DNA from: Phormidesmis priestleyi BC1401
GTDB taxonomy: Bacteria > Cyanobacteriota > Cyanobacteriia > Leptolyngbyales > Leptolyngbyaceae
Length of the DNA stretch: 64,000 nt
NCBI RefSeq assembly: GCF_001650195.1
Contig: NZ_LXYR01000001.1
Location: 10,358-74,357 of the forward strand
Reading direction: 5' to 3'
The position numbers were made by a program, and so were the translations under genes. The notes under the pieces are model-generated. The model had not been told where the DNA came from. It saw only the letters and a list, made by a program, of their open reading frames with translations, and made no database searches. Below are positions 1 through 64,000 of the stretch, piece after piece. Position 1 is the first letter of the stretch. Each line of letters begins with the position of its first letter.

Positions 1-376
1 CCACCCCGATCACCAATTTCGCGGGCAATGTCACCGTACTGCTGATGAAACTCGATCGCGCGTTGATATTGCCCCAAGGATTGATACGCATTGCCGAGAC
101 TACCGAGGGAGTTCGCTTCTCCACCCCGGTCACCAATGTCGAGGGCAATGTCACCGTACTGCTGATGAAACTCGATCGCGCGTTGATATTGCCCCAAGGA
201 TTGATACGCATTGCCGAGACTACCGAGGGAGTTCGCTTCTCCACCCCGGTCACCAATGTCGAGGGCAATGTCGAGGGACTGTTGATAAAGCTCGATCGCG
301 CGTTGATATTGCCCCAAGGATTGATACGCATTGCCGAGATTGCCGAGGGAGGCAGCTTCTCCACACCGGTCACCAA
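1..376. repeat. 120-bp tandem repeats encoding TPR units
   Basis: Blocks 1-120, 121-240 and 241-360 align with a period of exactly 120 bp. 61-120 and 181-240 are identical, and 1-60 and 121-180 differ at only a few positions. They encode successive 40-residue TPRs on the minus strand. Identity decays to the right, towards the N-terminal side of the protein. This points to recent amplification or gene conversion. Confidence 0.9.
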
Positions 377-1892
377 TTCGCAAAAATAATTGTTGAGCCT
401 GCTCGTGAGCTTTGATCGCCGCTCCGTACTGTCCCAACGATCGATCGATGTTGCCCAGTCGTGTCCATGCCCATCCGAAATCTTTGACTTCTTCCTCATT
501 GTTTGCTTGCCACTGCTGAGTCAGTTGCTCATAGATGGGCACAAGTTTAGTGTAGTAACCCTGACGATTCAAGATGTCCACACAAGTCGCCATTACCCGA
601 TACGCTTCGGCATAGTGCCCCAGTTCGCAGAGATGATAAAAGGCTTCTAGTTGCTCGCGGCAGTCTTCAAAGTTGCCCGTCCAAGGCTTACGATTGTTCC
701 AGAAAAACTCGATCGCTCTCTCATGCCCGCTCTCTAACTCTTTCTGCTTTCGTGCACCCTGCTGCAAATATCGCTGAATCAATGGCAAAAACTCAAACCG
801 CCCACTCTCTCCCTGGCGCGATTCCTGCAAAAATGACCATCGCGCCAGCTTCCGCAACTCTGCCAGCGTCACCGTCTCATCGACCATCCCCTGCGCTACG
901 TCTAGCCCAAACCGATGCCGCAACACGCTCGATCGCCATAATAACGACTGCAACCACGGTGGATCGAGTTGGGCAAAACTACGATCTAAAATCGCCCCCA
1001 CACAAGCTTCTGGATCACCCCGGTGCAGTTCCTTCACCTCATAGAGCATCGACGCATCATCTTGCTGCAATCGATAAATCGTGGCAGGTTCATAATCCGC
1101 TAAATGCTCTCGCTTCAACAAACTCGCCGCCAACTGCAACAGTAACGGGTGCCCATCCGCCGCCTGCACAAACTTTTTCAAATCTTCGTCCGATCCTTCA
1201 ATTTGCTGCGACTGCAACAACGCTATCCCTTGAGCGATCGTGAGTCCCTGCACCGATTCCCATCGCCAAGTCGCCGTCGGCAACTCTAATTGATACTGAC
1301 TGGTGAGCAAAATTGTGCCGCCGCCGCCACTTCCCAACCACTCTGCCAAAAATGCACCATAAGGCTGCCAAAGTTCTGAAGACTGAAACAGCGTCTCCAG
1401 ATTATCCAACACCAGCAGATAGCGCGATTCTCTCAGCAAATTCAGCGATTTAATTACCAACTCATCAGGCGAATCTCGTTCATATAACTCCCGCACTTGA
1501 GCATATTTTTCTACTCCAAGTAATGTCTCAATCAACCACCGTCCAAAAATGGCAAACGGCGCAGGTTCCTTAAAATTTGCCCACAGTTTTTGCTTAAATC
1601 CGGCTGCATCTTGATAGACCCGCGCTGCCAGTGCAGATTTGCCATAGCCACCCGCTGCATACAAGCCCACCAACCGAATCTGAGACTCTGCAAAATAACC
1701 TTTCAAGACAGCTTCTTGAGATCGCGTCTGCCAGCGCTCTTCGATAATCAGCGGCAATCCACGATCGATAGCGGTGCTGAGTGCTTTTGGTCGTTGCTGA
1801 TAATTGATCGTCTGAGTGATGTTGCCCACCGTAATCGTCTGCGCGGTGACATCAGAAAACGCAGATATGCTAGGGGAAGGATTGTCAGGCAT
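1..1892 (-). CDS. NB-ARC/TPR STAND (NLR-like) protein, 3' end outside the window
   Basis: About 630 codons are visible, starting at the ATG at 1892 and open to the left edge. My reading gives a short N-terminus with ITVGNITQ at residues 20-27, a P-loop GGYGKSA (81-87), a Walker B-like strand YLLVLDNL (158-165) and a winged-helix-like region. TPRs follow, of the type LGNAYQSLGQYQRAIELYQQ, every 40 residues. The last three repeats are almost identical at DNA level (120-bp period). This is the STAND/NLR architecture: signal-sensing repeats, NTPase switch, and an N-terminal signalling element in place of a catalytic effector. It lies 34 bp after the 148-aa gene on the same strand, so the two are probably cotranscribed. 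The inferred role is immunity or regulated cell death. The ligand and the number of TPRs cannot be told because the gene is cut. Confidence 0.88.
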   Translation of the reverse strand, partial: MPDNPSPSISAFSDVTAQTITVGNITQTINYQQRPKALSTAIDRGLPLIIEERWQTRSQEAVLKGYFAESQIRLVGLYAAGGYGKSALAARVYQDAAGFKQKLWANFKEPAPFAIFGRWLIETLLGVEKYAQVRELYERDSPDELVIKSLNLLRESRYLLVLDNLETLFQSSELWQPYGAFLAEWLGSGGGGTILLTSQYQLELPTATWRWESVQGLTIAQGIALLQSQQIEGSDEDLKKFVQAADGHPLLLQLAASLLKREHLADYEPATIYRLQQDDASMLYEVKELHRGDPEACVGAILDRSFAQLDPPWLQSLLWRSSVLRHRFGLDVAQGMVDETVTLAELRKLARWSFLQESRQGESGRFEFLPLIQRYLQQGARKQKELESGHERAIEFFWNNRKPWTGNFEDCREQLEAFYHLCELGHYAEAYRVMATCVDILNRQGYYTKLVPIYEQLTQQWQANNEEEVKDFGWAWTRLGNIDRSLGQYGAAIKAHEQAQQLFLRIGDRCGEAASLGNLGNAYQSLGQYQRAIELYQQSLDIALDIGDRGGEANSLGSLGNAYQSLGQYQRAIEFHQQYGDIALDIGDRGGEANSLGSLGNAYQSLGQYQRAIEFHQQYGDIAREIGDRG

Positions 1893-1926
1893 AGAGGGCT
1901 AAGTTGAAAAGCGGTAGGGGGATGAA

Positions 1927-2373
1927 TTACTGTTCTTGCGTCAAGTTGCCGAGCGTAATATTTTCAGCTTCAACAGCCTTTAGCATTGTCATGTCACTGG
2001 GTTCTGCAGATTTTTGCGTCATATCCTTCGCTTCCAAACTACCCCTTACTTTCAAATCTGTCGCCATTTCCATCTTTCCAAGCGGCTTCGAGTTTTGAAG
2101 CGCGATCGCAAGCTGCCGAATCTCTTCTGCAAAGTCCGGCGCATATTTCATTTCCTCCCCTAGATAAACCACTAATGGTTGAGCCGATTCCGGAGTTTTC
2201 TCTGTCTCGATCGTTGCCAGGGTTCGTTCTACCTGCTTATTGCCTTGAAACCGAGCCGCGATCTTGTCCCACAAACTCGTCACCAACTTCTTGCCCGCCT
2301 CACCCGCCGTTCCCTCAGTGAACTTCATCAGCAGCAGAGTTGCGATCGTTGCAGCGGTAATTGGATCTGACAT
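1927..2373 (-). CDS. Small Bell-like effector candidate with C-terminal amyloid-type motif
   Basis: 148 aa. The N-terminal ~100 residues are predicted helical, beginning with a hydrophobic and glycine-containing stretch (SDPITAATIATLLLMKF). That resembles the Bell domain, the proposed bacterial counterpart of fungal HeLo membrane-acting domains. The C-terminus ends in ITLGNLTQEQ (residues 139-148). ITLGNLTQ matches ITVGNITQ at residues 20-27 of the NLR protein encoded immediately downstream. In known bacterial amyloid signalling pairs, an NLR templates the fold of its effector through such a shared motif. Here this is inference from layout and motif. No enzymatic motif is visible. No clear Shine-Dalgarno precedes the ATG at 2373. 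If it is not an effector, it could be an adaptor of unknown function. Confidence 0.75.
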   Translation of the reverse strand: MSDPITAATIATLLLMKFTEGTAGEAGKKLVTSLWDKIAARFQGNKQVERTLATIETEKTPESAQPLVVYLGEEMKYAPDFAEEIRQLAIALQNSKPLGKMEMATDLKVRGSLEAKDMTQKSAEPSDMTMLKAVEAENITLGNLTQEQ

Positions 2374-2475
2374 AATTTATGGATGTAAAAAACAGCACTC
2401 TCCTTGTAGCGCAGAATTCTATCTTTGTGTATGAATTCAATGACGCTTTAACAATTTGATGTTTTCTTCACACCA

Positions 2476-2664
2476 TCAAAGGGATTGTTACCTCCATCAA
2501 AGCCTTTGTTATCAATGTCAAAGCGATTGTTACCCGTGTCAAAGCAATTGTTACCCGTGTCAAAGCAATTGTTACCCGTGTCAAAGCAGTTGTTACCGAT
2601 AACAAAGCCATTGTTACCAACGTCAAAGCGATTGTTACCAGCGTCAAAGCATTTGCTGAGGAAC
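2476..2664. repeat. 21-bp minisatellite, 9 units
   Basis: Nine consecutive 21-bp units begin TCAAAG and carry a TTGTTACC core; units 3-5 are nearly identical (TCAAAGCAATTGTTACCCGT plus G). Because 21 is divisible by three, several frames stay open and spell heptads (minus strand FDTGNNC or VTIALTR, plus strand PVSKQLL), so the small ORFs here are probably by-products. It lies just upstream of the Bell-like gene and may contain or modify its promoter. It is not a CRISPR: there are no spacers. Confidence 0.85.
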
Positions 2665-2690
2665 ATGAATGTATTAAAGTGCAACTTCTC

Positions 2691-2760
2691 GCCCTCACCC
2701 TAGCCCTCTCCCCAAGGAGAGGGGACAAGACTTTAACTCGCTTCTCCCTAGCAGGGCTGA
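2691..2760. mobile_element. Partial, degraded copy of the window's MITE family
   Basis: The sequence starting GCCCTCACCCTAGCCCTCTC at 2691, followed by the AGAGGGGACA arm, matches the interior of the full elements at 46988, 53167 and 63310. The remainder is diverged and a convincing terminal inverted repeat is missing. I read it as a relic. Confidence 0.55.
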
Positions 2761-2821
2761 TTAGTTGTCACCAGACAAAATCTCCACGCTTGAGTCTTTG
2801 TTCAGCATCCAATGATGTCTG

Positions 2822-3043
2822 AGAGAATGTCTGGAACGTCTCTTTGCTGCGTTGCTCACCCGCCCCGGAATGCAGGTAGCTTCGCAAGTGCCTTCGGCAA
2901 CGGGGCTAGCTTTGCGAAGTCCCTTGAGGGACTGAATGCCTTAACCTCTCGTCCAGTCCCTTCAGTGGACTTCGCACCGTTAGACCGTGATTTTCAATCA
3001 CAGGCGGGTCATGCTATCAACGACTCCTTTCCAGACATTCTCT
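2822..3043. repeat. Palindromic non-coding element with 15-bp perfect terminal inverted repeats
   Basis: AGAGAATGTCTGGAA (2822-2836) is exactly inverted at 3029-3043 (TTCCAGACATTCTCT). The interior holds further hairpins: GTCCCTTGAGGGAC, and GTGATTTTCAATCAC near 2990. A segment just outside (3055-3090) resembles 2834-2868, around CTCTTCGCTGCG and CCCGCCCCGG. No matching target duplication flanks the ends. The open frame across it (2812-3159) is probably not coding. It could be a MITE or a REP-like structured repeat. Confidence 0.6.
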
Positions 3044-3112
3044 TAGGGCAATGTGAGACCTCTCTTCGCTGCGATCGCGTCCCGCCCCGGATCGGAAGCT
3101 TTCAAGCCCAGC

Positions 3113-3484
3113 CTAGAGTTGAATGGTGTTTTTGTCGTGCAACTCCTCTATTTGAATGAGAGAACCAGTCCCGATCGCGATGTTGAACTTCATCAGCGAT
3201 CGATTAACTTGATATCCCGGCAATACTCGAACAATTTGATATTCAGTCGTCAAATCACTCGTGCCATCCCATTTGAGTAATGCCAGTTGATTAGACGCAA
3301 TCTCACTCAGTTGTGAAACGAAGTCTTCGATGCTGTCACTCACATCAAGAAAAATGCCAGATGATATGAAAATATAACGCTCTTGCAAATCCAATGTAAC
3401 GCTGGCTCGATATCGTTTCTGCGTCGAGAGATTCAACTCAATGGTGAACGAAATCGAGCTAGGCACGATCGTCCTAACTCCCAT
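3113..3484 (-). CDS. Hypothetical protein, 123 aa
   Basis: The ATG at 3484 is preceded by a good ribosome binding site (GAGAGGACA). The product is soluble, with alternating hydrophobic strands (LNLSTQKRYRASVTLDL, RYIFISSGIFLDV), no signal peptide and no recognised motif. It stands alone between the palindromic element and a candidate structured RNA. The reading frame and RBS favour a real gene, but I do not recognise the family. Confidence 0.6.
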   Translation of the reverse strand: MGVRTIVPSSISFTIELNLSTQKRYRASVTLDLQERYIFISSGIFLDVSDSIEDFVSQLSEIASNQLALLKWDGTSDLTTEYQIVRVLPGYQVNRSLMKFNIAIGTGSLIQIEELHDKNTIQL

Positions 3485-3604
3485 GTTGTTTTGTCCTCTC
3501 GATTACTTCAAAGAGGACAAAAACAGTGATTGCTCAGATATTCGGTATGGAGAAAAACTATATGCAGGATCTTGATTCCAACCTTTCAAGATCCCATAGC
3601 AAAG

Positions 3605-3750
3605 CTGACGATGTACAATCATGAACGCCTCCTGAGTTAGTTACGATAACTAGGGATGGAAGTCCTCGGAGTCTGATTTGGACGATCAGGCTTCGGGGCA
3701 TAACTCCATCACTGCGGTGTATCGTACAGGAGTTTTTGGTTTTTTGGAAT
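3605..3750 (+). ncRNA. Candidate structured RNA
   Basis: Two adjacent hairpins are visible. The first is TAGTTA-CGA-TAACTA (3638-3652). The second has a 14-bp stem, CCTCGGAGTCTGAT (3664-3677) with ATCAGGCTTCGGGG (3685-3698), a 7-nt loop and an outer GATGGA/TCCATC helix (3655-3660/3705-3710). Three pairs of the long stem are G-U in the plus-strand RNA and would be A-C mismatches on the minus strand, so a plus-strand RNA is favoured. A T-rich run follows near 3732-3742. Ends are approximate. No known RNA family was recognised. Confidence 0.35.
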
Positions 3751-4136
3751 CCTGAGTTTTTGAAGGGGCGATCGACTCTGGAGAATTCAACCTCCTCAAT
3801 CCGCCCGTTCTTTAACCTTCTCACCGAAAGAAGAACTAAAAACTCTGAATCTCAAAGCTTTTAGAAAGTACGCCTTGTTATTCTGTTTTAGTATTTAGAC
3901 TGCGAGGAATACGGTCTATCTATGGTTTTAGAATGATATGCCGCGAATCTATTAGCTTAATCCCTCGAAAGAATAAATATACTGCAAAGCTATCAGCCCA
4001 TACCTCTAAACGAACCATTGGGCTGTGGATTATAGACCTAATTCTCTGCGCTTATATAGATGGAGCACGGGGTTAAGCGCGATCTAAATTAGGTTATTGT
4101 TAAGCCATATCAAACTTACAGAGGCAAAGTTACACA
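3751..4136. other. Gene-free stretch before the DUF2628 gene
   Basis: I see no convincing gene, repeat or strong hairpin here. The stretch is AT-rich. It presumably contains the promoter of the following membrane-protein gene. Confidence 0.4.
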
Positions 4137-4631
4137 ATGTCAGCCCCTACTGAACAAGAAATCCGAGCGTTTGTTGGGAAAAAATCTGGTTACTATCTCA
4201 GTAAGTGGTCTGCTCTGTTGTCTAGCGAAGGGCATGAGGCTGGTTTTAACGTTGCTGGTTTTTGGCTTCCTGGTCTCTGGTTGCCCTATAGAAAGATGTA
4301 CAAAGCAACTTTGATTTTTTATGGAATTATCATCACTGAATCTATACTTGAACGCATCTTCTTTAAAGAGCCGCCAGCAGGTTTAGGTATTATCGTTAGT
4401 ATTGCGGGCGCAATGATTTGCGGCGTTTATGGAAATCGTTGGTATTACTCACACACATATAATAAAATTGGTAAATTGCGACGGTTAAACTTATCGGGAG
4501 AATCTTTAAGTCAGGCTCTCAGAAGATGCGGAGGAACTAGATTAGTTACAGCCATAGGGTTCCTCATGATGTTTTTAATCATTGAGATTTTAACTTCGAG
4601 TGCTATATCTGTGCTGTTAGGGATAGGTTGA
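4137..4631 (+). CDS. DUF2628 family membrane protein
   Basis: 164 aa. The N-terminal cytoplasmic segment contains FVGKKSGYYLSKWSALL, followed by the family-typical FNVAGFWLPGLWLPYRKMY (about residues 38-57). Membrane segments lie at about 60-77, 85-103 and 138-160. DUF2628 proteins are small inner-membrane proteins with no settled function. The ATG at 4137 is preceded by GAGGCAAAG. It begins a run of small plus-strand orphan genes (4137-5574). Confidence 0.75.
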   Translation: MSAPTEQEIRAFVGKKSGYYLSKWSALLSSEGHEAGFNVAGFWLPGLWLPYRKMYKATLIFYGIIITESILERIFFKEPPAGLGIIVSIAGAMICGVYGNRWYYSHTYNKIGKLRRLNLSGESLSQALRRCGGTRLVTAIGFLMMFLIIEILTSSAISVLLGIG

Positions 4632-4677
4632 GATGAAGCGGTGATTGAGATGGCGATTATAATCGGAGAAATCATCT

Positions 4678-4896
4678 ATGCAGAAGTTAGTCACGATTTA
4701 TCTAAACCAAGAAGGGTGTCTAATACCAGGAAAGCGAACGGCTGCACAAAGTCATGGTATTGTGCAAGAGCATGTAGAAAGCTACCTTGCTGAGGGTTGG
4801 TCAATCAAATCAATTGCAGGTGCAGGAGGTGGGGGCGCAGGGCTTGGTTGTGGTTGGATTGTGGTTGTTTTAGAGAAACTTACGATCGCTAAGTGA
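4678..4896 (+). CDS. Small hypothetical protein, 72 aa
   Basis: The N-terminal half is polar (MQKLVTIYLNQEG, then VQEHVESYLAEGWSIKSI). A glycine-rich turn (AGAGGGGAGLGCG) then leads into a hydrophobic strand, IVVVLEK. The pattern HVESYLAEGW followed by VVVLEK is typical of short bacterial DUF proteins predicted to fold as a small alpha/beta unit. No RBS decides the start and the function is unknown. It sits 46 bp after the DUF2628 gene. Confidence 0.55.
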   Translation: MQKLVTIYLNQEGCLIPGKRTAAQSHGIVQEHVESYLAEGWSIKSIAGAGGGGAGLGCGWIVVVLEKLTIAK

Positions 4897-4975
4897 TATT
4901 GGTGCGGAGTCGGAGATTTGTCAGAAAGTATCCCATCCGTAACTCTTTACCCTTTGTGTTGCATAATCGACATAA

Positions 4976-5323
4976 ATGCAGAGAGATTTCAGGGTGAAGA
5001 TTCCAGCAGAGGCGGTTATCCCAGACGAGAAGATAACCCGTTACCTACTTGTGCAGAGAGCTAGGAATGATAAGTCAAAGTTTTTGGCACAGGCTGGATT
5101 TACAACAGATGATCCAGAGGCTCTAAGAGCAGCTATCCAGTCAATCGCAGAAGCAGGCGAGGCTGTTGAAGATAGAAGCAGTGAGTATGGAGTCTTTCAT
5201 CAAGTTATAGGAGAACTGGTTGGCGTAAACGGTGTAACCCTATCTGCTGTTACAATTTGGCTACAACGACAGATTGATGGAAAGTTCCAGTTTATAACCC
5301 TCAAACCTCTCAAGAAGACTTAA
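4976..5323 (+). CDS. DUF6883-type protein
   Basis: 115 aa. It begins KIPAEAVIPDEKITRYLL, then KSKFLAQAGFTTDDPEALRAAI, and ends with VNGVTLSAVTIWLQ and FITLKPLKK. This is the layout of DUF6883, small domains that occur alone or attached to polymorphic toxins. It is followed after 2 bp by a DUF4926 gene, a pairing I recall from other cyanobacterial genomes. The function is unknown, and a toxin/immunity-like role is only a guess. Confidence 0.65.
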   Translation: MQRDFRVKIPAEAVIPDEKITRYLLVQRARNDKSKFLAQAGFTTDDPEALRAAIQSIAEAGEAVEDRSSEYGVFHQVIGELVGVNGVTLSAVTIWLQRQIDGKFQFITLKPLKKT

Positions 5324-5325
5324 AC

Positions 5326-5574
5326 ATGCCCCTAGATCTGTACCAAGAAGTTGCTTTAACCCGCGATTTACCAGAGCATGAACTCAGAGTAGGAGATATT
5401 GTAACGTTGATTGATTTTGTCTCTCACCCCAGTAGTGGTGAAGAGGGGTGTGTTCTGGAAGTATTTAATGCGACTGGCGAATCTCTGACTGTGATTGCTG
5501 TCCCACTATCTACAGTAGAGGCTCTGCGCCCTGACGAAATCTTAACAGTTCGCTCCTTAGCAAAGGCAAGCTAA
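5326..5574 (+). CDS. DUF4926 family protein
   Basis: 82 aa. LYQEVALTRDLPEHELRVGDIVTLIDF followed by a charged strand is the hallmark of DUF4926, a small SH3-like beta-barrel fold by prediction. It starts 2 bp after the stop of the DUF6883 gene, so the two are translationally coupled or nearly so and probably interact. No catalytic residues are evident. Confidence 0.7.
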   Translation: MPLDLYQEVALTRDLPEHELRVGDIVTLIDFVSHPSSGEEGCVLEVFNATGESLTVIAVPLSTVEALRPDEILTVRSLAKAS

Positions 5575-5723
5575 CATTAGGTCTAGTGATGAGGTCATTC
5601 TCCACACTTCAACAGTTGTCCTAAATGAGGTGTTCTAGGGAGATGTAGCGATCGCCTCCAAAAGACTGGAGATTCTACGTGACTTTCCATGCTTAGAATT
5701 GAACCAAGCTGTATAAAGTTTAG

Positions 5724-7106
5724 CTAGGTTTCCGTCTCAGACGATCGCGCCTTCATTCGCCATCCATGCTTCACGACCTGACGCGCACGAGCGATCGCTA
5801 AACAGTCATTAGGCACGTCTTCGCTAATCGTTGAGCCTGCGGCGATCGTCACATCTTCGCCAATAGTGAGCGGTGCAATTAACGCATTATTGACTCCGGT
5901 TTTGCTGCGATCGCCGATCGTGGTGCGATGCTTCTTCACGCCATCATAATTGGCGGTGATCGTGCCGCCGCCGATATTGACTTGAGTTCCGATCGTGGCA
6001 TCTCCCAAATAAGACAAGTGAGACGCATTGGTGCGATCGCCCAAGGTGGAATTTTTCAACTCGACAAAGTTACCAATTCGACAACCTGCGCCAACTTCGG
6101 CATGACCGCGCAGATGGGCATAAGGTCCAATGCGAGAGCCAGACTTGACAATGCTATCGGTCACAACCGAAAAGAGAACGGTGACATTCTCCCCGATCTG
6201 ACTATTTTCGATCAAGCTGCCCGGTCCGATCCGGCTCTTGGTTTGAATCAGGGTGTTGCCCCGAAGATGAGTCTGCGGCTCAATAACTACATCGGCTTCG
6301 AGGGTTACGGTATCTTCGATCGTGATGCTATCCGGGTCAATCAGCGTCACCCCTTGCGCCATCCAATCATTTTTAATGCGCGTTTGCAAAATCCCGTAAG
6401 CGGTGGCGAGTTGCTGGCGATCGTTGATGCCCAAAATCTCTTGATGATCGTCAACATCCACCGTCATGACTGGACTCAGATAATTCACGGCATCAGTCAA
6501 ATAATATTCTTGCTGATCATTATTGCTGGTCAGATTTGGCAACACCGCCTCTAAATCCTGCCATCGGAAGCAATAAATTCCAGCGTTCACACGACGATTT
6601 TGCTTCTGAGCAGGACTGCAATCGCGGTCTTCCACAATCTGAGTCAGAATATTATTGCCATCGCAAAACACTCGTCCATATCCTTTAGGGTTGAGGATTT
6701 GAGCCGTTAGAATCGTTGCTGCATTGTTGTGTTCTCGATGCGTCTCTAGCAATCGTTGCAGCGTAGCAGGTCGTAATAACGGAACGTCACCATTCAAAAC
6801 CAGCAAACTTCCTTCAAACCCTTTTAAATGCGGCAGCAACTGTTGAATCGCGTGTCCGGTGCCCAACTGCTCGGTCTGTTCAACAAACTCTACGTCGGCA
6901 TAACGATCGCCCTGACGGGTCATCTCCTCTTTGACAAGTTCGCCCCGATAGCCAACAATCACCAACCGCCGTAGAGGATTGATCTCAGTCGCTCCGTCTA
7001 AGACTCGCTCAACCAGCGATCGGCTTCCCAAGCAGTGCAGGACTTTTGGCAAGTCCGATTTCATCCGCGTCCCTCGCCCAGCCGCCAAGATTGCTACCGC
7101 TACCAT
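5724..7106 (-). CDS. glmU: Bifunctional UDP-GlcNAc pyrophosphorylase / GlcN-1-P acetyltransferase GlmU
   Basis: 460 aa, the usual length. The N-terminal uridyltransferase domain (about 1-230) opens with [14 protein letters not shown], the nucleotide-binding loop, followed by KVLHCLG. The C-terminal left-handed beta-helix (about 250-450) shows hexapeptide repeats and the acetyltransferase segment ASHLSYLGD with [11 protein letters not shown]. It makes UDP-N-acetylglucosamine from glucosamine-1-phosphate, acetyl-CoA and UTP for peptidoglycan and lipopolysaccharide in the cytoplasm. It stands alone on the minus strand. The ATG at 7106 leaves the family N-terminus intact. The 208-aa opposite-strand frame inside it is a shadow. 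Confidence 0.97.
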
Positions 7107-7228
7107 GTTCTCTCAGTCTATTTACTCCAACGGAGTATACCTTGCGTCTGGGCATTGTTTCCAGCCAGAATGTGAACACCCAGCAAGATAAGTCGAGATC
7201 GTAGACTAAGAAGAGAGGAAGCCCCAGT

Positions 7229-7447
7229 TTGCCTAAAAAAATTAGAGAACTAAAACGCTTACTTCTTTCAGCAGGGTTTGACTACGAACCTGCAAAAGCT
7301 AGTCACAGCAAGTGGTCTCATCCGAAACTATCCCAAAAAATCGTGATCGCTGGTAAGGATGGAAGTGATGCTAAACGTTATTTGGAAAGTCAAGTCGATG
7401 AGGCGTTAGAAGACTTAGCAAGGTTAAAAGAGGAGCCAAGAGAATGA
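7229..7447 (+). CDS. hicA: HicA-type mRNA interferase toxin
   Basis: 72 aa with a TTG start at 7229, supported by the RBS AAGAGAGGA at 7211-7219. The fold is the small dsRBD-like HicA: KKIRELKRLLLSAGF, then the conserved histidine segment ASHSKWSHP (H26) needed for RNA cleavage in the family. The gene overlaps hicB by 4 bp (ATGA). Toxin-first order is normal for HicAB. HicA degrades mRNA when released from HicB. Confidence 0.85.
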   Translation: MPKKIRELKRLLLSAGFDYEPAKASHSKWSHPKLSQKIVIAGKDGSDAKRYLESQVDEALEDLARLKEEPRE

Positions 7448-7653
7448 AGTACACGATCGTAATTCAGTGGTCAGACGAAGATCAGTGCTTTGTCGTTCTA
7501 TTGCCCGAATTCACCGATATTATGCAGCCTGTCACACATGGAGACACTTACGATGAGGCGCTTAAGAATGCTCAAGAAGTTTTAGAACTCTTAGTATCAG
7601 CTCTAAAGTCAGGTGAGCCATTACCACCAAAAAGATTTGGGCAAACGCTTTAA
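7444..7653 (+). CDS. hicB: HicB-type antitoxin
   Basis: 69 aa. MKYTIVIQWSDEDQCFVVLLPEF and THGDTYDEALKNAQEVLELL are the HicB partial RNase H-like fold that plugs the HicA active site. The protein ends shortly after this fold (PPKRFGQTL), so no separate DNA-binding domain is visible. Autoregulation, if any, would need another mechanism. The start overlaps the hicA stop. Confidence 0.85.
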   Translation: MKYTIVIQWSDEDQCFVVLLPEFTDIMQPVTHGDTYDEALKNAQEVLELLVSALKSGEPLPPKRFGQTL

Positions 7654-7660
7654 ATCGCCT

Positions 7661-7747
7661 GGTGAGAATTTTCTACGAACTTCACGATCGCCCTGTAAAG
7701 TCTTGAACAATCGACGCTATGATCGATTTCTTCGACCTATTCTCACC
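7661..7747 (+). promoter_or_regulatory. Candidate structured leader of glyA
   Basis: GGTGAGAAT (7661-7669) is perfectly complementary to ATTCTCACC (7739-7747). This would close a multibranched RNA of about 87 nt ending 23 nt before the glyA GTG, a layout like that of a riboswitch or attenuator. No known class was recognised and it could be chance. Confidence 0.3.
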
Positions 7748-7770
7748 CTCTAAATTTAGGATTTTGCTCA

Positions 7771-9054
7771 GTGACTAAGACCCATTCAGACTTTCTGGCA
7801 AGCGCTGATCCCGCGATCGCCGACCTGATTCAGCAGGAACTACATCGCCAACAGGATCACCTCGAACTGATTGCAAGCGAAAACTTTACGTCTCCTGCGG
7901 TGATGGCAGCACAAGGCTCAGTGCTGACCAACAAATACGCAGAAGGGCTACCCGGCAAGCGCTATTACGGAGGGTGTGAGTTTGTCGATCGCATCGAGCA
8001 ACTCGCTATCGATCGTGCCAAAGAGTTGTTTGGAGCCGCTCACGCCAACGTGCAGCCTCACTCTGGAGCGCAGGCAAACTTCGCGGTTTTTCTGGCTCTG
8101 CTCAAGCCGGGTGACACGATTATGGGCATGGATTTATCCCACGGGGGACACCTGACTCACGGATCTCCAGTCAACGTATCGGGTAAGTGGTTTAACGTCT
8201 TTGACTATGGCGTGAGTCAAGAAACCGAACAGCTTGACTACGATCAGATTCGCGATTTGGCGCTTAAGCATCGTCCTAAAATGCTGATTTGTGGATATTC
8301 TGCTTATCCACGGGTGATTCAGTTTGATAAGTTTCGGGCGATCGCCGACGAAATCGGTGCCTATCTCTTAGCCGACATTGCCCACATCGCCGGACTCGTC
8401 GCTACCGGACTTCACCCCAATCCAGTGCCCTATTGTGATGTCGTGACGACCACCACTCACAAAACTCTGCGCGGACCCAGAGGCGGATTGATTCTGACTC
8501 GCGATGCTGACTTAGGCAAGCAGTTTGATAAAGCCGTGTTCCCCGGTTCGCAAGGTGGACCGTTAGAACACGTCATTGCGGGTAAAGCCGTCGCGTTTGG
8601 GGAAGCACTCAAGCCAGAATTTAAAACCTACTGCGGTCATGTGATCGAAAACGCGAAAGTACTGGCAGCACAATTACAGCAGCGTCAGTTCAAAATCGTT
8701 TCGGGTGGCACCGACAATCATCTAATGCTGGTGGATCTGCGATCGATCGACATGACGGGCAAACTTGCTGATCAGTTGGTGAGCGGAGTCAACATCACGG
8801 CAAACAAAAACACGGTGCCGTTCGATCCAGCCTCGCCGTTTGTCACAAGCGGTTTGAGATTGGGATCTCCTGCAATGACGACTCGTGGCATGGGCACGGT
8901 TGAGTTTACTGAGATTGCAAACATTATTGCCGATCGTCTTCTCAGCCCTGACAATGAGACGGTTGCTCAAGATTGTCGTCGTCGAGTTGCCGCCCTCTGC
9001 GAACGGTTCCCTCTCTATCCTCATCTTTCTCAGTCTGTTCCTGCACTGGTCTAG
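7771..9054 (+). CDS. glyA: Serine hydroxymethyltransferase
   Basis: 427 aa, GTG start at 7771. It interconverts serine and glycine with tetrahydrofolate, supplying one-carbon units; in cyanobacteria it also feeds photorespiratory glycine handling. [15 protein letters not shown] and [15 protein letters not shown] (about 36-67) are family signatures. [14 protein letters not shown] holds the PLP lysine (K231), and [11 protein letters not shown] is the cofactor loop. It follows hicAB by about 117 bp and carries its own leader. Length and all motifs are intact. Confidence 0.97.
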
Positions 9055-9117
9055 GTAAAAGAGCCGAAATTTTAGCGTTCCTCCGGGCACTCAGTAAGAA
9101 CGGAAGAAGTATAGCGG

Positions 9118-9143
9118 TAGGGCATTCATTCAAGAATGTCCTA
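9118..9143 (+). terminator. Hairpin downstream of glyA
   Basis: TAGGGCATTC (9118-9127), loop ATTCAA, then GAATGTCCTA (9134-9143) form a 10-bp stem with one G-U pair. The following bases are only mildly T-rich, so it may be a weak terminator or a processing hairpin. Confidence 0.4.
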
Positions 9144-9309
9144 CTTTATGTATTGCATTTATAGAAGGACAACTCAGACCTGGGATTCTCACGCAAATTT
9201 TTTTGCAACTTTACCAAAATGGTTGCGCTTAATAATTCTTTGCTGAGTATCATCTGAGATGTAGTAAACTCTGCCTGACAACTTACTGTCCTCCTTACTG
9301 ATATTTCAG

Positions 9310-10353
9310 ATGCCCTTTCATCTGTATCACTTCATTGCATTCACAGTTTCTGTGCTGGTCGTCTTCTGGAGCACCCCGCTCGTCAAAAAGATTGCTCTCA
9401 AAAGTGGACGGGTCGATCTCCCTGGAGGTCGTAAAGTTCATAGCCGTCCGATGGTGCGGCTCGGAGGCGTGTCAATCTTTTTAGGGGTCGTTGCTGCTCT
9501 ACTCGTCGTTTGGTGGACGGGCGGATTTGGCGTTTTGCCTCCCGGTAAAGAATATGAGGTCTGGGGAGTGACGATCGGAGGACTTGCCTTCTTCTTGATC
9601 GGACTCGCAGACGATTTATTTAATTTGTCTCCAAGAACGCGATTAATCTTACAAGTCATCGTCGCCAGCCTTGCCTGGAAAGCAGGGGTGCAGATTGAGT
9701 TTCTGACCAATCCGCTCTCTGGTTTGTTTCCGCTCGCTGACTGGATTAGCCTCCCGATCACGGTGATCTGGCTCGTAGGAATGGCAAACGCCGTTAATTG
9801 GATCGACGGCTTAGACGGGCTAGCAGCAGGCGTTTCTGGCATCGCTGCGATCGTCATGCTGATCACCTGTCTGTTTATGCAACAGCCTGCGGCGGCTCTG
9901 ATTGCGGCGGCTCTGGCAGGTGGAACTTTAGGATTTTTACGCTATAACTTCAACCCAGCTCAAATTTTCATGGGGGATGGAGGAGCCTATTTTATTGGGT
10001 TTACCTTGGCAGGAGTTGGCGTGATTGGGTTGGTGAAAAGTGTCACCACGGTCGCCGTCTTATTGCCTTATGTAATTCTGGCGGTGCCGATTATTGATAT
10101 GTCAGCGGTGATTCTCGATCGTCTCCGTCACGGCAAGTCTCCTTTTATCGCAGACAAACGTCACCTCCATCACCGTCTGCTTAAAGCCGGACTCTCTCAT
10201 CGATTAGCGGTTCTGTTTATCTACTCGCTGACGCTGTGGGTCGGCAGCCTAGCCCTCGCGGTGTCTGGAATGCCGAGTGGTTTAGCCTATGCGATCGGGG
10301 CGACCGCTTTACTCAGTTTCACGAGTTGGCAAGTGTGGCGAACTGCACGATGA
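9310..10353 (+). CDS. MraY/WecA-family polyprenyl-phosphate sugar-1-phosphate transferase
   Basis: 347 aa, about ten membrane segments. The family signatures are DD at 101-102 in LIGLADDLF, NWIDGLDG (163-170), MGDGGAYFIG (221-230) and the histidine cluster HLHHR (285-289) that marks the WecA/TagO side of the family rather than MraY. It transfers a UDP-activated N-acetylhexosamine-1-phosphate to undecaprenyl phosphate at the inner membrane, the first step of polysaccharide or O-antigen synthesis. The exact sugar cannot be read from sequence. cinA follows after about 30 bp on the same strand. Confidence 0.88.
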   Translation: MPFHLYHFIAFTVSVLVVFWSTPLVKKIALKSGRVDLPGGRKVHSRPMVRLGGVSIFLGVVAALLVVWWTGGFGVLPPGKEYEVWGVTIGGLAFFLIGLADDLFNLSPRTRLILQVIVASLAWKAGVQIEFLTNPLSGLFPLADWISLPITVIWLVGMANAVNWIDGLDGLAAGVSGIAAIVMLITCLFMQQPAAALIAAALAGGTLGFLRYNFNPAQIFMGDGGAYFIGFTLAGVGVIGLVKSVTTVAVLLPYVILAVPIIDMSAVILDRLRHGKSPFIADKRHLHHRLLKAGLSHRLAVLFIYSLTLWVGSLALAVSGMPSGLAYAIGATALLSFTSWQVWRTAR

Positions 10354-10384
10354 TGAAACATTCAGTCCCTCAGTTTTATTCTCT

Positions 10385-11653
10385 ATGAGTTCAAGCGCAG
10401 AGATTATCAGCGTTGGCACTGAGTTGTTGCTGGGCAATATTCTTAACTCAAATGCTCAGTTTATCGCGCAGCAACTCGCTCAGTTGGGCATTCCTCACTA
10501 TTATCAAACGGTGGTGGGCGATAACCCCGATCGCCTCAAACGCGCGATCGCCGTTGCGTCTGAGCGGTCTCAGATTTTGATTTTCACAGGCGGGTTAGGT
10601 CCAACGCCCGATGATTTGACGACTGAGACGATCGCTGATTTTTTCAACGCGCCTCTAGTTGAAAACTCAGAAGTGGTTGCAGACATCACTCAAAAGTTTG
10701 CTCAACGCGGGCGAGAAATGACCGACAACAACCGCAAACAGGCGTTGGTTCCTCAAGGGGCAGAGATTCTCTACAATCCGGTGGGCAGCGCTCCGGGGAT
10801 AATTTGGCAACCTCGATCGGGTGTGACGATTCTCACATTTCCAGGGGTGCCAACCGAGATGAAGGAAATGTGGCGACAGATTGCTGTTCCCTACTTAAAA
10901 AGCCAAGGGTGGGGTCAGGAAATCATTGTCAGTCGAATCCTAAAGTTTTGGGGTTTAGCAGAGTCGAGTCTGGCGGACAAAGTAGCCGACTTTTTTGATT
11001 TGCAAAATCCTACCGTTGCCCCTTACGCCAATTTTGGGGAAGTCAAACTCCGCATTTCTGCGAAAGCTCCGTCTGAAGAGGCGGCTTATCAAATCATTGC
11101 ACCCGTTGAAGAACAGCTTCGGCAAATCGGCGGGTTGGATTGCTATGGCAGTGACGAAGACACGATCGCGTCGGTCATCGGTGAACTGCTCACAATCACT
11201 CAAACAACGCTTAGTGTTGCAGAATCCTGCACAGGCGGCGGGTTAGGACAGATGTTGACGAGTGTTTCCGGCAGCTCTCGCTATTTTTGGGGCGGCGTGA
11301 TCTCCTACGACAATTCTGTCAAACAAAATCTGCTGGGGGTCGATCCCGAAGCCTTGGCACAGCATGGAGCCGTCAGCGCGATCGTGGCGCAGCAAATGGC
11401 AGTTGGTATCCGATCGCGCCTCAACACCACTTGGGGAATTAGCATCACGGGCGTTGCAGGTCCTGATGGTGGCACTGAGATAAAGCCAGTAGGACTGGTG
11501 TATATCGGGCTGGCGGGTCCAGATGATCAAGTCACAAGTTTTGCCCACCAGTTTGGGGAGCGAGGGCGCGAGTGGGTCAGACACGTTAGCGCCTGTAGTG
11601 CGATCGACCATCTGCGTCGAAAACTTCTCAGCGATCCCCTAATATACGAATGA
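10385..11653 (+). CDS. cinA: CinA family NMN deamidase / ADP-ribose pyrophosphatase
   Basis: 422 aa from the ATG at 10385 (MSSSAEIISVGTELLLGN); the frame is open further upstream but that part is non-homologous. The N-terminal MoaB-like COG1058 domain (about 1-250) includes IFTGGLGPTPDDLT. The C-terminal amidase domain (about 260-422) includes VAESCTGGGLG and SGSSRYFWGGVISY. The C domain recycles nicotinamide mononucleotide in NAD salvage. CinA is also linked to competence in some bacteria. The full two-domain length is present. Confidence 0.93.
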   Translation: MSSSAEIISVGTELLLGNILNSNAQFIAQQLAQLGIPHYYQTVVGDNPDRLKRAIAVASERSQILIFTGGLGPTPDDLTTETIADFFNAPLVENSEVVADITQKFAQRGREMTDNNRKQALVPQGAEILYNPVGSAPGIIWQPRSGVTILTFPGVPTEMKEMWRQIAVPYLKSQGWGQEIIVSRILKFWGLAESSLADKVADFFDLQNPTVAPYANFGEVKLRISAKAPSEEAAYQIIAPVEEQLRQIGGLDCYGSDEDTIASVIGELLTITQTTLSVAESCTGGGLGQMLTSVSGSSRYFWGGVISYDNSVKQNLLGVDPEALAQHGAVSAIVAQQMAVGIRSRLNTTWGISITGVAGPDGGTEIKPVGLVYIGLAGPDDQVTSFAHQFGERGREWVRHVSACSAIDHLRRKLLSDPLIYE

Positions 11654-11670
11654 ACCCCTTGATCCAAGCG

Positions 11671-11740
11671 TATAATTCGCTATCATTTGAGAGTGACGAA
11701 AAATGATCAGGGTGACAGTTGGTTTTCCAGTTACACCCTG
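11671..11740 (+). promoter_or_regulatory. Putative -10 box and inverted repeat in the leader of the 45-aa gene
   Basis: A perfect TATAAT lies at 11671-11676; no good -35 was found at 17 bp. Downstream, CAGGGTG (11708-11714) and CACCCTG (11734-11740) are a 7-bp inverted repeat within the presumed 5' leader, which is about 160 nt long. Confidence 0.35.
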
Positions 11741-11840
11741 CTAGTATCTAATTAGGTTTTCGTGAAGTTTTGGTCTAGATAAGCCAAGCTTAAATAGATC
11801 AGCAAACCGTCCAAGTGATATTCAAGGAGCCGTCTGTTCA

Positions 11841-11978
11841 ATGGATTACATTGAAAAGGTGCTGGAAAAGCTACAAGAATGGACACGCAGACTCATTGAG
11901 GCGCTGCTAGGTCCAGAGGTTCAGCCTGAAGCAGAGCCGATTCCGGTGCCTGTGAATGACCCACAGCGTCGTCGTTAA
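11841..11978 (+). CDS. Conserved small protein, 45 aa
   Basis: ATG at 11841 with RBS AAGGAG (11824-11829). The N-terminal half is an amphipathic helix ([19 protein letters not shown]), followed by EALLGPE, a proline-rich acidic tail ([11 protein letters not shown]) and a final RRR. It was found by eye below normal ORF cut-offs. Codon use, RBS and the clean helix-plus-tail design support a real gene. I recall similar short proteins in other cyanobacteria but know no function. It lies just before aroQ. Confidence 0.7.
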
Positions 11979-11995
11979 CTTGTTCTAGTAATCGA

Positions 11996-12436
11996 TTGCA
12001 AAGCATTTTGGTTCTCCACGGACCGAACCTTAATCTTCTGGGTAAACGAGAACCTGGAGTTTATGGAGTCGTTACGCTGGACGAAATAAATCAGATGTTG
12101 GAGCGGGAATCGCAAGTGTTGCAGGTCAAGTCTGTTGCGCTACAGTCCAATCACGAAGGTGTTTTGATAGATGCGATCCACGGTGCGTTAGGTCAGCATG
12201 AGGGGATCTTAATCAACGCTGGAGCCTATACTCACACGAGTGTAGCGCTGCGAGACGCGATCGCTGCGGTCAATCTTCCAACCGTGGAGGTTCATCTCAG
12301 CAATATTTATCGCCGCGAAGAATTCCGTCACCATTCTTATGTTGCTGCGGTGGCGATCGGGCAGATCAGCGGCTTCGGTGTCGAAAGCTACCGATTGGGG
12401 CTACACGCGCTGGTAAATTATCTCAAGCAGTTCTAA
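11996..12436 (+). CDS. aroQ: Type II 3-dehydroquinate dehydratase
   Basis: 146 aa. It performs step three of the shikimate pathway: 3-dehydroquinate to 3-dehydroshikimate. [18 protein letters not shown] (N-terminus), [15 protein letters not shown] and [19 protein letters not shown] hold the flexible lid arginine, the catalytic tyrosine region and the catalytic histidine. Length is standard for the dodecameric type II enzyme. The start is a TTG at 11996 with no clear Shine-Dalgarno. The coding start directly before LVLHGPN fits the family, and no better start exists. Confidence 0.95.
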
Positions 12437-12489
12437 CGATACAAACTAATTATTACTCTATAGAGGCGTTGAATGCAGCGTCTTTTTTA

Positions 12490-12882
12490 ATGGAAAAATC
12501 GGTTCATTTAGCGGTCAACGGCACTTTAATGCAAGGGCTGGAATTGAATAAGAATTTGGTTTCCGTCAGAGCAACCTTCCTTCGAGAGACGACGACCGAA
12601 TCTGCGTATCGGCTGTGGTCGATCGACGATCGTCACCCCGCTATGCTGAAAGTTGCGGAAGGAGGAGTCGCGATCGCGGTCGAAGTTTGGGCGGTTCCGG
12701 CTAGTGGAGTCAGCGCTTTGTTGATGCTAGAACCTGCTGGGCTGTGTATCGGCAAAGTGCGGCTATCAGACGGGGAAGAAGTTTTAGGCGTGCTGGGAGA
12801 ACCGTTTCTCTGTGAAGGAAAGCGAGAGATTACTCAATTTGGTGGATGGCGATCGTATATTCGTGAAATCACAAAAAATTAA
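12490..12882 (+). CDS. Free-standing allophanate hydrolase C-terminal-like domain (AtzF-C)
   Basis: 130 aa from the ATG at 12490 (a TTG at 12469 would add seven residues). VNGTLMQGLELNKNL, YRLWSIDDRHPAMLKV, VEVWAVP, LCIGKVRLSDG and ITQFGGWRSY match the C-terminal domain of allophanate hydrolase (AtzF/DUR1,2), a gamma-glutamylcyclotransferase-like fold. In the fused enzymes it processes or structurally supports the amidase product. Here it is a separate gene, followed by AtzG- and AtzE-type genes on the same strand. The context suggests a split amidase/decarboxylase system for carboxylated urea compounds. Confidence 0.8.
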   Translation: MEKSVHLAVNGTLMQGLELNKNLVSVRATFLRETTTESAYRLWSIDDRHPAMLKVAEGGVAIAVEVWAVPASGVSALLMLEPAGLCIGKVRLSDGEEVLGVLGEPFLCEGKREITQFGGWRSYIREITKN

Positions 12883-12918
12883 CTTTCGAGACAGTGCGTT
12901 TAGTTTTTAGGAGTCGGA

Positions 12919-13104
12919 ATGACAGATCACATAGATTCGGCTAAATGCGTCGATCACATCGCTGCACTCATCGGCTTGCCGCTTGACCCTGAACATCGTC
13001 TGGGAGTGGCGACGAACTTCGAGCGAATTCAAGCGATCGCGCAACTCGTGATGGAGTTTCCTCTTCCTGATACGATCAAAGCCGCCCCTGTATTTGAGCC
13101 ATGA
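12919..13104 (+). CDS. atzG: AtzG-like small subunit (DUF4089)
   Basis: 61 aa, helical. HIAALIGLPLDPEHRLGVATNFERIQAIAQLVMEFPLPD is the DUF4089 pattern: two helices around a proline-ended loop, resembling GatC. In the cyanuric acid pathway AtzG forms a complex with AtzE and is needed for its solubility and activity. The RBS is AGGAG at 12908-12912. The stop overlaps the AtzE start (ATGA at 13101), so the pair is translationally coupled. Confidence 0.85.
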   Translation: MTDHIDSAKCVDHIAALIGLPLDPEHRLGVATNFERIQAIAQLVMEFPLPDTIKAAPVFEP

Positions 13105-14489
13105 ACCAGTCTTATCCCGATGCAACTCAGATTGCAGAAACCATTCGAGGACAAGCGGTGTCTGCTCGATCGGTCGTTGCAGCGTCCTTGGCTCGAATCG
13201 CCGAACAAGACCAGACCTACAACTGTTTCACCACGGTTCTGGCTGATTCAGCGTTGACGGATGCCGATCGGATTGATCAGGCGATCGCCGCAGGTGAAGA
13301 TCCGGGTGCGCTGGCAGGAGTGCCGTTTGCGGTCAAAGATTTGTTCGACATTCAAGGAGTGACCACGTTAGCAGGGTCTAAAATCGAGGCTGAACAGCCA
13401 CCTGCATCAAAGGACGCAGTGTTGGTGACTCGACTCAAACAAGCCGGAGCCGTGTTGGTGGGGGCGCTCAACATGGACGAATATGCCTATGGATTCACCA
13501 CCGAAAACGCTCACTATGGAGCATCGCACAACCCCCATGATGGGAGTCGAATCACGGGCGGCTCATCCGGCGGATCGGCGGCAGCGATCGCCGCTGGTTT
13601 GGTGCCCATCACGCTCGGTTCAGATACCAATGGCTCGATTCGAGTCCCCTCAGCCCTGTGCGGAATTTTTGGCTTAAAACCGACCTACGGACGACTTTCT
13701 CGATCGGGCGCTTACCTGTTCTCAAGCAGTTTGGATCATTTGGGCGCGTTTGCTCGATCGACTCGCGATATCGCCACGGTCTTCGATGTACTACAGGGAT
13801 CTGATCCGACTGATCCGGTTTGCACTCAGCGTCCGCCTCAACTTTGCGCCCCAGAACTCCATAGAGGATCTGAGGGACTGCGGATCGCGATCGCGGGTGG
13901 CTATTTTGCAGAAGGGGCAGAACCCGAAGTGTTTGAAGCGGTCGAACAGGTCGCCAAGGCGCTGAACGTAAGTCAGAAAGTCATTATTCCAGAAACGCAT
14001 CGCGCTCGTGCGGCAGCGTTTGTGATCACCTCGTGCGAGGGGGCAAATTTGCACTTTGCAGATTTAAAGACTCGACCTCAAGATTTTGATCCGGCAACCC
14101 GCGATCGCTTTCTAGCAGGCTGTCTTGTTCCGGGTCATTGGTATGTGCAAGCGCAACGATTTCGCAGTTGGTATCGTGATCGCGTTCGTGAGATTTTTCA
14201 ACACGTTGATATCATTCTGGCTCCGACTACGCCCTGTTCTGCACCGCTCATCGGTCAGGAGCAGATGACCCTAAACGGGGTCAACGTGCTGACTCGCCCA
14301 AACCTGGGAATGTTTACGCAACCGCTCTCGTTTGTTGGCTTACCGATTATTTCGGTGCCTGTTCAGCGATCGGGTCAGTTGCCATTAGGGGTGCAGATCA
14401 TCGCGGCTCCTTACAACGAGGCTCTTGTTCTACGAGTCGCTTCTGAACTAGAGACACGCGGGATTGTATCTGCCCCTGTGCCTCGCTAA
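13101..14489 (+). CDS. atzE: AtzE family amidase
   Basis: 462 aa amidase-signature enzyme. The Ser-cisSer-Lys triad is recognisable: K79 in VPFAVKD, the cis-serine in ITGGSSGGSAAA (about S155) and the nucleophile S179 in LGSDTNGSIRVPS. AtzE hydrolyses 1-carboxybiuret in the cyanuric acid pathway; relatives act in other amide and urea-derivative pathways. The coupled DUF4089 partner supports the AtzE assignment over GatA. With the upstream AtzF-C-like gene this forms a compact three-gene unit. The exact substrate is not decided by sequence. Confidence 0.88.
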   Translation: MNQSYPDATQIAETIRGQAVSARSVVAASLARIAEQDQTYNCFTTVLADSALTDADRIDQAIAAGEDPGALAGVPFAVKDLFDIQGVTTLAGSKIEAEQPPASKDAVLVTRLKQAGAVLVGALNMDEYAYGFTTENAHYGASHNPHDGSRITGGSSGGSAAAIAAGLVPITLGSDTNGSIRVPSALCGIFGLKPTYGRLSRSGAYLFSSSLDHLGAFARSTRDIATVFDVLQGSDPTDPVCTQRPPQLCAPELHRGSEGLRIAIAGGYFAEGAEPEVFEAVEQVAKALNVSQKVIIPETHRARAAAFVITSCEGANLHFADLKTRPQDFDPATRDRFLAGCLVPGHWYVQAQRFRSWYRDRVREIFQHVDIILAPTTPCSAPLIGQEQMTLNGVNVLTRPNLGMFTQPLSFVGLPIISVPVQRSGQLPLGVQIIAAPYNEALVLRVASELETRGIVSAPVPR

Positions 14490-14516
14490 AAATCCGCGTT
14501 CCCATTTAAGGTAATT

Positions 14517-15488
14517 ATGAAGAAAACGTTGTTTATCGGCTCTCTGCTGCTGTTCAGCGCTGGATTGGGACTGAAACCGATCGTGTCTCAAACAGTCGCA
14601 AAGCAGGTTGTTAACCTGACTCAATCTCCTGCTGCTCGTGTGTCTCAGCCCAAAGTCGAACTATTGAACGCAGGCGCGCAACCTCAACAAGTTCTGCGCT
14701 TTAAACCTGTGGTGAATACAACTGAGACAAGCACCATCAGCCTAAATATTGCTGTGAAATCATCAAGTCCGGGTATGGCGGGCACACCCCAATCGATCAA
14801 ATTGCCCTCGACCAAAATGACAATGGAGACGATCGTCACGAAGATCGATCCCAATGGTGACATTCACTATAAGTTTCGCTACACCGACGCAGACATAACG
14901 GGCGATGCCTCGATTCCGGCTGCTGTGCTCAAAGCGGCACAAACTGAGGTAAAGAAGATGGTCGGCGTGAGCGGTTTATTTGTGATGGACAATCGGGGAA
15001 CCACAAAATCGACGAGTCTATCGATCCCCAAAGAGGTAGATGCCACGACTCGCCAAATGTTAGAGCAATCGTTCCGATCGCTCGATCAGCTTTCTGCCCC
15101 TCTGCCCGAAGCAGCCGTTGGAATCGGTGCCAAATGGAGGACGTTGATGCCCGTCAAGCTCTATGGAATTAACCTCAACCAAACGGGAACCTACGAGCTA
15201 GTGAGTTTGAAAGACGGGGTTGCCACTCTCAAAGTGGGCGTTGAGCAACAGGCACAGGGTCAAAAGATTGCTATGACAGGAATACCGAAAGGAGTGGATG
15301 TGACGCTTAAGTCGTTAAACACAACGGGACAGGGACAAATGACGGTGCGCCTCGATCGCTTGCTTCCCTCGATCGCCACGCTTTCATTGACATCGGCGGC
15401 TCAGATTCAATCAGCCATGCCGGGAATGTCTAAGGCGATAACAGTCGGCACCGAAACCCAAATGAACATGGTGTTGCAGTCAAAATAG
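14517..15488 (+). CDS. Secreted or periplasmic hypothetical protein (DUF6263-like)
   Basis: 323 aa. It has an N-terminal signal peptide (MKKTLFIGSLLLFSAGLGL, cleavage likely near residue 25). The rest is beta-rich with repeated T/S-rich strands, for example LRFKPVVNTTETSTISLNI, and GIGAKWRTLMPVKLYGINLNQ in the middle. This pattern resembles DUF6263-type cell-surface proteins of unknown function. It starts 27 bp after atzE and could be cotranscribed, but a functional link is unproven. A strong hairpin after the stop ends the unit. Confidence 0.6.
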   Translation: MKKTLFIGSLLLFSAGLGLKPIVSQTVAKQVVNLTQSPAARVSQPKVELLNAGAQPQQVLRFKPVVNTTETSTISLNIAVKSSSPGMAGTPQSIKLPSTKMTMETIVTKIDPNGDIHYKFRYTDADITGDASIPAAVLKAAQTEVKKMVGVSGLFVMDNRGTTKSTSLSIPKEVDATTRQMLEQSFRSLDQLSAPLPEAAVGIGAKWRTLMPVKLYGINLNQTGTYELVSLKDGVATLKVGVEQQAQGQKIAMTGIPKGVDVTLKSLNTTGQGQMTVRLDRLLPSIATLSLTSAAQIQSAMPGMSKAITVGTETQMNMVLQSK

Positions 15489-15493
15489 CGATT

Positions 15494-15528
15494 GGTAGGG
15501 ATAAATAATAGGAATTTGTCCCTACCAG
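15494..15528. terminator. Bidirectional terminator hairpin between convergent genes
   Basis: TGGTAGGGATAAAT (15494-15507) pairs with ATTTGTCCCTACCA (15515-15528) with one wobble, around a 7-nt loop. It sits exactly between the 14517 gene and the cydB end, so it can serve both strands. Confidence 0.7.
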
Positions 15529-15531
15529 TCA

Positions 15532-16542
15532 CTACTCATAAGAATTTCCAGCCACCTTGCCCCGAAACACAACATAGGAATAGAGGTTGTAAAACAACAT
15601 CACGGGAATGAGAGTGCCCACAAAAATGATCATGATCACTAACGAACTGGGATCGGCGGATGCCTCATAAATGGTGATCTGAGTGGGAATGATGTAGGGA
15701 AACACCACTAACGCTAATCCTAGAAAGGTGAGAACGAATAAAAGAATTGTCCAGATAAAAGGGGCGCGTTCTTGTTTGCGATCGAGACTTTTCAACAATC
15801 GCCAAATCAAGAAAATCCCCAAAAAGGGAATCACGGCAAACACATACAGCAAGGGTGGCTCAAACAATTTAGTCCGCGCACTTTCGTAAAAGATCGGCGT
15901 GCTAACAGTGATGAAAATTGCCCCCACCAAAGTTGTCCAGGCGGAAAGTTTGGCGCTTTGATAATGAGTTGTCTGCAACTCTCCTTCGGTTTTCCAAATC
16001 AGATAGGTTGAGCCAATCAACACATAAGCCTGAATCAGCGTCAATGCCACCAGCACCGATTGCCAGGTGAGCCAGTCCCAAGTGCCGCCGATAAAGTAGC
16101 CTTTTTCATCGACTTTGATCCCAAATAGAACAGCACCGAGCGCAAATCCTTGACCGAGAGCCGCCGCAAAACTCCCCGCACCAAACGCAAAATTCCAAAA
16201 GAACTTGCGGGTTGACTGCTCGCGAAACTCAAACGCCACCCCCCGAAAAATAAATCCAAACACCATGATAAAAATCGGGATGTAGAGGGCACTCAGAATC
16301 GTTCCATAAGCGCGAGGAAACGCCCCAAATAAGCCGCCTCCCATCAACACTAGCCAGGTTTCGTTTGCGTCCCAAATGTTGCTAAGGCTGGTCATCAACA
16401 GTCCGCGTCGATCGTCGTCATCAGAGGTTAATGACAAGATGCCAACTCCTAAATCAAAGCCATCAAGCATGACGTAGAGAAAGAGAAACAGACCCAACAC
16501 GCCAAACCAGACCTGCGGCAAAAAATACTTCAGCGTTTCCAT
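15532..16542 (-). CDS. cydB: Cytochrome bd quinol oxidase subunit II
   Basis: 336 aa, eight to nine membrane helices. The N-terminus is YFLPQVWFGVLGLFLFLYVMLDGFDLGVGIL, followed by SNIWDANETWLVLMGGGLFGAFPRAY, both family signatures. It pairs with CydA to form the terminal oxidase that reduces O2 to water with electrons from quinol, in the thylakoid or cytoplasmic membrane of cyanobacteria. It lies 8 bp after cydA in the same operon. Oxidases of this type have high oxygen affinity and do not pump protons. Confidence 0.95.
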   Translation of the reverse strand: METLKYFLPQVWFGVLGLFLFLYVMLDGFDLGVGILSLTSDDDDRRGLLMTSLSNIWDANETWLVLMGGGLFGAFPRAYGTILSALYIPIFIMVFGFIFRGVAFEFREQSTRKFFWNFAFGAGSFAAALGQGFALGAVLFGIKVDEKGYFIGGTWDWLTWQSVLVALTLIQAYVLIGSTYLIWKTEGELQTTHYQSAKLSAWTTLVGAIFITVSTPIFYESARTKLFEPPLLYVFAVIPFLGIFLIWRLLKSLDRKQERAPFIWTILLFVLTFLGLALVVFPYIIPTQITIYEASADPSSLVIMIIFVGTLIPVMLFYNLYSYVVFRGKVAGNSYE

Positions 16543-16550
16543 TTACGTTC

Positions 16551-17996
16551 CTACTGTTGGGCTTCTACAGGACGCTCATCGGGCACAAATTCGCCGGGAG
16601 TGGTGTCGATCGCGGGTTGGTTCACATTGACTCCTGGAATGGGCAAGTCAAAATTGGGACCTTTGCGAACAATGCGACTGCCAAAGTAAAGATAAGACAC
16701 AAACAGCAGCGCATACACGGCAGCAAAACAGATCAGCGATGTTAAAACATTACTGGCTGGCACCAGCGAAGCAGAGTCTACAGTGCGAATTTTGTTATAG
16801 AGTGTCCACGGCTGACGACCTGTGCAGCGCACAATCCAGCCTGTCTCGACCGCAATATAGCCAAGCGGAGCCGAAAACATCCAGGCGCGCATCAGCCAGC
16901 GCTGTTTGGCAATGTTTTCATCTGATAGTTTGCCGCGCAGCCACTGAACGGCGGTGAGCAGCGTCATAGCTGCCAAGAAAAAGCCAATCCCGATCATGAT
17001 GCGAAACGAGTAGTAGATCAGTCCTAACGCTTGAGGACGGTTTTCTGGCTTCCACTCCTTTAAGCCGAGAACGGGTTCAGACAGATTTTTCTTGAATTCC
17101 AAAATGTAGCCCAACGCTCCAGGAACACGGATTTCCCAGTCATTTTTCTCGGTTTTTTTGTTGGGAAGGGCAAGAAGCGTCCAGTCAGCAGGTCTTCCAG
17201 CGGGTGAGGTTTCCCACTGTGCCTCCATTGCGGCAAGTTTAGCGGGTTGATAGCGATAGACCAGTTCGGCGCTGACGTGACCCATGTAGATTTGCAGAGG
17301 AGCCACGATTAACGTGATTGCGAGGACGAGCTTGAGCGTTTTGGCAAAGAAGGCGGCGTGGAGATCGTTCAAAATATACCAGGCGCTTATGCCGCCGATC
17401 ACAAACAGCGAAGTCTCGAACGTGGCGAAAAACATATGGGTGATGCTCGTCGCTGCCGATGGATTAAAGAGTGCCTGAAAGTAGTCGGTCACCATAAATT
17501 TGCCGTCTACCAAGTCGCCTCCGGCTGGAGTCACCATCCAAGAGTTTGCCGTCAAAATAAAGACGACGGACAGATTTGCACCGACAGCGACCAAAATCGT
17601 AGACAAATAGTGAATGGCGGGGTTGACGCGCTCCCAGCCAAACAGCATGATGCCTAAAAAAGCGGCTTCGAGCATGAATGCCCAAGATGCCTCAAACCCC
17701 AAGACGCTGCCAAAAAAGTTGCCGACCGCATCTGAGAAGGGTGCCCAATTCGTCCCAAACTGAAATTCTAAGGGAATTCCAGTCGCGACTCCGACCCCAA
17801 AATTGAGGACATAAAACTTTGCCCAAAATCGAGCATGGAGATAGTAGTCAGGATTACGAGTTTTGAGCCACAGTCCTTCAATAACGACGAGATAAATTCC
17901 CATCCCGGTGGTGAGAATGGGAAAAATAACGTGAAAGATGGCGGTCAGCGCAAACTGTATCCGAGACAGCGTAACGGTATCAGACAAAAAATCCAT
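16551..17996 (-). CDS. cydA: Cytochrome bd quinol oxidase subunit I
   Basis: 481 aa. Heme ligands can be placed: H22 in AIFHVIFPILT, H187 in TSITHMFF and M334 in FRIMIG. GFEASWAFMLEAAFLG carries the conserved glutamates E102 and E110. The quinol loop has K253 and E258, and GRQPW follows near the C-terminal helices. The stretch corresponding to the long Q-loop insertion is short, as in non-enterobacterial enzymes. It is the first gene of the cydAB operon, ATG at 17996. Confidence 0.95.
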   Translation of the reverse strand: MDFLSDTVTLSRIQFALTAIFHVIFPILTTGMGIYLVVIEGLWLKTRNPDYYLHARFWAKFYVLNFGVGVATGIPLEFQFGTNWAPFSDAVGNFFGSVLGFEASWAFMLEAAFLGIMLFGWERVNPAIHYLSTILVAVGANLSVVFILTANSWMVTPAGGDLVDGKFMVTDYFQALFNPSAATSITHMFFATFETSLFVIGGISAWYILNDLHAAFFAKTLKLVLAITLIVAPLQIYMGHVSAELVYRYQPAKLAAMEAQWETSPAGRPADWTLLALPNKKTEKNDWEIRVPGALGYILEFKKNLSEPVLGLKEWKPENRPQALGLIYYSFRIMIGIGFFLAAMTLLTAVQWLRGKLSDENIAKQRWLMRAWMFSAPLGYIAVETGWIVRCTGRQPWTLYNKIRTVDSASLVPASNVLTSLICFAAVYALLFVSYLYFGSRIVRKGPNFDLPIPGVNVNQPAIDTTPGEFVPDERPVEAQQ

Positions 17997-18000
17997 TCGT

Positions 18001-18358
18001 GTATCTCCAATCCATCAAAGATCGTGTGGAATTGCGTTACCCAAGTCGTAGCAGAGATACTCGGATTGGTTGAGTTTTCTAATGATGTTTTAACGTGTTG
18101 ATGTCGTTTGAAATACAAAAAGAATGATGCGTGAAAAATTGAAGATGAGTTTTACAACGCGTCTTTTGACACAGCGATCGGGATCACTACGCATCTCAAC
18201 TGATTCACCAAATCCAATCGCAAATTTACACGGTATTTCTGACTACCAAAGTTTTTCAACGAACACTTCATATAGATCTGTCTTAAAATTCAGGGATTAT
18301 TTCTAGTATGAATTCAAAGTTTAATAGAAATTTTATTGATAGTTTGGTAGCCCGAAAT
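18001..18358. other. Intergenic region upstream of cydA
   Basis: This should contain the cydA promoter (minus strand). I see no strong hairpin or repeat. A 60-codon plus-strand frame (18124-18306, MSFTTRLLTQRSGSLRI inside) is open, but it lacks a good RBS and any recognised motif, so I do not call it a gene. Confidence 0.4.
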
Positions 18359-19048
18359 TTAGTAATAAATATTCATCGTTTTGATCAAAGCGGCTGAATC
18401 AGAAACCGCCCCAAATACGCCACCCTGCATTGTGACCATCTTTAAAGCAGCAAGATGGTTGCCGTAGTCGGTTGCGCCTGTGCAGTCAGAAAGTAAGAGG
18501 CATTCATAGCCTCGATCGTTGGCATCTCGCATGGTCGTATGCACACAAACATCGGTTGTAATGCCCGCCAGCACAATGTTTTGAATGCCTTGACGCTTCA
18601 GCAGCAAATCCAGATCGGTAGCATAAAAAGAACCTTTGCCCGGTTTGTCGATCACGGCTTCTCCGGGCAGCGGTGCCAAATCAGGGATGATCTCCCAGCC
18701 TGGTTCACCTCTCACTAAAATCTTGCCGCATGGACCGGAATCGCCAATGCCTGCGCCGATTTGCCGACTGCGCCACTGTTTGTTTTCGGGCAGATCTGCT
18801 AAGTCGGGTCGATGCCCCTCGCGAGTATGCATAATGTGAAAACCCTTTGCACGAGCCACCGAGAGCAACGTTTTGATTGGCTCGATCGGTGCCCGTGTCA
18901 GCGACAAGTCATACCCCATGCGATCGACATAGCCCCCGATTCCACAAAAATCGGTTTGCATATCGATCACCAAAATCACCGTATTCTGTGGGCGCAAATC
19001 CCCGTTAAACGGATAGGGATACGGATCTGCCTCTACATAACATCCCAC
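18359..19048 (-). CDS. biuH: Biuret/triuret-type isochorismatase-like amidohydrolase (BiuH family)
   Basis: 229 aa. It closely follows the BiuH/TrtA pattern as I remember it: [10 protein letters not shown] and [20 protein letters not shown], then [13 protein letters not shown] and [13 protein letters not shown]. The cysteine-hydrolase triad is D29, K135 (IDKPGKGSF) and C168 ([12 protein letters not shown]). BiuH cuts biuret to allophanate and ammonia; TrtA cuts triuret. Which substrate is used here is not decided. It starts 12 bp after the formamidase gene on the same strand, so the two form an operon for releasing nitrogen from amides. Confidence 0.82.
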
Positions 19049-19060
19049 AAGCCACCTCCA

Positions 19061-20086
19061 TCACGACTGAACTCCGCTCGCCAAGGGAGTGCCTTCATAG
19101 GAACGAGTCGGTTCAGAAAATCCACACGCGGTTCCGTCTGTGTGAACCACTTCATCTTCCCAAGGCAAGCGATAACCGCCTTCTACCATATCTTGCATGT
19201 AGGTGTAGGGGCAATCCTGAGCGCCGCCCTTAACCGCAACATAACCACGATGCCCAAACTGGTAGATATTATTCTCAACTGCCCAAACGCGACGGGCTTC
19301 TTGCACCAGCTTGGGGCGCACCTCTCCAGTAATGATTTCGTCGGGGCGACCGTTGCCCGTCACGAGAGGAGTGCCATCAAAATTGACGATCGTCCCTTCG
19401 CCCATTGAGTCAAAGGTGCCGTCGCTGCCACACATGCAGACCGACGCGGTGTAAATCAGATTACAGAATGCGTTTGCCTGATTTGTGATGTTCCAGGCGT
19501 GACGAATCGGGGCGGTGTAGCCTGCCGTGCGAATCATGATATCGGCTCCCTTATAAGCGCATTCTCTCGCCACTTCAGGAAACATCCCATCGTGACAGAT
19601 AATCAGCGCCAGCGTGCTGCCGTTGGGACCTTCACAAACTGGAATGCCCAGATTTCCTGGCTCCCACGGCTCGACAGGCACCCAGGGATGGAGCTTGCGA
19701 TAGTAGAGTTTGAGGTCTCCTCGATCGTCAATAATAATCCCACTGTTGTAGGGGTTGCCGTGGGGGTTGTGTTCCATGATCGAGAAACAACCCCAAATTC
19801 GGTTTTGTTGACAGGCGGCTTTAAATGCTGCAACTTCGGCACCGTCAAGCCGACACATAATCTCTGGGTTGGTATCCATCGATAACCCATGCAGAGAATA
19901 TTCTGGAAACACGACCAAATCCATTGAGGGCGAGTTGCGTCGAGCTTTAGCAACCATGCCGCAAATGCGCTGTGTCTGCATTGCCAGATCATTCGCAGTC
20001 GCCACAGTCGGCAACTGAAGCTGCACAAGCCCTAAAACGACTCCATCTGGCGATTTGTTGAGTCCACCCAATCCACTCATATTCAA
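19061..20086 (-). CDS. amiF: Formamidase (AmiF-type nitrilase-superfamily hydrolase)
   Basis: 341 aa. Catalytic residues align with AmiF: E62 (VVFPEYSLHG), K131 (YYRKLHPW), E139 (VPVEPWEPG) and C164 (IICHDGMFP). The long C-terminal arm with VENNIYQFGHRGYVAVKGG is typical of AmiF/AmiE. AmiF hydrolyses formamide to formate and ammonia. A propionamide-type (AmiE) substrate is less likely, but the pocket cannot be judged. It is the first gene of a two-gene operon with the BiuH-like gene. Confidence 0.88.
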   Translation of the reverse strand: MNMSGLGGLNKSPDGVVLGLVQLQLPTVATANDLAMQTQRICGMVAKARRNSPSMDLVVFPEYSLHGLSMDTNPEIMCRLDGAEVAAFKAACQQNRIWGCFSIMEHNPHGNPYNSGIIIDDRGDLKLYYRKLHPWVPVEPWEPGNLGIPVCEGPNGSTLALIICHDGMFPEVARECAYKGADIMIRTAGYTAPIRHAWNITNQANAFCNLIYTASVCMCGSDGTFDSMGEGTIVNFDGTPLVTGNGRPDEIITGEVRPKLVQEARRVWAVENNIYQFGHRGYVAVKGGAQDCPYTYMQDMVEGGYRLPWEDEVVHTDGTACGFSEPTRSYEGTPLASGVQS

Positions 20087-20189
20087 TCTCCCAAAGCTTG
20101 TAGTGTAATGTGCCTACCTTAAGGATTTACAGAATTGGGAGAACTAATTGAGTATTGATAAGCACTTTTTGGTGTGAGGAATCGATCGC

Positions 20190-20642
20190 TTATTTAATCA
20201 AAGCTAGGCGCTTTAGCTCTGCGTTGACCTTGGCTTCCATCTCAGACCGAGTGGAGGGGTCGATCATCTGGCGCTGAAAGCCGTTAAACTCGTCTTGGCT
20301 GAGCTTATATTTGTCATACACGATCGCTTTTCTCTGGGTAGCAAACCCGGCACAGATGCCTCTGACTTGATCGCGCACATTGGCTTGAACTTGGTCAACA
20401 TTGCTGCAAACATTGCTAGGTGCATTGCCGCCCGTCAGTCTCTTAACCTCTTCATCAAGGGGTCTGCGGGTGATTTCAAGCTCATAGGCGGCTCTGACAT
20501 AGCGGGTAAAGACAGATTCTTGAGACTGAGCGTAAGCAGCCGAATCAAACAGATGAGAGGTTTGTCTGGATAGGTTTGGCGTGAAGCCAGAGAGAAGACC
20601 TAACGTAGAGAGCGTTCCTAATACTAGCGATCGAGCCAGCAT
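20190..20642 (-). CDS. DUF4168 family protein
   Basis: About 150 aa if translated from the ATG at 20642 (MLARSLVLGTLSTLGLLSGF), which provides a signal peptide; the frame stays open to 20735, and no RBS decides. After the signal comes QESVFTRYVRAAYELEITRRPLDEEV and a C-terminal KLSQDEFNGFQRQMIDPSTRSEM segment, as in DUF4168. The domain is common in cyanobacteria and Alphaproteobacteria and of unknown function. The product is likely periplasmic. Confidence 0.7.
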   Translation of the reverse strand: MLARSLVLGTLSTLGLLSGFTPNLSRQTSHLFDSAAYAQSQESVFTRYVRAAYELEITRRPLDEEVKRLTGGNAPSNVCSNVDQVQANVRDQVRGICAGFATQRKAIVYDKYKLSQDEFNGFQRQMIDPSTRSEMEAKVNAELKRLALIK

Positions 20643-20815
20643 TTTGTTCAAACGAGCAGGTAAATGAAAAACGCAGTTTATCATAGGTAGTGTGACATTC
20701 CGAAAACTAGCACACGGGTAAGTGTTAATGATCATGAATTATTTTATGGGCAAGAAGTTCCACAAAACTGCAAGGTTTTAAATTCGATCGTCAAGTGACT
20801 TTTGTCATAAATCTT

Positions 20816-21799
20816 TTATGGTTTGAAGAGTTGACACAGCTCGATCGCTTTCGTCTGCAAGGTCGAAGTTTCTTCTGCTCCACGTTTGAGGCTAAATTCT
20901 AGCTCAAGGAGGAGCGGTAAGGTCTGCTGCAACTGGTTTACAGAGATTTTAGCGAGTTCTTTTTGCAGAAAATAAAGCTTTTTAGGATTGTTGAGCTCGG
21001 CGGCTTGAGCGATCGTGCGATCGTCTCGTTCTCCCGACTCCAGCATGACTTTGATCCACAATCGTTGACGAAACTGTCCGATTAGAGTCGCCAGAATTTT
21101 GAGGGCAGGTTCGTTTTGACGCAGCAACTCTGTCACCAGTTCCAGCGCTCGATCGGTCTTGCCTTCGAGAATTGCCGCAACCAACTGCAAGCTGTTTTGA
21201 GTGCTAGCGGTGATCAGAGGGGCGATCGCGTCTACGCTCAGCGGCTGGCTTGACTCACTGCCCAACAGCCGAATCTTTTCTAAATCGCTATAGAGTTGCC
21301 GCGTGTTATTGCCAACTGCCTCCGCCAAAAATTCGGCACTGTCTGAGGTCAGCTTGACTCCCAGTTCTTGAGCAATTTTTCGCACTTGCCCAATCAACAA
21401 GTCGGTCTTCCAGGGCGGAATCGGTGAAAATTCCTGAATAGAGGCGTATTTCTGAAGCAGCTTCGTCGATTTGAGCCGTCCATCTGGCTTGCTAGGGCTA
21501 GTGAATAGTAACGTCGTTGTTTTCAGGATTGAGGGAAGCGTCCGTTCTAGCTCTACCAGCAGACTTTCTGAGCAGCGCTGAGCCAGCGTTGTATCGATGA
21601 GCCACACAAAGCGATCGCCCGCTCCAAACGGCGGAGTCATTGCCTGATTGAGTCCTTGGATCACTGAGTCAGGATGATCAGGCGCAATCTTATCCATGTT
21701 AAAACTCTCCCAAGCTGGATCAAGCACCTTTTTCTGAAGCGCTTTGACGGCTTGAGCGATCGCGAAGCTATCTTCTCCCCAATAGACGTAAATTGCCAT
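20816..21799 (-). CDS. holA: DNA polymerase III delta subunit
   Basis: 327 aa, standard length. IYVYWGEDSFAIAQAVKAL at the N-terminus and PPFGAGDRFVWL, with a central AAA+-like fold lacking a functional P-loop, are typical of HolA. TLIGQFRQRLWIK and ELEFSLKRG lie in the C-terminal helical collar. It opens the beta sliding clamp within the clamp loader during replication. It is a single gene on the minus strand, and the length and ending (LCQLFKP) look complete. Confidence 0.92.
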   Translation of the reverse strand: MAIYVYWGEDSFAIAQAVKALQKKVLDPAWESFNMDKIAPDHPDSVIQGLNQAMTPPFGAGDRFVWLIDTTLAQRCSESLLVELERTLPSILKTTTLLFTSPSKPDGRLKSTKLLQKYASIQEFSPIPPWKTDLLIGQVRKIAQELGVKLTSDSAEFLAEAVGNNTRQLYSDLEKIRLLGSESSQPLSVDAIAPLITASTQNSLQLVAAILEGKTDRALELVTELLRQNEPALKILATLIGQFRQRLWIKVMLESGERDDRTIAQAAELNNPKKLYFLQKELAKISVNQLQQTLPLLLELEFSLKRGAEETSTLQTKAIELCQLFKP

Positions 21800-22007
21800 A
21801 CACCCGCTTTAGACCTTGGACTTTAGACTGTAAACTGATCAGAGTCCAGCGTCTAGAGTTTTGATTCTTAAAGATTTTTTAAGATGATCCCCGCTCCACA
21901 AGGGTTGGGCAGAAATGCTGAGATGACCCTAAAGCAAAGCGGCACTTTGCCGTTAGATTAAGGGTGGACTTCTAAACACATCGATTTACAGCGCGAGGCG
22001 ATCGAGA

Positions 22008-22787
22008 TTGGACGAAAACTATCAGACCTACCTTAATCGGGTGATGCGGATGACGCTCCCAGAGACCTACAGGTCGCAGGTGCAGCACATTCAGGAGTCG
22101 CCCAAGTTTCAACAACATCCCGTCAAAGGGTGGCAACCTACCAATTTTCCGGGCTATACCGTCATCACCCCGTGCGGAGGAGCCGATTGCGAAAATGCCG
22201 CTCTTTACGATCGCTTGAAACCGCTACAAGCTCAGTTGATGCGGCAGTTAGGCGAACTTCTGCTTGCAGTGCCGTCCAAAAGCTTTCATATGACGCTGGC
22301 AGATTTGATCTGGGACAGTGCCTATCGCCATGCTAGCGAGAATCCTGACTTTGAGGGGCAGTTGCGCGATCGTATCGCCGACAGTTTTCAACAAAGCCAA
22401 GCGATTTCTCGAAATAAGCCGATTCGCTTTCAGGCGTTGGGGTTGATGGTGATGCCACGCGCGATCGGACTTTGTTTGGCTCCGACAGATGAAGAGTCTT
22501 ACGATCGAGCGCTTAAACTGCGACGAGCGATTTACCAAAACCCCGATGTGATCGCGATTGGAATCGAGCAGCAATACTACTTTACGCCGCACATCACGCT
22601 AGGCTATTTTGGCAATGTTGAAGCGGGGGTAGACTCCGATCGACTAAGCAAAGCCTTGAACGACTTTAATCAACAGTGGGTAGACGGTCAGCCTCAAGAA
22701 TTTTGGGTGCATCGCGCCGAGCTTCAAAAATTCGACGACATGACTCACTACTATCGAGAACCTGATTGGGCAGCGTTTGAGTTTTGA
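22008..22787 (+). CDS. DUF1868 2H phosphoesterase-like protein
   Basis: 259 aa with a TTG start (MDENYQTYLNRVMRMTLPE). Two H-x-T motifs, SFHMTLADL (about residue 95) and TPHITLGYF (about 195), define the 2H superfamily, whose members act on cyclic or 2',3'-phosphates of RNA or nucleotides. The substrate is unknown. It converges with the CPBP gene, with only 2 bp between the stop codons; its likely terminator lies inside that neighbour. Confidence 0.82.
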   Translation: MDENYQTYLNRVMRMTLPETYRSQVQHIQESPKFQQHPVKGWQPTNFPGYTVITPCGGADCENAALYDRLKPLQAQLMRQLGELLLAVPSKSFHMTLADLIWDSAYRHASENPDFEGQLRDRIADSFQQSQAISRNKPIRFQALGLMVMPRAIGLCLAPTDEESYDRALKLRRAIYQNPDVIAIGIEQQYYFTPHITLGYFGNVEAGVDSDRLSKALNDFNQQWVDGQPQEFWVHRAELQKFDDMTHYYREPDWAAFEF

Positions 22788-22789
22788 CG

Positions 22790-23623
22790 CTACAAATTGA
22801 CTGCCCACAACATGCCTGCTGTTGTCAGCAAAAAGAGTAAGCCCATTGCCCCTGCCAGGGGCTTTTTTTTAAGACCAGTCAGCCATTCAGACGTGCGCCC
22901 CGTATAGCGAATCAGGTCGGCTGAGTCTAGGCTTGCCATCCCAAAAACCCAGCCTGCGTGTAAGCCCCAAGCAAGCCCTAGCTGATTGCGATCGACGAGC
23001 CGCGCCAAACAGAGCACCATGCCCATCAGCCACAGCCCCGGCAGTTGAGGAATATTTTCTCGTCCTTCCCAAACTAGATGAAGCAGGGCGAAAATTAGAC
23101 TAGAGACGATCGCGCTGCTCCAAAGTCCATAGGCTTGCTCTAGTTGCCCTAGCAAAAATCCTCGAAAAATCAGTTCTTCGGTGACACCAATCCAAAGTCC
23201 TAACCCCAACGTGGGCAGAAGCACCGATCGCAACTGCTTCCAGTTCTCTGATTTCCACTCGATCCAGCCCAGTAGAGTTTGAACGCCAAACAGAATGGAT
23301 AACCCGATCGTTCCCAATGCCAAACCGCGACTGACTGAGATGAGAAGAGCGAGATTCCAAGACAGCCCATAGCGAGCGAAGGGAACGTTTTGAACCCAGG
23401 CGGCTGCCCAAAGCACGATCGGAGCCAGCAAATAAAGTGATGCAACGAGCGGCAGCTTTTGACGAATTTCTAAAGGCTTAAACGGGTGCCACTTGAGCGC
23501 GATCGCTAAAGGCACCGCGATTGGGAGCCAAATCGCTATCCAAACTGCAAAAAAAACACCTACCTTTAAGAACATCGGCGCTTCCGCAAAAAATGGATGA
23601 GCACGATCGAAGAAGGTAGGCAT
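22790..23623 (-). CDS. CPBP-family intramembrane glutamic endopeptidase
   Basis: 277 aa, about eight membrane segments. The protease motifs are GVTEELIFRGFLLG (EExxxR, about residues 155-168) and ALLHLVW (conserved histidine), with a further segment GLHAGWVFG. CPBP/ABI proteins are relatives of CaaX protease Rce1 and bacteriocin self-immunity proteins. The substrate is unknown. The 3' end encodes LKKKPLAGAMG, which on the opposite strand spells a rho-independent terminator. Confidence 0.85.
   Translation of the reverse strand: MPTFFDRAHPFFAEAPMFLKVGVFFAVWIAIWLPIAVPLAIALKWHPFKPLEIRQKLPLVASLYLLAPIVLWAAAWVQNVPFARYGLSWNLALLISVSRGLALGTIGLSILFGVQTLLGWIEWKSENWKQLRSVLLPTLGLGLWIGVTEELIFRGFLLGQLEQAYGLWSSAIVSSLIFALLHLVWEGRENIPQLPGLWLMGMVLCLARLVDRNQLGLAWGLHAGWVFGMASLDSADLIRYTGRTSEWLTGLKKKPLAGAMGLLFLLTTAGMLWAVNL
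22848..22870 (+). terminator. Intrinsic terminator for the DUF1868 gene, inside the CPBP gene
   Basis: GCCCCT (22848-22853), loop GCC, AGGGGC (22857-22862), then eight T residues (22863-22870). It has classic terminator form on the plus strand, 60 bp after the DUF1868 stop and wholly inside the coding region of the convergent gene. Confidence 0.8.
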
Positions 23624-23679
23624 AAAACAAGCTAAAAATGAAGAATGTTAGCGATCTCGCGATCGTCTTTTAGGCTAGT

Positions 23680-24090
23680 TTATTCTTCTTCATCCTCAAC
23701 AACACTGGTTTGCTCGGTCTTATCTGCGTCGATTTGAATGAGATGAATGTGCTTGTAGCCCAGCTTAATTTCAAACTCATCGCCCGGTTTTAAACCCATT
23801 GCTTTGGTGTAGGCTGCACCGATCACAATTTGCCCATTTTGATGCACACTCACGCGATAAGTCGGCTCTCGCCCTCGACCATCTTTTGACCCTTCTGGAC
23901 TGAGTGGAACCCCTCTTGCCTCCAACACAGCATGATAGAAGTCTGTTAGGTTGACGCGAGTTTGACTATCTTTAGTAACCGTGTAATAGCCACAACGCTT
24001 CGCCCTTTCTCGACGGGGCAATTGTGACAGTTCTTTTACTTTTTGAAGTAACGCTTTCCCTATTAAAGGGGCAGTTGCAGTTTCAGTCAT
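23680..24090 (-). CDS. Cyanobacterial AbrB-type transcriptional regulator (cyAbrB)
   Basis: 136 aa. GKALLQKVKELSQLPRRERAKRCGYYT at the N-terminus is followed by YRVSVHQNGQIVIGAAYTKAM, a swapped-hairpin AbrB-like DNA-binding domain at about 75-115. The C-terminus is acidic (TSVVEDEEE). cyAbrB proteins regulate nitrogen and carbon metabolism genes and other functions in cyanobacteria. It is monocistronic. Whether it is the cyAbrB1 or cyAbrB2 type is not settled here. Confidence 0.85.
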   Translation of the reverse strand: MTETATAPLIGKALLQKVKELSQLPRRERAKRCGYYTVTKDSQTRVNLTDFYHAVLEARGVPLSPEGSKDGRGREPTYRVSVHQNGQIVIGAAYTKAMGLKPGDEFEIKLGYKHIHLIQIDADKTEQTSVVEDEEE

Positions 24091-24582
24091 CTGCTACAGA
24101 ATATCCCTAGATTACTGAAATGGTAAATAGAGCCAATGGTCAATGTTTGACCTAATAAAATATATCCCTAATCTGCTCTATTTGCACAACATTTTTGTCT
24201 AAGTTGCCGAGTGTGTGTTAGATCAATAATTTTTTCTCGATCGTTGCTAGAAGCCGATAATTTTGACCTGCTGACTTTAACCTCGCCCTAACTTCATCAA
24301 AGATTGCATGAAACAACTGATCTAAATCTCTCGCAGTAAAGCTCATTTTTGGGTGTCAGGTGGCTCTATCAATTTAGCTGAGATGCTAGACTAAGACTTG
24401 TAAAAGTGCTGATTCTAGTAACTGTAAGCAGTTTTGTATTCACAAATCAAATGACGGTTTTTTCTGTAACAAGCTATTAACTTTAGCAGCCATTTATTTA
24501 GGAAATAGCACTCTCTTCTAGCTACGGTTTCTTTCATTTCGCATCCTTCAGACCCTCAAAGTTGCAGTTTTTGGTTTCTAGA
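24091..24582. other. Intergenic region between cyabrB and sdhB
   Basis: A divergent promoter region. The only small open frame of note is a 42-codon minus-strand frame at 24218-24346 (MSFTARDLDQLFHAIFDEV), with no clear RBS, so I do not annotate it as a gene. No strong inverted repeat was found. Confidence 0.4.
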
Positions 24583-25578
24583 ATGCAAGTTGTTTTCAAA
24601 ATTGTCCGCCAAAACCAAGATTCTTCACCCAGAGTTGAGTCCTACACACTTGACGTTGAATCGAGCAATACCATTCTCGACTGTCTCAATCAAATTAAGT
24701 GGGAGCAAGACGGCACCCTTGCCTTCCGAAAAAATTGTCGCAATACAATTTGTGGCAGTTGCTCAATGCGAATTAACGGTCGATCGACGCTGGCTTGCAA
24801 AGAAAATGTGGGCAGTGAAGTGGCTCGGTTTTCAACCACTGAAATTCCAGAAATCACGATCGCTCCAATGGGGAATATGCCCGTGATTAAAGACCTCGTA
24901 GTAGATATGCAGAGCTTTTGGGCAAATCTCAAAGCCGTTGATCCCTACGTCAGCACGGCAGCACGGCAAATACCAGAGCGAGAATTTCTGCAAACTCCAG
25001 AAGAGCGATCGAAGCTCGACCAGACTGGAAACTGCATCATGTGTGGGGCTTGCTATTCTGAGTGCAACGCCCGTGAAGTCAATCCTGGGTTTGTCGGTCC
25101 TCACGCCTTAGCCAAGGCTTATCGCATGGTGGCAGACTCTCGCGATGACCAGACCGAAGCCCGACTAGACCACTATAACCAAGGCACCGATGGGGTTTGG
25201 GGCTGCACTCGCTGCTATCTTTGCAATAGCGTCTGCCCGATGGAAGTCGCGCCGATGGATCAGATTGGCAAAATTAAGAGCGAGATTTTGGCGCGGACTG
25301 ATGGGCAGACGAGCCGATCGATTCGTCACCGTAAAGTCCTCATTGATCTGGTTAAGCAAGGCGGCTGGATTGATGAACGGCAGTTTGGCTTGCAGGTCGT
25401 GGGCAATAGCCTTAAAGATCTTAAAGGACTGATGAGTCTTGTCCCGTTAGGGCTGCGAATGTTGGGTCACGGTAAGCTTCCGGCAAAGTTTGAGCCGTCT
25501 GAAGGGGCAAAACAGGTACGATCGCTGATCGAATCCGTCCAGAAATTCAAAGCAGAATCAAACCATTCTCAATCTTAA
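24583..25578 (+). CDS. sdhB: Succinate dehydrogenase/fumarate reductase iron-sulfur subunit
   Basis: 331 aa from the ATG at 24583 ([13 protein letters not shown]); a TTG at 24562 would add seven residues. The [2Fe-2S] cluster uses C52, C57, C60 and C72 ([15 protein letters not shown]). The C-terminal ferredoxin region uses [11 protein letters not shown] (151-161) and [13 protein letters not shown] (208-219). The protein is longer than the usual 240-260 aa SdhB, with about 90 extra C-terminal residues, as in several cyanobacterial SdhB. It passes electrons from SdhA to plastoquinone. No sdhA is adjacent, which is normal in cyanobacteria. Confidence 0.92.
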
Positions 25579-25601
25579 AATCACTCTCATCTGAATTAAT
25601 T

Positions 25602-25784
25602 ATGACTTCCCCATCCACTTCAGAAACGCCGACAGAAGACCAAAATAGACCCGAACCCGCTTTTGGTTGGACAGCTTACGCAGAGCAGATTAATGGACGC
25701 TTTGCCATGATTGGCTTTGTGAGTCTGTTAATTCTAGAATTCTTTACCCGTCAAGATTTCTTTACCTGGTTGGGCTTGAGATGA
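25602..25784 (+). CDS. hli: High-light-inducible protein (Hlip/SCP)
   Basis: 60 aa. Residues 20-45 carry the chlorophyll-binding motif in [14 protein letters not shown] (ExxNGRxAMxGF), a single transmembrane helix. Hlips bind chlorophyll and carotenoid and protect photosystem II assembly under stress. It follows sdhB by 23 bp. The N-terminus is polar and proline-rich ([18 protein letters not shown]). Confidence 0.92.
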
Positions 25785-25793
25785 AATCCTCTA

Positions 25794-26321
25794 TCATCGT
25801 GGATCTGTGGGCACTCCTAGTGGCTGTCCGGCACGGTTGTAGAGCAAAATATCCCACTGTCCTCTCGCGTTCGACTCAAAGGCGATCGTGGCTCCATCAG
25901 CGCTAATCGTTGGGTTCCTCACCTCGGCTCGGATATTCTCGGTCAAGTTGCGTAATTGGCGAAAGTCACGATCGTACAGATAAATTCCTGTGATTCCCTG
26001 CCGACTTCCCGCAAACACAATGTATCGCCCGTTGTCTGAGATCGCTGGACTCGATGCCATCAAATCGAGAGAATTTAGCCCCGGCAAGTCTAGTAACCGC
26101 TGCTCAATAGTGTCATATAGATAAATGTCTTGACTGCCTCGACGATCGGACGCAAACACAATATAACGACCTGCAATGCGCGGAGACACGTCTGAAAATG
26201 GACTATTCAGACTTCGCCCTCCCGGATCAAACGGAAACGGCAGCAACTGCGCCCCTGCACAGCCATTCAGCAGGGTAGCGATCGCAGCCAATCCCAAAAA
26301 AACAAAACGCTTCACACACAA
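25794..26321 (-). CDS. TolB-like (PD40) beta-propeller lipoprotein
   Basis: 175 aa. A lipoprotein signal ends in LNGC (cysteine about residue 21). Then come WD40-like PD40 repeats: RIAGRYIVFASDRRGSQDIYLYD, AISDNGRYIVFAGSRQGITGIYLYD and TISADGATIAFESNARGQWDILLY. Three repeats are too few for a closed propeller, so it may dimerise. It forms a tandem pair with the next gene, 7 bp apart. The role is unknown and the location is likely periplasmic. Confidence 0.82.
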   Translation of the reverse strand: MCVKRFVFLGLAAIATLLNGCAGAQLLPFPFDPGGRSLNSPFSDVSPRIAGRYIVFASDRRGSQDIYLYDTIEQRLLDLPGLNSLDLMASSPAISDNGRYIVFAGSRQGITGIYLYDRDFRQLRNLTENIRAEVRNPTISADGATIAFESNARGQWDILLYNRAGQPLGVPTDPR

Positions 26322-26328
26322 AACCTAA

Positions 26329-26886
26329 CTAAGGAGCCGTCGTCGGTGAGTTAGTCGGACGATCGTTAGGAATATCTAACTCGACAAAAGCACCTCGATC
26401 GAGCACTTCAATATCCCACTGTCCGCGCGTGCTGCTCTCAAAGGCCACATATCGCCCATCGGGGCTAATGCTCGGACGACGCAGCCACCCTTGATAGGCA
26501 GACATCAACACCTGCGATTGCTGAGTGGCTCGATCGTAGAGCCGAATCTCAGGAATGCCCCGATCGCTGGCAATATAAGCGAGATAGCGACCCGTGTAGC
26601 TAAGACTCGGATTTTCAGCGATCGCGCTGGGGCGATTGAGGCGTTGCAGATTGACAAACTTCTGCTGCTCCAAGTTATACAGCAAGATGTTGCGGCTGCC
26701 GTCACGGCTCGACACAAACGCCAAAATGCGACCATCGCCGCTCAGAGCAGGTTGCTCATCGTTGTAGCGGCTGTTGAGCGACATTGACCCGATCGGCGAG
26801 ACCCCTGTAGGGCTGCAAGCGGCGATCGAACCCAGCAAAAGCAACTGAGCCATTAGACTAATTCTCGATCGCAGTTCACTTTTCAC
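26329..26886 (-). CDS. TolB-like (PD40) beta-propeller lipoprotein
   Basis: 185 aa. The lipobox is SIAAC after a hydrophobic stretch. Three PD40 repeats follow, such as ALSGDGRILAFVSSRDGSRNILLY and SISPDGRYVAFESSTRGQWDIEVL. It is clearly paralogous to the gene 7 bp downstream (shared GRYIxFxSxRxGxxxIxLYD), so the pair arose by tandem duplication. Both have the length of half a propeller. Confidence 0.82.
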   Translation of the reverse strand: MKSELRSRISLMAQLLLLGSIAACSPTGVSPIGSMSLNSRYNDEQPALSGDGRILAFVSSRDGSRNILLYNLEQQKFVNLQRLNRPSAIAENPSLSYTGRYLAYIASDRGIPEIRLYDRATQQSQVLMSAYQGWLRRPSISPDGRYVAFESSTRGQWDIEVLDRGAFVELDIPNDRPTNSPTTAP

Positions 26887-27003
26887 ATCACAAGCACCAT
26901 TTCATAACGAATCCCCCCAACTTCTCTCAACATCAGAAGCAGTGGGGGGATCAAGACAGGTGAGATTAACGATCGACGCGCTCAAACAACCTGAACGGTT
27001 AGA

Positions 27004-27762
27004 CTAAGACCCACCCCAGTTGTCATTCTCGTCGTCATTTGGCTCAACGGGACGATAATCGACATAGTCTGAAGACGGCTCCTCTGCATTTCTGCGACGG
27101 TTGGCGATGTCTTCATCGGTTGGGCGAGGTCGTCTCGGCGCAGCAGATCCCTGCGAAGGATTGCCCGATCGCGGCGCAGCATTCCGGCTACGAGGGCGAT
27201 CGTCAAAGTCATTATCAACGGTTGCGTCAATGACAGGATAGTCTGGACGAGCGCGTGGTTTACGAGTTTTGTCAGAAGGATTTAGCCGCTCGTCGCGAGT
27301 CCGATTTGAGGGGCGACGAGCAGCGCGATCGTCATAGTTACCACGCGTCGATCGGACATCTGGGGTGCCTTGAATTCGAGGACGACGCGCCCGCTCATCA
27401 ATCACGTCCTGATCTTCAAACTCAGCGCTTTGACGATAGCGAGAGCTAACCGGACGATCGGAATCTACGATCGGGGTGTTGCGTTTTGCCTGCTCGGTTG
27501 AAACTTTACGAAGACGCAAATTCTCAAGCACAAAGAAAATAGAAGCGCCCGTTAGCAGCACCTGACCAAACTGCATAATCGGGTCAAAGCGCCAGCCATA
27601 AAAAATTAAAATCAAGCCACACAGCAAGCCGACGGCAGAAAAGAAAATATCGGAATCTCTCGACAATTCAGGACGGAACGATCGAACCGCATAAAGCCCC
27701 GCTCCACCGACCGCCAAAATAATCCCAGAAACACTAGCTAGATTGAACTGAAAGTTAACCAT
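27004..27762 (-). CDS. ycf66: Ycf66 family protein
   Basis: 252 aa. The N-terminal ~100 residues match Ycf66: MVNFQFNLASVSGIILAVGGAGLY, two further membrane helices (LCGLILIFYGWRFDP and FGQVLLTGASIFFVLENLRLR). A long low-complexity Arg/Asp/Pro-rich tail (about 110-252) is specific to cyanobacterial versions. It is a thylakoid-associated protein without a settled role, retained in some plastids. It lies downstream of psbX on the same strand. Confidence 0.9.
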   Translation of the reverse strand: MVNFQFNLASVSGIILAVGGAGLYAVRSFRPELSRDSDIFFSAVGLLCGLILIFYGWRFDPIMQFGQVLLTGASIFFVLENLRLRKVSTEQAKRNTPIVDSDRPVSSRYRQSAEFEDQDVIDERARRPRIQGTPDVRSTRGNYDDRAARRPSNRTRDERLNPSDKTRKPRARPDYPVIDATVDNDFDDRPRSRNAAPRSGNPSQGSAAPRRPRPTDEDIANRRRNAEEPSSDYVDYRPVEPNDDENDNWGGS

Positions 27763-28001
27763 TCCCTGTCTCCTAGGTAAGCCTTATGATAGCGAGTTAT
27801 GCCTAAGATCTCCACTGTAGCAAGCACCCGCTCGCTCAGACCTACCAATTGTTTTTTATGCTCTATATGATAAAGCCCAAATTTTACACCCCAAAGCAGA
27901 AACCTCAGCGTTAGCAGGAAGAGTGAACCAAATTCAACCACTGCCCCACTACAGCGGAGGTTTTACCATAGCCAGAAGATTGATTGGGTCGCTGCCTGAC
28001 G

Positions 28002-28121
28002 TTAAGAACGTCGGATTTTGTCTTTTTGACTGATGAGGATCAGCCCGATCGTGGCAGGAACCAGCACCACCACCACGCCAGCCAGCAGGCTCAACAAGAA
28101 ATTTGTTAAAGAAGGTGTCAT
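28002..28121 (-). CDS. psbX: Photosystem II protein PsbX
   Basis: 39 aa, below usual ORF cut-offs. MTPSLTNFLLSLLAG, then VVVVLVPATIGLILIS and the tail QKDKIRRS match PsbX of cyanobacterial PSII nearly residue for residue. It is a single transmembrane helix near cytochrome b559 and influences QB function. An AGAGGAC-type RBS precedes the ATG at 28121. ycf66 follows on the same strand. Confidence 0.95.
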   Translation of the reverse strand: MTPSLTNFLLSLLAGVVVVLVPATIGLILISQKDKIRRS

Positions 28122-28311
28122 CTGTCTCAGCGTCCTCTATCTACAGCAAGCAAATCACCATAATTTTAATCGGTTGCCACACGGTTGTATAGAGCTTTGA
28201 AAAATGGGATCGCGATCGCCCACCCCGCGACTCGTTGAGGACTCGCACCCACCAAACGCTAGAATTAGATGAGACGTGCCAGCACCGCTTCAACTTTTCA
28301 TAAAATGCCCC

Positions 28312-28596
28312 ATGATTTCTTCGACCATCGTCTCGTTGACTCTGAGCATCTTACTCGGACTGATGATTTTTCTGTTTATCATCCGCATCGTCCTCACCTG
28401 GTATCCGCAGGTGGAATTAAAGAAATTTCCCTTTAGTCTGGTGGCGATTCCGACCGAACCCTTTTTGGCGATTACGAGAACGCTAATTCCGCCAATGGGC
28501 GGCGTGGACATTACCCCGATCGTCTGGGTGGGCTTGTTTAGCTTGGCAAGAGAAATCTTGCTTGGGCAGCAAGGGCTTTTGACCCTACTAAACTGA
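28312..28596 (+). CDS. YggT family membrane protein
   Basis: 94 aa from the ATG at 28312 (a GTG at 28276 would add twelve residues). The first hydrophobic helix is LTLSILLGLMIFLFIIRIVLTWYPQ, followed by the conserved loop IPTEPFLAITRTLIPPMGGVDITPIV and a second helix. This is the YGGT/Ycf19 pattern. In cyanobacteria and plastids these proteins act in thylakoid membrane organisation or complex assembly. Confidence 0.85.
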   Translation: MISSTIVSLTLSILLGLMIFLFIIRIVLTWYPQVELKKFPFSLVAIPTEPFLAITRTLIPPMGGVDITPIVWVGLFSLAREILLGQQGLLTLLN

Positions 28597-28614
28597 GAGA
28601 CGAAGGGAGGAATC

Positions 28615-29973
28615 TTATCCCTCGTCTTTTGGCTGCATCACTTTTTCAACAAAATTAGTGTAGATCTCGCCTCTTAGAAACTCTGGCGTTTCTAAGATTT
28701 TTTGATGAAACGCGATCGTCGTCGGCAGTCCCGTAATGGCGCATTCTCGCAGCGCTCGCTTCATGCGGCGAATCGCAGAGGGTCGATCGCTTGCCCAGAC
28801 AATCAGTTTGCCGATCAGCGAATCATAGTAGGGCGGAATCTCATAATCGGTGTAGACGTGAGAATCCATTCGCACACCGGGTCCGCTCGGTGGCAAATAG
28901 CCGCTAATGCGTCCGGGGCTAGGACGAAAGTTAAAATCGGGATCTTCGGCATTGACGCGACACTCGATCGCGTGTCCCCGCAAAACCACTTGATCTTGAG
29001 TAAAACTCAACGCTTCACCCTGAGCGATGCGGATCTGCTCGGCAATCAAATCGATCCCTGTAATCATCTCAGTCACAGGATGTTCGACTTGAATCCGCGT
29101 GTTCATCTCCATAAAATAGAAATCGCCGGATTGGTCGAGCAAAAACTCAACGGTGCCTGCCCCTACATAATTGATCGACTTAGCCGCGAGAACGGCAGCA
29201 TTGCCCATTTTTTCGCGCAACTCTGGGGTCAGCGCAGAACTAGGGGCTTCTTCTAACAGCTTTTGGTGACGACGCTGAATCGAACACTCCCGCTCGCCCA
29301 GGTGAACGACGTTGCCGTGGCTGTCTGCCAAAATCTGAAACTCAATATGTCGGGGATTTTGAACATACTTCTCGACATACACGCCTCCGTTTCCAAAGGC
29401 GGCTTCTGCCTCGCCTTGCGCTGCCATATAGAGTCTGCCCAGGTCTTCATCTGCTGTGACGAGCCGCATTCCTCGCCCACCGCCGCCTGCGGTCGCCTTA
29501 ATAATTACGGGATAGCCCATCGATCGTGCGATTGTCCTCGCTTCCTCTTCATCTTTTACCAATCCTTTGCTGCCCGGAATGGTCGGCACTCCGACGCGCT
29601 GCATCGTTTTTTTGGCGGTCGATTTGTCACCCATCGATCGAATCGAGTCAGGTGAAGGACCGATAAAAACAATTTGATGGTCAGCACAAATCTCTGCAAA
29701 TCGAGCATTTTCTGCCAAGAAACCATAGCCGGGATGAATCGCCGTAGCGTTGCGAGTCAGCGCCGCCGCAATGATATTAGGAATATTGAGATAGCTTTTA
29801 CTGCTAGCGGGTTCACCAATGCAAACGGCTTCATCTGCGAGTTGCACATGCAGCGAATGACGATCAATCGTGGAATGAACCGCAACGGTGGCGATCCCCA
29901 TTTCTTCACAGGTGCGAAGAATTCGGAGGGCGATTTCCCCCCGATTGGCAATCAGAATTTTCGAGAAACGCAT
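28615..29973 (-). CDS. accC: Biotin carboxylase, acetyl-CoA carboxylase subunit
   Basis: 452 aa, typical length. [20 protein letters not shown] at the start, the ATP-grasp glycine loop [14 protein letters not shown] (about 160-172), [15 protein letters not shown] and the biotin carboxylase C-terminal domain are all present. It carboxylates biotin on AccB with ATP and bicarbonate, the first step of fatty acid synthesis. It is monocistronic here. A 7-bp hairpin (29995-30015, TCAGAAG/CTTCTGA) sits in its leader. Confidence 0.97.
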
Positions 29974-29994
29974 GTTCTATGGGTAGGTTCTAAT

Positions 29995-30015
29995 TCAGAA
30001 GATTCACACTTCTGA
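29995..30015 (-). promoter_or_regulatory. Hairpin upstream of accC
   Basis: TCAGAAG and CTTCTGA are a perfect 7-bp inverted repeat with a 7-nt spacer, 22 bp before the accC start. It could be an operator or a leader hairpin; nothing more is visible. Confidence 0.3.
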
Positions 30016-30093
30016 GGGACGCTGAAAGATAGCTTGCCGTGTTTCAACATAACCGATTCAGGACGGTCATTGTTCATCATCAGCATGACAATT

Positions 30094-30807
30094 TCAGTCA
30101 TCGTGTAGTTGCCTCATGACTGCTGGGGCAAGCCCTGACCAGATAGGGGTTTTAACCTTTGCTGCGTCTAACCCGTCTGCTGCCCAAGTATTACAGGTTC
30201 GTAAAATAGAGTAGTGTCCGATCGCTTCATAAAATCCGCTCGTGTCGATCGAGGAGTCTTGAATGCGAATCGGCTGCCCTTGAGGGTCAGGCTGAAACGA
30301 GGCTTTAATAAAATTTACTAATTGCAAATAATCTTTTTGGTTCACCCCCACGCATTTCAGTTCGACATTTTGCTCGTTCGGTAATTCTGAATAGCCTTCT
30401 ACATATAAAGCAGTCGGGTTTCCAGGCATGAATAAACTTCTGAGAACATTGGGAATTTTGACCTGTGACCAACTGGGCGTATTCATATAGAAGTCCCGAT
30501 CGCCCCAGCCAAATTTAAGATATCGATAGTTTTGTTGCGCATCTCGCCCAACTTGATCAAGCGACAAAAACTGACTCCAATCAAACGCTTGATTCTGCAC
30601 CGGAAGAATCAAATTGACGTGCATTGAGTCGCCTGCAGCATAGATTCTAAACGGTTGAGTTTGGCAACTGTGGGCAGGCGTTCCCCATCTTCTAGGCGTG
30701 ACATAGCCAACTCCGAGAAGGGTTGTGGTGATCACAATGGGCGCAACAACATATCGCAAAGTCCGCTTTAGAAAAGTAGAATGTCGCTTGAAAATTTTTT
30801 GATTCAT
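30094..30807 (-). CDS. DUF2459 / TIGR02117 family protein
   Basis: About 237 aa from the ATG at 30807 (MNQKIFKRHSTF); the frame continues upstream without similarity. It has an N-terminal membrane anchor (YVVAPIVITTTLLGVGYV). Then come MHVNLILPV, LKFGWGDRDFYMNTPSW and, near the C-terminus, HYSILRTCNTWAADGL, the family's conserved Tyr/His/Cys-containing segments. These residues resemble a papain-like or NlpC-type arrangement, but activity is unproven. The family is called urease-associated in databases only through neighbourhood. Confidence 0.78.
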   Translation of the reverse strand: MNQKIFKRHSTFLKRTLRYVVAPIVITTTLLGVGYVTPRRWGTPAHSCQTQPFRIYAAGDSMHVNLILPVQNQAFDWSQFLSLDQVGRDAQQNYRYLKFGWGDRDFYMNTPSWSQVKIPNVLRSLFMPGNPTALYVEGYSELPNEQNVELKCVGVNQKDYLQLVNFIKASFQPDPQGQPIRIQDSSIDTSGFYEAIGHYSILRTCNTWAADGLDAAKVKTPIWSGLAPAVMRQLHDD

Positions 30808-30942
30808 GACGGGTGGACAAAACTCTAAAATTACCCTATCGGTGCGATCGTACCCTGCATCCAAGCTGCTAGAAAAACTTCACACTCTCAAGGTTGATCG
30901 ATCGCAGTAAAATCTGAAAGTGTCGCAGAAGGAATTGATTCT

Positions 30943-31608
30943 ATGGCGAAAAAACCTGCTCCAACTGAGAAAAGAATCGTGCTACCGGGGGTCAGTTGGC
31001 AACAGTTTGAGACGCTGTTAGACGAGTTAGGATCTCATCGCACGGCGCGACTAACCTACGATCGCGGCAAACTCGAAATGATGACTCCGCTCGAAGAACA
31101 TCAGCGCTGTAGCCGCCTAATTGAGTCACTGCTTCTCGTCATCGCCGATGAACTAGACGTGCAGATTCACTCAATGGGATCAGTCCTGCTCAAGCGCGCA
31201 GATTTAGAATGTGTCGCTCAACCCGATGCGTCTTATTACCTGACTGACAAAGTCCGACTCTCAAATCGAGCAGAACTCGATCTCAGTCAAGCCCCGCCTC
31301 CTGATATTGCCGTTGAAGTTGCCATCACCAAAAGCGCTTTAAACACGCTGGGGATTTACGCTACGTTGGGGCTGCCGGAAATTTGGCAATATTGGACGAC
31401 GATCGGAGATAATGTCCTCAAAGGAAATTTACTGATCCATCAGTTGCAAAACGGTGAATATGTTCAGCGTCTTGCAAGCCCGACATTTCCGTTTCTGCCA
31501 TCAAAACGAGTGTTAGAGTTCTTAGATCAGAGCGACAAAATTGGGTTAGCTCAAGCGCTGGCAGTCTTTCGGAGTTGGATTCAAGAGCAGCGATCGCTCA
31601 ACACTTAA
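30943..31608 (+). CDS. Uma2 family (DUF820) putative endonuclease
   Basis: 221 aa. LPGVSWQQFETLLDELGSHRTARLTYDRGKLEMMTP is the N-terminal Uma2 pattern; CVAQPDASYYL, PDIAVEVAITKSAL and LPEIWQYW carry the PD-(D/E)XK-like core. Uma2 genes are abundant in cyanobacteria and their role is unclear. The stop overlaps the next start by one base (TAATG). Confidence 0.82.
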   Translation: MAKKPAPTEKRIVLPGVSWQQFETLLDELGSHRTARLTYDRGKLEMMTPLEEHQRCSRLIESLLLVIADELDVQIHSMGSVLLKRADLECVAQPDASYYLTDKVRLSNRAELDLSQAPPPDIAVEVAITKSALNTLGIYATLGLPEIWQYWTTIGDNVLKGNLLIHQLQNGEYVQRLASPTFPFLPSKRVLEFLDQSDKIGLAQALAVFRSWIQEQRSLNT

Positions 31609-32405
31609 TGGATCTTTTTAATTTTCACGAACCCCAAGGAACAGAAGCCCCGATCGTGGCAAATCTTCCTCACAGTGGAATGTTTGTTCCGGGCGCGATC
31701 GCCGCGCAGTTTACACCCGACCATCTGCGCTCGCTCCCCAATACCGACTGGCATCTCGATCGACTCTACGCATCACTTCCTAAGTTAGGAATCACAGTTC
31801 TGCAAGCGACTCACAGCCGATATGTCGTCGATTTGAATCGTCAGGTTAAAGATCCCATTTTTGGCGACTTTTGGACAGCCGCGATTCCTGAAAAAACGGC
31901 ATTTGGACAACCGATTTATCAATCCATTCCTAGCCAGTCAGACATTGAAGGACGGGTTCGAGACTTTTATTTGCCTTATCACGATCGTTTAGCAGCAATT
32001 TTGCAAGAAAAGCTCGATCGCTTTGGCAGAGTCTATCTTCTCGATCTTCACAGCTTTATGGGGCTGATCACCGACCAAATATGTTTAGGCAATCGCAACG
32101 GAGAAACGTCTTCAGAATTTTTGATCTCTATAGTGGAGAAGAGTTTTTTAGAAGCGGACTATCAAGTTGTGAGAAATAAAGTTTTTACAGGAGGTTATAT
32201 CACTCGACATTATGGTCAACTGCCCGGAGTCGAAGCACTGCAAATCGAAGTTCGATATCCCGTCTATTTAGATAACGCCCAGCTTGAAAAATCACAGCCT
32301 CCTGACTGGCGTGTTCCTGAATTTGATGCTGCCAAGAAAAAGTTTGATGCTATCTTCGGCTCTCTCAAAACTATACTTACAAATCCTCCGCCAACCTGTC
32401 TTTAG
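31608..32405 (+). CDS. N-formylglutamate amidohydrolase family protein
   Basis: 265 aa from the ATG at 31608, which overlaps the Uma2 stop. PIVANLPHSGMFVPGAI (N-terminus), LYDLHSFMG-like VYLLDLHSFMG (about residues 145-155) and GYITRHYG are family motifs; the histidines and acid residues bind zinc. Family members remove formyl from N-formylglutamate in histidine degradation, though many are of unknown specificity. No hut genes are nearby. Length matches the family. Confidence 0.85.
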   Translation: MDLFNFHEPQGTEAPIVANLPHSGMFVPGAIAAQFTPDHLRSLPNTDWHLDRLYASLPKLGITVLQATHSRYVVDLNRQVKDPIFGDFWTAAIPEKTAFGQPIYQSIPSQSDIEGRVRDFYLPYHDRLAAILQEKLDRFGRVYLLDLHSFMGLITDQICLGNRNGETSSEFLISIVEKSFLEADYQVVRNKVFTGGYITRHYGQLPGVEALQIEVRYPVYLDNAQLEKSQPPDWRVPEFDAAKKKFDAIFGSLKTILTNPPPTCL

Positions 32406-32850
32406 TTATTTAGAACAGATTCATAAATTCCCTGAACCAAAGCCTCACACCTCACGCATTACTTTATCGCTTCATGATTAAACTCCACACTCATTAGAAG
32501 CCTTGATGAAGATGCACAGACATCCGAAAAGACACCAGGAAATTGCCGTAGAAGTGATGTAGTTTGATCAACTGACTGATTTGAGCAAAACCCTGTTGAT
32601 TAAAGTTCTCTTTATGTTCGGTTCAGATTCAGCCAATTGGCGCTAAGAAGGCAGCTTCTTGCATAACCTTCCGAATTGATCGCTAACCGAGATGTAGAGA
32701 GTAGGAGACATTGGTACCTGTCGATCGCTCAGATCAACTTAGTTAAACGCGAGGCTGTGGAACTCTACCGAGTGTTCTCCAGTCCCAGAAGACGGGAATA
32801 CTATCACACAGCCGACTGACCCCATTTCTACCGAGAGCAACTGAAAGACC
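32406..32850. other. Leader and promoter region of sigC
   Basis: No gene was found. Small inverted segments such as TCCCAGAAGACGGGA (about 32785-32799) may fold in the sigC leader. I cannot assign a promoter with confidence. Confidence 0.4.
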
Positions 32851-34116
32851 ATGATGCCAGCAACCTCTTTTTACGCTGATGCAGAATACGGAAACTCTTC
32901 TCTAGAGAGCTTTCGTCCTCAGAGTTACGATGCAGGTTATGTCGATCGCGATACAGAGCCAGCTTCTGATGACCTGATGGATGTCGAAGTTGAGTATGTC
33001 GATCGCGCAGGACTTCTCGTACCAGTCCGTCAAACGACAGACTTGGTGAGGCTATATCTTCAAGAAATTGGTCGCGTCAGGCTGCTAGGTCGAGATGAGG
33101 AAGTCTCAGAAGCTCAAAGAGTGCAGCGCTATATGCGACTTTTAGAAGAGCGGAACGAAGAAGCTCTCAAAGGCAACGCCTCGATCGAGCGCTATGTGAA
33201 TTTAATCGATGCCCGCGATCGTCTAACTTCTAGTCTGGGGCATCGTCCTTCTCTAGAGCGCTGGGCGGCTGAAGCCAGTGTCACTGTCTCCGATCTCAAG
33301 CCCATTGTGGCAGAGGGCAAGCAGCACTGGGCAAAGCTCGTCGGTCGGTCGGTCGAAGAACTTGAACAGACTCAAACTGAAGGACTTAAAGCAAAAGAAC
33401 ACATGATCAAGGCGAATTTGCGCCTTGTAGTGTCGGTTGCCAAAAAATATCAAAATCGAGGTCTAGAACTGCTGGATTTGATTCAGGAAGGCACACTAGG
33501 TCTAGAACGCGCTGTTGATAAGTTCGATCCGACAAAGGGCTACCGATTCAGCACCTATGCTTACTGGTGGATTCGTCAAGGCATCACCCGCGCGATCGCT
33601 ACTCAAAGCCGCACGATTCGACTCCCAGTTCACATCACCGAAAAGCTTAATAAGATTAAGAAAGCTCAACGCAAAATCGCTCAGGAGAAAGGGCGGACTG
33701 CCACAATCGACGACATCGCGGTTGAGCTAGAGATGACGGCTCCTCAAGTGCGAGAAGTGCTGCTGAGAGTGCCGCGATCGGTGTCTTTAGAAACGAAAGT
33801 CGGTAAAGAAAAAGACACCGAACTGGGTGACTTGCTGGAGACAGAAGAAACCTCGCCTGAAGAAATCTTGATGCGAGAGTCACTTCGCCGCGATTTGCTG
33901 CAACTGCTAGCAGACCTGACAAGCCGAGAGCGGGATGTGATTCAGATGCGCTTTGGTTTGGGCAGTGATGGGCACCCCTACTCACTCGCTGAAATCGGTC
34001 GAGCGCTCGATCTGTCACGCGAGCGAGTCCGTCAAATTGAAGCGAAGGCACTGCAAAAACTGCGCCAGCCCAAACGCCGCAATCGTGTCCGCGACTATCT
34101 AGAATCTTTGAGCTAG
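32851..34116 (+). CDS. sigC: Group 2 sigma-70 factor, SigC type
   Basis: 421 aa. Region 1.2 is TTDLVRLYLQEIGRVRLL. Region 2 is NLRLVVSVAKKYQNRG with GYRFSTYAYWWIRQGI. Region 4 has the helix-turn-helix LAEIGRALDLSRERVRQIEAKA. The N-terminus MPATSFYADAEY matches SigC proteins as I remember them. Group 2 factors are non-essential and direct stress or carbon/nitrogen responses in cyanobacteria. An intrinsic terminator follows. Confidence 0.88.
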   Translation: MMPATSFYADAEYGNSSLESFRPQSYDAGYVDRDTEPASDDLMDVEVEYVDRAGLLVPVRQTTDLVRLYLQEIGRVRLLGRDEEVSEAQRVQRYMRLLEERNEEALKGNASIERYVNLIDARDRLTSSLGHRPSLERWAAEASVTVSDLKPIVAEGKQHWAKLVGRSVEELEQTQTEGLKAKEHMIKANLRLVVSVAKKYQNRGLELLDLIQEGTLGLERAVDKFDPTKGYRFSTYAYWWIRQGITRAIATQSRTIRLPVHITEKLNKIKKAQRKIAQEKGRTATIDDIAVELEMTAPQVREVLLRVPRSVSLETKVGKEKDTELGDLLETEETSPEEILMRESLRRDLLQLLADLTSRERDVIQMRFGLGSDGHPYSLAEIGRALDLSRERVRQIEAKALQKLRQPKRRNRVRDYLESLS

Positions 34117-34224
34117 AACACTCTAATCAACGTGAAGGCATTCTTTCGGGAAAGAAGCTTAAACCCCCTCTCTCACTGAGTTAGAAGCATCCCCTTTACA
34201 GTCTCCGGCTTTGAGTATCATCTC

Positions 34225-34262
34225 AACAAGGTGACTTTCTTGCAAATTACCTTGTTTTTTTA
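34225..34262 (+). terminator. Intrinsic terminator of sigC
   Basis: AACAAGGT (34225-34232) and ACCTTGTT (34249-34256) form a perfect 8-bp stem followed by a run of T residues. Confidence 0.7.
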
Positions 34263-34269
34263 TATGCTA

Positions 34270-34301
34270 TATTCTCAAGAAAGGAGGCTTTGTTGAGAAT
34301 A
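34270..34301 (+). promoter_or_regulatory. 9-bp inverted repeat spanning the RBS and start of the Fur-family gene
   Basis: TATTCTCAA (34270-34278) is exactly inverted as TTGAGAATA (34293-34301). The spacer holds the Shine-Dalgarno AAGGAGG and the right arm includes the A of the start codon. It could be a metalloregulator operator or an RNA hairpin controlling translation. A related TTGAG..CTCAA motif lies upstream at 34211-34226. Confidence 0.5.
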
Positions 34302-34762
34302 TGAATGCTTCTGTATACACCGCAGCTTCTCTAAAAGCTGAACTAAACGAAAAAGGTTGGCGTTTAACTCCACAGCGCGAAACCATCCTGCAGGTCTTTC
34401 AAAACTTGCCTGAAGGAAACCATCTGAGTGCAGAAGACCTCTACGACGCGCTGCAAGCCGATGGGGAAGGCATTAGTCTATCCACAATTTATCGCACCCT
34501 TAAAATGATGGCGCGAATGGGAATCTTGCGGGAGTTAGAGCTTGCTGAAGGGCACAAACACTATGAGATCAATCAGCCTCACCCCTATCATCACCATCAT
34601 CTGATCTGCGTGCGGTGCAGTAAAACGATCGAGTTCAAAAGTGACCCTATTCTCAAAATCGGTACTAAAGCGGCACAGAGAGAAGGCTATCACCTGCTCG
34701 ACTGTCAGTTGACCATCCACGCTGTTTGCCCAACCTGCCAAAGATCGCTGCTGCCCAGTTAG
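34301..34762 (+). CDS. Fur-family metalloregulator
   Basis: 153 aa. A winged-helix N-domain (GWRLTPQRETILQVF, STIYRTLKMM) is followed by a dimerisation domain with the histidine cluster PYHHHHLICVRC. Two CxxC pairs (CVRC and CPTC near the end) form the structural zinc site. Zur, PerR and Fur types share this layout; I cannot decide between them from the visible residues. A strong RBS AAGGAGG lies within the inverted repeat. The stop overlaps the stop of the convergent gene by three bases. Confidence 0.9.
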   Translation: MNASVYTAASLKAELNEKGWRLTPQRETILQVFQNLPEGNHLSAEDLYDALQADGEGISLSTIYRTLKMMARMGILRELELAEGHKHYEINQPHPYHHHHLICVRCSKTIEFKSDPILKIGTKAAQREGYHLLDCQLTIHAVCPTCQRSLLPS

Positions 34763-35880
34763 CGATAAGCGACCCTAGCGTCTAGACCGCGCGATCGCAG
34801 CAAGCTCGATTGCTTCTCGGCTCCGTTTTGATTGGGATAAGCCCCTGCCAACACATAATCGCCAAGCTTAGACTTTGCCTCAAATGCACTTGGAACTACT
34901 TGTCTGACCTTGAATAGCGTGTTGTAATCCTGTTTGGGAACGACGACGATATAGCGGTTCACACGATCGTAGTTGTTTCCATCTGTGGTACTTCCCAATG
35001 CCGTTAGCGTTCGTGCATCGGCAATGCCTGTCACCGGGAGTCGTCTATCCTGCTGAAAGCGTTGAACCGCGTCACTGGTTTGAGTTCCAAAGTAGCCTGT
35101 TGCTGTCCCGCTAAAGTAGCCAAGGTTTTGGAGACGACGCTGAAGATCTATGACATCAGAACCACTATTTCCGATCGTTAACTGCCGACCCGACGGGTTG
35201 TAGCTAGTGTCAGGGATGGTCGTAGAACCTGAAAGAGCCTGCGTCACCTGATAGCCCGCAATTCCATCTGCCGTTAGCCCTCGGTCTCGCTGGAGTCTGA
35301 GCACCGCATCTTCAGTCTGTTGCCCAAATACACCGTCGATCGCGCCGTTATAATAACCTGCTGAACTCAAACGACGCTGCAAATCACTGACAGCACTTCC
35401 TCGATCGCCCTGCCGAAGAACTCCGCCATAGGTGCCATTGCTAAAATTTTGGTCAGAGGTATTGAAGCCTTGGCTAACAGTTTGGTTACCTCTTGACAGT
35501 GCCGCTTCTGTAGCAGGTCCTACAACCCCATCAGGATTAAGTCCACTGCGCTGCTGACATTCAATAACCGCTGCCTTTGTCACAGAACCAAAAACGCCAT
35601 CAGCAGAACCCCGATAGCAACCAGCCGCCGCTAGCCGACTTTGCAGGTCAGAAACCTCAGCGCCACGATCTCCCTGCTGCAAAAGCGCCATCGCAGAGCT
35701 GGCAATGCTCAAAATCGTCAAGCTAACTGCAATGCTCAGAAACTTAACCCATGCTGCACTGGAAAATTTTTGCCAGTTTAGCCCATTTAATGAAGGGATA
35801 AAGCGAGGTTGTGCAACGGGTCGATCGTCATCAGGCAACTCGTTAGCACACGCTAAATGCAAATAAGCAAGGGTTTCCAT
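34759..35880 (-). CDS. Peptidoglycan-binding domain protein with three PGB_1 domains
   Basis: 373 aa from METLAYLHLA (ATG 35880); the frame continues upstream without homology. A membrane anchor lies at about 44-66. Three copies of the peptidoglycan_binding_1 pattern follow (LQQGDRGAEVSDLQSRLAAAG, LRQGDRGSAVSDLQRRLSSAG, IGNSGSDVIDLQRRLQNLG). A C-terminal region with YIVVVPKQDYN and AGAYPNQNGAEKQSSLLRSR resembles an SPOR-type ligand domain. It probably binds the cell wall from the periplasmic side. Confidence 0.85.
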   Translation of the reverse strand: METLAYLHLACANELPDDDRPVAQPRFIPSLNGLNWQKFSSAAWVKFLSIAVSLTILSIASSAMALLQQGDRGAEVSDLQSRLAAAGCYRGSADGVFGSVTKAAVIECQQRSGLNPDGVVGPATEAALSRGNQTVSQGFNTSDQNFSNGTYGGVLRQGDRGSAVSDLQRRLSSAGYYNGAIDGVFGQQTEDAVLRLQRDRGLTADGIAGYQVTQALSGSTTIPDTSYNPSGRQLTIGNSGSDVIDLQRRLQNLGYFSGTATGYFGTQTSDAVQRFQQDRRLPVTGIADARTLTALGSTTDGNNYDRVNRYIVVVPKQDYNTLFKVRQVVPSAFEAKSKLGDYVLAGAYPNQNGAEKQSSLLRSRGLDARVAYR

Positions 35881-36042
35881 AGTCTTCAGGCAGGGGTTAT
35901 TTGGCGAGGCTAGTATAAAAGGCTTTTTACTTTTCCTTGACCAACATCTTAGCCTTATCACCTACTGAGTGCCTATACCTTGACGTGGAATCCTACTTTG
36001 CTCAAAAGTCTTCTTGGGAATAGATGGAGACGCTGGTTAACT

Positions 36043-36498
36043 TTACTGGCTGTTCTTCTCAATATTTCCCGCTTTTACCCAGCCTTCGCGATCGCTGGGT
36101 TGCAGTCTCACCTTCTGCCAGTCACCATCAGAGCTAGTTTCTAACACAGTTACCTTATCGTTGTATTCGATGCCACCGATTTGCCCTGACTCTCGACCCG
36201 GCGCGTCACGAAGAATTAGCCCGATCGATTGACTGACTCGCCCTTCATAAGCGCCTGATGGCAGAGGTTTAGGAGAGGGAGACGCATCAACTGCATCGGG
36301 CTGATTGGTGGAAACCGCTTTAGGTTTCGCTGCCGTTTTAGTCGGCGAAGATGGCTTGTCGTTGGGAAAGGCAGGTCTGGGTGGTGGAGTGCTTAACTTG
36401 GCGATGAAGAATTGAGCCGCCACAAAACCGCCCCCCGCCAAGAGCGCGATCGCCAAAAACAATCCTGTAAAGACTTTCAATAAACCCGACCAACTCAT
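36043..36498 (-). CDS. SH3-domain (SH3b-like) membrane-anchored protein
   Basis: 151 aa. One N-terminal transmembrane segment (VFTGLFLAIALLAGGGFVAA), a Pro/Ser/Lys linker (about 37-80) and a C-terminal bacterial SH3 domain (GLILRDAPGRESGQIGGIEYNDKV, WQKVRL, GWVKAGN). Such domains often bind cell-wall peptides. It lies downstream of the Ycf46 gene on the same strand. Confidence 0.8.
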   Translation of the reverse strand: MSWSGLLKVFTGLFLAIALLAGGGFVAAQFFIAKLSTPPPRPAFPNDKPSSPTKTAAKPKAVSTNQPDAVDASPSPKPLPSGAYEGRVSQSIGLILRDAPGRESGQIGGIEYNDKVTVLETSSDGDWQKVRLQPSDREGWVKAGNIEKNSQ

Positions 36499-36582
36499 GG
36501 TAATTTCCCCAAGAACGGCGAAGCAAGGAGAATCTTAGCATCTGTCAGCACAGAAGCACGGGGAATTTTGCCGATCTGCCGG

Positions 36583-38106
36583 TTATTCAGGCTGTTGAAG
36601 TTGGCGCTGAATCCGATCGCTCAAACTACTGTGCTTGGAGGCGAGTCGTGCCTTTCCTGCGGCTGCCCATTCTTGCAAGAAGTCGATCTGTTCTTTTGCA
36701 GTCTGGGCAAGGGGGACAGTTTGGCTTGCCGCTTCTAGAATGTCGTCTGTCGTGAAATCTCGATTCTGGCTAAAGCCGAGGTGCATCGCCTCGATCAAGG
36801 TTTGCTCGATTTCTGCCCCAGAGAAATCAGGGGTTTCGTAGGCAAGGCGTTCTAAATCATAGTACTTGAGGTTATGAGGACGCAGGCGAGACAGATGGAC
36901 GGCAAAGATGGCGCGTCGCTCTTCTTGAGTGGGCAGACCCACAAAAAAGATTTCGTCAAATCGTCCTTTTCGCAGCATTTCTGCGGGCAAAGACTGAATA
37001 TTATTCGCAGTGGCAACCACAAAGACCGGAGACTTTTTTTCGGCTAGCCAGGTGATAAATGTGCCAAACACGCGGCTGGTCGTTCCGGCATCGCCTCGAC
37101 TATCTAAGCCAGCAAAAGCTTTATCAATTTCGTCGATCCAGAGAATGCAGGGAGCCAGTGCCTCAGATAGCTGAATCATTTGGCGAGTTCGAGATTCTGA
37201 CTCGCCGACCAATCCTGCAAACAGGCGACCGACATCCAGCCGCAATAGTGGCAGGTGCCAATGGTGAGCGATCGCTTTTGCAGTCAGCGATTTGCCCGTG
37301 CCCTGAATGCCGACTAAGAGTAAACCTCGTGGATGGGGCAACCCATATTGCCGCGCTTGCTCAGAAAAAGAACCGCCTCGCCGAAATAGCCAGTCCTTAA
37401 GATTGTCCAGTCCGCCGATATCAGCAATATTTTCAGTCGCAGGATAAAAGTCTAGGATTTGAGTTTGGCGAATCGTTTGACGTTTTTCTTCAAGAATTAA
37501 ATCAACATCATCGGGCTGGATTTCACCGTGCAGCGCGATCGCCCGTGCTAAAACTCGTCGGATTCGCTCGGTCGATAGCCCTTGGCACGATCGAACTAAC
37601 TCATCCAAAACTTTTGCATCCAGCCGTTGCCCCGTCGCACCCAGTAGTCGCTCAATCTCAATCTTGATTTCAGCCCCATTCGGCAGGGGAAACTCCAGCA
37701 CGGTCATCGCTTCGCTGAGATCATCAGGAATCGAAATCTGAGGAGATAGCAACACGAGATTTTTTGGCTGAGATTTGAGGAGCCGCGCCAAGTTGCGAAG
37801 TTTACGCGACACTGAAATATCGTCTAGAAACCGATGGAAATCTCTTAAAACAAAGATCGCCGGGGCACTCGCCGGAAGCTTTTCGACCAACTCTAGTGCC
37901 TGGAGGGGATTGCGCTTGCCAAACCCGACATCATTGGGATTTCCTTGATAACCATCGACAAAATCCCAGACATAGACGGCGCGATCGCCCTGACTTTTAG
38001 CGCACTGCACGATCGCCGCCTCAACTCGCTCTTCTTCACGGGTAGGAACGTAAATAATCGGGTAGCGCGCCCTTAACAGCAGATTAAACTCGTTGCTGAA
38101 GCTCAT
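36583..38106 (-). CDS. ycf46: AAA ATPase, Ycf46 type
   Basis: 507 aa. The AAA domain has Walker A GIQGTGKS (266-273) and Walker B ILWIDEID (321-328), with an arginine-containing C-lid (RKGRFDEIFFVGLP). The N-terminal half (1-230) is an inactive, P-loop-less domain typical of Ycf46. Ycf46 is linked to carbon uptake in cyanobacteria and retained in red plastids. It is the first gene after a gap of about 90 bp from DUF177. Confidence 0.9.
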   Translation of the reverse strand: MSFSNEFNLLLRARYPIIYVPTREEERVEAAIVQCAKSQGDRAVYVWDFVDGYQGNPNDVGFGKRNPLQALELVEKLPASAPAIFVLRDFHRFLDDISVSRKLRNLARLLKSQPKNLVLLSPQISIPDDLSEAMTVLEFPLPNGAEIKIEIERLLGATGQRLDAKVLDELVRSCQGLSTERIRRVLARAIALHGEIQPDDVDLILEEKRQTIRQTQILDFYPATENIADIGGLDNLKDWLFRRGGSFSEQARQYGLPHPRGLLLVGIQGTGKSLTAKAIAHHWHLPLLRLDVGRLFAGLVGESESRTRQMIQLSEALAPCILWIDEIDKAFAGLDSRGDAGTTSRVFGTFITWLAEKKSPVFVVATANNIQSLPAEMLRKGRFDEIFFVGLPTQEERRAIFAVHLSRLRPHNLKYYDLERLAYETPDFSGAEIEQTLIEAMHLGFSQNRDFTTDDILEAASQTVPLAQTAKEQIDFLQEWAAAGKARLASKHSSLSDRIQRQLQQPE

Positions 38107-38194
38107 AGCAAAGGTGTGGCAGTGGGGACGGATCGCTGAAGCCGTAAGCGCCTCCTTTTAACCGTACACGATGCAGCGTTCTCAACATCCCTCT

Positions 38195-38698
38195 CTATGA
38201 AGGAAGCTGACCTTTTAAAGCTTCTAAGGATGCCCAACGCCGATCGACTCCAGGATTCAGCACGGCATCTGAGACTTCAATCCCAGTGCACTGCTTGTCA
38301 CACAACTGCTTTTGAGGAATCGCTAAACACAACTGCTCGTAAAGCCAATCTGTAGGTCTGAAGAACCCGTCTGGTGGCAGGCTTTCAACCAAATCATCGA
38401 CGGAGAGATCTTGGTCAATGGGCAGCATTCCTGAGTCATCTTCGGCATCTGTGAGCCAGATCAGTTCTGACGCGGCAACCGATAGTCGGTGATTGAACTG
38501 CTGTAGACAGCGATGACAAACCAGAGTCACGATCGCGTCCGCCTGTGCTGAGACCTCAAGATAATTTCCCTGGTGAGTGACGTTCAAAACCCCTTGTACT
38601 GGAGTAAGCGTCTCAATGCCCTTCAGGTTTTCTTTGAACTCGATCGTTTCAGTGCGCTCGTGCGCTTGGGCGATTTGAGGAATATGGATTGGTTTCAT
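38195..38698 (-). CDS. DUF177 (YceD-like) protein
   Basis: 167 aa. VTLVCHRCLQQFNHRLSV and QLCDKQC provide the Cys pairs of the DUF177 fold. The DLSVDDLVESLPPDG segment is the conserved acidic loop. In other bacteria DUF177/YceD is linked to 23S rRNA accumulation and usually lies near rpmF; here it lies in the yidC block instead. Confidence 0.82.
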   Translation of the reverse strand: MKPIHIPQIAQAHERTETIEFKENLKGIETLTPVQGVLNVTHQGNYLEVSAQADAIVTLVCHRCLQQFNHRLSVAASELIWLTDAEDDSGMLPIDQDLSVDDLVESLPPDGFFRPTDWLYEQLCLAIPQKQLCDKQCTGIEVSDAVLNPGVDRRWASLEALKGQLPS

Positions 38699-38778
38699 CT
38701 TCGGAGCGACCCTCCTAAAAACTGAGAAGCCTGCACGTTTTCAGTACAGGCATTCTTTACACTTTAATATTCTAGCGA

Positions 38779-39285
38779 TCAAGCAGATTCTCCATCTAAA
38801 CTGGCAGGCTGAACCACTAAACGACGATCGGGTTCTTGCCCTCGACTATAGGTTGCCAAATCAGCACTTTCTTTGAGAATGGTGTGAATTTGTCGCCGCT
38901 CGGCTGAAGAAAGCGATTTAATCTCAATTTCTTTGCTCGTTTGCCGAACTTCTTCAGCAGCTTGGTTCGCGATTTCTAACAGTTCTTGCTGGCGGCGTTG
39001 ACGATATCCCGCTAACTCAATGGTGTAAGCACCCTGCTGGTCGTCGGCTTTACCTAAATTAAGCGTAGAGTTTGCCAAATACTGAATCGAGTCCAGTGCG
39101 ACTCCTTGAGTTCCGATCAAGGAGTCGATTTGGTCAGGCTTTAGAGCTGAGTCGTCGATCGTCAACCAGCAACTAGCTTCTGAGAAGGTTTCCTTCATCT
39201 CAGTTGTGATCGGTGCAGGCAAATTTGCCAGCTTCAAAAATTCTTCTAGCCACTGCTGACCCAGTTGTTCTTGACGATCGCTCAT
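38779..39285 (-). CDS. jag: Jag/KhpB-type RNA-binding protein
   Basis: 168 aa. It has a KH-like domain (LIGTQGVALDSIQYLANSTLNL, about 55-75) followed by an R3H domain (SSAERRQIHTILKESADLATYSRGQ, about 125-150). The N-terminal Jag domain of Firmicutes is absent, as usual in cyanobacteria. It follows yidC by 9 bp, a conserved order. KhpB binds RNA with KhpA. Confidence 0.9.
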   Translation of the reverse strand: MSDRQEQLGQQWLEEFLKLANLPAPITTEMKETFSEASCWLTIDDSALKPDQIDSLIGTQGVALDSIQYLANSTLNLGKADDQQGAYTIELAGYRQRRQQELLEIANQAAEEVRQTSKEIEIKSLSSAERRQIHTILKESADLATYSRGQEPDRRLVVQPASLDGESA

Positions 39286-39294
39286 AGTCTTTAG

Positions 39295-40437
39295 TTAAAC
39301 CTTCTTTTTGCGACCAGGTTCAAACGGGAGAGTCGTCTCTCCGCCTTTCGCGTCTCCACTTTTAGCTTCTTCAGCATCGACAATCTTTTGCAGATTCTCA
39401 GGAAGTGGCTCTTTCGACAAAAAGAACGTCTGCGCTGTCTGGAAAACGTTGCCGATCACCATGTACATCAGCACCCCGGCAGGAAGAGGGAAGAACAAGA
39501 ACATCCCAGAAAAGAGAACTGGAGTAATTTTGTTTACTGTGTCTTGCTGAGGGTTGCCGCTGGCTCCACTTTGACCAGAGAGCAGTTGATTCACGTAGAG
39601 GCTAAGACCAAAGAAGACCACCATGCCGATGATGTCCCAGTGGAGAGCGCCATCGGGATCGATCGCTCCCACCCGTCCCAACGCGTCAATAAATAGAAAT
39701 CCTTTATTCGCCGCTAATCCAGGCACGATCGCCTGAAGGGTGACATCACCGGGCTGGAGAGCCTCGATCGTGCCATCGTCTTTGATCTGAATCCGTTCTT
39801 CCCCACTGACCACCTTAAACTTAGGAGTTAAATCACTGTCGGGATACTCAGTTGCTAGGGCATCAAACGGCTTACCTTCGGTCGTCTGAAATTCAATCTT
39901 GGTTTTCTCGCCGACCGCGAGACGCGTTCCGCTGGGTGCGACAGCGGCAATTTTAGTGTGAACGCTATCTGACAAATAGATATTTTGAGCAGGCGTGACA
40001 AACGCCTGGGGCTGAATCTGCTCAATCTGCTCTCTGGGCAGAATTTGAAGATTCACCGAGTAAGGCACATCAGAAAAGGGTGAACCTCGCAGCGTCGCAA
40101 ACAGCGCAAACAGAACGGGCATTTGCATCACAACGGGCAGGCACCCCGCCAGCGGATTACCAAACTCTTTGTAAACCGCGCTCATCTCTTGCTGCTGCTT
40201 GGCAGGGTCATCTTTGTAGCGCTCCTGAAGCTCCTTTACTCGCTTTTGCATCGCGGGTTGAGACACCTTCATGCGACGCATACTGCGAATAGAGCCAGCG
40301 CTAAGAGGGTAAAGCGCAAAGCGAATTACCAAAGTCAGAGCCACGATCGCCAAACCGTAGCTGGGCACGATTCCATAGAAGAAATCGATGATCGGCAGCA
40401 TTACATTGTTGGAAAGAAAGCTTATACCGAAGTCCAT
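39295..40437 (-). CDS. yidC: Membrane insertase YidC/Oxa1
   Basis: 380 aa from the ATG at 40437 ([22 protein letters not shown]); the frame extends upstream without similarity. The Oxa1-type core has [28 protein letters not shown] and [21 protein letters not shown] large inserted, beta-strand-rich periplasmic segment (about 125-240) sits between the first and second helical groups, as in cyanobacterial YidC. It inserts thylakoid and plasma membrane proteins. Confidence 0.93.
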
Positions 40438-40600
40438 TCGCCTTACGTCTCTACCTAAAAGTCTGAGTTTGCTGAATTCAATTTGCCAAGCCTGCGTACA
40501 AGAATCTTGCACGTTGGTCAGAACAAGTTTCAGTGTAGCCTGTAGTTCGCTTGTTAAACGATCGAGAAATCAAGCCGAAAGGTCGGGATATCCGAACGGT

Positions 40601-40999
40601 TTAACTCTGAGTACCCAATGCGCCACTTGCTTTTTTCGCTCGTTCAGAAAGCTTCTCGTTGATGAAGTCATAGGTTTCTCGAAATTTGGGAACCGATCGC
40701 ATTTCGATTCGGCTGCCATCTCTAAGGGTCAGCACCATATCTCCCCACATGCCAAGCCCACGGGGAACAGTGACCACTTTAGTGATATCGGAATAAATGA
40801 TATCAACCTGATCGCGACCCATCCAACCACCCGTGACTCCGACCCGCCGATCCGTTATTCGGTAGCGTAGCCACAGCGCCCGGACAATTGAGCCGATCGT
40901 CAATGGCAAGCAAATGACCGTCGGTGCCAAAAGTATGCCGATGATCAGATCCCCAATGTGAGGTCCGCCTTCGTAATACACCTCTTCCTTAATCGCCAT
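40601..40999 (-). CDS. PH-domain membrane protein of the rnpA-yidC block
   Basis: 132 aa. Hydrophobic segments (DLIIGILLAPTVICLPLTIGSIVRAL) precede a bacterial PH domain (RITDRRVGVTGGWMGRDQVDIIYSDITKV). Its start overlaps the rnpA stop by 11 bp. The order rnpA, PH protein, yidC is conserved in cyanobacteria. A role in membrane insertion is inferred from context only. Confidence 0.85.
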   Translation of the reverse strand: MAIKEEVYYEGGPHIGDLIIGILLAPTVICLPLTIGSIVRALWLRYRITDRRVGVTGGWMGRDQVDIIYSDITKVVTVPRGLGMWGDMVLTLRDGSRIEMRSVPKFRETYDFINEKLSERAKKASGALGTQS

Positions 41000-41414
41000 T
41001 CAATACCTCAGCACTGATCAATAACTGCTCTAATTCTTGCAGAAATTGAAAATAATCGCACTCAACTGCCTGCGGACGTACGATGATCACGAGTTTCCAT
41101 CCAGAAGCCAACCGAGGTAACAGGTGCCTCAGCGCCGATCGGATCTGCCGCTTGATCCGATTACGAATCACCGCCCGCTTACTGACTTTTTTGCTAATTG
41201 AGATGCCGATTTGAGAAGGAGGTGATTCTAAAAGTTTCTCTAGCTCAGGAGATTGCTTAGAAAGCTTTGAGTAGTGTAAAGCTCTTAGAGTCAAATGGGC
41301 TGAGTTGCGTCGAAGCCCGCGCTGGTAGACCCCGTTAAAATCTTTGCGATGCTTTAGTCGATTGGGTTTAGACAATGCCAAAGCAAACCTCACCGCCGAT
41401 CGTGCCTGACCCAC
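40989..41414 (-). CDS. rnpA: Ribonuclease P protein component
   Basis: 141 aa with a GTG start at 41414; an internal GTG would give a slightly shorter form. LSKPNRLKHRKDFNGVYQRG and RNRIKRQIRSALRHLLP are the RNP motif that binds RNase P RNA. It matures the 5' ends of tRNAs. It follows rpmH closely, as in nearly all bacteria. Confidence 0.93.
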   Translation of the reverse strand: MGQARSAVRFALALSKPNRLKHRKDFNGVYQRGLRRNSAHLTLRALHYSKLSKQSPELEKLLESPPSQIGISISKKVSKRAVIRNRIKRQIRSALRHLLPRLASGWKLVIIVRPQAVECDYFQFLQELEQLLISAEVLNGD

Positions 41415-41423
41415 TCACGTCTC

Positions 41424-41567
41424 TTAGCCAGAAACGCTCAGCCGAGCGCGTCCTTTTTTGCGACGAGCCGTGATCACTCTCCGACCTGTTGCAGTCCGCA
41501 TTCGGGCACGAAAGCCAGATTTTCTTCTTCTTTTACGGCTGGTTCCTTCTAGAGTTCGCTTGGTCAT
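41424..41567 (-). CDS. rpmH: 50S ribosomal protein L34
   Basis: 47 aa, found by direct translation. [20 protein letters not shown], then [20 protein letters not shown] and ARLSVSG. It has the L34 length and basic composition. It sits 9 bp before rnpA. Confidence 0.97.
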
Positions 41568-41726
41568 TGTCGTTGTTTCCGCTAGTTGAGATGTAAAAAA
41601 GACCGTGGGAAAGCCACAGTTTATAAATATAGCACTATGTTTAGTGAGTCAAATAGACAAACCCTGAGGCGATCAAAAAGCTGGGACGAATGACATCCGC
41701 CCCAACTCAACTCTCTGCCCAAACGA

Positions 41727-42311
41727 TTAGCTGATGGTCACAATCCAGGTGCCGATGTCACGCAGCAGGGGCACGTCTCCAGGAGACAAAACTCGGCAGT
41801 TGAAGTAGAACATACCGCCATTGCTGGGGTTTTTGACATTTGAGAAGATTAGCTCCACATTCGACCCTGCGGGAACGGGATCTTTGGGGAAAACCTCAAT
41901 CACATAGTTTTCTTTTTCCCACTTGACTTCTTGAATGGCAACTTTTTTATCGTTAACCATCAGTTCGACACTTTTGGGATCGAAGGTGCCTTTGTAATAA
42001 TCGGGATAGTCGATCGAGAACTGAGCCACTGCAACCTTCATTCTTTTGCGCTCAATTCTCATCCGGTAGCGATCCCAGGAGTTGGTGTTGCCGCCAAAGT
42101 CTAGCCGATAGTTGAGCTGGTTTTCGCTCTTCACACCACTAAAGAGGGTGAGACCCGGCAAGCCTTGAGAGAATGCCACGATCGGAAGCCCTGCGACAAG
42201 GCAGCCTGCGATCGCTAAGGTTGACACAACACGTCGCATCGAAAATCCTCTGAGCAGCATAGGCGTTTGACCTGAAGAACTAGGGTAAGTGGTTGAGTAA
42301 ACAGACTTCAT
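41727..42311 (-). CDS. DUF2808 secreted protein
   Basis: 194 aa; shorter starts at 42260 (MLLRGFS) or 42239 (MRRVVSTLAIAG) may be used. It has a signal peptide (VVSTLAIAGCLVAGLPIVAFS). The mature part begins QGLPGLTLFSGVKSENQLNYRLD and shows VSIDYPDYY-like AQFSIDYPDYYKGTFD, VFPKDPVPAGSNVELIF and NPSNGGMFYF, all DUF2808 hallmarks. This is a cyanobacterial periplasmic family of unknown function. Confidence 0.85.
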   Translation of the reverse strand: MKSVYSTTYPSSSGQTPMLLRGFSMRRVVSTLAIAGCLVAGLPIVAFSQGLPGLTLFSGVKSENQLNYRLDFGGNTNSWDRYRMRIERKRMKVAVAQFSIDYPDYYKGTFDPKSVELMVNDKKVAIQEVKWEKENYVIEVFPKDPVPAGSNVELIFSNVKNPSNGGMFYFNCRVLSPGDVPLLRDIGTWIVTIS

Positions 42312-42497
42312 TAGTATTGACCTTATCAGGAAACCAGGTGAAATGACTCAGTGAGGAGCGACTGGTGGTAGAAGGTGACGCGTTAATCGATTAAATTGTG
42401 CCTTGATATAAAAAAGCCTCTAGAAATTGATTGAGCGATCCTTATACAACCACTCAAATGCGAGGGCTGAAAACACAACTCAACTAGCGATTCACAG

Positions 42498-42560
42498 GGT
42501 AATGTTAACTTAAATTAAGTTATGAACGTCGTTCATAACTTAATTTAAGTTAACATTACC
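42498..42560. promoter_or_regulatory. 63-bp perfect palindrome, intergenic
   Basis: Arms of 31 bp (42498-42528 and 42530-42560) are perfect reverse complements around a single T at 42529. Each arm itself contains a shorter palindrome of TAACTTAA/TTAAGTTA, giving four half-sites. It lies between the starts of the divergent DUF2808 and sugar transporter genes. It may be a regulator's operator, an RNA hairpin, or a cruciform-forming element. Confidence 0.75.
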
Positions 42561-42576
42561 TCTCATTTTCTACCCC

Positions 42577-42601
42577 TTAAAGAAGATGAGAGCTTCTTTA
42601 A
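42577..42601. promoter_or_regulatory. 9-bp hairpin just downstream of the palindrome
   Basis: TTAAAGAAG (42577-42585) and CTTCTTTAA (42593-42601) with a 7-nt loop, perfect. A separate TCTCAT...ATGAGA pair overlaps it (42561-42591). It lies in the leader of the ABC transporter operon. Confidence 0.45.
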
Positions 42602-42762
42602 CCGATTCATATGATAAATTTTGCAGTAGTTGAGACGGAAACATTCCGAGCAACTTGATGTAATTATTTTCAATGAATCACGAGTTGAATTTAACATATC
42701 CTAAAACCTTAAAGCTTTAAGGAAAAGGCGATCCCCAAATTACGATTGTCTCAATATTGACT

Positions 42763-44070
42763 ATGGAAATTTTAGAATTAATCAGAAGAAATCTGACCCA
42801 GTTATGGCGACGATCGCGTTGGTTTCGCAGCCTTAGTTTAGTCACTGCTTTTACATTGGGTGCGCTGCTGATTGTGCTGCCCGTGCGATCGCAGCCCGTC
42901 GTTTTAACCTTCTTGATGAATGCCCCGGAAGTGCCTCCGTTTCGACCGATTATTCGAGAATTTGAGCAAAAAAATCCGGGTATTCGCATCAATATGGTTG
43001 AAGGTCCAAATGCCTCAAACTTGATTGAGGATTTGAATACTTCTTCGTTTCTGTTAGGCGGGTCTCCCTACGATCTGATCAATATGGATGTCACCTGGGT
43101 GCCCAAATTTGCGGCAGCAGGGTGGTTAAAAGATTTGACGGGGCTGATTTCTCAAGAGGAACTCTCGCAGTTTTTGCCGGGTGATATTAATGGTAGTCGC
43201 TATCAAGACAAACTCTATCGGCTTCCCTGGCGCACTGATGCGGCGGTTCTGTATTATCGGACTGATTTGCTCGATCGGGCAGGGCTAAAACCTCCCGAAA
43301 CGTTTGCTGATTTGATGCAAACCTCTAAAACTTTGCAGGACAAAAAAGCTGTCCAGTGGGGCTATGTTTGGCAAGGACGACAATATGAAGGCATTTCTGC
43401 AATGTTTGTCGAAGTGCTGCAAGGCAATGGCGGCTTTTGGGTTGACCCTCAAACAAAGCAAGTGGGCTTAGACCAACTGAAGGCGATCGCGGCTCTCAAA
43501 TTCCTGCAAAGTACTATTCAACAAAATGTCTCACCGGGTGGGGTCGTCAACTATATGGAAGATGATGCCCGTCGTCTGTTTCAAAGTGGCAACACCGCCT
43601 TTATGCGAAATTGGCCGTATGCGTGGAAATTACTGAACGCGGACGATTCTCCAGTCAAGGGGAAGGTGGGCATTCAGACGATGATTCACGCACCTGGTTT
43701 AAGCAGTGCCTCTTGTTTGGGGGGCTGGGGTTGGGGCATTGCTAGCACAAGCCAGCATCCTCAAGAAGCTTGGAAAGCCGTGCAGTTTTTTACCAGTCTC
43801 GAAACTCAAAAGAAGCTGATTTTGGGGACGGGTTATTTGCCAAGTCGTCGCGCTCTTTATGACGATCGAGACTTGCTAGCAAAATACGATTTCTTTCCCC
43901 TGGTGCTGAAAGCGTTAGAAACTCCAGCGTTGCGCCCTCCGATCGCTCAATATGCTCAGGCATCTGACATTTTGCAACGCTATCTCAGCGCTGCCCTATC
44001 GGGACGAATCAATGCAGAAGATGCGATGCAGTCAGCCGCAAAAGAAACTCGAACGCTGCTAGGAGCCTAG
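42763..44070 (+). CDS. ABC transporter sugar-binding protein (family 1 SBP)
   Basis: About 435 aa from the ATG at 42763 (a TTG lies two codons upstream). A signal anchor (SLVTAFTLGALLIVLPVRSQ) is followed by family 1 SBP features: FMNAPEVPPFRPIIREFEQKN-like LTFLMNAPEVPPF, GSPYDLINMDVTWVPKFAAAG, RLPWRTDAAVLYYRTDLL and GGWGWGI. It delivers an oligosaccharide, perhaps a compatible solute such as trehalose or sucrose; the substrate is not decided. It is the first gene of a four-gene operon. Confidence 0.9.
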   Translation: MEILELIRRNLTQLWRRSRWFRSLSLVTAFTLGALLIVLPVRSQPVVLTFLMNAPEVPPFRPIIREFEQKNPGIRINMVEGPNASNLIEDLNTSSFLLGGSPYDLINMDVTWVPKFAAAGWLKDLTGLISQEELSQFLPGDINGSRYQDKLYRLPWRTDAAVLYYRTDLLDRAGLKPPETFADLMQTSKTLQDKKAVQWGYVWQGRQYEGISAMFVEVLQGNGGFWVDPQTKQVGLDQLKAIAALKFLQSTIQQNVSPGGVVNYMEDDARRLFQSGNTAFMRNWPYAWKLLNADDSPVKGKVGIQTMIHAPGLSSASCLGGWGWGIASTSQHPQEAWKAVQFFTSLETQKKLILGTGYLPSRRALYDDRDLLAKYDFFPLVLKALETPALRPPIAQYAQASDILQRYLSAALSGRINAEDAMQSAAKETRTLLGA

Positions 44071-44079
44071 TTTGCCATT

Positions 44080-44982
44080 ATGGAAGATGTCATTCATCAA
44101 CGAGAGCGACGAACGGGGTGGGCGCTTACGATTCCGGCGTTGTTGATGTTAGCGCTGGTGTTTGTTTACCCGATCGTCAGAGCCTTTTGGCAAAGCTTTT
44201 TTACCCAAAACTTAGGAACTCAACTTCAGTCAGAGTTTTCAGGATTTGCGAATCTTGCCCGCATGGCGCAAGATGGGCGATTTTGGCAAAGTTTGGGGAA
44301 CTCAGCGGTTTTTACGGTCTTCTCAGTGCTGCTGGAGTTTATTTTAGGGTTGGGCATCGCCCTGGTATTGAACCAGACGTTTAAGGGGCGAGGCATTGTT
44401 CGGACGATCGCGATTCTTCCCTGGGCGTTGCCAACTGCGTTAATTGCCCTGGCGTGGACGTGGATTTTTAATGATCAATACGGCGTTGTTAACGACATTC
44501 TGCTGCGATTGGGAATTATTCAAACTGGAATTAACTGGTTAGGGAATCCGACGTTAGCAATGGTGTCTGTGATTGTGGCAGATGTTTGGAAGACAACTCC
44601 TTTCATCAGCATTCTATTGTTAGCCGGATTGCAATCGATTCCGAGTGACTTATATGAGGCTCAAGCGATCGACGGTGCAACTCCCTGGCAGAGTTTCCAA
44701 TAAATCACGCTGCCGTTGCTATTACCGCAAATCGTGATCGCGCTGCTGTTTCGGTTTGCCCAAGCCTTCGGAATTTTTGACCTGATCGCAGTGATGACAG
44801 GTGGCGGTCCCGGTGGCGCGACTGAGACGGTATCGCTATATATCTATGCGACGATTATGCGTTATTTAGATTTTGGCTATGGAGCTGCTCTAGTGACGGT
44901 GACTTTTTTGCTGTTGGTGCTAATCGTTGCGATCGCGAGTTATTTTCTAAATCGGTCTAGAGCTACATCGGGAAGTGTTTAA
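44080..44982 (+). pseudogene. Sugar ABC permease (MalF/UgpA type) with an in-frame stop
   Basis: The reading frame is uninterrupted apart from one TAA at 44701-44703: upstream 207 codons, downstream 93 codons, same frame. The stop falls inside the EAA loop: YEAQAIDGATPWQSFQ-stop-ITLPLLLPQI, where a normal permease has no stop. A single C-to-T change from CAA or CGA would explain it. The remaining sequence is intact (six helices, GGGPGGATET), so the mutation is recent or is a sequencing error. Without this subunit the transporter would not work. Confidence 0.85.
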
Positions 44983-44984
44983 TC

Positions 44985-45869
44985 ATGACTACTGTTTCTC
45001 CAGAAGACATTGATCGGGACGCTCTAAAAAGGTCAGGTGACTCGATCGTGAAACGATTAATTTTACCAATCTCAGCAGCGTTGACTGTCATCTTCTGTCT
45101 TGCTCCAATTCTGTGGCAGTTGCTGACTTCCTTTAAAGTAGACGCGGACATTGCTGCGATTCCTAACGTTTATATTCCAAGTCGATATACGCTAGATCAC
45201 TATCGAGCTTTGTTTGAGCGTCGTCCGTTTTTTAACTACATTCTCAATAGTGCCATTGTCTCGATCGCGTCCACAATCCTGGCTTTAGGATTGGGCGCGC
45301 CTGCTGCCTATGCGCTGGCACGATTAAAACTTCAGGGTGAACGCATTCTGTTAGCCACTATTCTATTGGTGACTCTATTTCCTCCAATCCTATTGTTTTT
45401 GGGATTGCTCGAAGTAATTCGATATTTACAACTTGGCAATAACTATTTGGCACTGATCATTCCCTACACCGCGATTAACTTACCGTTAACGATTTTGGTA
45501 ATGCGGAGTTTCTTCCAGCAGTTGCCCAAAGATTTGGAAGACGCTGCCAGAGTCGATGGCTATAACACCGGAAGAATGCTGCTAGAAATCGTGTTGCCGA
45601 TAACAATTCCAGCCCTCGTCACAACCGGAATTCTCACCTTTATTTCTGCCTGGAACGAGTTTATTTTTGCCCTCACGTTCATCACCCGTGAGGATATGAA
45701 AACCGTTCCAGTTGCAGGGGCACAGCTTGGAGGAGCTTCCCCGTTTGAGGTTCCTTATGGTCCGATCGCAGCGGCAACCGTTTTAGGTACGATTCCCCTG
45801 GTTTTACTCGTGCTCTTTTTCCAACGTCGGATCGTGCAAGGGCTGACCGCAGGGGCTGTCAAAGGCTAA
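44985..45869 (+). CDS. Sugar ABC transporter permease (MalG/UgpE type)
   Basis: 294 aa, six membrane helices. The EAA loop is DLEDAARVDGYNTGRMLLEIVLPIT, and the C-terminal PVAGAQLGGASPFEVPYGP is typical of MalG-like proteins. It starts 2 bp after the permease pseudogene. This copy looks intact. Confidence 0.92.
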   Translation: MTTVSPEDIDRDALKRSGDSIVKRLILPISAALTVIFCLAPILWQLLTSFKVDADIAAIPNVYIPSRYTLDHYRALFERRPFFNYILNSAIVSIASTILALGLGAPAAYALARLKLQGERILLATILLVTLFPPILLFLGLLEVIRYLQLGNNYLALIIPYTAINLPLTILVMRSFFQQLPKDLEDAARVDGYNTGRMLLEIVLPITIPALVTTGILTFISAWNEFIFALTFITREDMKTVPVAGAQLGGASPFEVPYGPIAAATVLGTIPLVLLVLFFQRRIVQGLTAGAVKG

Positions 45870-45895
45870 TCATTCCTTATTCTTTTTAAGTGGTT

Positions 45896-47035
45896 ATGGA
45901 TAAACAACTTGAGCTTGTCGATTTGCGTAAAGCCTATACTCCGCAGATCATTCCTGTTAAAGACGTGAGCCTGACAGTTAAGCAGGGAGAATTTCTGACG
46001 CTTTTGGGTCCGTCGGGCTGTGGCAAGTCAACGATTTTGCGAATGATTGCGGGGTTAGAGCAGCCGACCAGCGGCAAAATTTTGATTGACGGGCGAGATG
46101 TAAGTCGATTGGGTCCGGGCGATCGCAACATTGCAATGGTGTTTCAAAGCTATGCGCTCTACCCGCACATGACGGTGCGTGAAAACATCGCCTCTGGGTT
46201 GAAACTCAGAAAAACGCCGCCCGGAGAAATCCAGCAGCGCATTCACGAGGTCGCCGATTTTCTGGGCTTGCATGAGTTGATGAATCGCAAACCCGGACAG
46301 CTATCGGGAGGACAACGCCAACGAGTCGCTGTGGCTCGAACGCTAGTGCGTCGCCCCGATGTGTTTCTGCTAGACGAGCCGCTGAGTAATTTGGATGCTC
46401 TGCTGAGAGAACACGTCCGGGCAGAACTCAAGCAACTATTTCAGTCACAAAATGCCCCAGTGGTGTATGTCACTCATGACCAAACTGAAGCGATGACACT
46501 CTCGACTAAAGTGGCGCTGCTCAATAACGGCTTTTTGCAGCAGCTAGACACTCCAGAGGGCATTTATGGCAATCCTGCTAATCAGTTTGTGGCTGGGTTT
46601 ATTGGCAGCCCCCAGATGAATTTTTTGCGCGTTTTGTGTGATGGAAAAAGCGCGATCGTCGGCAATAGTCTCATCCCCCTGCCTCACGGAGTCACTGCCC
46701 CTACAGAAGTGGTGTTAGGAATCCGCCCAGAACACGTTCATCTGGCAAATTCTGAGAACGAACCCACGATTCACGGTCAGGTGTTCTTAGTCGAAAACTT
46801 GGGGATGCACAATCTGGTGAGCATCCAGGTTGACAGCGTTCAAGAACCAATGAAGCTGCGAGCGTTGATGGGAATGGGCGAGCGGGTTAGCAGCGGTAGC
46901 TCTGTGAAATTGGGGTTTTCGATCGAGTCGATTCACTGGTTTGATGCGACAACGGGCGATCGCTTGTCGGGTGCCCCTGCAAAAGCGGGCGTTGCTAAAG
47001 CCAGATATGAATTGTCAGATTTGCCCTCACCCTAG
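45896..47035 (+). CDS. Sugar ABC transporter ATPase (UgpC/MalK type), C-terminus from a MITE
   Basis: 379 aa from the ATG at 45896 (a GTG lies two codons before). Walker A is GPSGCGKST, the signature LSGGQRQRVAVART and Walker B VFLLDEPLSNLD; a C-terminal TOBE-type regulatory domain follows (PEHVHLANSENE). The last 15 residues, GVAKARYELSDLPSP (365-379), and the stop are encoded by the MITE inserted at 46988. Function is likely retained because the insertion comes after the regulatory domain. Confidence 0.9.
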   Translation: MDKQLELVDLRKAYTPQIIPVKDVSLTVKQGEFLTLLGPSGCGKSTILRMIAGLEQPTSGKILIDGRDVSRLGPGDRNIAMVFQSYALYPHMTVRENIASGLKLRKTPPGEIQQRIHEVADFLGLHELMNRKPGQLSGGQRQRVAVARTLVRRPDVFLLDEPLSNLDALLREHVRAELKQLFQSQNAPVVYVTHDQTEAMTLSTKVALLNNGFLQQLDTPEGIYGNPANQFVAGFIGSPQMNFLRVLCDGKSAIVGNSLIPLPHGVTAPTEVVLGIRPEHVHLANSENEPTIHGQVFLVENLGMHNLVSIQVDSVQEPMKLRALMGMGERVSSGSSVKLGFSIESIHWFDATTGDRLSGAPAKAGVAKARYELSDLPSP

Positions 47036-47154
47036 CCCTCTCCTTTTGGGAGAGGGGACAGGATTTCTGGCTCCTTTCTCCCCAGGGAGAGGGGTTAGCG
47101 AGGGCTTGCCCCACTTCGTGAGGAGGGGAATTTATACTTGCATTCAGCAACGCC
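46988..47154. mobile_element. MITE copy A, with 8-bp target duplication
   Basis: Ends are GGCGTTGCT and AGCAACGCC; the direct repeats CAAAAGCG flank it exactly (46980-46987 and 47155-47162). The interior has the family's palindromic blocks (CCCTCACCCTAGCCCTCTC, and CCCCACTTCGTGAGGAGGG). It is non-autonomous: no coding capacity, and it overlaps the 3' end of the transporter ATPase gene. Confidence 0.9.
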
Positions 47155-47318
47155 CAAAAGCGATGGTAGAGAGTTAGCAAACCATTCCTTTGTGAGCGCC
47201 AAGCATCAAAGAACGCGTCTAATGTTTGGCTCTTAAGTTTTGCCTGAGTGCCGTGATAGTTTCTCAGCTATTTTTACTGGGTTGACATAGGATTGTTTTT
47301 GACCTTAAGCGATTTGCC

Positions 47319-48395
47319 ATGTCTATCAAAAAGATTTTGTCGATCGGGCTACTCATCTTCGTGCCGATCTCGATCGCAGCCGAAAAGCTAGAGTGGGGCA
47401 CGATGACGGTTTTCGTGACTTCGGCGTTGGCGATCGTGCCGCTGGCAATTTGGTTAAGCACGGCGACTGAAGAAGTCGCAGTGGTCACAGGTCCGTCAGT
47501 CGGTGGCTTGCTGAATGCTGTGTTTGGCAACGCGACAGAATTGATTATCGGTCTAGTTGCGCTTAGAGCCGGACTGATTGACATTGTGAAAGCCAGTATT
47601 ACCGGAACCATTATTAGCAACTTGCTGTTGGCGATGGGGATGTCAATGTTTTTTGGGGGACTGCGGTTTAAAGAGCAAGAATTTAAGCCGATCGTGGCGC
47701 GAGTCAACGGCTCGTCAATGACGCTGGCGGTGATTGCAATTTTGCTGCCCTCAATGGCGTTTCATTTTGCGGGAGAAGTCGAAACGCTGCCCGTTAAAGA
47801 ACTCTCAATTACGGTCGCTGTTGTGCTAATCGTGGTCTATATCATGACGCTAATTTTCTCGCTCAAAACCCATAACTATTTATACGAAGTCGGCATCTCT
47901 GAGCTTGCAGATAGCGACGAGCCTGAACATAAACCGAACCTCTCGCTCTGGCTTGGAGTTTTGCTTGCCTCGACCGTGGCAGTCGCCTACGAGTCTGAGA
48001 TTTTTGTGGGCGTGGTCGAGGAAGCGACTAAAGGATTAGGATTAACACCTCTATTCACCGGGGTAATTCTCTTGCCATTGGTGGGCGGGGCGGCGGAGTA
48101 TGTGACAGCAGTTGGCGTTGCTGTTAAAAATAATATGGATCTGTCGGTTTCTGTCGCGATGGGTTCTAGTTTGCTCGTTGCGTTGCTGATGGCACCGATG
48201 TTGGTATTAGTGGGGCAAGCGATCGGGCAACCAATGGATCTGAGTTTTAACCCCTTTGAAGTGGTGGCGGTCGCCGTTGCAGTCATTGTTGCAAATCTGA
48301 TCAGCTTAGACGGACGATCGAACTGGCTAGAAGGAATTCTCTTGTTAGCAACTTATGTGATTTTGGCGGCGGCGTTCTACTTTCAGCCTGCGTGA
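47319..48395 (+). CDS. cax: Calcium/proton exchanger
   Basis: 358 aa, about eleven membrane helices in two homologous halves. GNATELIIGLVALRAGLID and GGAAEYVTAVGVAVKN are the alpha-repeat ion-binding motifs of CAX proteins. It exports Ca2+ in exchange for H+ across the membrane. The two-repeat layout and length are complete. It is monocistronic, followed by a 21-bp repeat array. Confidence 0.9.
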   Translation: MSIKKILSIGLLIFVPISIAAEKLEWGTMTVFVTSALAIVPLAIWLSTATEEVAVVTGPSVGGLLNAVFGNATELIIGLVALRAGLIDIVKASITGTIISNLLLAMGMSMFFGGLRFKEQEFKPIVARVNGSSMTLAVIAILLPSMAFHFAGEVETLPVKELSITVAVVLIVVYIMTLIFSLKTHNYLYEVGISELADSDEPEHKPNLSLWLGVLLASTVAVAYESEIFVGVVEEATKGLGLTPLFTGVILLPLVGGAAEYVTAVGVAVKNNMDLSVSVAMGSSLLVALLMAPMLVLVGQAIGQPMDLSFNPFEVVAVAVAVIVANLISLDGRSNWLEGILLLATYVILAAAFYFQPA

Positions 48396-48521
48396 CGCGA
48401 TCTGAGTCCTGCCGAGTCTGTTCTCGATCGCCCATGCGATGACCCATTAGAGGATCTGTAGGTAGACCATCGTGCAGATCAGGAATCACCCCTCCTCGGC
48501 GAGAAAGATCTTCTCACTCAC

Positions 48522-48647
48522 GAGTCTTTGCATCTGGCGCATGAGTCTTTGAGTGTCTCCCACGAGCCTTTGCATCTGGCGCATGAGTCTTTGATTGTCT
48601 CCCACGAGTCTTTGAGTGTCTCCCACGAGTCTTTGCATCTGGCGCAT
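48522..48647. repeat. 21-bp minisatellite, 6 units of two types
   Basis: Six 21-bp units alternate between GAGTCTTTGCATCTGGCGCA(T) and GAGTCTTTGAGTGTCTCCCA(C) in the order A-B-A-B-B-A, with a few changes. As at 2476, the length is divisible by three, so several frames stay open (plus ESLHLAH/ESLSVSH). It lies between cax and polA and has no spacers, so it is not CRISPR. No promoter is evident in it. Confidence 0.85.
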
Positions 48648-48828
48648 AGGTACATGGCGCTCGGTTCGCGAGTTTCCATACGTGGTTGATGCGTCTTTGC
48701 CCCTTGAGCGGGAGTTGTTGCACCTCTCTCATGACTTCTGACATCTCTTCGCCAACCTAACCGCATACAGTCAAGTCTCAGAGGCGACCGATCGAGCACC
48801 GCTATGGGCATACCCTAGAGTCGCTACA

Positions 48829-51792
48829 ATGAGGGTCTGTTCTCCTCACCCGATCGTGCCTACTTTGACTGTTACAAACCCCCCAAAAATCGTTCTCGTT
48901 GATGGTCATTCTCTAGCGTTTCGCTCCTACTTTGCGTTTGCCAAAGGGCGAGACGGCGGGCTTCGCACCTCAACGGGCGTTCCGACGAGCGTCTCTTACG
49001 GGTTTCTCAAAGCGCTGTTAGAAACGGTCGAGTTAGAAAAGCCAGAATATGTCGCGATCGCGTTTGACTTGGGCGGTCCGACCTTTCGCCACGAGGCAGA
49101 CGACACTTATAAAGCCGATCGCCCCGAAACGCCCGAAGATTTCATGCCCGACTTAGAAAATCTTCAAGAGTTGCTCAGAGCGATGAACTTGCCGATCGTG
49201 GTGACTCCGGGCTATGAGGCGGATGACGTGATCGGCACTCTGGCACTCAAAGCGCGGCGAGAAGGCTTTGATGTCAAGATTTTGAGCGGCGATCGAGACT
49301 TATTTCAGCTAGTCGATGCCGAAAATCACATCAAGATTCTCTACATGAGTACCGTCTATGGCAGAGGCACTCAGCCGCCTAGAGAATTTGGGGTGCAGGA
49401 AGTCAAAGACAAAATGGGCGTGTTGCCGTCGCAGGTTGTGGACTTTAAAGCGCTGTGTGGCGACCCGTCCGACAATATTCCTGGCGTAAAAGGCATTGGC
49501 GAAAAGACTGCCATCCAACTGCTTGCGACTTACGGATCGTTAGAGAAGGTTTACGAATCGATCGACGCAATCAAAGGGGCTGTCAAGAAAAAACTCGAAG
49601 ACGGACGCGACGCGGCGTGTCATTCGCAGTGGATGGCGCAGATTCATCTAGATGTGCCGATCGAGATCGATCCCGCCGACTGCAAACTTCAGGGCTTTGA
49701 CGAAGAACAGGTCACTGCACTGCTAGAGAAGTTTGAGTTCCGATCGTTCCTCAACAAAGTCAAGAAGTGGCGTTCTCAACTCACCAGCGACGGCACCGAG
49801 TTATCGGATGAAGGCACGGAGACCGCTCTTCAAACCGACCAGCCCGTTCAAAAAGCAGTTCCTCGCTATGGCGACAGTGACGATCTGTGGTTTTTCAGCG
49901 CCGAAGACACCGCGAATGCTGAGAAAATCCAGCCCGTGATTCTCTCGCCTCGGATCATCGACACTCCCGAAAAACTCCGCGAACTGGTTGCCATCCTTCA
50001 AACCTGCACCGATCCCCAAATCCCCGTCGCGTGGGACACCGAAACCACCGCGCTAGAGCCACGAGACGCAGATCTAGTCGGCATCGGCTGCTGCTGGGCA
50101 CCCGAAAAAGACACGATCGCCTACATTCCGATCGGGCACTCATCCGGCACAAATCTAGACAAAGCATTCGTATTAGACACGCTGCGTCCAATCTTAGAAA
50201 GCGCCGACTATCCCAAATCATTGCAGAATGCCAAGTTCGATCGCTTAGTGCTGCGATTTCAGGGCATTCACCTCGCGGGCGTGGCTTTCGACACGATGCT
50301 TGCCAGTTACATCATCAACCCCGAAGGCAGTCACAAACTCGGCGACTTGAGCCAAACTTATTTGGGCATCCGAGCGCTCGACTACACCGACCTCGTGCCC
50401 AAAGGCAAACTCTTGGCAGACATCGACATTGCTGCGGTCGCTGACTATTGCGGCATGGATGTCTACAGCACATTTCATCTCGTGCCCAAGCTGCGATCGC
50501 TGCTCGAAGAAGCTCCGCAACTACTCCGTTTGTTATTAGAAGTTGAACAGCCCCTCGAACCCGTTTTAGCCGAAGCCGAAGCCTGCGGAGTCCGAATCGA
50601 TGAGCAATATTTGAATGACTTCTCAAAAAATTTAGAACGCGACCTACAATCGCTAGAGAAACGCGCGTATGAAGCCGCAAACGAAACATTTAGTCTCGGT
50701 TCACCCAAACAGTTGAGTGAACTGCTGTTTGATCGGTTAGGACTTGATCGCAAGAAATCGCGCAAAATTAAAACCGGATTCTCAACAGACGCGGCAACGC
50801 TAGAGAAACTGCAAGGCGATCACCCCGTCGTCGATTTAATTCTCGAACATCGCACCCTCTCAAAACTAAAGTCTACTTACGTCGATGCGCTGCCCAACCT
50901 GGTACGCTCCGATACGCATCGAGTTCACACCGACTTCAACCAAGCCGCGACTTCAACAGGTCGGTTGTCGTCGTCTAACCCCAACCTGCAAAACATTCCG
51001 ATCAGAACAGCGTTTAGTCGTCAGATTCGCAAGGCATTTATTCCGGCAGAAGGCTGGCTGATGGTGGCAGCAGACTATTCACAAATCGAGTTGAGAATTC
51101 TCGCACACCTCAGTCAAGAACCCGTCTTGCTTGAGACGTATCGCAATAACCAGGACGTACACACCCTGACGGCTAAATTACTGCTCGAAAAAGACGATAT
51201 CAGTTCTGAAGAACGCCGACTCGCAAAAATCATCAACTTCGGCGTGATTTATGGAATGGGTGCCCAACGCTTTGCTAGAGAAGCCGGAGTCAGATCGTCC
51301 GTTGCCAAAGAATTTATCGAGAAGTTTAACGATCGCTACTCCCGCGTCTTTGCCTATCTCCAACAAATGCAGCGAGAAGCGATCGCCAATGGCTATGTCG
51401 AGACGATTCGCGGTCGGCGGCGCTATTTTAACTTTGCCAGCGACTCCCTCAAGCAGTTGCGCGGCGTGAAGCCCGACTCGATCGACCTGGGCAAGATCAA
51501 ACTGCGCGACCAATTCGACGCACAGCTTCTAAGAGCCGCCGCGAATGCTCCGATTCAGGGTTCGAGTGCCGACATCATCAAAATTGCGATGGTGACGCTG
51601 CACGAGTTACTCAAGCGATATGACGCGCGTTTATTGCTGCAAGTGCATGACGAACTCGTGTTTGAAGTCGCCCCTGATGCCTGGGAAGAATTGCAGCCCC
51701 AAATCAAGTCTCAGATGGAAACCGCTGTTGAGTTGAGCGTGCCACTGCTCGTCGAAATTCACGCTGGTCAGAATTGGATGGACACCAAATAA
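48829..51792 (+). CDS. polA: DNA polymerase I
   Basis: 987 aa. The N-terminal 5'-3' nuclease (LVDGHSLAFRSYFAF, GYEADDVIG) leads into a 3'-5' exonuclease domain with an intact DxE motif (VAWDTETTALEP). The polymerase domain follows: motif A AADYSQIELRILAH, motif B RRLAKIINFGVIYG and motif C LLQVHDELVFEV. It fills gaps and removes RNA primers. The ATG at 48829 is used here; a GTG ten codons in (MPTLTVTNPPKIVLVDG) is an alternative. Length is standard for cyanobacterial PolA. Confidence 0.96.
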   Translation: MRVCSPHPIVPTLTVTNPPKIVLVDGHSLAFRSYFAFAKGRDGGLRTSTGVPTSVSYGFLKALLETVELEKPEYVAIAFDLGGPTFRHEADDTYKADRPETPEDFMPDLENLQELLRAMNLPIVVTPGYEADDVIGTLALKARREGFDVKILSGDRDLFQLVDAENHIKILYMSTVYGRGTQPPREFGVQEVKDKMGVLPSQVVDFKALCGDPSDNIPGVKGIGEKTAIQLLATYGSLEKVYESIDAIKGAVKKKLEDGRDAACHSQWMAQIHLDVPIEIDPADCKLQGFDEEQVTALLEKFEFRSFLNKVKKWRSQLTSDGTELSDEGTETALQTDQPVQKAVPRYGDSDDLWFFSAEDTANAEKIQPVILSPRIIDTPEKLRELVAILQTCTDPQIPVAWDTETTALEPRDADLVGIGCCWAPEKDTIAYIPIGHSSGTNLDKAFVLDTLRPILESADYPKSLQNAKFDRLVLRFQGIHLAGVAFDTMLASYIINPEGSHKLGDLSQTYLGIRALDYTDLVPKGKLLADIDIAAVADYCGMDVYSTFHLVPKLRSLLEEAPQLLRLLLEVEQPLEPVLAEAEACGVRIDEQYLNDFSKNLERDLQSLEKRAYEAANETFSLGSPKQLSELLFDRLGLDRKKSRKIKTGFSTDAATLEKLQGDHPVVDLILEHRTLSKLKSTYVDALPNLVRSDTHRVHTDFNQAATSTGRLSSSNPNLQNIPIRTAFSRQIRKAFIPAEGWLMVAADYSQIELRILAHLSQEPVLLETYRNNQDVHTLTAKLLLEKDDISSEERRLAKIINFGVIYGMGAQRFAREAGVRSSVAKEFIEKFNDRYSRVFAYLQQMQREAIANGYVETIRGRRRYFNFASDSLKQLRGVKPDSIDLGKIKLRDQFDAQLLRAAANAPIQGSSADIIKIAMVTLHELLKRYDARLLLQVHDELVFEVAPDAWEELQPQIKSQMETAVELSVPLLVEIHAGQNWMDTK

Positions 51793-51807
51793 CGGAGAAT
51801 CTCGCCA

Positions 51808-52398
51808 ATGACCCAATCTAAGCCACGCTTCAGAACGATCGAGGAATATCTCAACTATGACGACGGGACTGATACTCGTTGCGAACTGGTTGACGGAGAG
51901 TTAATCGAATTGCCGACTGAAAGCCCGATTAATGCCCTGATTGCCAGATTTCTGCTGGTCTACTTTGTCCAGATGGGAACCTCGATCGAGCGTGTGGGAG
52001 ATAAGCAGCAGATTGCTGTCACATCTTCTATGGCAACAGCGCGAGAACCTGATTTGACCGTTCATTCTGAGGCATCAGCCGCCGCAATTTTGACCCAGCA
52101 ACAGGCATTACTCCGCTTAGATATGCCCAACCCGTTATTGGTGATCGAAGTGGTTTCACCAGGCAACCCTGGAACGAGGAACTACGATCGAGACTACGTT
52201 GAGAAACGGCAAGAATATGCAGCGCGAGGCATTCTCGAATACTGGCTGATTGATCCGAGTCGGTCTGTAGTCGTGGTGCTGACGCTGTTGGAACACTCCT
52301 ATCAAGAGCAGTCCTTTATGGGGCAGGCGGCTATTGTCTCTCCCACATTCCCAGACTTGCAGCTAACGGCTGAACAAATTTTGAACGCAGGTAGATAA
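51808..52398 (+). CDS. Uma2 family (DUF820) putative endonuclease
   Basis: 196 aa. RFRTIEEYLNYDDGTDTRCELVDGELIELP, REPDLTVHSE, NPLLVIEVVSPG and YAARGILEYWLIDP show the PD-(D/E)XK core. It starts 15 bp after polA and is followed by a decayed relative. A mobile or nuclease-like role is inferred. Confidence 0.82.
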   Translation: MTQSKPRFRTIEEYLNYDDGTDTRCELVDGELIELPTESPINALIARFLLVYFVQMGTSIERVGDKQQIAVTSSMATAREPDLTVHSEASAAAILTQQQALLRLDMPNPLLVIEVVSPGNPGTRNYDRDYVEKRQEYAARGILEYWLIDPSRSVVVVLTLLEHSYQEQSFMGQAAIVSPTFPDLQLTAEQILNAGR

Positions 52399-52419
52399 GG
52401 GGAGCGATTAGCGCAAACT

Positions 52420-52746
52420 TTGGAGAACACGCCACTGATCATCACACCCTACAAATGGACGATCGGGCACTATCACCACGCGATCTAGGCTGGCATATTT
52501 GACAATCAGCCTGTCGAATTACTCAATGGAGAGTTAGTTGAAATAGCACCAGAAGGCATTTCTCATGCAGGTCTGAGCGATCGCTCATCCAGATATCTGC
52601 AAACCCTTCTGGGGGAACGGGCGATCGTGCGGGTAGGACATCCGATTACCCTTCTTAGCCGTTCGGAGCCTGAACCTGATTGGGCGATCGTCCAGCCAAT
52701 AGAACAAGTCTATAAAAGAGAGTTCAGTCTCCGCAGTAGACAATGA
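52420..52746 (+). pseudogene. Uma2 family pseudogene
   Basis: The frame reads PYKWTIGHYHHAI, then a TAG stop (near 52486), then AGIFDNQPVELLNGELVEIAPEG and SRYLQTLLGERAIVRVGHPITL, ending after PDWAIVQPIEQVYKREFSLRSRQ. This is Uma2 up to the strand before the catalytic ExK region, which is gone. The 3' end overlaps the end of the RidA gene by 23 bp. It is probably a duplicate that decayed. Confidence 0.75.
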
Positions 52747-53113
52747 GATCGATTTCAACATCGCCTAAACCTGCTAAACCCGCCACCCCGATCGTCGTTC
52801 TCGCAGACCGACGGTGACGATCAAAGTAGGACGCATAGATTTCGTTTACGGCTTGCAGATACCGCAAATCAGTAATAAAAACCCGTGACATAACGACCCG
52901 ATCGAACCCTGTCCCGGCGTGAGTCAGGACAAGTTTGAGATTCTCCATCACTTGGGTAGTTTGCTGCTCGATCGTGCCTATCCTCATGTCACCTGTTTCA
53001 GGATCTTCAGCTAACTGTCCGGTGACGAACAGCAAATCGCCCGCCCGAACAGCATGACAAAACGGACCAAGAGGAGGAAGGATTTGATCAGGCAGCGTAA
53101 TGTATTCCAGCAT
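52724..53113 (-). CDS. RidA family protein
   Basis: 129 aa from the ATG at 53113 (MLEYITLPDQ); a start at 53128 would add five residues. GDLLFVTGQLAEDPETGDM, RVFITDLRYL and ARTTIGVAGL with VEIDLIVY keep the arginine and glutamate of the RidA active site. RidA removes reactive enamine/imine intermediates. It converges on the Uma2 pseudogene. Confidence 0.88.
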   Translation of the reverse strand: MLEYITLPDQILPPLGPFCHAVRAGDLLFVTGQLAEDPETGDMRIGTIEQQTTQVMENLKLVLTHAGTGFDRVVMSRVFITDLRYLQAVNEIYASYFDRHRRSARTTIGVAGLAGLGDVEIDLIVYCGD

Positions 53114-53166
53114 GAGTTTTATCAACAATAAGCAGTCATCTTAAACCATCGTGAGAAGCAAGACTG

Positions 53167-53332
53167 GCGTTGCTGAATGCAGATGTGAAATGCCCTCCTC
53201 ACGAAGTGGGGCGAAGCCCTCGCCAACCCTTCTCCCCAGGGAGAAGGGAGACAAAACTCTTGTCCCCTCTCCCTGGGGAGAGGGCTAGGGTGAGGGTAAA
53301 ATCTGTGCTTCATAGATCGATTCAGCAGCGCC
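53167..53332. mobile_element. MITE copy B, with 8-bp target duplication
   Basis: Ends are GGCGTTGCTGAAT and ATTCAGCAGCGCC (12 of 13 pair). Flanks GCAAGACT and GCAAAACT match 7 of 8. It has the same palindromic interior as copy A. It lies between the RidA gene and rfbB. Confidence 0.85.
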
Positions 53333-53351
53333 GCAAAACTCACTAGGCTAC

Positions 53352-54392
53352 CTATCGAAGCGGTTGCCACCAGTCTTCGTAAGTAAGATACCATTCCACA
53401 GTTTTTCGGAGTCCGGTGGAAATCGTCTCAGTGGGCATCCATCCCAACTCGCGTTTAATCTTAGTCGCATCGATCGCATAGCGACGATCGTGCCCCGGTC
53501 GATCGGTGACAAAGGTGATCAACTCTCGACTCGGACGCACCGGAAGATCGGGCGACAATTCATCCATCAAGTCACACAGTAGATGAACTAAATCGATATT
53601 CTTGACCTCGTTGTTGCCGCCAATATTATACGTTTCCCCTGGTTTTCCTTGATGAATGACAATATCTAGTGCCCGACAGTGATCGCCCACGTAGAGCCAA
53701 TCTCGGACATTTTGCCCATCTCCATACACGGGCAACGGTTTGCCCATCAAGATGTTGATGCAGGTCAGAGGAATCAACTTTTCTGGATAGTGAAATGCGC
53801 CGTAGTTGTTGGAACAATTCGTGGTCAGCGTCGGCAACCCATAGGTGTGATGATATGCCCGAACAAGGTGATCGCTGCCTGCTTTTGACGCAGAATATGG
53901 GCTATTGGGTGCATACGCTGTTGTCTCAGTGAAGGCTGGATCGTCCGGTTCTAAACTGCCGTAGACCTCATCAGTCGAAACGTGTAGGAATCGATCTCTA
54001 ACAGGACGCGATCGCTGTTGCCAATGCTGACGGAATGATTCTAATAACGCAAACGTCCCATTTACATTAGTGCGAACAAAGCAATCGGGATCGGTGATAG
54101 AACGATCGACGTGAGACTCTGCGGCAAAATGCGCCACGGTGTCAATCTCTTCTGTTTGCAACACCGAATCGACTAATGCCCGATCGCCAATGTCGCCCTG
54201 CACAAAGCGAACCGTTTCCTGCTCCTTTAAATCACTCAGGTTTGCCAGATTGCCTGCATAGGTGAGGGCATCCAAAATAACGATGCGATCGCCCGAATAG
54301 TTATTGAACCAGGAATGCACAAAATTTGATCCAATAAACCCTGCGCCACCTGTGATCAAAATTCGTTTAGGAACTCGTTGATTTAATGTCAT
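53352..54392 (-). CDS. rfbB: dTDP-glucose 4,6-dehydratase
   Basis: 346 aa from the ATG at 54392, which overlaps the rfbA stop (ATGA). The Rossmann motif GGAGFIGSNFV, the catalytic YSASKAGSDHLVRAYHHTYG (YxxxK) and VDRSITDP are intact. It converts dTDP-glucose to the 4-keto-6-deoxy sugar for rhamnose. It is the last gene of the rfbDAB operon. Confidence 0.94.
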   Translation of the reverse strand: MTLNQRVPKRILITGGAGFIGSNFVHSWFNNYSGDRIVILDALTYAGNLANLSDLKEQETVRFVQGDIGDRALVDSVLQTEEIDTVAHFAAESHVDRSITDPDCFVRTNVNGTFALLESFRQHWQQRSRPVRDRFLHVSTDEVYGSLEPDDPAFTETTAYAPNSPYSASKAGSDHLVRAYHHTYGLPTLTTNCSNNYGAFHYPEKLIPLTCINILMGKPLPVYGDGQNVRDWLYVGDHCRALDIVIHQGKPGETYNIGGNNEVKNIDLVHLLCDLMDELSPDLPVRPSRELITFVTDRPGHDRRYAIDATKIKRELGWMPTETISTGLRKTVEWYLTYEDWWQPLR

Positions 54393-55462
54393 GTCACCTC
54401 GATTTGGCAATCGTCTCCAATCATAAATCTCAGCGCTTTGGGGCGATGCAGCGCATTCGTCAACTGCACTCGTTGTCCAATCACGCTATCGACAATGCGC
54501 TGATGAATTCCAGTAATTTTAGTCTCTTGCAAAATGACACTGTGTTCTAAATCGGCTTCGATCAAAGTGACCCGATCGCCAATGCTGCTGTAAGGTCCGA
54601 TAAAACAGTTTTCTAAATAGCAATCGTCTCCGATCGTCACCGGACCGCGAATCGTGCAGTTAATCACCTGCGATCGCGCCCCAATCTGCACCCGCCCGAT
54701 TACTTTGCTCGTTTTGTGCAGATGCCCCAGCCCATCCGATTCTAAACAAGTGTCTAAAATAATCCGATTGGCTTCTAGCAGATCATCTTTTTTCCCAGTG
54801 TCGAGCCACCAGCCTGTAAGCTGACGCGCCTCGACTGACTGACGTTGATCAATCAACTGCTGAATTGCGTCGGTGATTTCCAATTCTCCACGGGCAGAGG
54901 GCTGAATCTCGTCGATCGCTTTCTGAATCAGATTTGAAAAGAAGTAGATTCCCACTAGCGCCAAATTTGACTGCGGCTCTTTGGGCTTCTCAACCAGTTT
55001 TAGCACTTGCCCTTGATCATCTACCGTGGCAACCCCAAACGCTGACGGGTTTTGCACCGGACGTAATAAAATCAGCGCTGCCGCCGCCTTTGCCTCAAAG
55101 TCTGCCAAAAACTGACACAAGTTATCTTGAATCAGGTTGTCGCCTAAAAACATCACAAACGAGGCATCACCCAAAAATGGACGGGCAATCTTGACCGCAT
55201 GAGCCAGCCCAGCAGGTTGGTCTTGCACGATATAAGTAATGGTTGCCCCAAAGCGATCGCCATTGCCCGTTTGTGACTGCACTTCTGCGCCCGTTTCTGG
55301 GCTGATCACAATGCCAATATCGGTGATGCCCGTTGCGACGATCGCTTCGATGCCATACCAAAGAATCGGCTTATTTGCCACGGGCACCAGTTGCTTTGCC
55401 CCCGTGTAAGTCAAGGGTCGAAGCCGAGTGCCTTTGCCGCCACTGAGAATGAGTGCTTTCAT
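54389..55462 (-). CDS. rfbA: Glucose-1-phosphate thymidylyltransferase, long form with beta-helix
   Basis: 357 aa. LILSGGKGTRLRPLTYTGAKQLVPVANKPI is the nucleotidyltransferase loop. The C-terminal ~100 residues carry hexapeptide repeats (VIGRVQIGARSQVINCTI, GPVTIGDDCYLENCFIGPYSSIGDRV), so it is the long (RmlA-long) form rather than the short RmlA. It makes dTDP-glucose. It overlaps rfbB and follows rfbD by about 36 bp. Confidence 0.92.
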   Translation of the reverse strand: MKALILSGGKGTRLRPLTYTGAKQLVPVANKPILWYGIEAIVATGITDIGIVISPETGAEVQSQTGNGDRFGATITYIVQDQPAGLAHAVKIARPFLGDASFVMFLGDNLIQDNLCQFLADFEAKAAAALILLRPVQNPSAFGVATVDDQGQVLKLVEKPKEPQSNLALVGIYFFSNLIQKAIDEIQPSARGELEITDAIQQLIDQRQSVEARQLTGWWLDTGKKDDLLEANRIILDTCLESDGLGHLHKTSKVIGRVQIGARSQVINCTIRGPVTIGDDCYLENCFIGPYSSIGDRVTLIEADLEHSVILQETKITGIHQRIVDSVIGQRVQLTNALHRPKALRFMIGDDCQIEVT

Positions 55463-55498
55463 AGTGTCTCAAAAAAACTGCATGGAGTTGCGAACGAT

Positions 55499-56380
55499 TC
55501 AAGCCGATTCTTTGAGATCTCGCAGCATTTGCCGGAGTTCTTGCCGCCAGTGAGGAAACGAGGTCGCCATCCACGTCGAGAGTTTCTGTGTAGACAGCAC
55601 CGAATAGAGCGGACGCTGTGCTGGGGTGGGATAGTCAGCGGTGGCGATCGGAGCAACTCGCTCAACCTCTAACGGGAAGTCGAGCCGCCTCGCTTCCTCA
55701 AAGATCGCCACGGCAAAATCGTACCAGCTAGCCACCCCGCTTTGCGTAAAGTGATAGGTGCCCATCGCCTCCGAAGTTTCTAAGGAGGGAATTAACTGCG
55801 TGATCACCTCCGCGATCGACCGTGCCGAGGTCGGAGTGCCCACTTGATCCGCAACGACCCGCACCTCTGGTCGGTCTGCCCCGACTCTCAGCATCGTTTT
55901 GACAAAATTGCCTTTACCGTGCACACCATAAACCCACGAGGTTCTGAGAATGAGGTGTCGATCGCAGCCTTGCCGAATATTTTCTTCACCTGCAAGCTTA
56001 GACGCGCCATAGACATTTAATGGATTCGGGTCGTCATCTTCTTGATAAAAGGTTCCTTTGCGTCCGTTAAACACATAGTCTGTCGAAATGTGGATCAAGG
56101 TAGCCCCAATATGATTAGCGGCTTTAGCCATGATTGCAGGCGCGATCGCGTTAATTGCATAAGCGAGTTCTGTCTCGGTTTCAGCTTTGTCAACGGCAGT
56201 ATAGGCAGCCGCATTGATGATCACATGGGGATGAATCTCTAAAATGAGTTGACGAATCCGATCGGGCTGAGATAAATCGAGCGTATCTCGCGCCACACTC
56301 ACCAACGCGTCTGAAGGCAACGTTTGCTGAAGTTCGCGTCCGAGTTGTCCAGAACTGCCAATGAGTAAGATCTGTTTCAT
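55499..56380 (-). CDS. rfbD: dTDP-4-dehydrorhamnose reductase
   Basis: 293 aa from the ATG at 56380 (MKQILLIGSSGQLGRELQQ). GSSGQLGREL is the Rossmann loop, ISTDYVFNGRKG and NVYGASKLAGEENI give the YxxxK. It produces dTDP-L-rhamnose. It is the first gene of the operon. No rfbC epimerase is present in this window, so that step must be encoded elsewhere. Confidence 0.93.
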   Translation of the reverse strand: MKQILLIGSSGQLGRELQQTLPSDALVSVARDTLDLSQPDRIRQLILEIHPHVIINAAAYTAVDKAETETELAYAINAIAPAIMAKAANHIGATLIHISTDYVFNGRKGTFYQEDDDPNPLNVYGASKLAGEENIRQGCDRHLILRTSWVYGVHGKGNFVKTMLRVGADRPEVRVVADQVGTPTSARSIAEVITQLIPSLETSEAMGTYHFTQSGVASWYDFAVAIFEEARRLDFPLEVERVAPIATADYPTPAQRPLYSVLSTQKLSTWMATSFPHWRQELRQMLRDLKESA

Positions 56381-56901
56381 AGAAACCCATCGCAACAATC
56401 AAACAGCATTAGTGTATCAAGCTATAAATGAGGCTGGTTGCATCAACTGTGTAGATCACAGTTGGCGACTACGGACGCATTGAGTATAAGCCGCCTCCTG
56501 AGAAACCTGGGTAAATCTACGATCGACTTCATGCAAAACTTACATCGATACTGACTTTAATCCGACAATTTTAGCTAGAACTGTAATTGTGGAGCGATCT
56601 CGTAAGACAGCAGAGCTAGAAAAATTATGCTCAATCCTTCTAAACCCAGACAAATTCATCGGTTTCCGTAAGTTGTCTAGGCAAGAGATCTAGGGGCAAA
56701 ACCCACTCAAAATATCTAGAATATCAAGTGTGAAGAGAGAACCCGGTTGCGTTATGATAAGGCTTCTGAACTCTTAACTTGTCTAAGGCAAATCTCTTAC
56801 AATGGTGGAGAGGTGAAGGTGTAGGCTGCACACAACAACGTTGTGCATACGCATCGACAGGAGGCGAACCCTTACGGAGATACCACTGGGAAACTATTAG
56901 C
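56381..56901. other. Intergenic region and leader of rpsA
   Basis: About 520 bp without a convincing gene. A likely -10 (TATGAT, 56753-56758) lies upstream. A short inverted repeat CACAAC/GTTGTG (about 56831-56845) sits in the 5' leader, 60 bp before the start codon. RpsA autoregulation through its leader is possible but not shown. Confidence 0.4.
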
Positions 56902-58032
56902 ATGGTCAATCAGAACACTTTAACGATGGATGTCGGCTTTACTCACGAAGATTTTGCAGCGCTGCTCGACAAATATGACTACCACTTCAGCCCTGGTGAT
57001 GTCGTCGCTGGGACGGTATTTAGTCTAGAACCAAGAGGCGCTCTGATCGACATCGGTGCCAAAACTGCTGCCTACATTCCCATTCAGGAAATGTCAATCA
57101 ACCGCATTGACAACCCTGAAGAAGTGTTGCAGTCTAACGAAACACGCGAGTTCTTCATCTTGGCAGATGAGAATGAAGACGGTCAGTTGACGCTTTCGAT
57201 TCGCCGCATTGAATATATGCGCGCTTGGGAGCGGGTGCGTCAGCTTCAGGCTGAAGATGCAACGGTGCGATCGCTGGTCTTTGCCACCAACCGAGGTGGC
57301 GCACTGGTGCGAATTGAAGGGTTGCGCGGGTTTATTCCCGGTTCTCACATCAGCACTCGCAAGCCTAAGGAAGAATTAGTGGGCGAAGAGTTGCCTCTGA
57401 AGTTTTTGGAAGTTGATGAAGAGCGGAACCGTCTGGTTCTTAGTCATCGTCGTGCTCTGGTTGAGCGCAAAATGAACCGCCTAGAAGTGGGCGAAGTCGT
57501 CATCGGCACAGTGCGCGGCATCAAGCCCTACGGTGCATTTATTGACATCGGCGGCGTGAGCGGTCTGCTGCACATCTCAGAGATTTCTCACGACCACATC
57601 GACACTCCTCACAGCGTCTTTAACGTCAACGACGAAGTGAAGGTGATGATCATTGACCTCGATGCCGAGCGCGGTCGGATTTCGCTCTCAACCAAGCAGC
57701 TAGAGCCTGAACCGGGCGACATGGTGAAGAACCCTGAAGTGGTTTACGAGAAAGCTGAAGAAATGGCAGCGAAGTATCGTGAGCAGATGCAGATCAATCA
57801 GCAGGGTGCTGCTCCAGCAGCCGTTGCAGACGCGATCAAGGAGGAAATCGAAATTCCTTCTGCTGAAGAAGAAGCAGTTGCTCCTGAAGAAGTGGAAGCA
57901 GCTGCTCCTGAAGAGGTGGAAGCAGTCGCTCCTGAAGAAGTGGAGGCAGTTGCTTCTGAAGAGGAAACGGCGGCTCCTGAAGAAGAGGAAGCAGTCGCGG
58001 CTCCTGAATTGGTTCCGGCGATCGACGAATAA
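56902..58032 (+). CDS. rpsA: 30S ribosomal protein S1, acidic C-terminal repeats
   Basis: 376 aa from the ATG at 56902 (MVNQNTLTMDVGFTHEDFAALL); the open frame to 56779 is non-homologous leader. It has three S1 domains (GDVVAGTVFSLEPRGALIDIG, ALVRIEGLRGFIPGSHIS, GEVVIGTVRGIKPYGAFIDIGG), the number typical of cyanobacterial/plastid S1. The last ~50 residues are a run of APEEVEAV-type octads (24-bp repeats, 57885-58000), strongly acidic. A terminator follows. Confidence 0.93.
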   Translation: MVNQNTLTMDVGFTHEDFAALLDKYDYHFSPGDVVAGTVFSLEPRGALIDIGAKTAAYIPIQEMSINRIDNPEEVLQSNETREFFILADENEDGQLTLSIRRIEYMRAWERVRQLQAEDATVRSLVFATNRGGALVRIEGLRGFIPGSHISTRKPKEELVGEELPLKFLEVDEERNRLVLSHRRALVERKMNRLEVGEVVIGTVRGIKPYGAFIDIGGVSGLLHISEISHDHIDTPHSVFNVNDEVKVMIIDLDAERGRISLSTKQLEPEPGDMVKNPEVVYEKAEEMAAKYREQMQINQQGAAPAAVADAIKEEIEIPSAEEEAVAPEEVEAAAPEEVEAVAPEEVEAVASEEETAAPEEEEAVAAPELVPAIDE

Positions 58033-58058
58033 TCGCAGCCAAACCAACTGAGTTATTT

Positions 58059-58086
58059 AAAGAGGGAGCCATCCCTCTTTTTTATT
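58059..58086 (+). terminator. Intrinsic terminator of rpsA
   Basis: AAAGAGGGA (58059-58067), loop GCCA, TCCCTCTTT (58072-58080) followed by TTTATT. A perfect 9-bp stem. Confidence 0.9.
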
Positions 58087-58109
58087 AGGCAGAAATCATT
58101 GAGGCGTGT

Positions 58110-58856
58110 ATGGCAACAATTTACTGTGGTACAAAAACGTTTCAAGCCGTTGAAGCTGTCCTCTTTGACAAAGATGGAACGTTAGCTGACTGCCATGATT
58201 TTTTACACGCGTTGGTGTTGGCACGATCGAGCTTCGTCGAGGCTCAAGTGCCTGGAGTTAAAGAGTCTCTATTAAAGACATTCGGGCTAGTCGATGGACG
58301 CGTCAATCCCGTCGGGTTAATTGCAGTTGCAACTCGCCAAGAAGACGAAATCGCGACGGCTGCTTGTATTGCCGCTACAGGGCGCGACTGGATCGAGGCA
58401 AAGACGATCGCTCACACAGCACTGCTGGATGCCGATCGAGCGCTCCCCCCAAAAGCCAAACTGACTCCACTCTTTAATGGCGCACTGCCGTTGCTTCAAT
58501 CCCTGGCAAGGTCGGATCTCAAAGTCGGCATTCTCTCGGCTGACACCGAAGAAAATGTGCGTGATTTTGTCGAATTTCATGATCTTGCGGCTTACTTTCA
58601 GTTGCAAATGGGAAGCCGTGACGGACTCAGCAAACCCGATCGACGACTGCTGCATCTAGCTTGCCGCGAATTAAGCGTGTCTCCTGCCGCAACTCTGGTG
58701 ATCGGAGACTCTAGCGCTGACATCGAACTGGCAAAACAAGGCGGCGCGATCGGCGCGATCGGTGTAACTTGGGGAGGCACTCACCCAAATCAGCTAGCCA
58801 ACGCGGATGTGATTGTCGATCGCTTCGATAAGATTCAGCTTAGACCGTCTGTGTAA
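58110..58856 (+). CDS. HAD-superfamily hydrolase
   Basis: 248 aa. Motif I is VLFDKDGTLAD (D nucleophile), motif II VGILSADTEENV and motif III/IV VIGDSSADIELAKQGG. It belongs to the HAD-IA class with an alpha-helical cap (about 35-110). The substrate is unknown (phosphoglycolate- or sugar-phosphate-like). The gene converges with the hybrid kinase and overlaps its stop region by 17 bp. Confidence 0.85.
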   Translation: MATIYCGTKTFQAVEAVLFDKDGTLADCHDFLHALVLARSSFVEAQVPGVKESLLKTFGLVDGRVNPVGLIAVATRQEDEIATAACIAATGRDWIEAKTIAHTALLDADRALPPKAKLTPLFNGALPLLQSLARSDLKVGILSADTEENVRDFVEFHDLAAYFQLQMGSRDGLSKPDRRLLHLACRELSVSPAATLVIGDSSADIELAKQGGAIGAIGVTWGGTHPNQLANADVIVDRFDKIQLRPSV

Positions 58857-60438
58857 ATTCCACGGTTTCTTTAGAGTTATATAAAGCGCTAATTGCGTTG
58901 ACAAGCTGCTCTGGGTCGATCGGTTTTGACAGATGTATCTGAAAACCTGAAGATAGTGCTTGTTGTTGGTCAACTTCTCCAGCATAGGCAGTCAGGGCGA
59001 TCGCCGGAATTTGTCCCCCTTGCTCTGGCGGTAACGCTCGAATCTGCTGCACTAGCATATAACCATCCATCTCCGGCATTCTAATATCGCTCAATAGAAT
59101 ATCTGCCTGGGATTGGGTGAACGCAGCAAAGGCTTCGCCTGCCGTTGTGGCTGTGATCACGCTTGCACCTGCCTGATCTAGGACAAACGCGATGAGTTCC
59201 TGGGAGTCGGCTTCATCGTCCACTGCTAGAACTCGAACCCCCCTCAGATTAGGCGATCGCGTTGATAAATTAGTGTCTAGTTTGACCGCTGACTGCGTGG
59301 GTATGAGCGGCAGACTAACCGTAAATGTAGCGCCCAGTCCTTCACCGCGACTCTCCGCCCTCACTGTGCCGCCATGCAACTCAATGATTTGCCGGACGAT
59401 CGCCAGACCTAGCCCCAACCCGCCAAATCGACGCGTCGTCGAAACATCTGCTTGGCGAAAATGCTCAAAAACATAGGGCAGAAAGTCAGCCGAAATGCCC
59501 TTGCCCCGATCAACAACGGTGATTTGTGCCTGATCGCCCACTGACTCTACCTGCACGGTGACTCGACCGCCTTGAGGCATAAATTTGATCGCGTTCGAGA
59601 GCAGATTCCAGATCACCTGCTGCAAGCGAGTCGCATCACCCAAAACCTGTCCTATTTCATCTGCCAGGTTTGTTTCTATCTCGATCGACTTCGCTTCGGC
59701 TACCATTTGCACGGTTTCGATCGCGGCTCGAATCGTTGCTGCCAAATTAACTGGACGAAGGTTGAGATTGAGCTTACCTTGCAGAATCCGCGAGACATCG
59801 AGCAAGTCTTCAATCAGTTCAGCTTGCAGATTGGCATTGCGCTCGATCGTTGACAACGCATAGGTCGTCTTGGCTTCGTCGAGTTTGCCGTTTTGTAAGA
59901 GCTTTGCCCAGCCCAGAATGGGATTGAGGGGCGATCGCAACTCATGCGAAAGGACTGCCAGAAACTCGTCTTTGACGCGATTAGCTTTTTCAGCTTCAGC
60001 CCGCGCTGCTTGTTCTGATTCAAGCTGCTGTTGTAGTTGGATTTTTAACCGTGCGACCTCAATGGCTCCATTCACCGTCAAGCGCAGATTCTCTGGGGTG
60101 ATTTGCTCTTTCACCACATAGTCTAGTGCCCCTAGTTTGATTGATTGAACTGCGATCGCTTCGCCGCCTCTCCCGGTCACCATAATCACAGGCAAGACGT
60201 GCTGAGTCTGGGCTTTTAATTGGGCGAGAAACTCTAGACCATTGAGATCTGGCATCTGGTAGTCTAGCAACACAATATCTGGCTGGTACTGCTGACTTAA
60301 CGCTAGCCCCTCTTGCCCTAAGCCTGCGGTCACGATCGTATACTGATACTCTTGATCTCTCAGCAGATACCGTCGATACATCTCACGGTCTTCGGGGTTA
60401 TCATCCACAATCAGAGCGGTGCGTTGAGTTAGAGACAT
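58840..60438 (-). CDS. Hybrid histidine kinase (REC-HK-REC)
   Basis: 532 aa from the ATG at 60438 (MSLTQRTALIVDDNPEDREMY). The N-terminal receiver has D59 (LLDYQMPDLNG). HisKA has H165 (AVLSHELRSPL), and the ATPase part has NLLSNAIKFM and GGLGLGLAIVR. A second receiver (about 410-530) has LLSDIRMPEMDG. It has no sensor domain, so it may act downstream of the phytochrome/Rcp1 pair. The start lies 11 bp after the response regulator stop, which favours it over the open frame to 60483. Confidence 0.9.
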   Translation of the reverse strand: MSLTQRTALIVDDNPEDREMYRRYLLRDQEYQYTIVTAGLGQEGLALSQQYQPDIVLLDYQMPDLNGLEFLAQLKAQTQHVLPVIMVTGRGGEAIAVQSIKLGALDYVVKEQITPENLRLTVNGAIEVARLKIQLQQQLESEQAARAEAEKANRVKDEFLAVLSHELRSPLNPILGWAKLLQNGKLDEAKTTYALSTIERNANLQAELIEDLLDVSRILQGKLNLNLRPVNLAATIRAAIETVQMVAEAKSIEIETNLADEIGQVLGDATRLQQVIWNLLSNAIKFMPQGGRVTVQVESVGDQAQITVVDRGKGISADFLPYVFEHFRQADVSTTRRFGGLGLGLAIVRQIIELHGGTVRAESRGEGLGATFTVSLPLIPTQSAVKLDTNLSTRSPNLRGVRVLAVDDEADSQELIAFVLDQAGASVITATTAGEAFAAFTQSQADILLSDIRMPEMDGYMLVQQIRALPPEQGGQIPAIALTAYAGEVDQQQALSSGFQIHLSKPIDPEQLVNAISALYNSKETVEFTQTV

Positions 60439-60448
60439 CTTTGATTTT

Positions 60449-60916
60449 TTATAGAGAATTTCTAGGAAGGATTGCGACATCAAACCAAAAATCTAGTAAT
60501 GTCTGGATGCTTCGTTTTAACAGTTTAAAATCCATTGGCTTGATCATATAGCCATTCACCCCTTGCCGATAGCAGGCTTCGATGTCTTTCGGGTTATTCG
60601 ACGTGGTAAAGATGACCACGGGCACCGATTTTAGAGCGTCATCCTGTTTGATTTGGCGCAGCACCTCTCGTCCATCGGTTCCCGGCAAGTTTAGGTCGAG
60701 CAAAATTAGCCCAGGGCGGGGAGCACTTTCAGGATCAGTATAGCGATCGGTGTGGTAGAGAAACGCTAAAGCCTGGTCGCCATTCAGACATCGGTAGACA
60801 GGAATAGCCAAAGGAGACTGGCGCAAGAAACGCTGGAATGCTTCAAAATCCTCGTTGCTGTCTTCAACGACCAGCAATAGGGGTTGCACATTGGAGATGA
60901 CTGAAGGTGCAATCAT
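60449..60916 (-). CDS. Rcp1-type response regulator
   Basis: 155 aa. A single receiver domain with D74 (LILLDLNLPGTDG), the acidic pocket VVEDSNEDF and conserved K (MIKPMDF). No output domain is present, as in Rcp1. It overlaps the phytochrome stop (ATGA), so it is the cognate partner of the upstream sensor. Confidence 0.92.
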   Translation of the reverse strand: MIAPSVISNVQPLLLVVEDSNEDFEAFQRFLRQSPLAIPVYRCLNGDQALAFLYHTDRYTDPESAPRPGLILLDLNLPGTDGREVLRQIKQDDALKSVPVVIFTTSNNPKDIEACYRQGVNGYMIKPMDFKLLKRSIQTLLDFWFDVAILPRNSL

Positions 60917-63177
60917 GGTTTCACCGCTTCCGACAGGGTGAAGTAAAACGTACTGCCCTCACCTGGCGTAGACTCTACCCAAATTTTCCCCTCATGCCGC
61001 TCCACAATTTTGCGGACGATCGTTAAGCCCGCCCCAGTGCCCCCACCATATTGATCTTGCGGGTGAAGTCGCTTAAAGATTTCAAAAATTCGCTCAAGGT
61101 GCTCAGGGGGAATGCCAATGCTGTTGTCGCGGATGTAGAGCGTATGAGAAATCTGGGTGCCATTCCGCACTGGTTTTGATTCGACAGAGCCAATCTCAAC
61201 CCATTTCTCAGCGTTGTCGTTATATTTAATCGCGTTGCCGATCAGGTTAGTAAATAACTCGCTCATCTGAGAGCGATCGCAGCAAATTGTCGGCAGCGGT
61301 TGGGGTAGACGAAACTCGATCTGGTGTTGGGGATGACTAATTTTGAGCGTAGCGATCGTCTGCTGCACCAAGACATTCAGATCCACAGACTGCCGCACCA
61401 CTTCAGATCGTCCTAGCTGAGAATAGTGCATCAGCGAGCTAATCAAATCGTCCATGCGCTGAGTCAGACGCACCACCGTTTGCAGCTTGGTAACGCCGTC
61501 TTCGGGCAACACGTCAGCATAGTCTTCCATCAAGAAATTAGAGTAGTTATGAATCCCTCTCAGTGGCTCTTTGAGATCGTGGGACGCAATATAAGCAAAG
61601 GAATCTAGCTCAATGTTGCTGCGGGTCAGTTCTAGATTGACTCTTGCCATTTCGTCTGTCTGAGCCAAAATCACGTCTACGATTAAACTCCGTAGCTCGA
61701 TCGCCACTTCAATTTCGCACTGCAACCAGTTAAGAGACTTGAGGCGAACGGTTTCTTGCCAAGCTGCAAACGATTGGCGCGGAGAAATCGTCACACTGCC
61801 ATCGGCTTCAATCCGTGTGGGGTTGTCAGGGTTGCCTGCCCAGGTCACCGTTTGCAAAAATTCGGGACGAAACCACAGCACATAGCGATGTTGGGTTCTT
61901 GAAATTGCCATCGCCAGTAACCCACTCGCGACCTTTTTATAGGCTTTGGCATTTGGGTAGAGGCTGGGCAGAGAGTCGGTCACAAATAGGTCGTTCTCAA
62001 AGCGATCGGGCAACCACCCCAACAGATCAATCACCTCTTCTTTGTCAGGAGTGCTGCCAATCAGGGCAATGCGATCTCCTTCACACACCGCCGCGCCCTG
62101 TGCGCCTGTGAGGGCAAGCAAATCGTCAGGAGAGTCTTCCAGTGCCTGCAAAAAATCGGTCGCATTCGTCAGGCGATTGACAAACTGCACCTCGGTGGCT
62201 TTGAGCCGGAGTTTGTAGTCAAGGTTTTGAGTGGCTTCCTTCACCGATAGCTCGGTAGACATCAGTTGACCGAGAAACTCGCAAATCGTGCGGATTTCGT
62301 AAGGCACAAATTTGGGCGTGTTGTGATGGCAGGCAATCATCCCCCACAGCCGTTGCTCCTGGATCAGGGAGATGCTCATCGAAGCGACAACTCCCATATT
62401 CTGCAAATATTCGATGTGGCAGGGTGACAGACTCCGCAACACGCAATGGCTCATATCGAGATCAGCAGGCTCAGTTCCGGGCAAACCTGTGAGCAGACTG
62501 GGCGGATGGTTGACATCGGGCAGCAACCGCAGCCAGTTGAGCAAATAAAGGTGCTTTGCCCGTTGCGGAATGTCTGTGTCGGGATAATACAGTCCTAAAA
62601 AAGGCTCTAAATTAGGTTTCCTGTCTTCCGCAATCACCGTGCCATCGCCAGTTTCATTAAAGCGATAGACCATGACCCGATCGAACCCCGTAATCTGTCG
62701 CACTTCTTTAACGATCAGGTCGCACAGTTCAGACAGCGTTTTTGTGACCTGAATTTTTGCCAGCGTGTCTTTGAGGTGGCGATAAGATTGGGTAAAGTCG
62801 CGTTTAGCCGTCGCTGCGATCAGCTCCAGTTCCAATACAATTTCACCACTGATCGCCCGGTGAACAATGCCATTAAAAAACTGGGTAGAACCCTCGTCTA
62901 CTGTGACCGAAAGATTGATCGGATTGGTTTGCTCAGAGTCGGGATCGAGGCAGGCTCTAATCTCAGCAATGCGATCGCCCTCAATAAAATCTGCTAGCGG
63001 GCGATCGAGCAGGTTTTCGGGCGTAATTCCGAAAATGTCTTTAGCATTGAGGCTCACCTGCGTAATGCGAAAGTCTAATTCTGAAAGGACGCATAACAGA
63101 CCATGTGGCTGAATGGAACCTGGCGTGTGAATGGGTTCTCGTTCTTCATTGATCACAGTAAGAGCCTGATTCATCAT
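60913..63177 (-). CDS. Cph1-type phytochrome histidine kinase
   Basis: 754 aa. The PAS-like N-terminus has EPIHTPGSIQPHG, without the upstream cysteine of bacteriophytochromes. The GAF domain has YPDTDIPQRAK and the bilin cysteine at C253 (SLSPCHIEYLQNMG). The PHY domain includes LLGWLPDRF. HisKA has H533 (ASHDLKEPLRGIHNYSN) and the ATPase part GTGAGLTIVRKIVERH. It likely binds phycocyanobilin and senses red/far-red light. First gene of a three-gene operon. Confidence 0.92.
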   Translation of the reverse strand: MMNQALTVINEEREPIHTPGSIQPHGLLCVLSELDFRITQVSLNAKDIFGITPENLLDRPLADFIEGDRIAEIRACLDPDSEQTNPINLSVTVDEGSTQFFNGIVHRAISGEIVLELELIAATAKRDFTQSYRHLKDTLAKIQVTKTLSELCDLIVKEVRQITGFDRVMVYRFNETGDGTVIAEDRKPNLEPFLGLYYPDTDIPQRAKHLYLLNWLRLLPDVNHPPSLLTGLPGTEPADLDMSHCVLRSLSPCHIEYLQNMGVVASMSISLIQEQRLWGMIACHHNTPKFVPYEIRTICEFLGQLMSTELSVKEATQNLDYKLRLKATEVQFVNRLTNATDFLQALEDSPDDLLALTGAQGAAVCEGDRIALIGSTPDKEEVIDLLGWLPDRFENDLFVTDSLPSLYPNAKAYKKVASGLLAMAISRTQHRYVLWFRPEFLQTVTWAGNPDNPTRIEADGSVTISPRQSFAAWQETVRLKSLNWLQCEIEVAIELRSLIVDVILAQTDEMARVNLELTRSNIELDSFAYIASHDLKEPLRGIHNYSNFLMEDYADVLPEDGVTKLQTVVRLTQRMDDLISSLMHYSQLGRSEVVRQSVDLNVLVQQTIATLKISHPQHQIEFRLPQPLPTICCDRSQMSELFTNLIGNAIKYNDNAEKWVEIGSVESKPVRNGTQISHTLYIRDNSIGIPPEHLERIFEIFKRLHPQDQYGGGTGAGLTIVRKIVERHEGKIWVESTPGEGSTFYFTLSEAVKP

Positions 63178-63309
63178 TTGTTTGCAAACATTCTGGTAGA
63201 AACTATTCTTTAATTATTTTGAGAAAACTATCTTTTTAGAAGCATGAAGCGATCGCGATGCGAACTGCATTCATAGTAGCTAGAAATACGGTTGCTATGT
63301 AGAGTTAAT

Positions 63310-63477
63310 GGCATTGCTGAATGCAAGTATGAAATGCCCTCCTCACGAAGTGGGGCGAAGCCCTCGCCAACCCTTCTCCCCAAGGAGAAGGGAGCCAGAA
63401 ATCCTGTCCCCTCTCCTTTTGGGAGAGGGCTAGGGTGAGGGCGAATCTGACAATTCATAGCTAGGTTCAGCAACGCC
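63310..63477. mobile_element. MITE copy C, with imperfect 8-bp target duplication
   Basis: Ends are GGCATTGCTGAA and TTCAGCAACGCC. Flanks GAGTTAAT and GAATTAAC match 6 of 8. Same interior as copies A and B, in the opposite orientation to A. It lies upstream of the phytochrome start, in the presumed promoter region, and before the next plus-strand gene. Confidence 0.85.
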
Positions 63478-63530
63478 GAATTAACTAGCCGTTTGTTCAG
63501 CCATTGCCGCTTCTCCTAGGGTTTTCAACC

Positions 63531-63893
63531 ATGCGATATTTCATGTTATTAACGCTGCTGGGGTTTCCGTTTGTCGTGAGTCCGATCGCGCGTGCTCAGT
63601 TCACCGATCCGGCCGTTCAAGCTAGGGTCAAAGAGATTGAGGCACTCAGCCGCGCCAAAAATCTAGCTCGTCAAGCGGGCGAAGCTGCCAACGGTGGGAT
63701 AGGTGTTTATCGGGCTGAGCGATCGATGCACGGATCTGCTGCCCAATCTCCTTATGTAGATAAAGGTGATTTTTGGCTCTTCACCTTTAAAGGCAGCGCT
63801 CCCGGTTCTGACACTCCGTTTGTAGAGAGCGAAGTGCGAGTAGACAAAGCCGATTTTAAGACAACTGTTCTTTACAATGGGACAATTCGTTAA
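63531..63893 (+). CDS. Secreted hypothetical protein, 120 aa
   Basis: It starts MRYFMLLTLLGFPFVVSPIARAQ, a signal peptide with likely cleavage after ARA. The mature part has TDPAVQARVKEIEALSRAKNLARQAGEAANGG (helical) and a beta-rich WLFTFKG...VRVDKADFKTTVLYNG. No recognised family. The MITE lies just before it. The last ~100 bp of the window hold no gene. Confidence 0.6.
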   Translation: MRYFMLLTLLGFPFVVSPIARAQFTDPAVQARVKEIEALSRAKNLARQAGEAANGGIGVYRAERSMHGSAAQSPYVDKGDFWLFTFKGSAPGSDTPFVESEVRVDKADFKTTVLYNGTIR

Positions 63894-64000
63894 TGCGTTT
63901 AGTCGGGGCGTTTTCTGCACGCTCCTACGAATTCTTAAATCTGTGTCAGTGCCGCAGTCCTCGCCCAATGTAAAGCCTCATCAGCGCTTCTACAGACATC

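Follow-up and report, generated by a model that had tools for sequence, protein, structure and literature searches.

The window analyzed here, a 64,000-nucleotide stretch of the Phormidesmis priestleyi BC1401 genome, contains a 63-bp perfect palindrome that is real in the assembly, rare and lineage-specific, and that looks like a mutation scar, which explains it best, and not like a shared control switch. With moderate confidence we read it as a recent, lineage-specific inverted duplication produced by a fold-back (template-switch) event at or beside a derived junction, where a sugar-uptake operon with an inherited promoter block appears to have been joined to a DUF2808 gene.

Structure, rarity and distribution of the palindrome

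The palindrome occupies positions 42498–42560 and consists of two 31-base arms that are 100% complementary across one central T, as read from the sequence and recovered by a repeat search, which confirms the structure described in the first-pass annotation. The nested half-site copies reported in the same annotation are also real: four copies of TAACTTAA/TTAAGTTA can be read from the sequence, spaced 10-20-10 bp from center to center. The parts of the palindrome are:

42498–42528, + strand: left arm, interpreted as newly made and inverted; complementarity to the right arm 100%
42529, no strand: central single base T, from the sequence and the repeat search
42530–42560, + strand: right arm, interpreted as inherited; the distal box of the promoter block in relatives falls under its outer half
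42505–42513, + strand: nested copy 1, TTAACTTAA, center 42509, with TAACTTAA at 42506–42513
42515–42522, + strand: nested copy 2, TTAAGTTA, center 42519, read from the sequence
42536–42543, + strand: nested copy 3, TAACTTAA, center 42539, read from the sequence
42545–42553, + strand: nested copy 4, TTAAGTTAA, center 42549, with TTAAGTTA at 42545–42552; in register with the AACTTAA of relatives

The palindrome is not a chance occurrence. For arms of 31 and a loop of 1 in 5.55 Mb, the number expected by chance is 1.3e-12 at an assumed 47% G+C and 1.0e-11 at the local composition. An inverted-repeat scan (arms of at least 11, loop of at most 10) of 1,634,357 of the 5,551,896 bases of the genome (29.4%, window included) returned 65 perfect inverted repeats, among which the arms of the palindrome are the longest at 31, followed by arms of 22, 21 and three of 20. 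The palindrome scan of the same-genus genome G001 covered a 121,234-base sample. Arms of this length are notable since perfect inverted repeats with arms of at least 13 and spacers of at most 8 are reportedly scarce in E. coli (PMC6060812), and a survey of 1,565 bacterial genomes is described as dealing with lengths of 6 to 30 only (PMC10434271). The palindrome has a G+C content of 25%. The predicted RNA fold of 42480–42600 has a z-score of −11.95, and the predicted DNA folds of the two strands of 42490–42568 have z-scores of −14.18 and −14.06. The palindrome can in principle form a cruciform.

In its own genome the palindrome is present as a single copy. The first-pass annotation had proposed a search of other genomes, and this search, of 58 genomes with the own genome included, found the full-length palindrome in none of the 57 relatives; the best other match by E-value in this set extends over ~31 bases at 84%. 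Plasmids and phages yielded pieces of the palindrome, covering at most 41% and at most 38% of the query, respectively, and the full length was found in neither. These short matches in relatives, plasmids and phages were treated as chance. A 21-base piece gave no match in a scan of a contig collection (genome_contigs), and palindromes with arms over 10 were found in none of 23 regions upstream of the orthologous operon in relatives. Among the matches listed for open-access literature on cyanobacterial palindromes and small dispersed repeats, the sequence is not described. A partial match on contig C81 of the same genome (19 bases, 89%) was likewise treated as probable chance. This site, TTAACTTAATATAAGTT (L002, 1501–1520), resembles the conserved distal box described below and precedes, by ~450 bases, a pair of genes that by eye we take to be phycobilisome-like.

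A conserved promoter block and the likely inherited arm

Relatives carry, upstream of the orthologous binding-protein gene, a block composed of AACTTAAYA, 19 bases and YCTTRRAGRAGATGAG, with no palindrome at that place; to our knowledge this block has no published name. The alignment comprised 11 upstream regions, that of the window and those of 10 relatives with a clear block, and 13 more distant upstream regions were scanned for palindromes only. Because the search pattern AASTTAAYA-N19-YCTTRRAGRAGATGAG, whose S covers the G of the window, was drawn up with both the window and the relatives in view, its matches there do not count as independent. At 0 mismatches it occurs a single time in each of 10 of 41 family genomes, a count that includes the own genome. 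Allowing 3 mismatches added one further genome (G011), and the reversed control at up to 3 mismatches was found in 3 of the 41. The exact 15-mer CTTAAAGAAGATGAG occurs once each in 7 of 42 family genomes, own included, and its reversed control once in 1 of 42. Seven stretches in genome_contigs match the block pattern. Six of these lie upstream of the orthologous binding-protein gene and come from genomes already counted, adding no new cases, and the seventh, in a deltaproteobacterial record with no binding-protein gene nearby, is probably a chance match. The window is like its relatives in having AASTTAAYA-N19-YCTTRRAGRAGATGAG upstream of the orthologous binding-protein gene, whereas it differs from them in being the only genome of those compared with a palindrome over the distal box and a G in the core of that box. 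Downstream of the palindrome the same promoter contains:

42573–42588, + strand: proximal conserved dyad, CATCTTNNNNAAGATG-like in several relatives, its left half degenerate here
42577–42601, + strand: second inverted repeat, TTAAAGAAG...CTTCTTTAA, with arms of 9 and a loop of 7
42610–42615, + strand: -10-like TATGAT with 9 of 12 consensus matches, downstream of the palindrome

The repeats found in the other 23 upstream regions do not include this second inverted repeat. Shuffled sequences contain 1.7 such -10-like sites on average, which makes the hexamer weak alone, and TATGAT is found at the same place in several relatives. By arithmetic from this predicted -10, the proximal dyad would be centered near -41.5 and the distal box would lie ~31.5 bp further upstream. 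The conserved block together with the -10-like hexamer extends over 42545–42615 in the window and is also seen upstream of the orthologous genes (L022–L025 and L081–L086).

The right arm sits where the distal TTAASTTAA box of the block belongs. We built a position matrix from the 10 relatives and placed the right arm on it at the orthologous offset over 21 columns, where it scored 4.3, the best value of all start positions from 42001 to 43000; this score is reached by 0.00022 of window positions (~14, with a best of 8.8 at 6874) and by 0.00175 of letter shuffles. On the same 21-column matrix the relatives, which built it and whose own scores were not leave-one-out, score 17.7–29.7, so that the match of the right arm is weak, and the core of the in-register box is G here versus C in 10 of 10 relatives; both observations are counted against a fold-back origin. 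A second test used 26 columns (-40 to -15), 4000 window positions and 4000 shuffled palindromes. In this test the sequence in place scored 0.6 (reached by 0.0005 of window positions and 0.00325 of shuffled palindromes), and four left-arm reconstructions, made by placing the left arm at the offset and varying whether the central T or the arm's inner copy was included, scored −7.5, −18.2, −28.6 and −42.9. The best of these, the left arm plus T, ranks within the upper 1.25% of window positions and the upper 3.9% of shuffles, which is again counted against the fold-back reading, and all of these arm-match probabilities are uncorrected for the several comparisons tried. The alternatives in which the left arm is older, or in which the inner copy came first, scored worse on the 26 columns than the right arm in place and were rejected. 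The matrix comparisons make the right arm, despite its weak match, the likelier inherited copy.

Gene neighborhood and a probable derived junction

The palindrome lies between divergent open reading frames, a DUF2808 gene on the minus strand and a sugar ABC binding-protein gene on the plus strand, so its earlier placement between divergent genes holds. The operon to the right of the palindrome is of the maltose/trehalose-type sugar ABC class. The relevant features are:

41727–42311, − strand: DUF2808 protein gene; close to and divergent from pntA in four relatives
42423–42497, no strand: stretch left of the palindrome, at the end of clear sister homology; putative site of the derived junction, which may instead fall within the left arm
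42757–44070, + strand: sugar ABC substrate-binding protein (SBP_bac_1), operon gene 1; best PDB match MalE3, 6dtq
44080–44982, + strand: MalF-like permease gene, operon gene 2, with an in-frame stop after codon 207

The permease frame is open over 301 codons in 9 of 9 relatives examined, and the stop in this genome may be either recent decay or a sequencing error.

The DUF2808 protein of G001 is 95% identical to that of the window, and its gene is divergent from pntA at a distance of 0.4 kb; the two genes are likewise divergent and 0.5–1.1 kb apart in G006, G008 and G021. In G003 and G019 the two genes are on separate contigs, which means that the DUF2808-pntA neighborhood is not universal and is counted against the fold-back reading. 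We did not find pntA, which encodes the transhydrogenase alpha subunit, in the genome under study (G000, rated 99.99% complete), whereas it is present in 7 of 7 relatives searched. When upstream neighborhoods were compared, pairs of relatives shared genes, and the left side of the window matched only the DUF2808 region of G001. Because DUF2808 lies by pntA in relatives, pntA is absent here and the left side matches G001 alone, the junction between the DUF2808 gene and the sugar operon is most likely derived in this genome, as judged from gene order. The best match to the binding protein in G001 is 46% identical and located elsewhere in that genome. As this sister species lacks the sugar operon, the genus offers no pre-event sequence for comparison.

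Homology to G001 detected by blastn stops at 42422, and three pieces of 42423–42497 aligned to G001 with scores no better than those of shuffles. A permissive gapped alignment to G001 wanders through the palindrome as far as 42572. The junction point was not found, and 42459–42497 has no traceable source in these comparisons; this and the permissive alignment are counted against the fold-back reading. Divergence from the sister species is 17% in the DUF2808 region, and arms that dated from the sister split and were free to change would have stayed without a mismatch over 31 positions with a probability of ~0.003. Since the arms are perfect against this divergence, the palindrome is probably younger than the sister split, or has been kept perfect by selection or by repeated template switching.

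Origin of the palindrome and competing explanations

In the proposed mechanism, the upstream end of the operon's inherited promoter block, now the right arm, would have served as template for an inverted copy, now the left arm, with copying at or beside the site where the sugar operon and the DUF2808 gene came together. In this scheme, a 3' end in or adjoining the block would have folded back on itself, been extended by polymerase, and then been joined to, or returned to, the DUF2808-side DNA. We infer the fold-back step and its tie to the rearrangement from the exact 31+1+31 architecture in a single copy with no full-length counterpart in the 57 relatives, plasmids or phages, from the conserved block, the weak match of the right arm at its offset and the derived DUF2808-sugar operon neighborhood, and from the perfection of the arms despite 17% sister divergence together with the second inverted repeat in the same promoter. 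Of the ideas in the first-pass annotation, a recent inverted duplication is the better supported, given the missing full-length copies in relatives and an in-register right arm that fits the block better than the left-arm versions do.

Template switching is reported to perfect inverted repeats in E. coli (PMC7202029) and has been proposed to generate new hairpins over evolutionary time (PMC8794818). The E. coli quasipalindrome mutations, as described in PMC7202029, resemble the present case in using the nascent strand as template and in having perfect arms and a very short loop, but a few mismatches are corrected there, whereas a whole 31-base arm is seemingly new here and lies near a junction. 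The hairpins discussed in PMC8794818 are similarly new, perfect and found in one lineage while absent from relatives; they concern microRNA and rRNA genes, in contrast to cyanobacterial promoter DNA that has no close pre-event outgroup. Fold-back priming is also the proposed origin of inverted duplications reported in PMC10622511 and PMC3907307, which are large and come from yeast and human, whereas the copy described here is 31 bp long and bacterial.

The palindrome could instead be a lineage-specific cooperative operator, in which four TTAASTTAA-like boxes spaced 10-20-10 bp, upstream of the second conserved dyad and the -10-like hexamer, would serve as binding sites on one helical face for a regulator of the sugar operon. 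We consider this unlikely. It would fit the single AACTTAA box that relatives keep at a constant distance of 19 bases from the proximal block, the in-register box here being one of four helically phased copies, and it would fit the position of the palindrome upstream of the -10-like hexamer. The palindrome itself, however, is not conserved, at full length in 0 of 57 relatives or as arms over 10 in 0 of 23 upstream regions, the nesting of inverted copies could by itself account for the phasing of the boxes, and an in-frame stop interrupts the permease gene of the operon. Searches of the own genome for further operator-like sites did not rise above control: exact matches to the nested 17-mer are confined to the palindrome, and allowing up to 2 mismatches adds 2 other places, the same number as for its reversed control, and the central 15-mer occurs at 17 places, this one included, versus 21 for its control. 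By these comparisons the palindrome is not a conserved operator. The earlier suggestion of a regulator site for the sugar transporter is thus right to the extent that the right arm covers the distal portion of a block that relatives conserve upstream of the operon, and it falters on the lack of conservation of the palindrome (0 of 23), on the 17-mer and 15-mer counts and on the permease stop. The resemblance of the palindrome center, ATGAACGTCGTTCAT, to TetR-like sites suggested a further reading, which found no support in the 15-mer counts (17 places versus 21). In Synechocystis, ggtBCD is reported to be under LexA control (PMC4759255), which prompted the idea of a LexA link. It is conceivable, though in our estimate improbable, that a fold-back error turned one conserved box into a phased array of four, which would thereby have become a cooperative operator of new origin or a cruciform switch sensitive to supercoiling; if true, template switching would have given rise, within one or two steps, to a cis-regulatory element for an operon that had newly arrived at this place.

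An assembly or amplification artifact, in the form of an inverted chimera, is rather unlikely in our view: the draft genome comprises 213 contigs and the in-frame stop in the same operon could also be an error, but the palindrome lies inside a 275,582-base contig, at base 52855, and the scanned 29% of the genome contains no other palindrome with arms over 22, where a general artifact might give more. A mobile palindromic repeat of the MITE, REP or cyanobacterial dispersed type is very improbable even though the genome has MITE-like inverted-repeat elements, one of them at 46987–47155. The palindrome is single copy with no full-length relatives found elsewhere, no flanking direct repeat was seen at it by eye, and its right arm overlies what resembles inherited promoter sequence; the mobile repeat was rejected on its single genomic copy. 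The MITE-like element at 46987–47155 is itself ~169 bp long, overlaps the 3' end of an ATPase gene, to which it seems to supply a different protein tail, and is one of a family: a 436-kb sample of this genome contains many relatives of it, partial or full, with two more at 53166–53332 and 63310–63477. A transcription terminator or structured RNA is scarcely credible. The palindrome folds very stably as RNA, yet 42250–42800 contains no terminator-like site (a weak test, as shuffles give only 0.3), the palindrome is low in G+C (25%) and without a T run, it is placed between two gene starts and not at a gene end, and its 10 Rfam matches, 9 of 10 rows being microRNA precursors, are all below gathering scores. 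The missing terminator-like site and the sub-threshold Rfam matches led us to reject both.

If the fold-back reading is right, the locus would exemplify, for bacteria, the birth of a long perfect palindrome within a conserved promoter close to a new chromosomal junction, and would offer a place for testing whether template switching reshapes regulatory DNA. Compared with the palindrome, the conserved promoter block may prove the more lastingly useful finding, as it points to a putative regulator of the sugar-uptake operon in Myxacorys and Leptolyngbya-like cyanobacteria.
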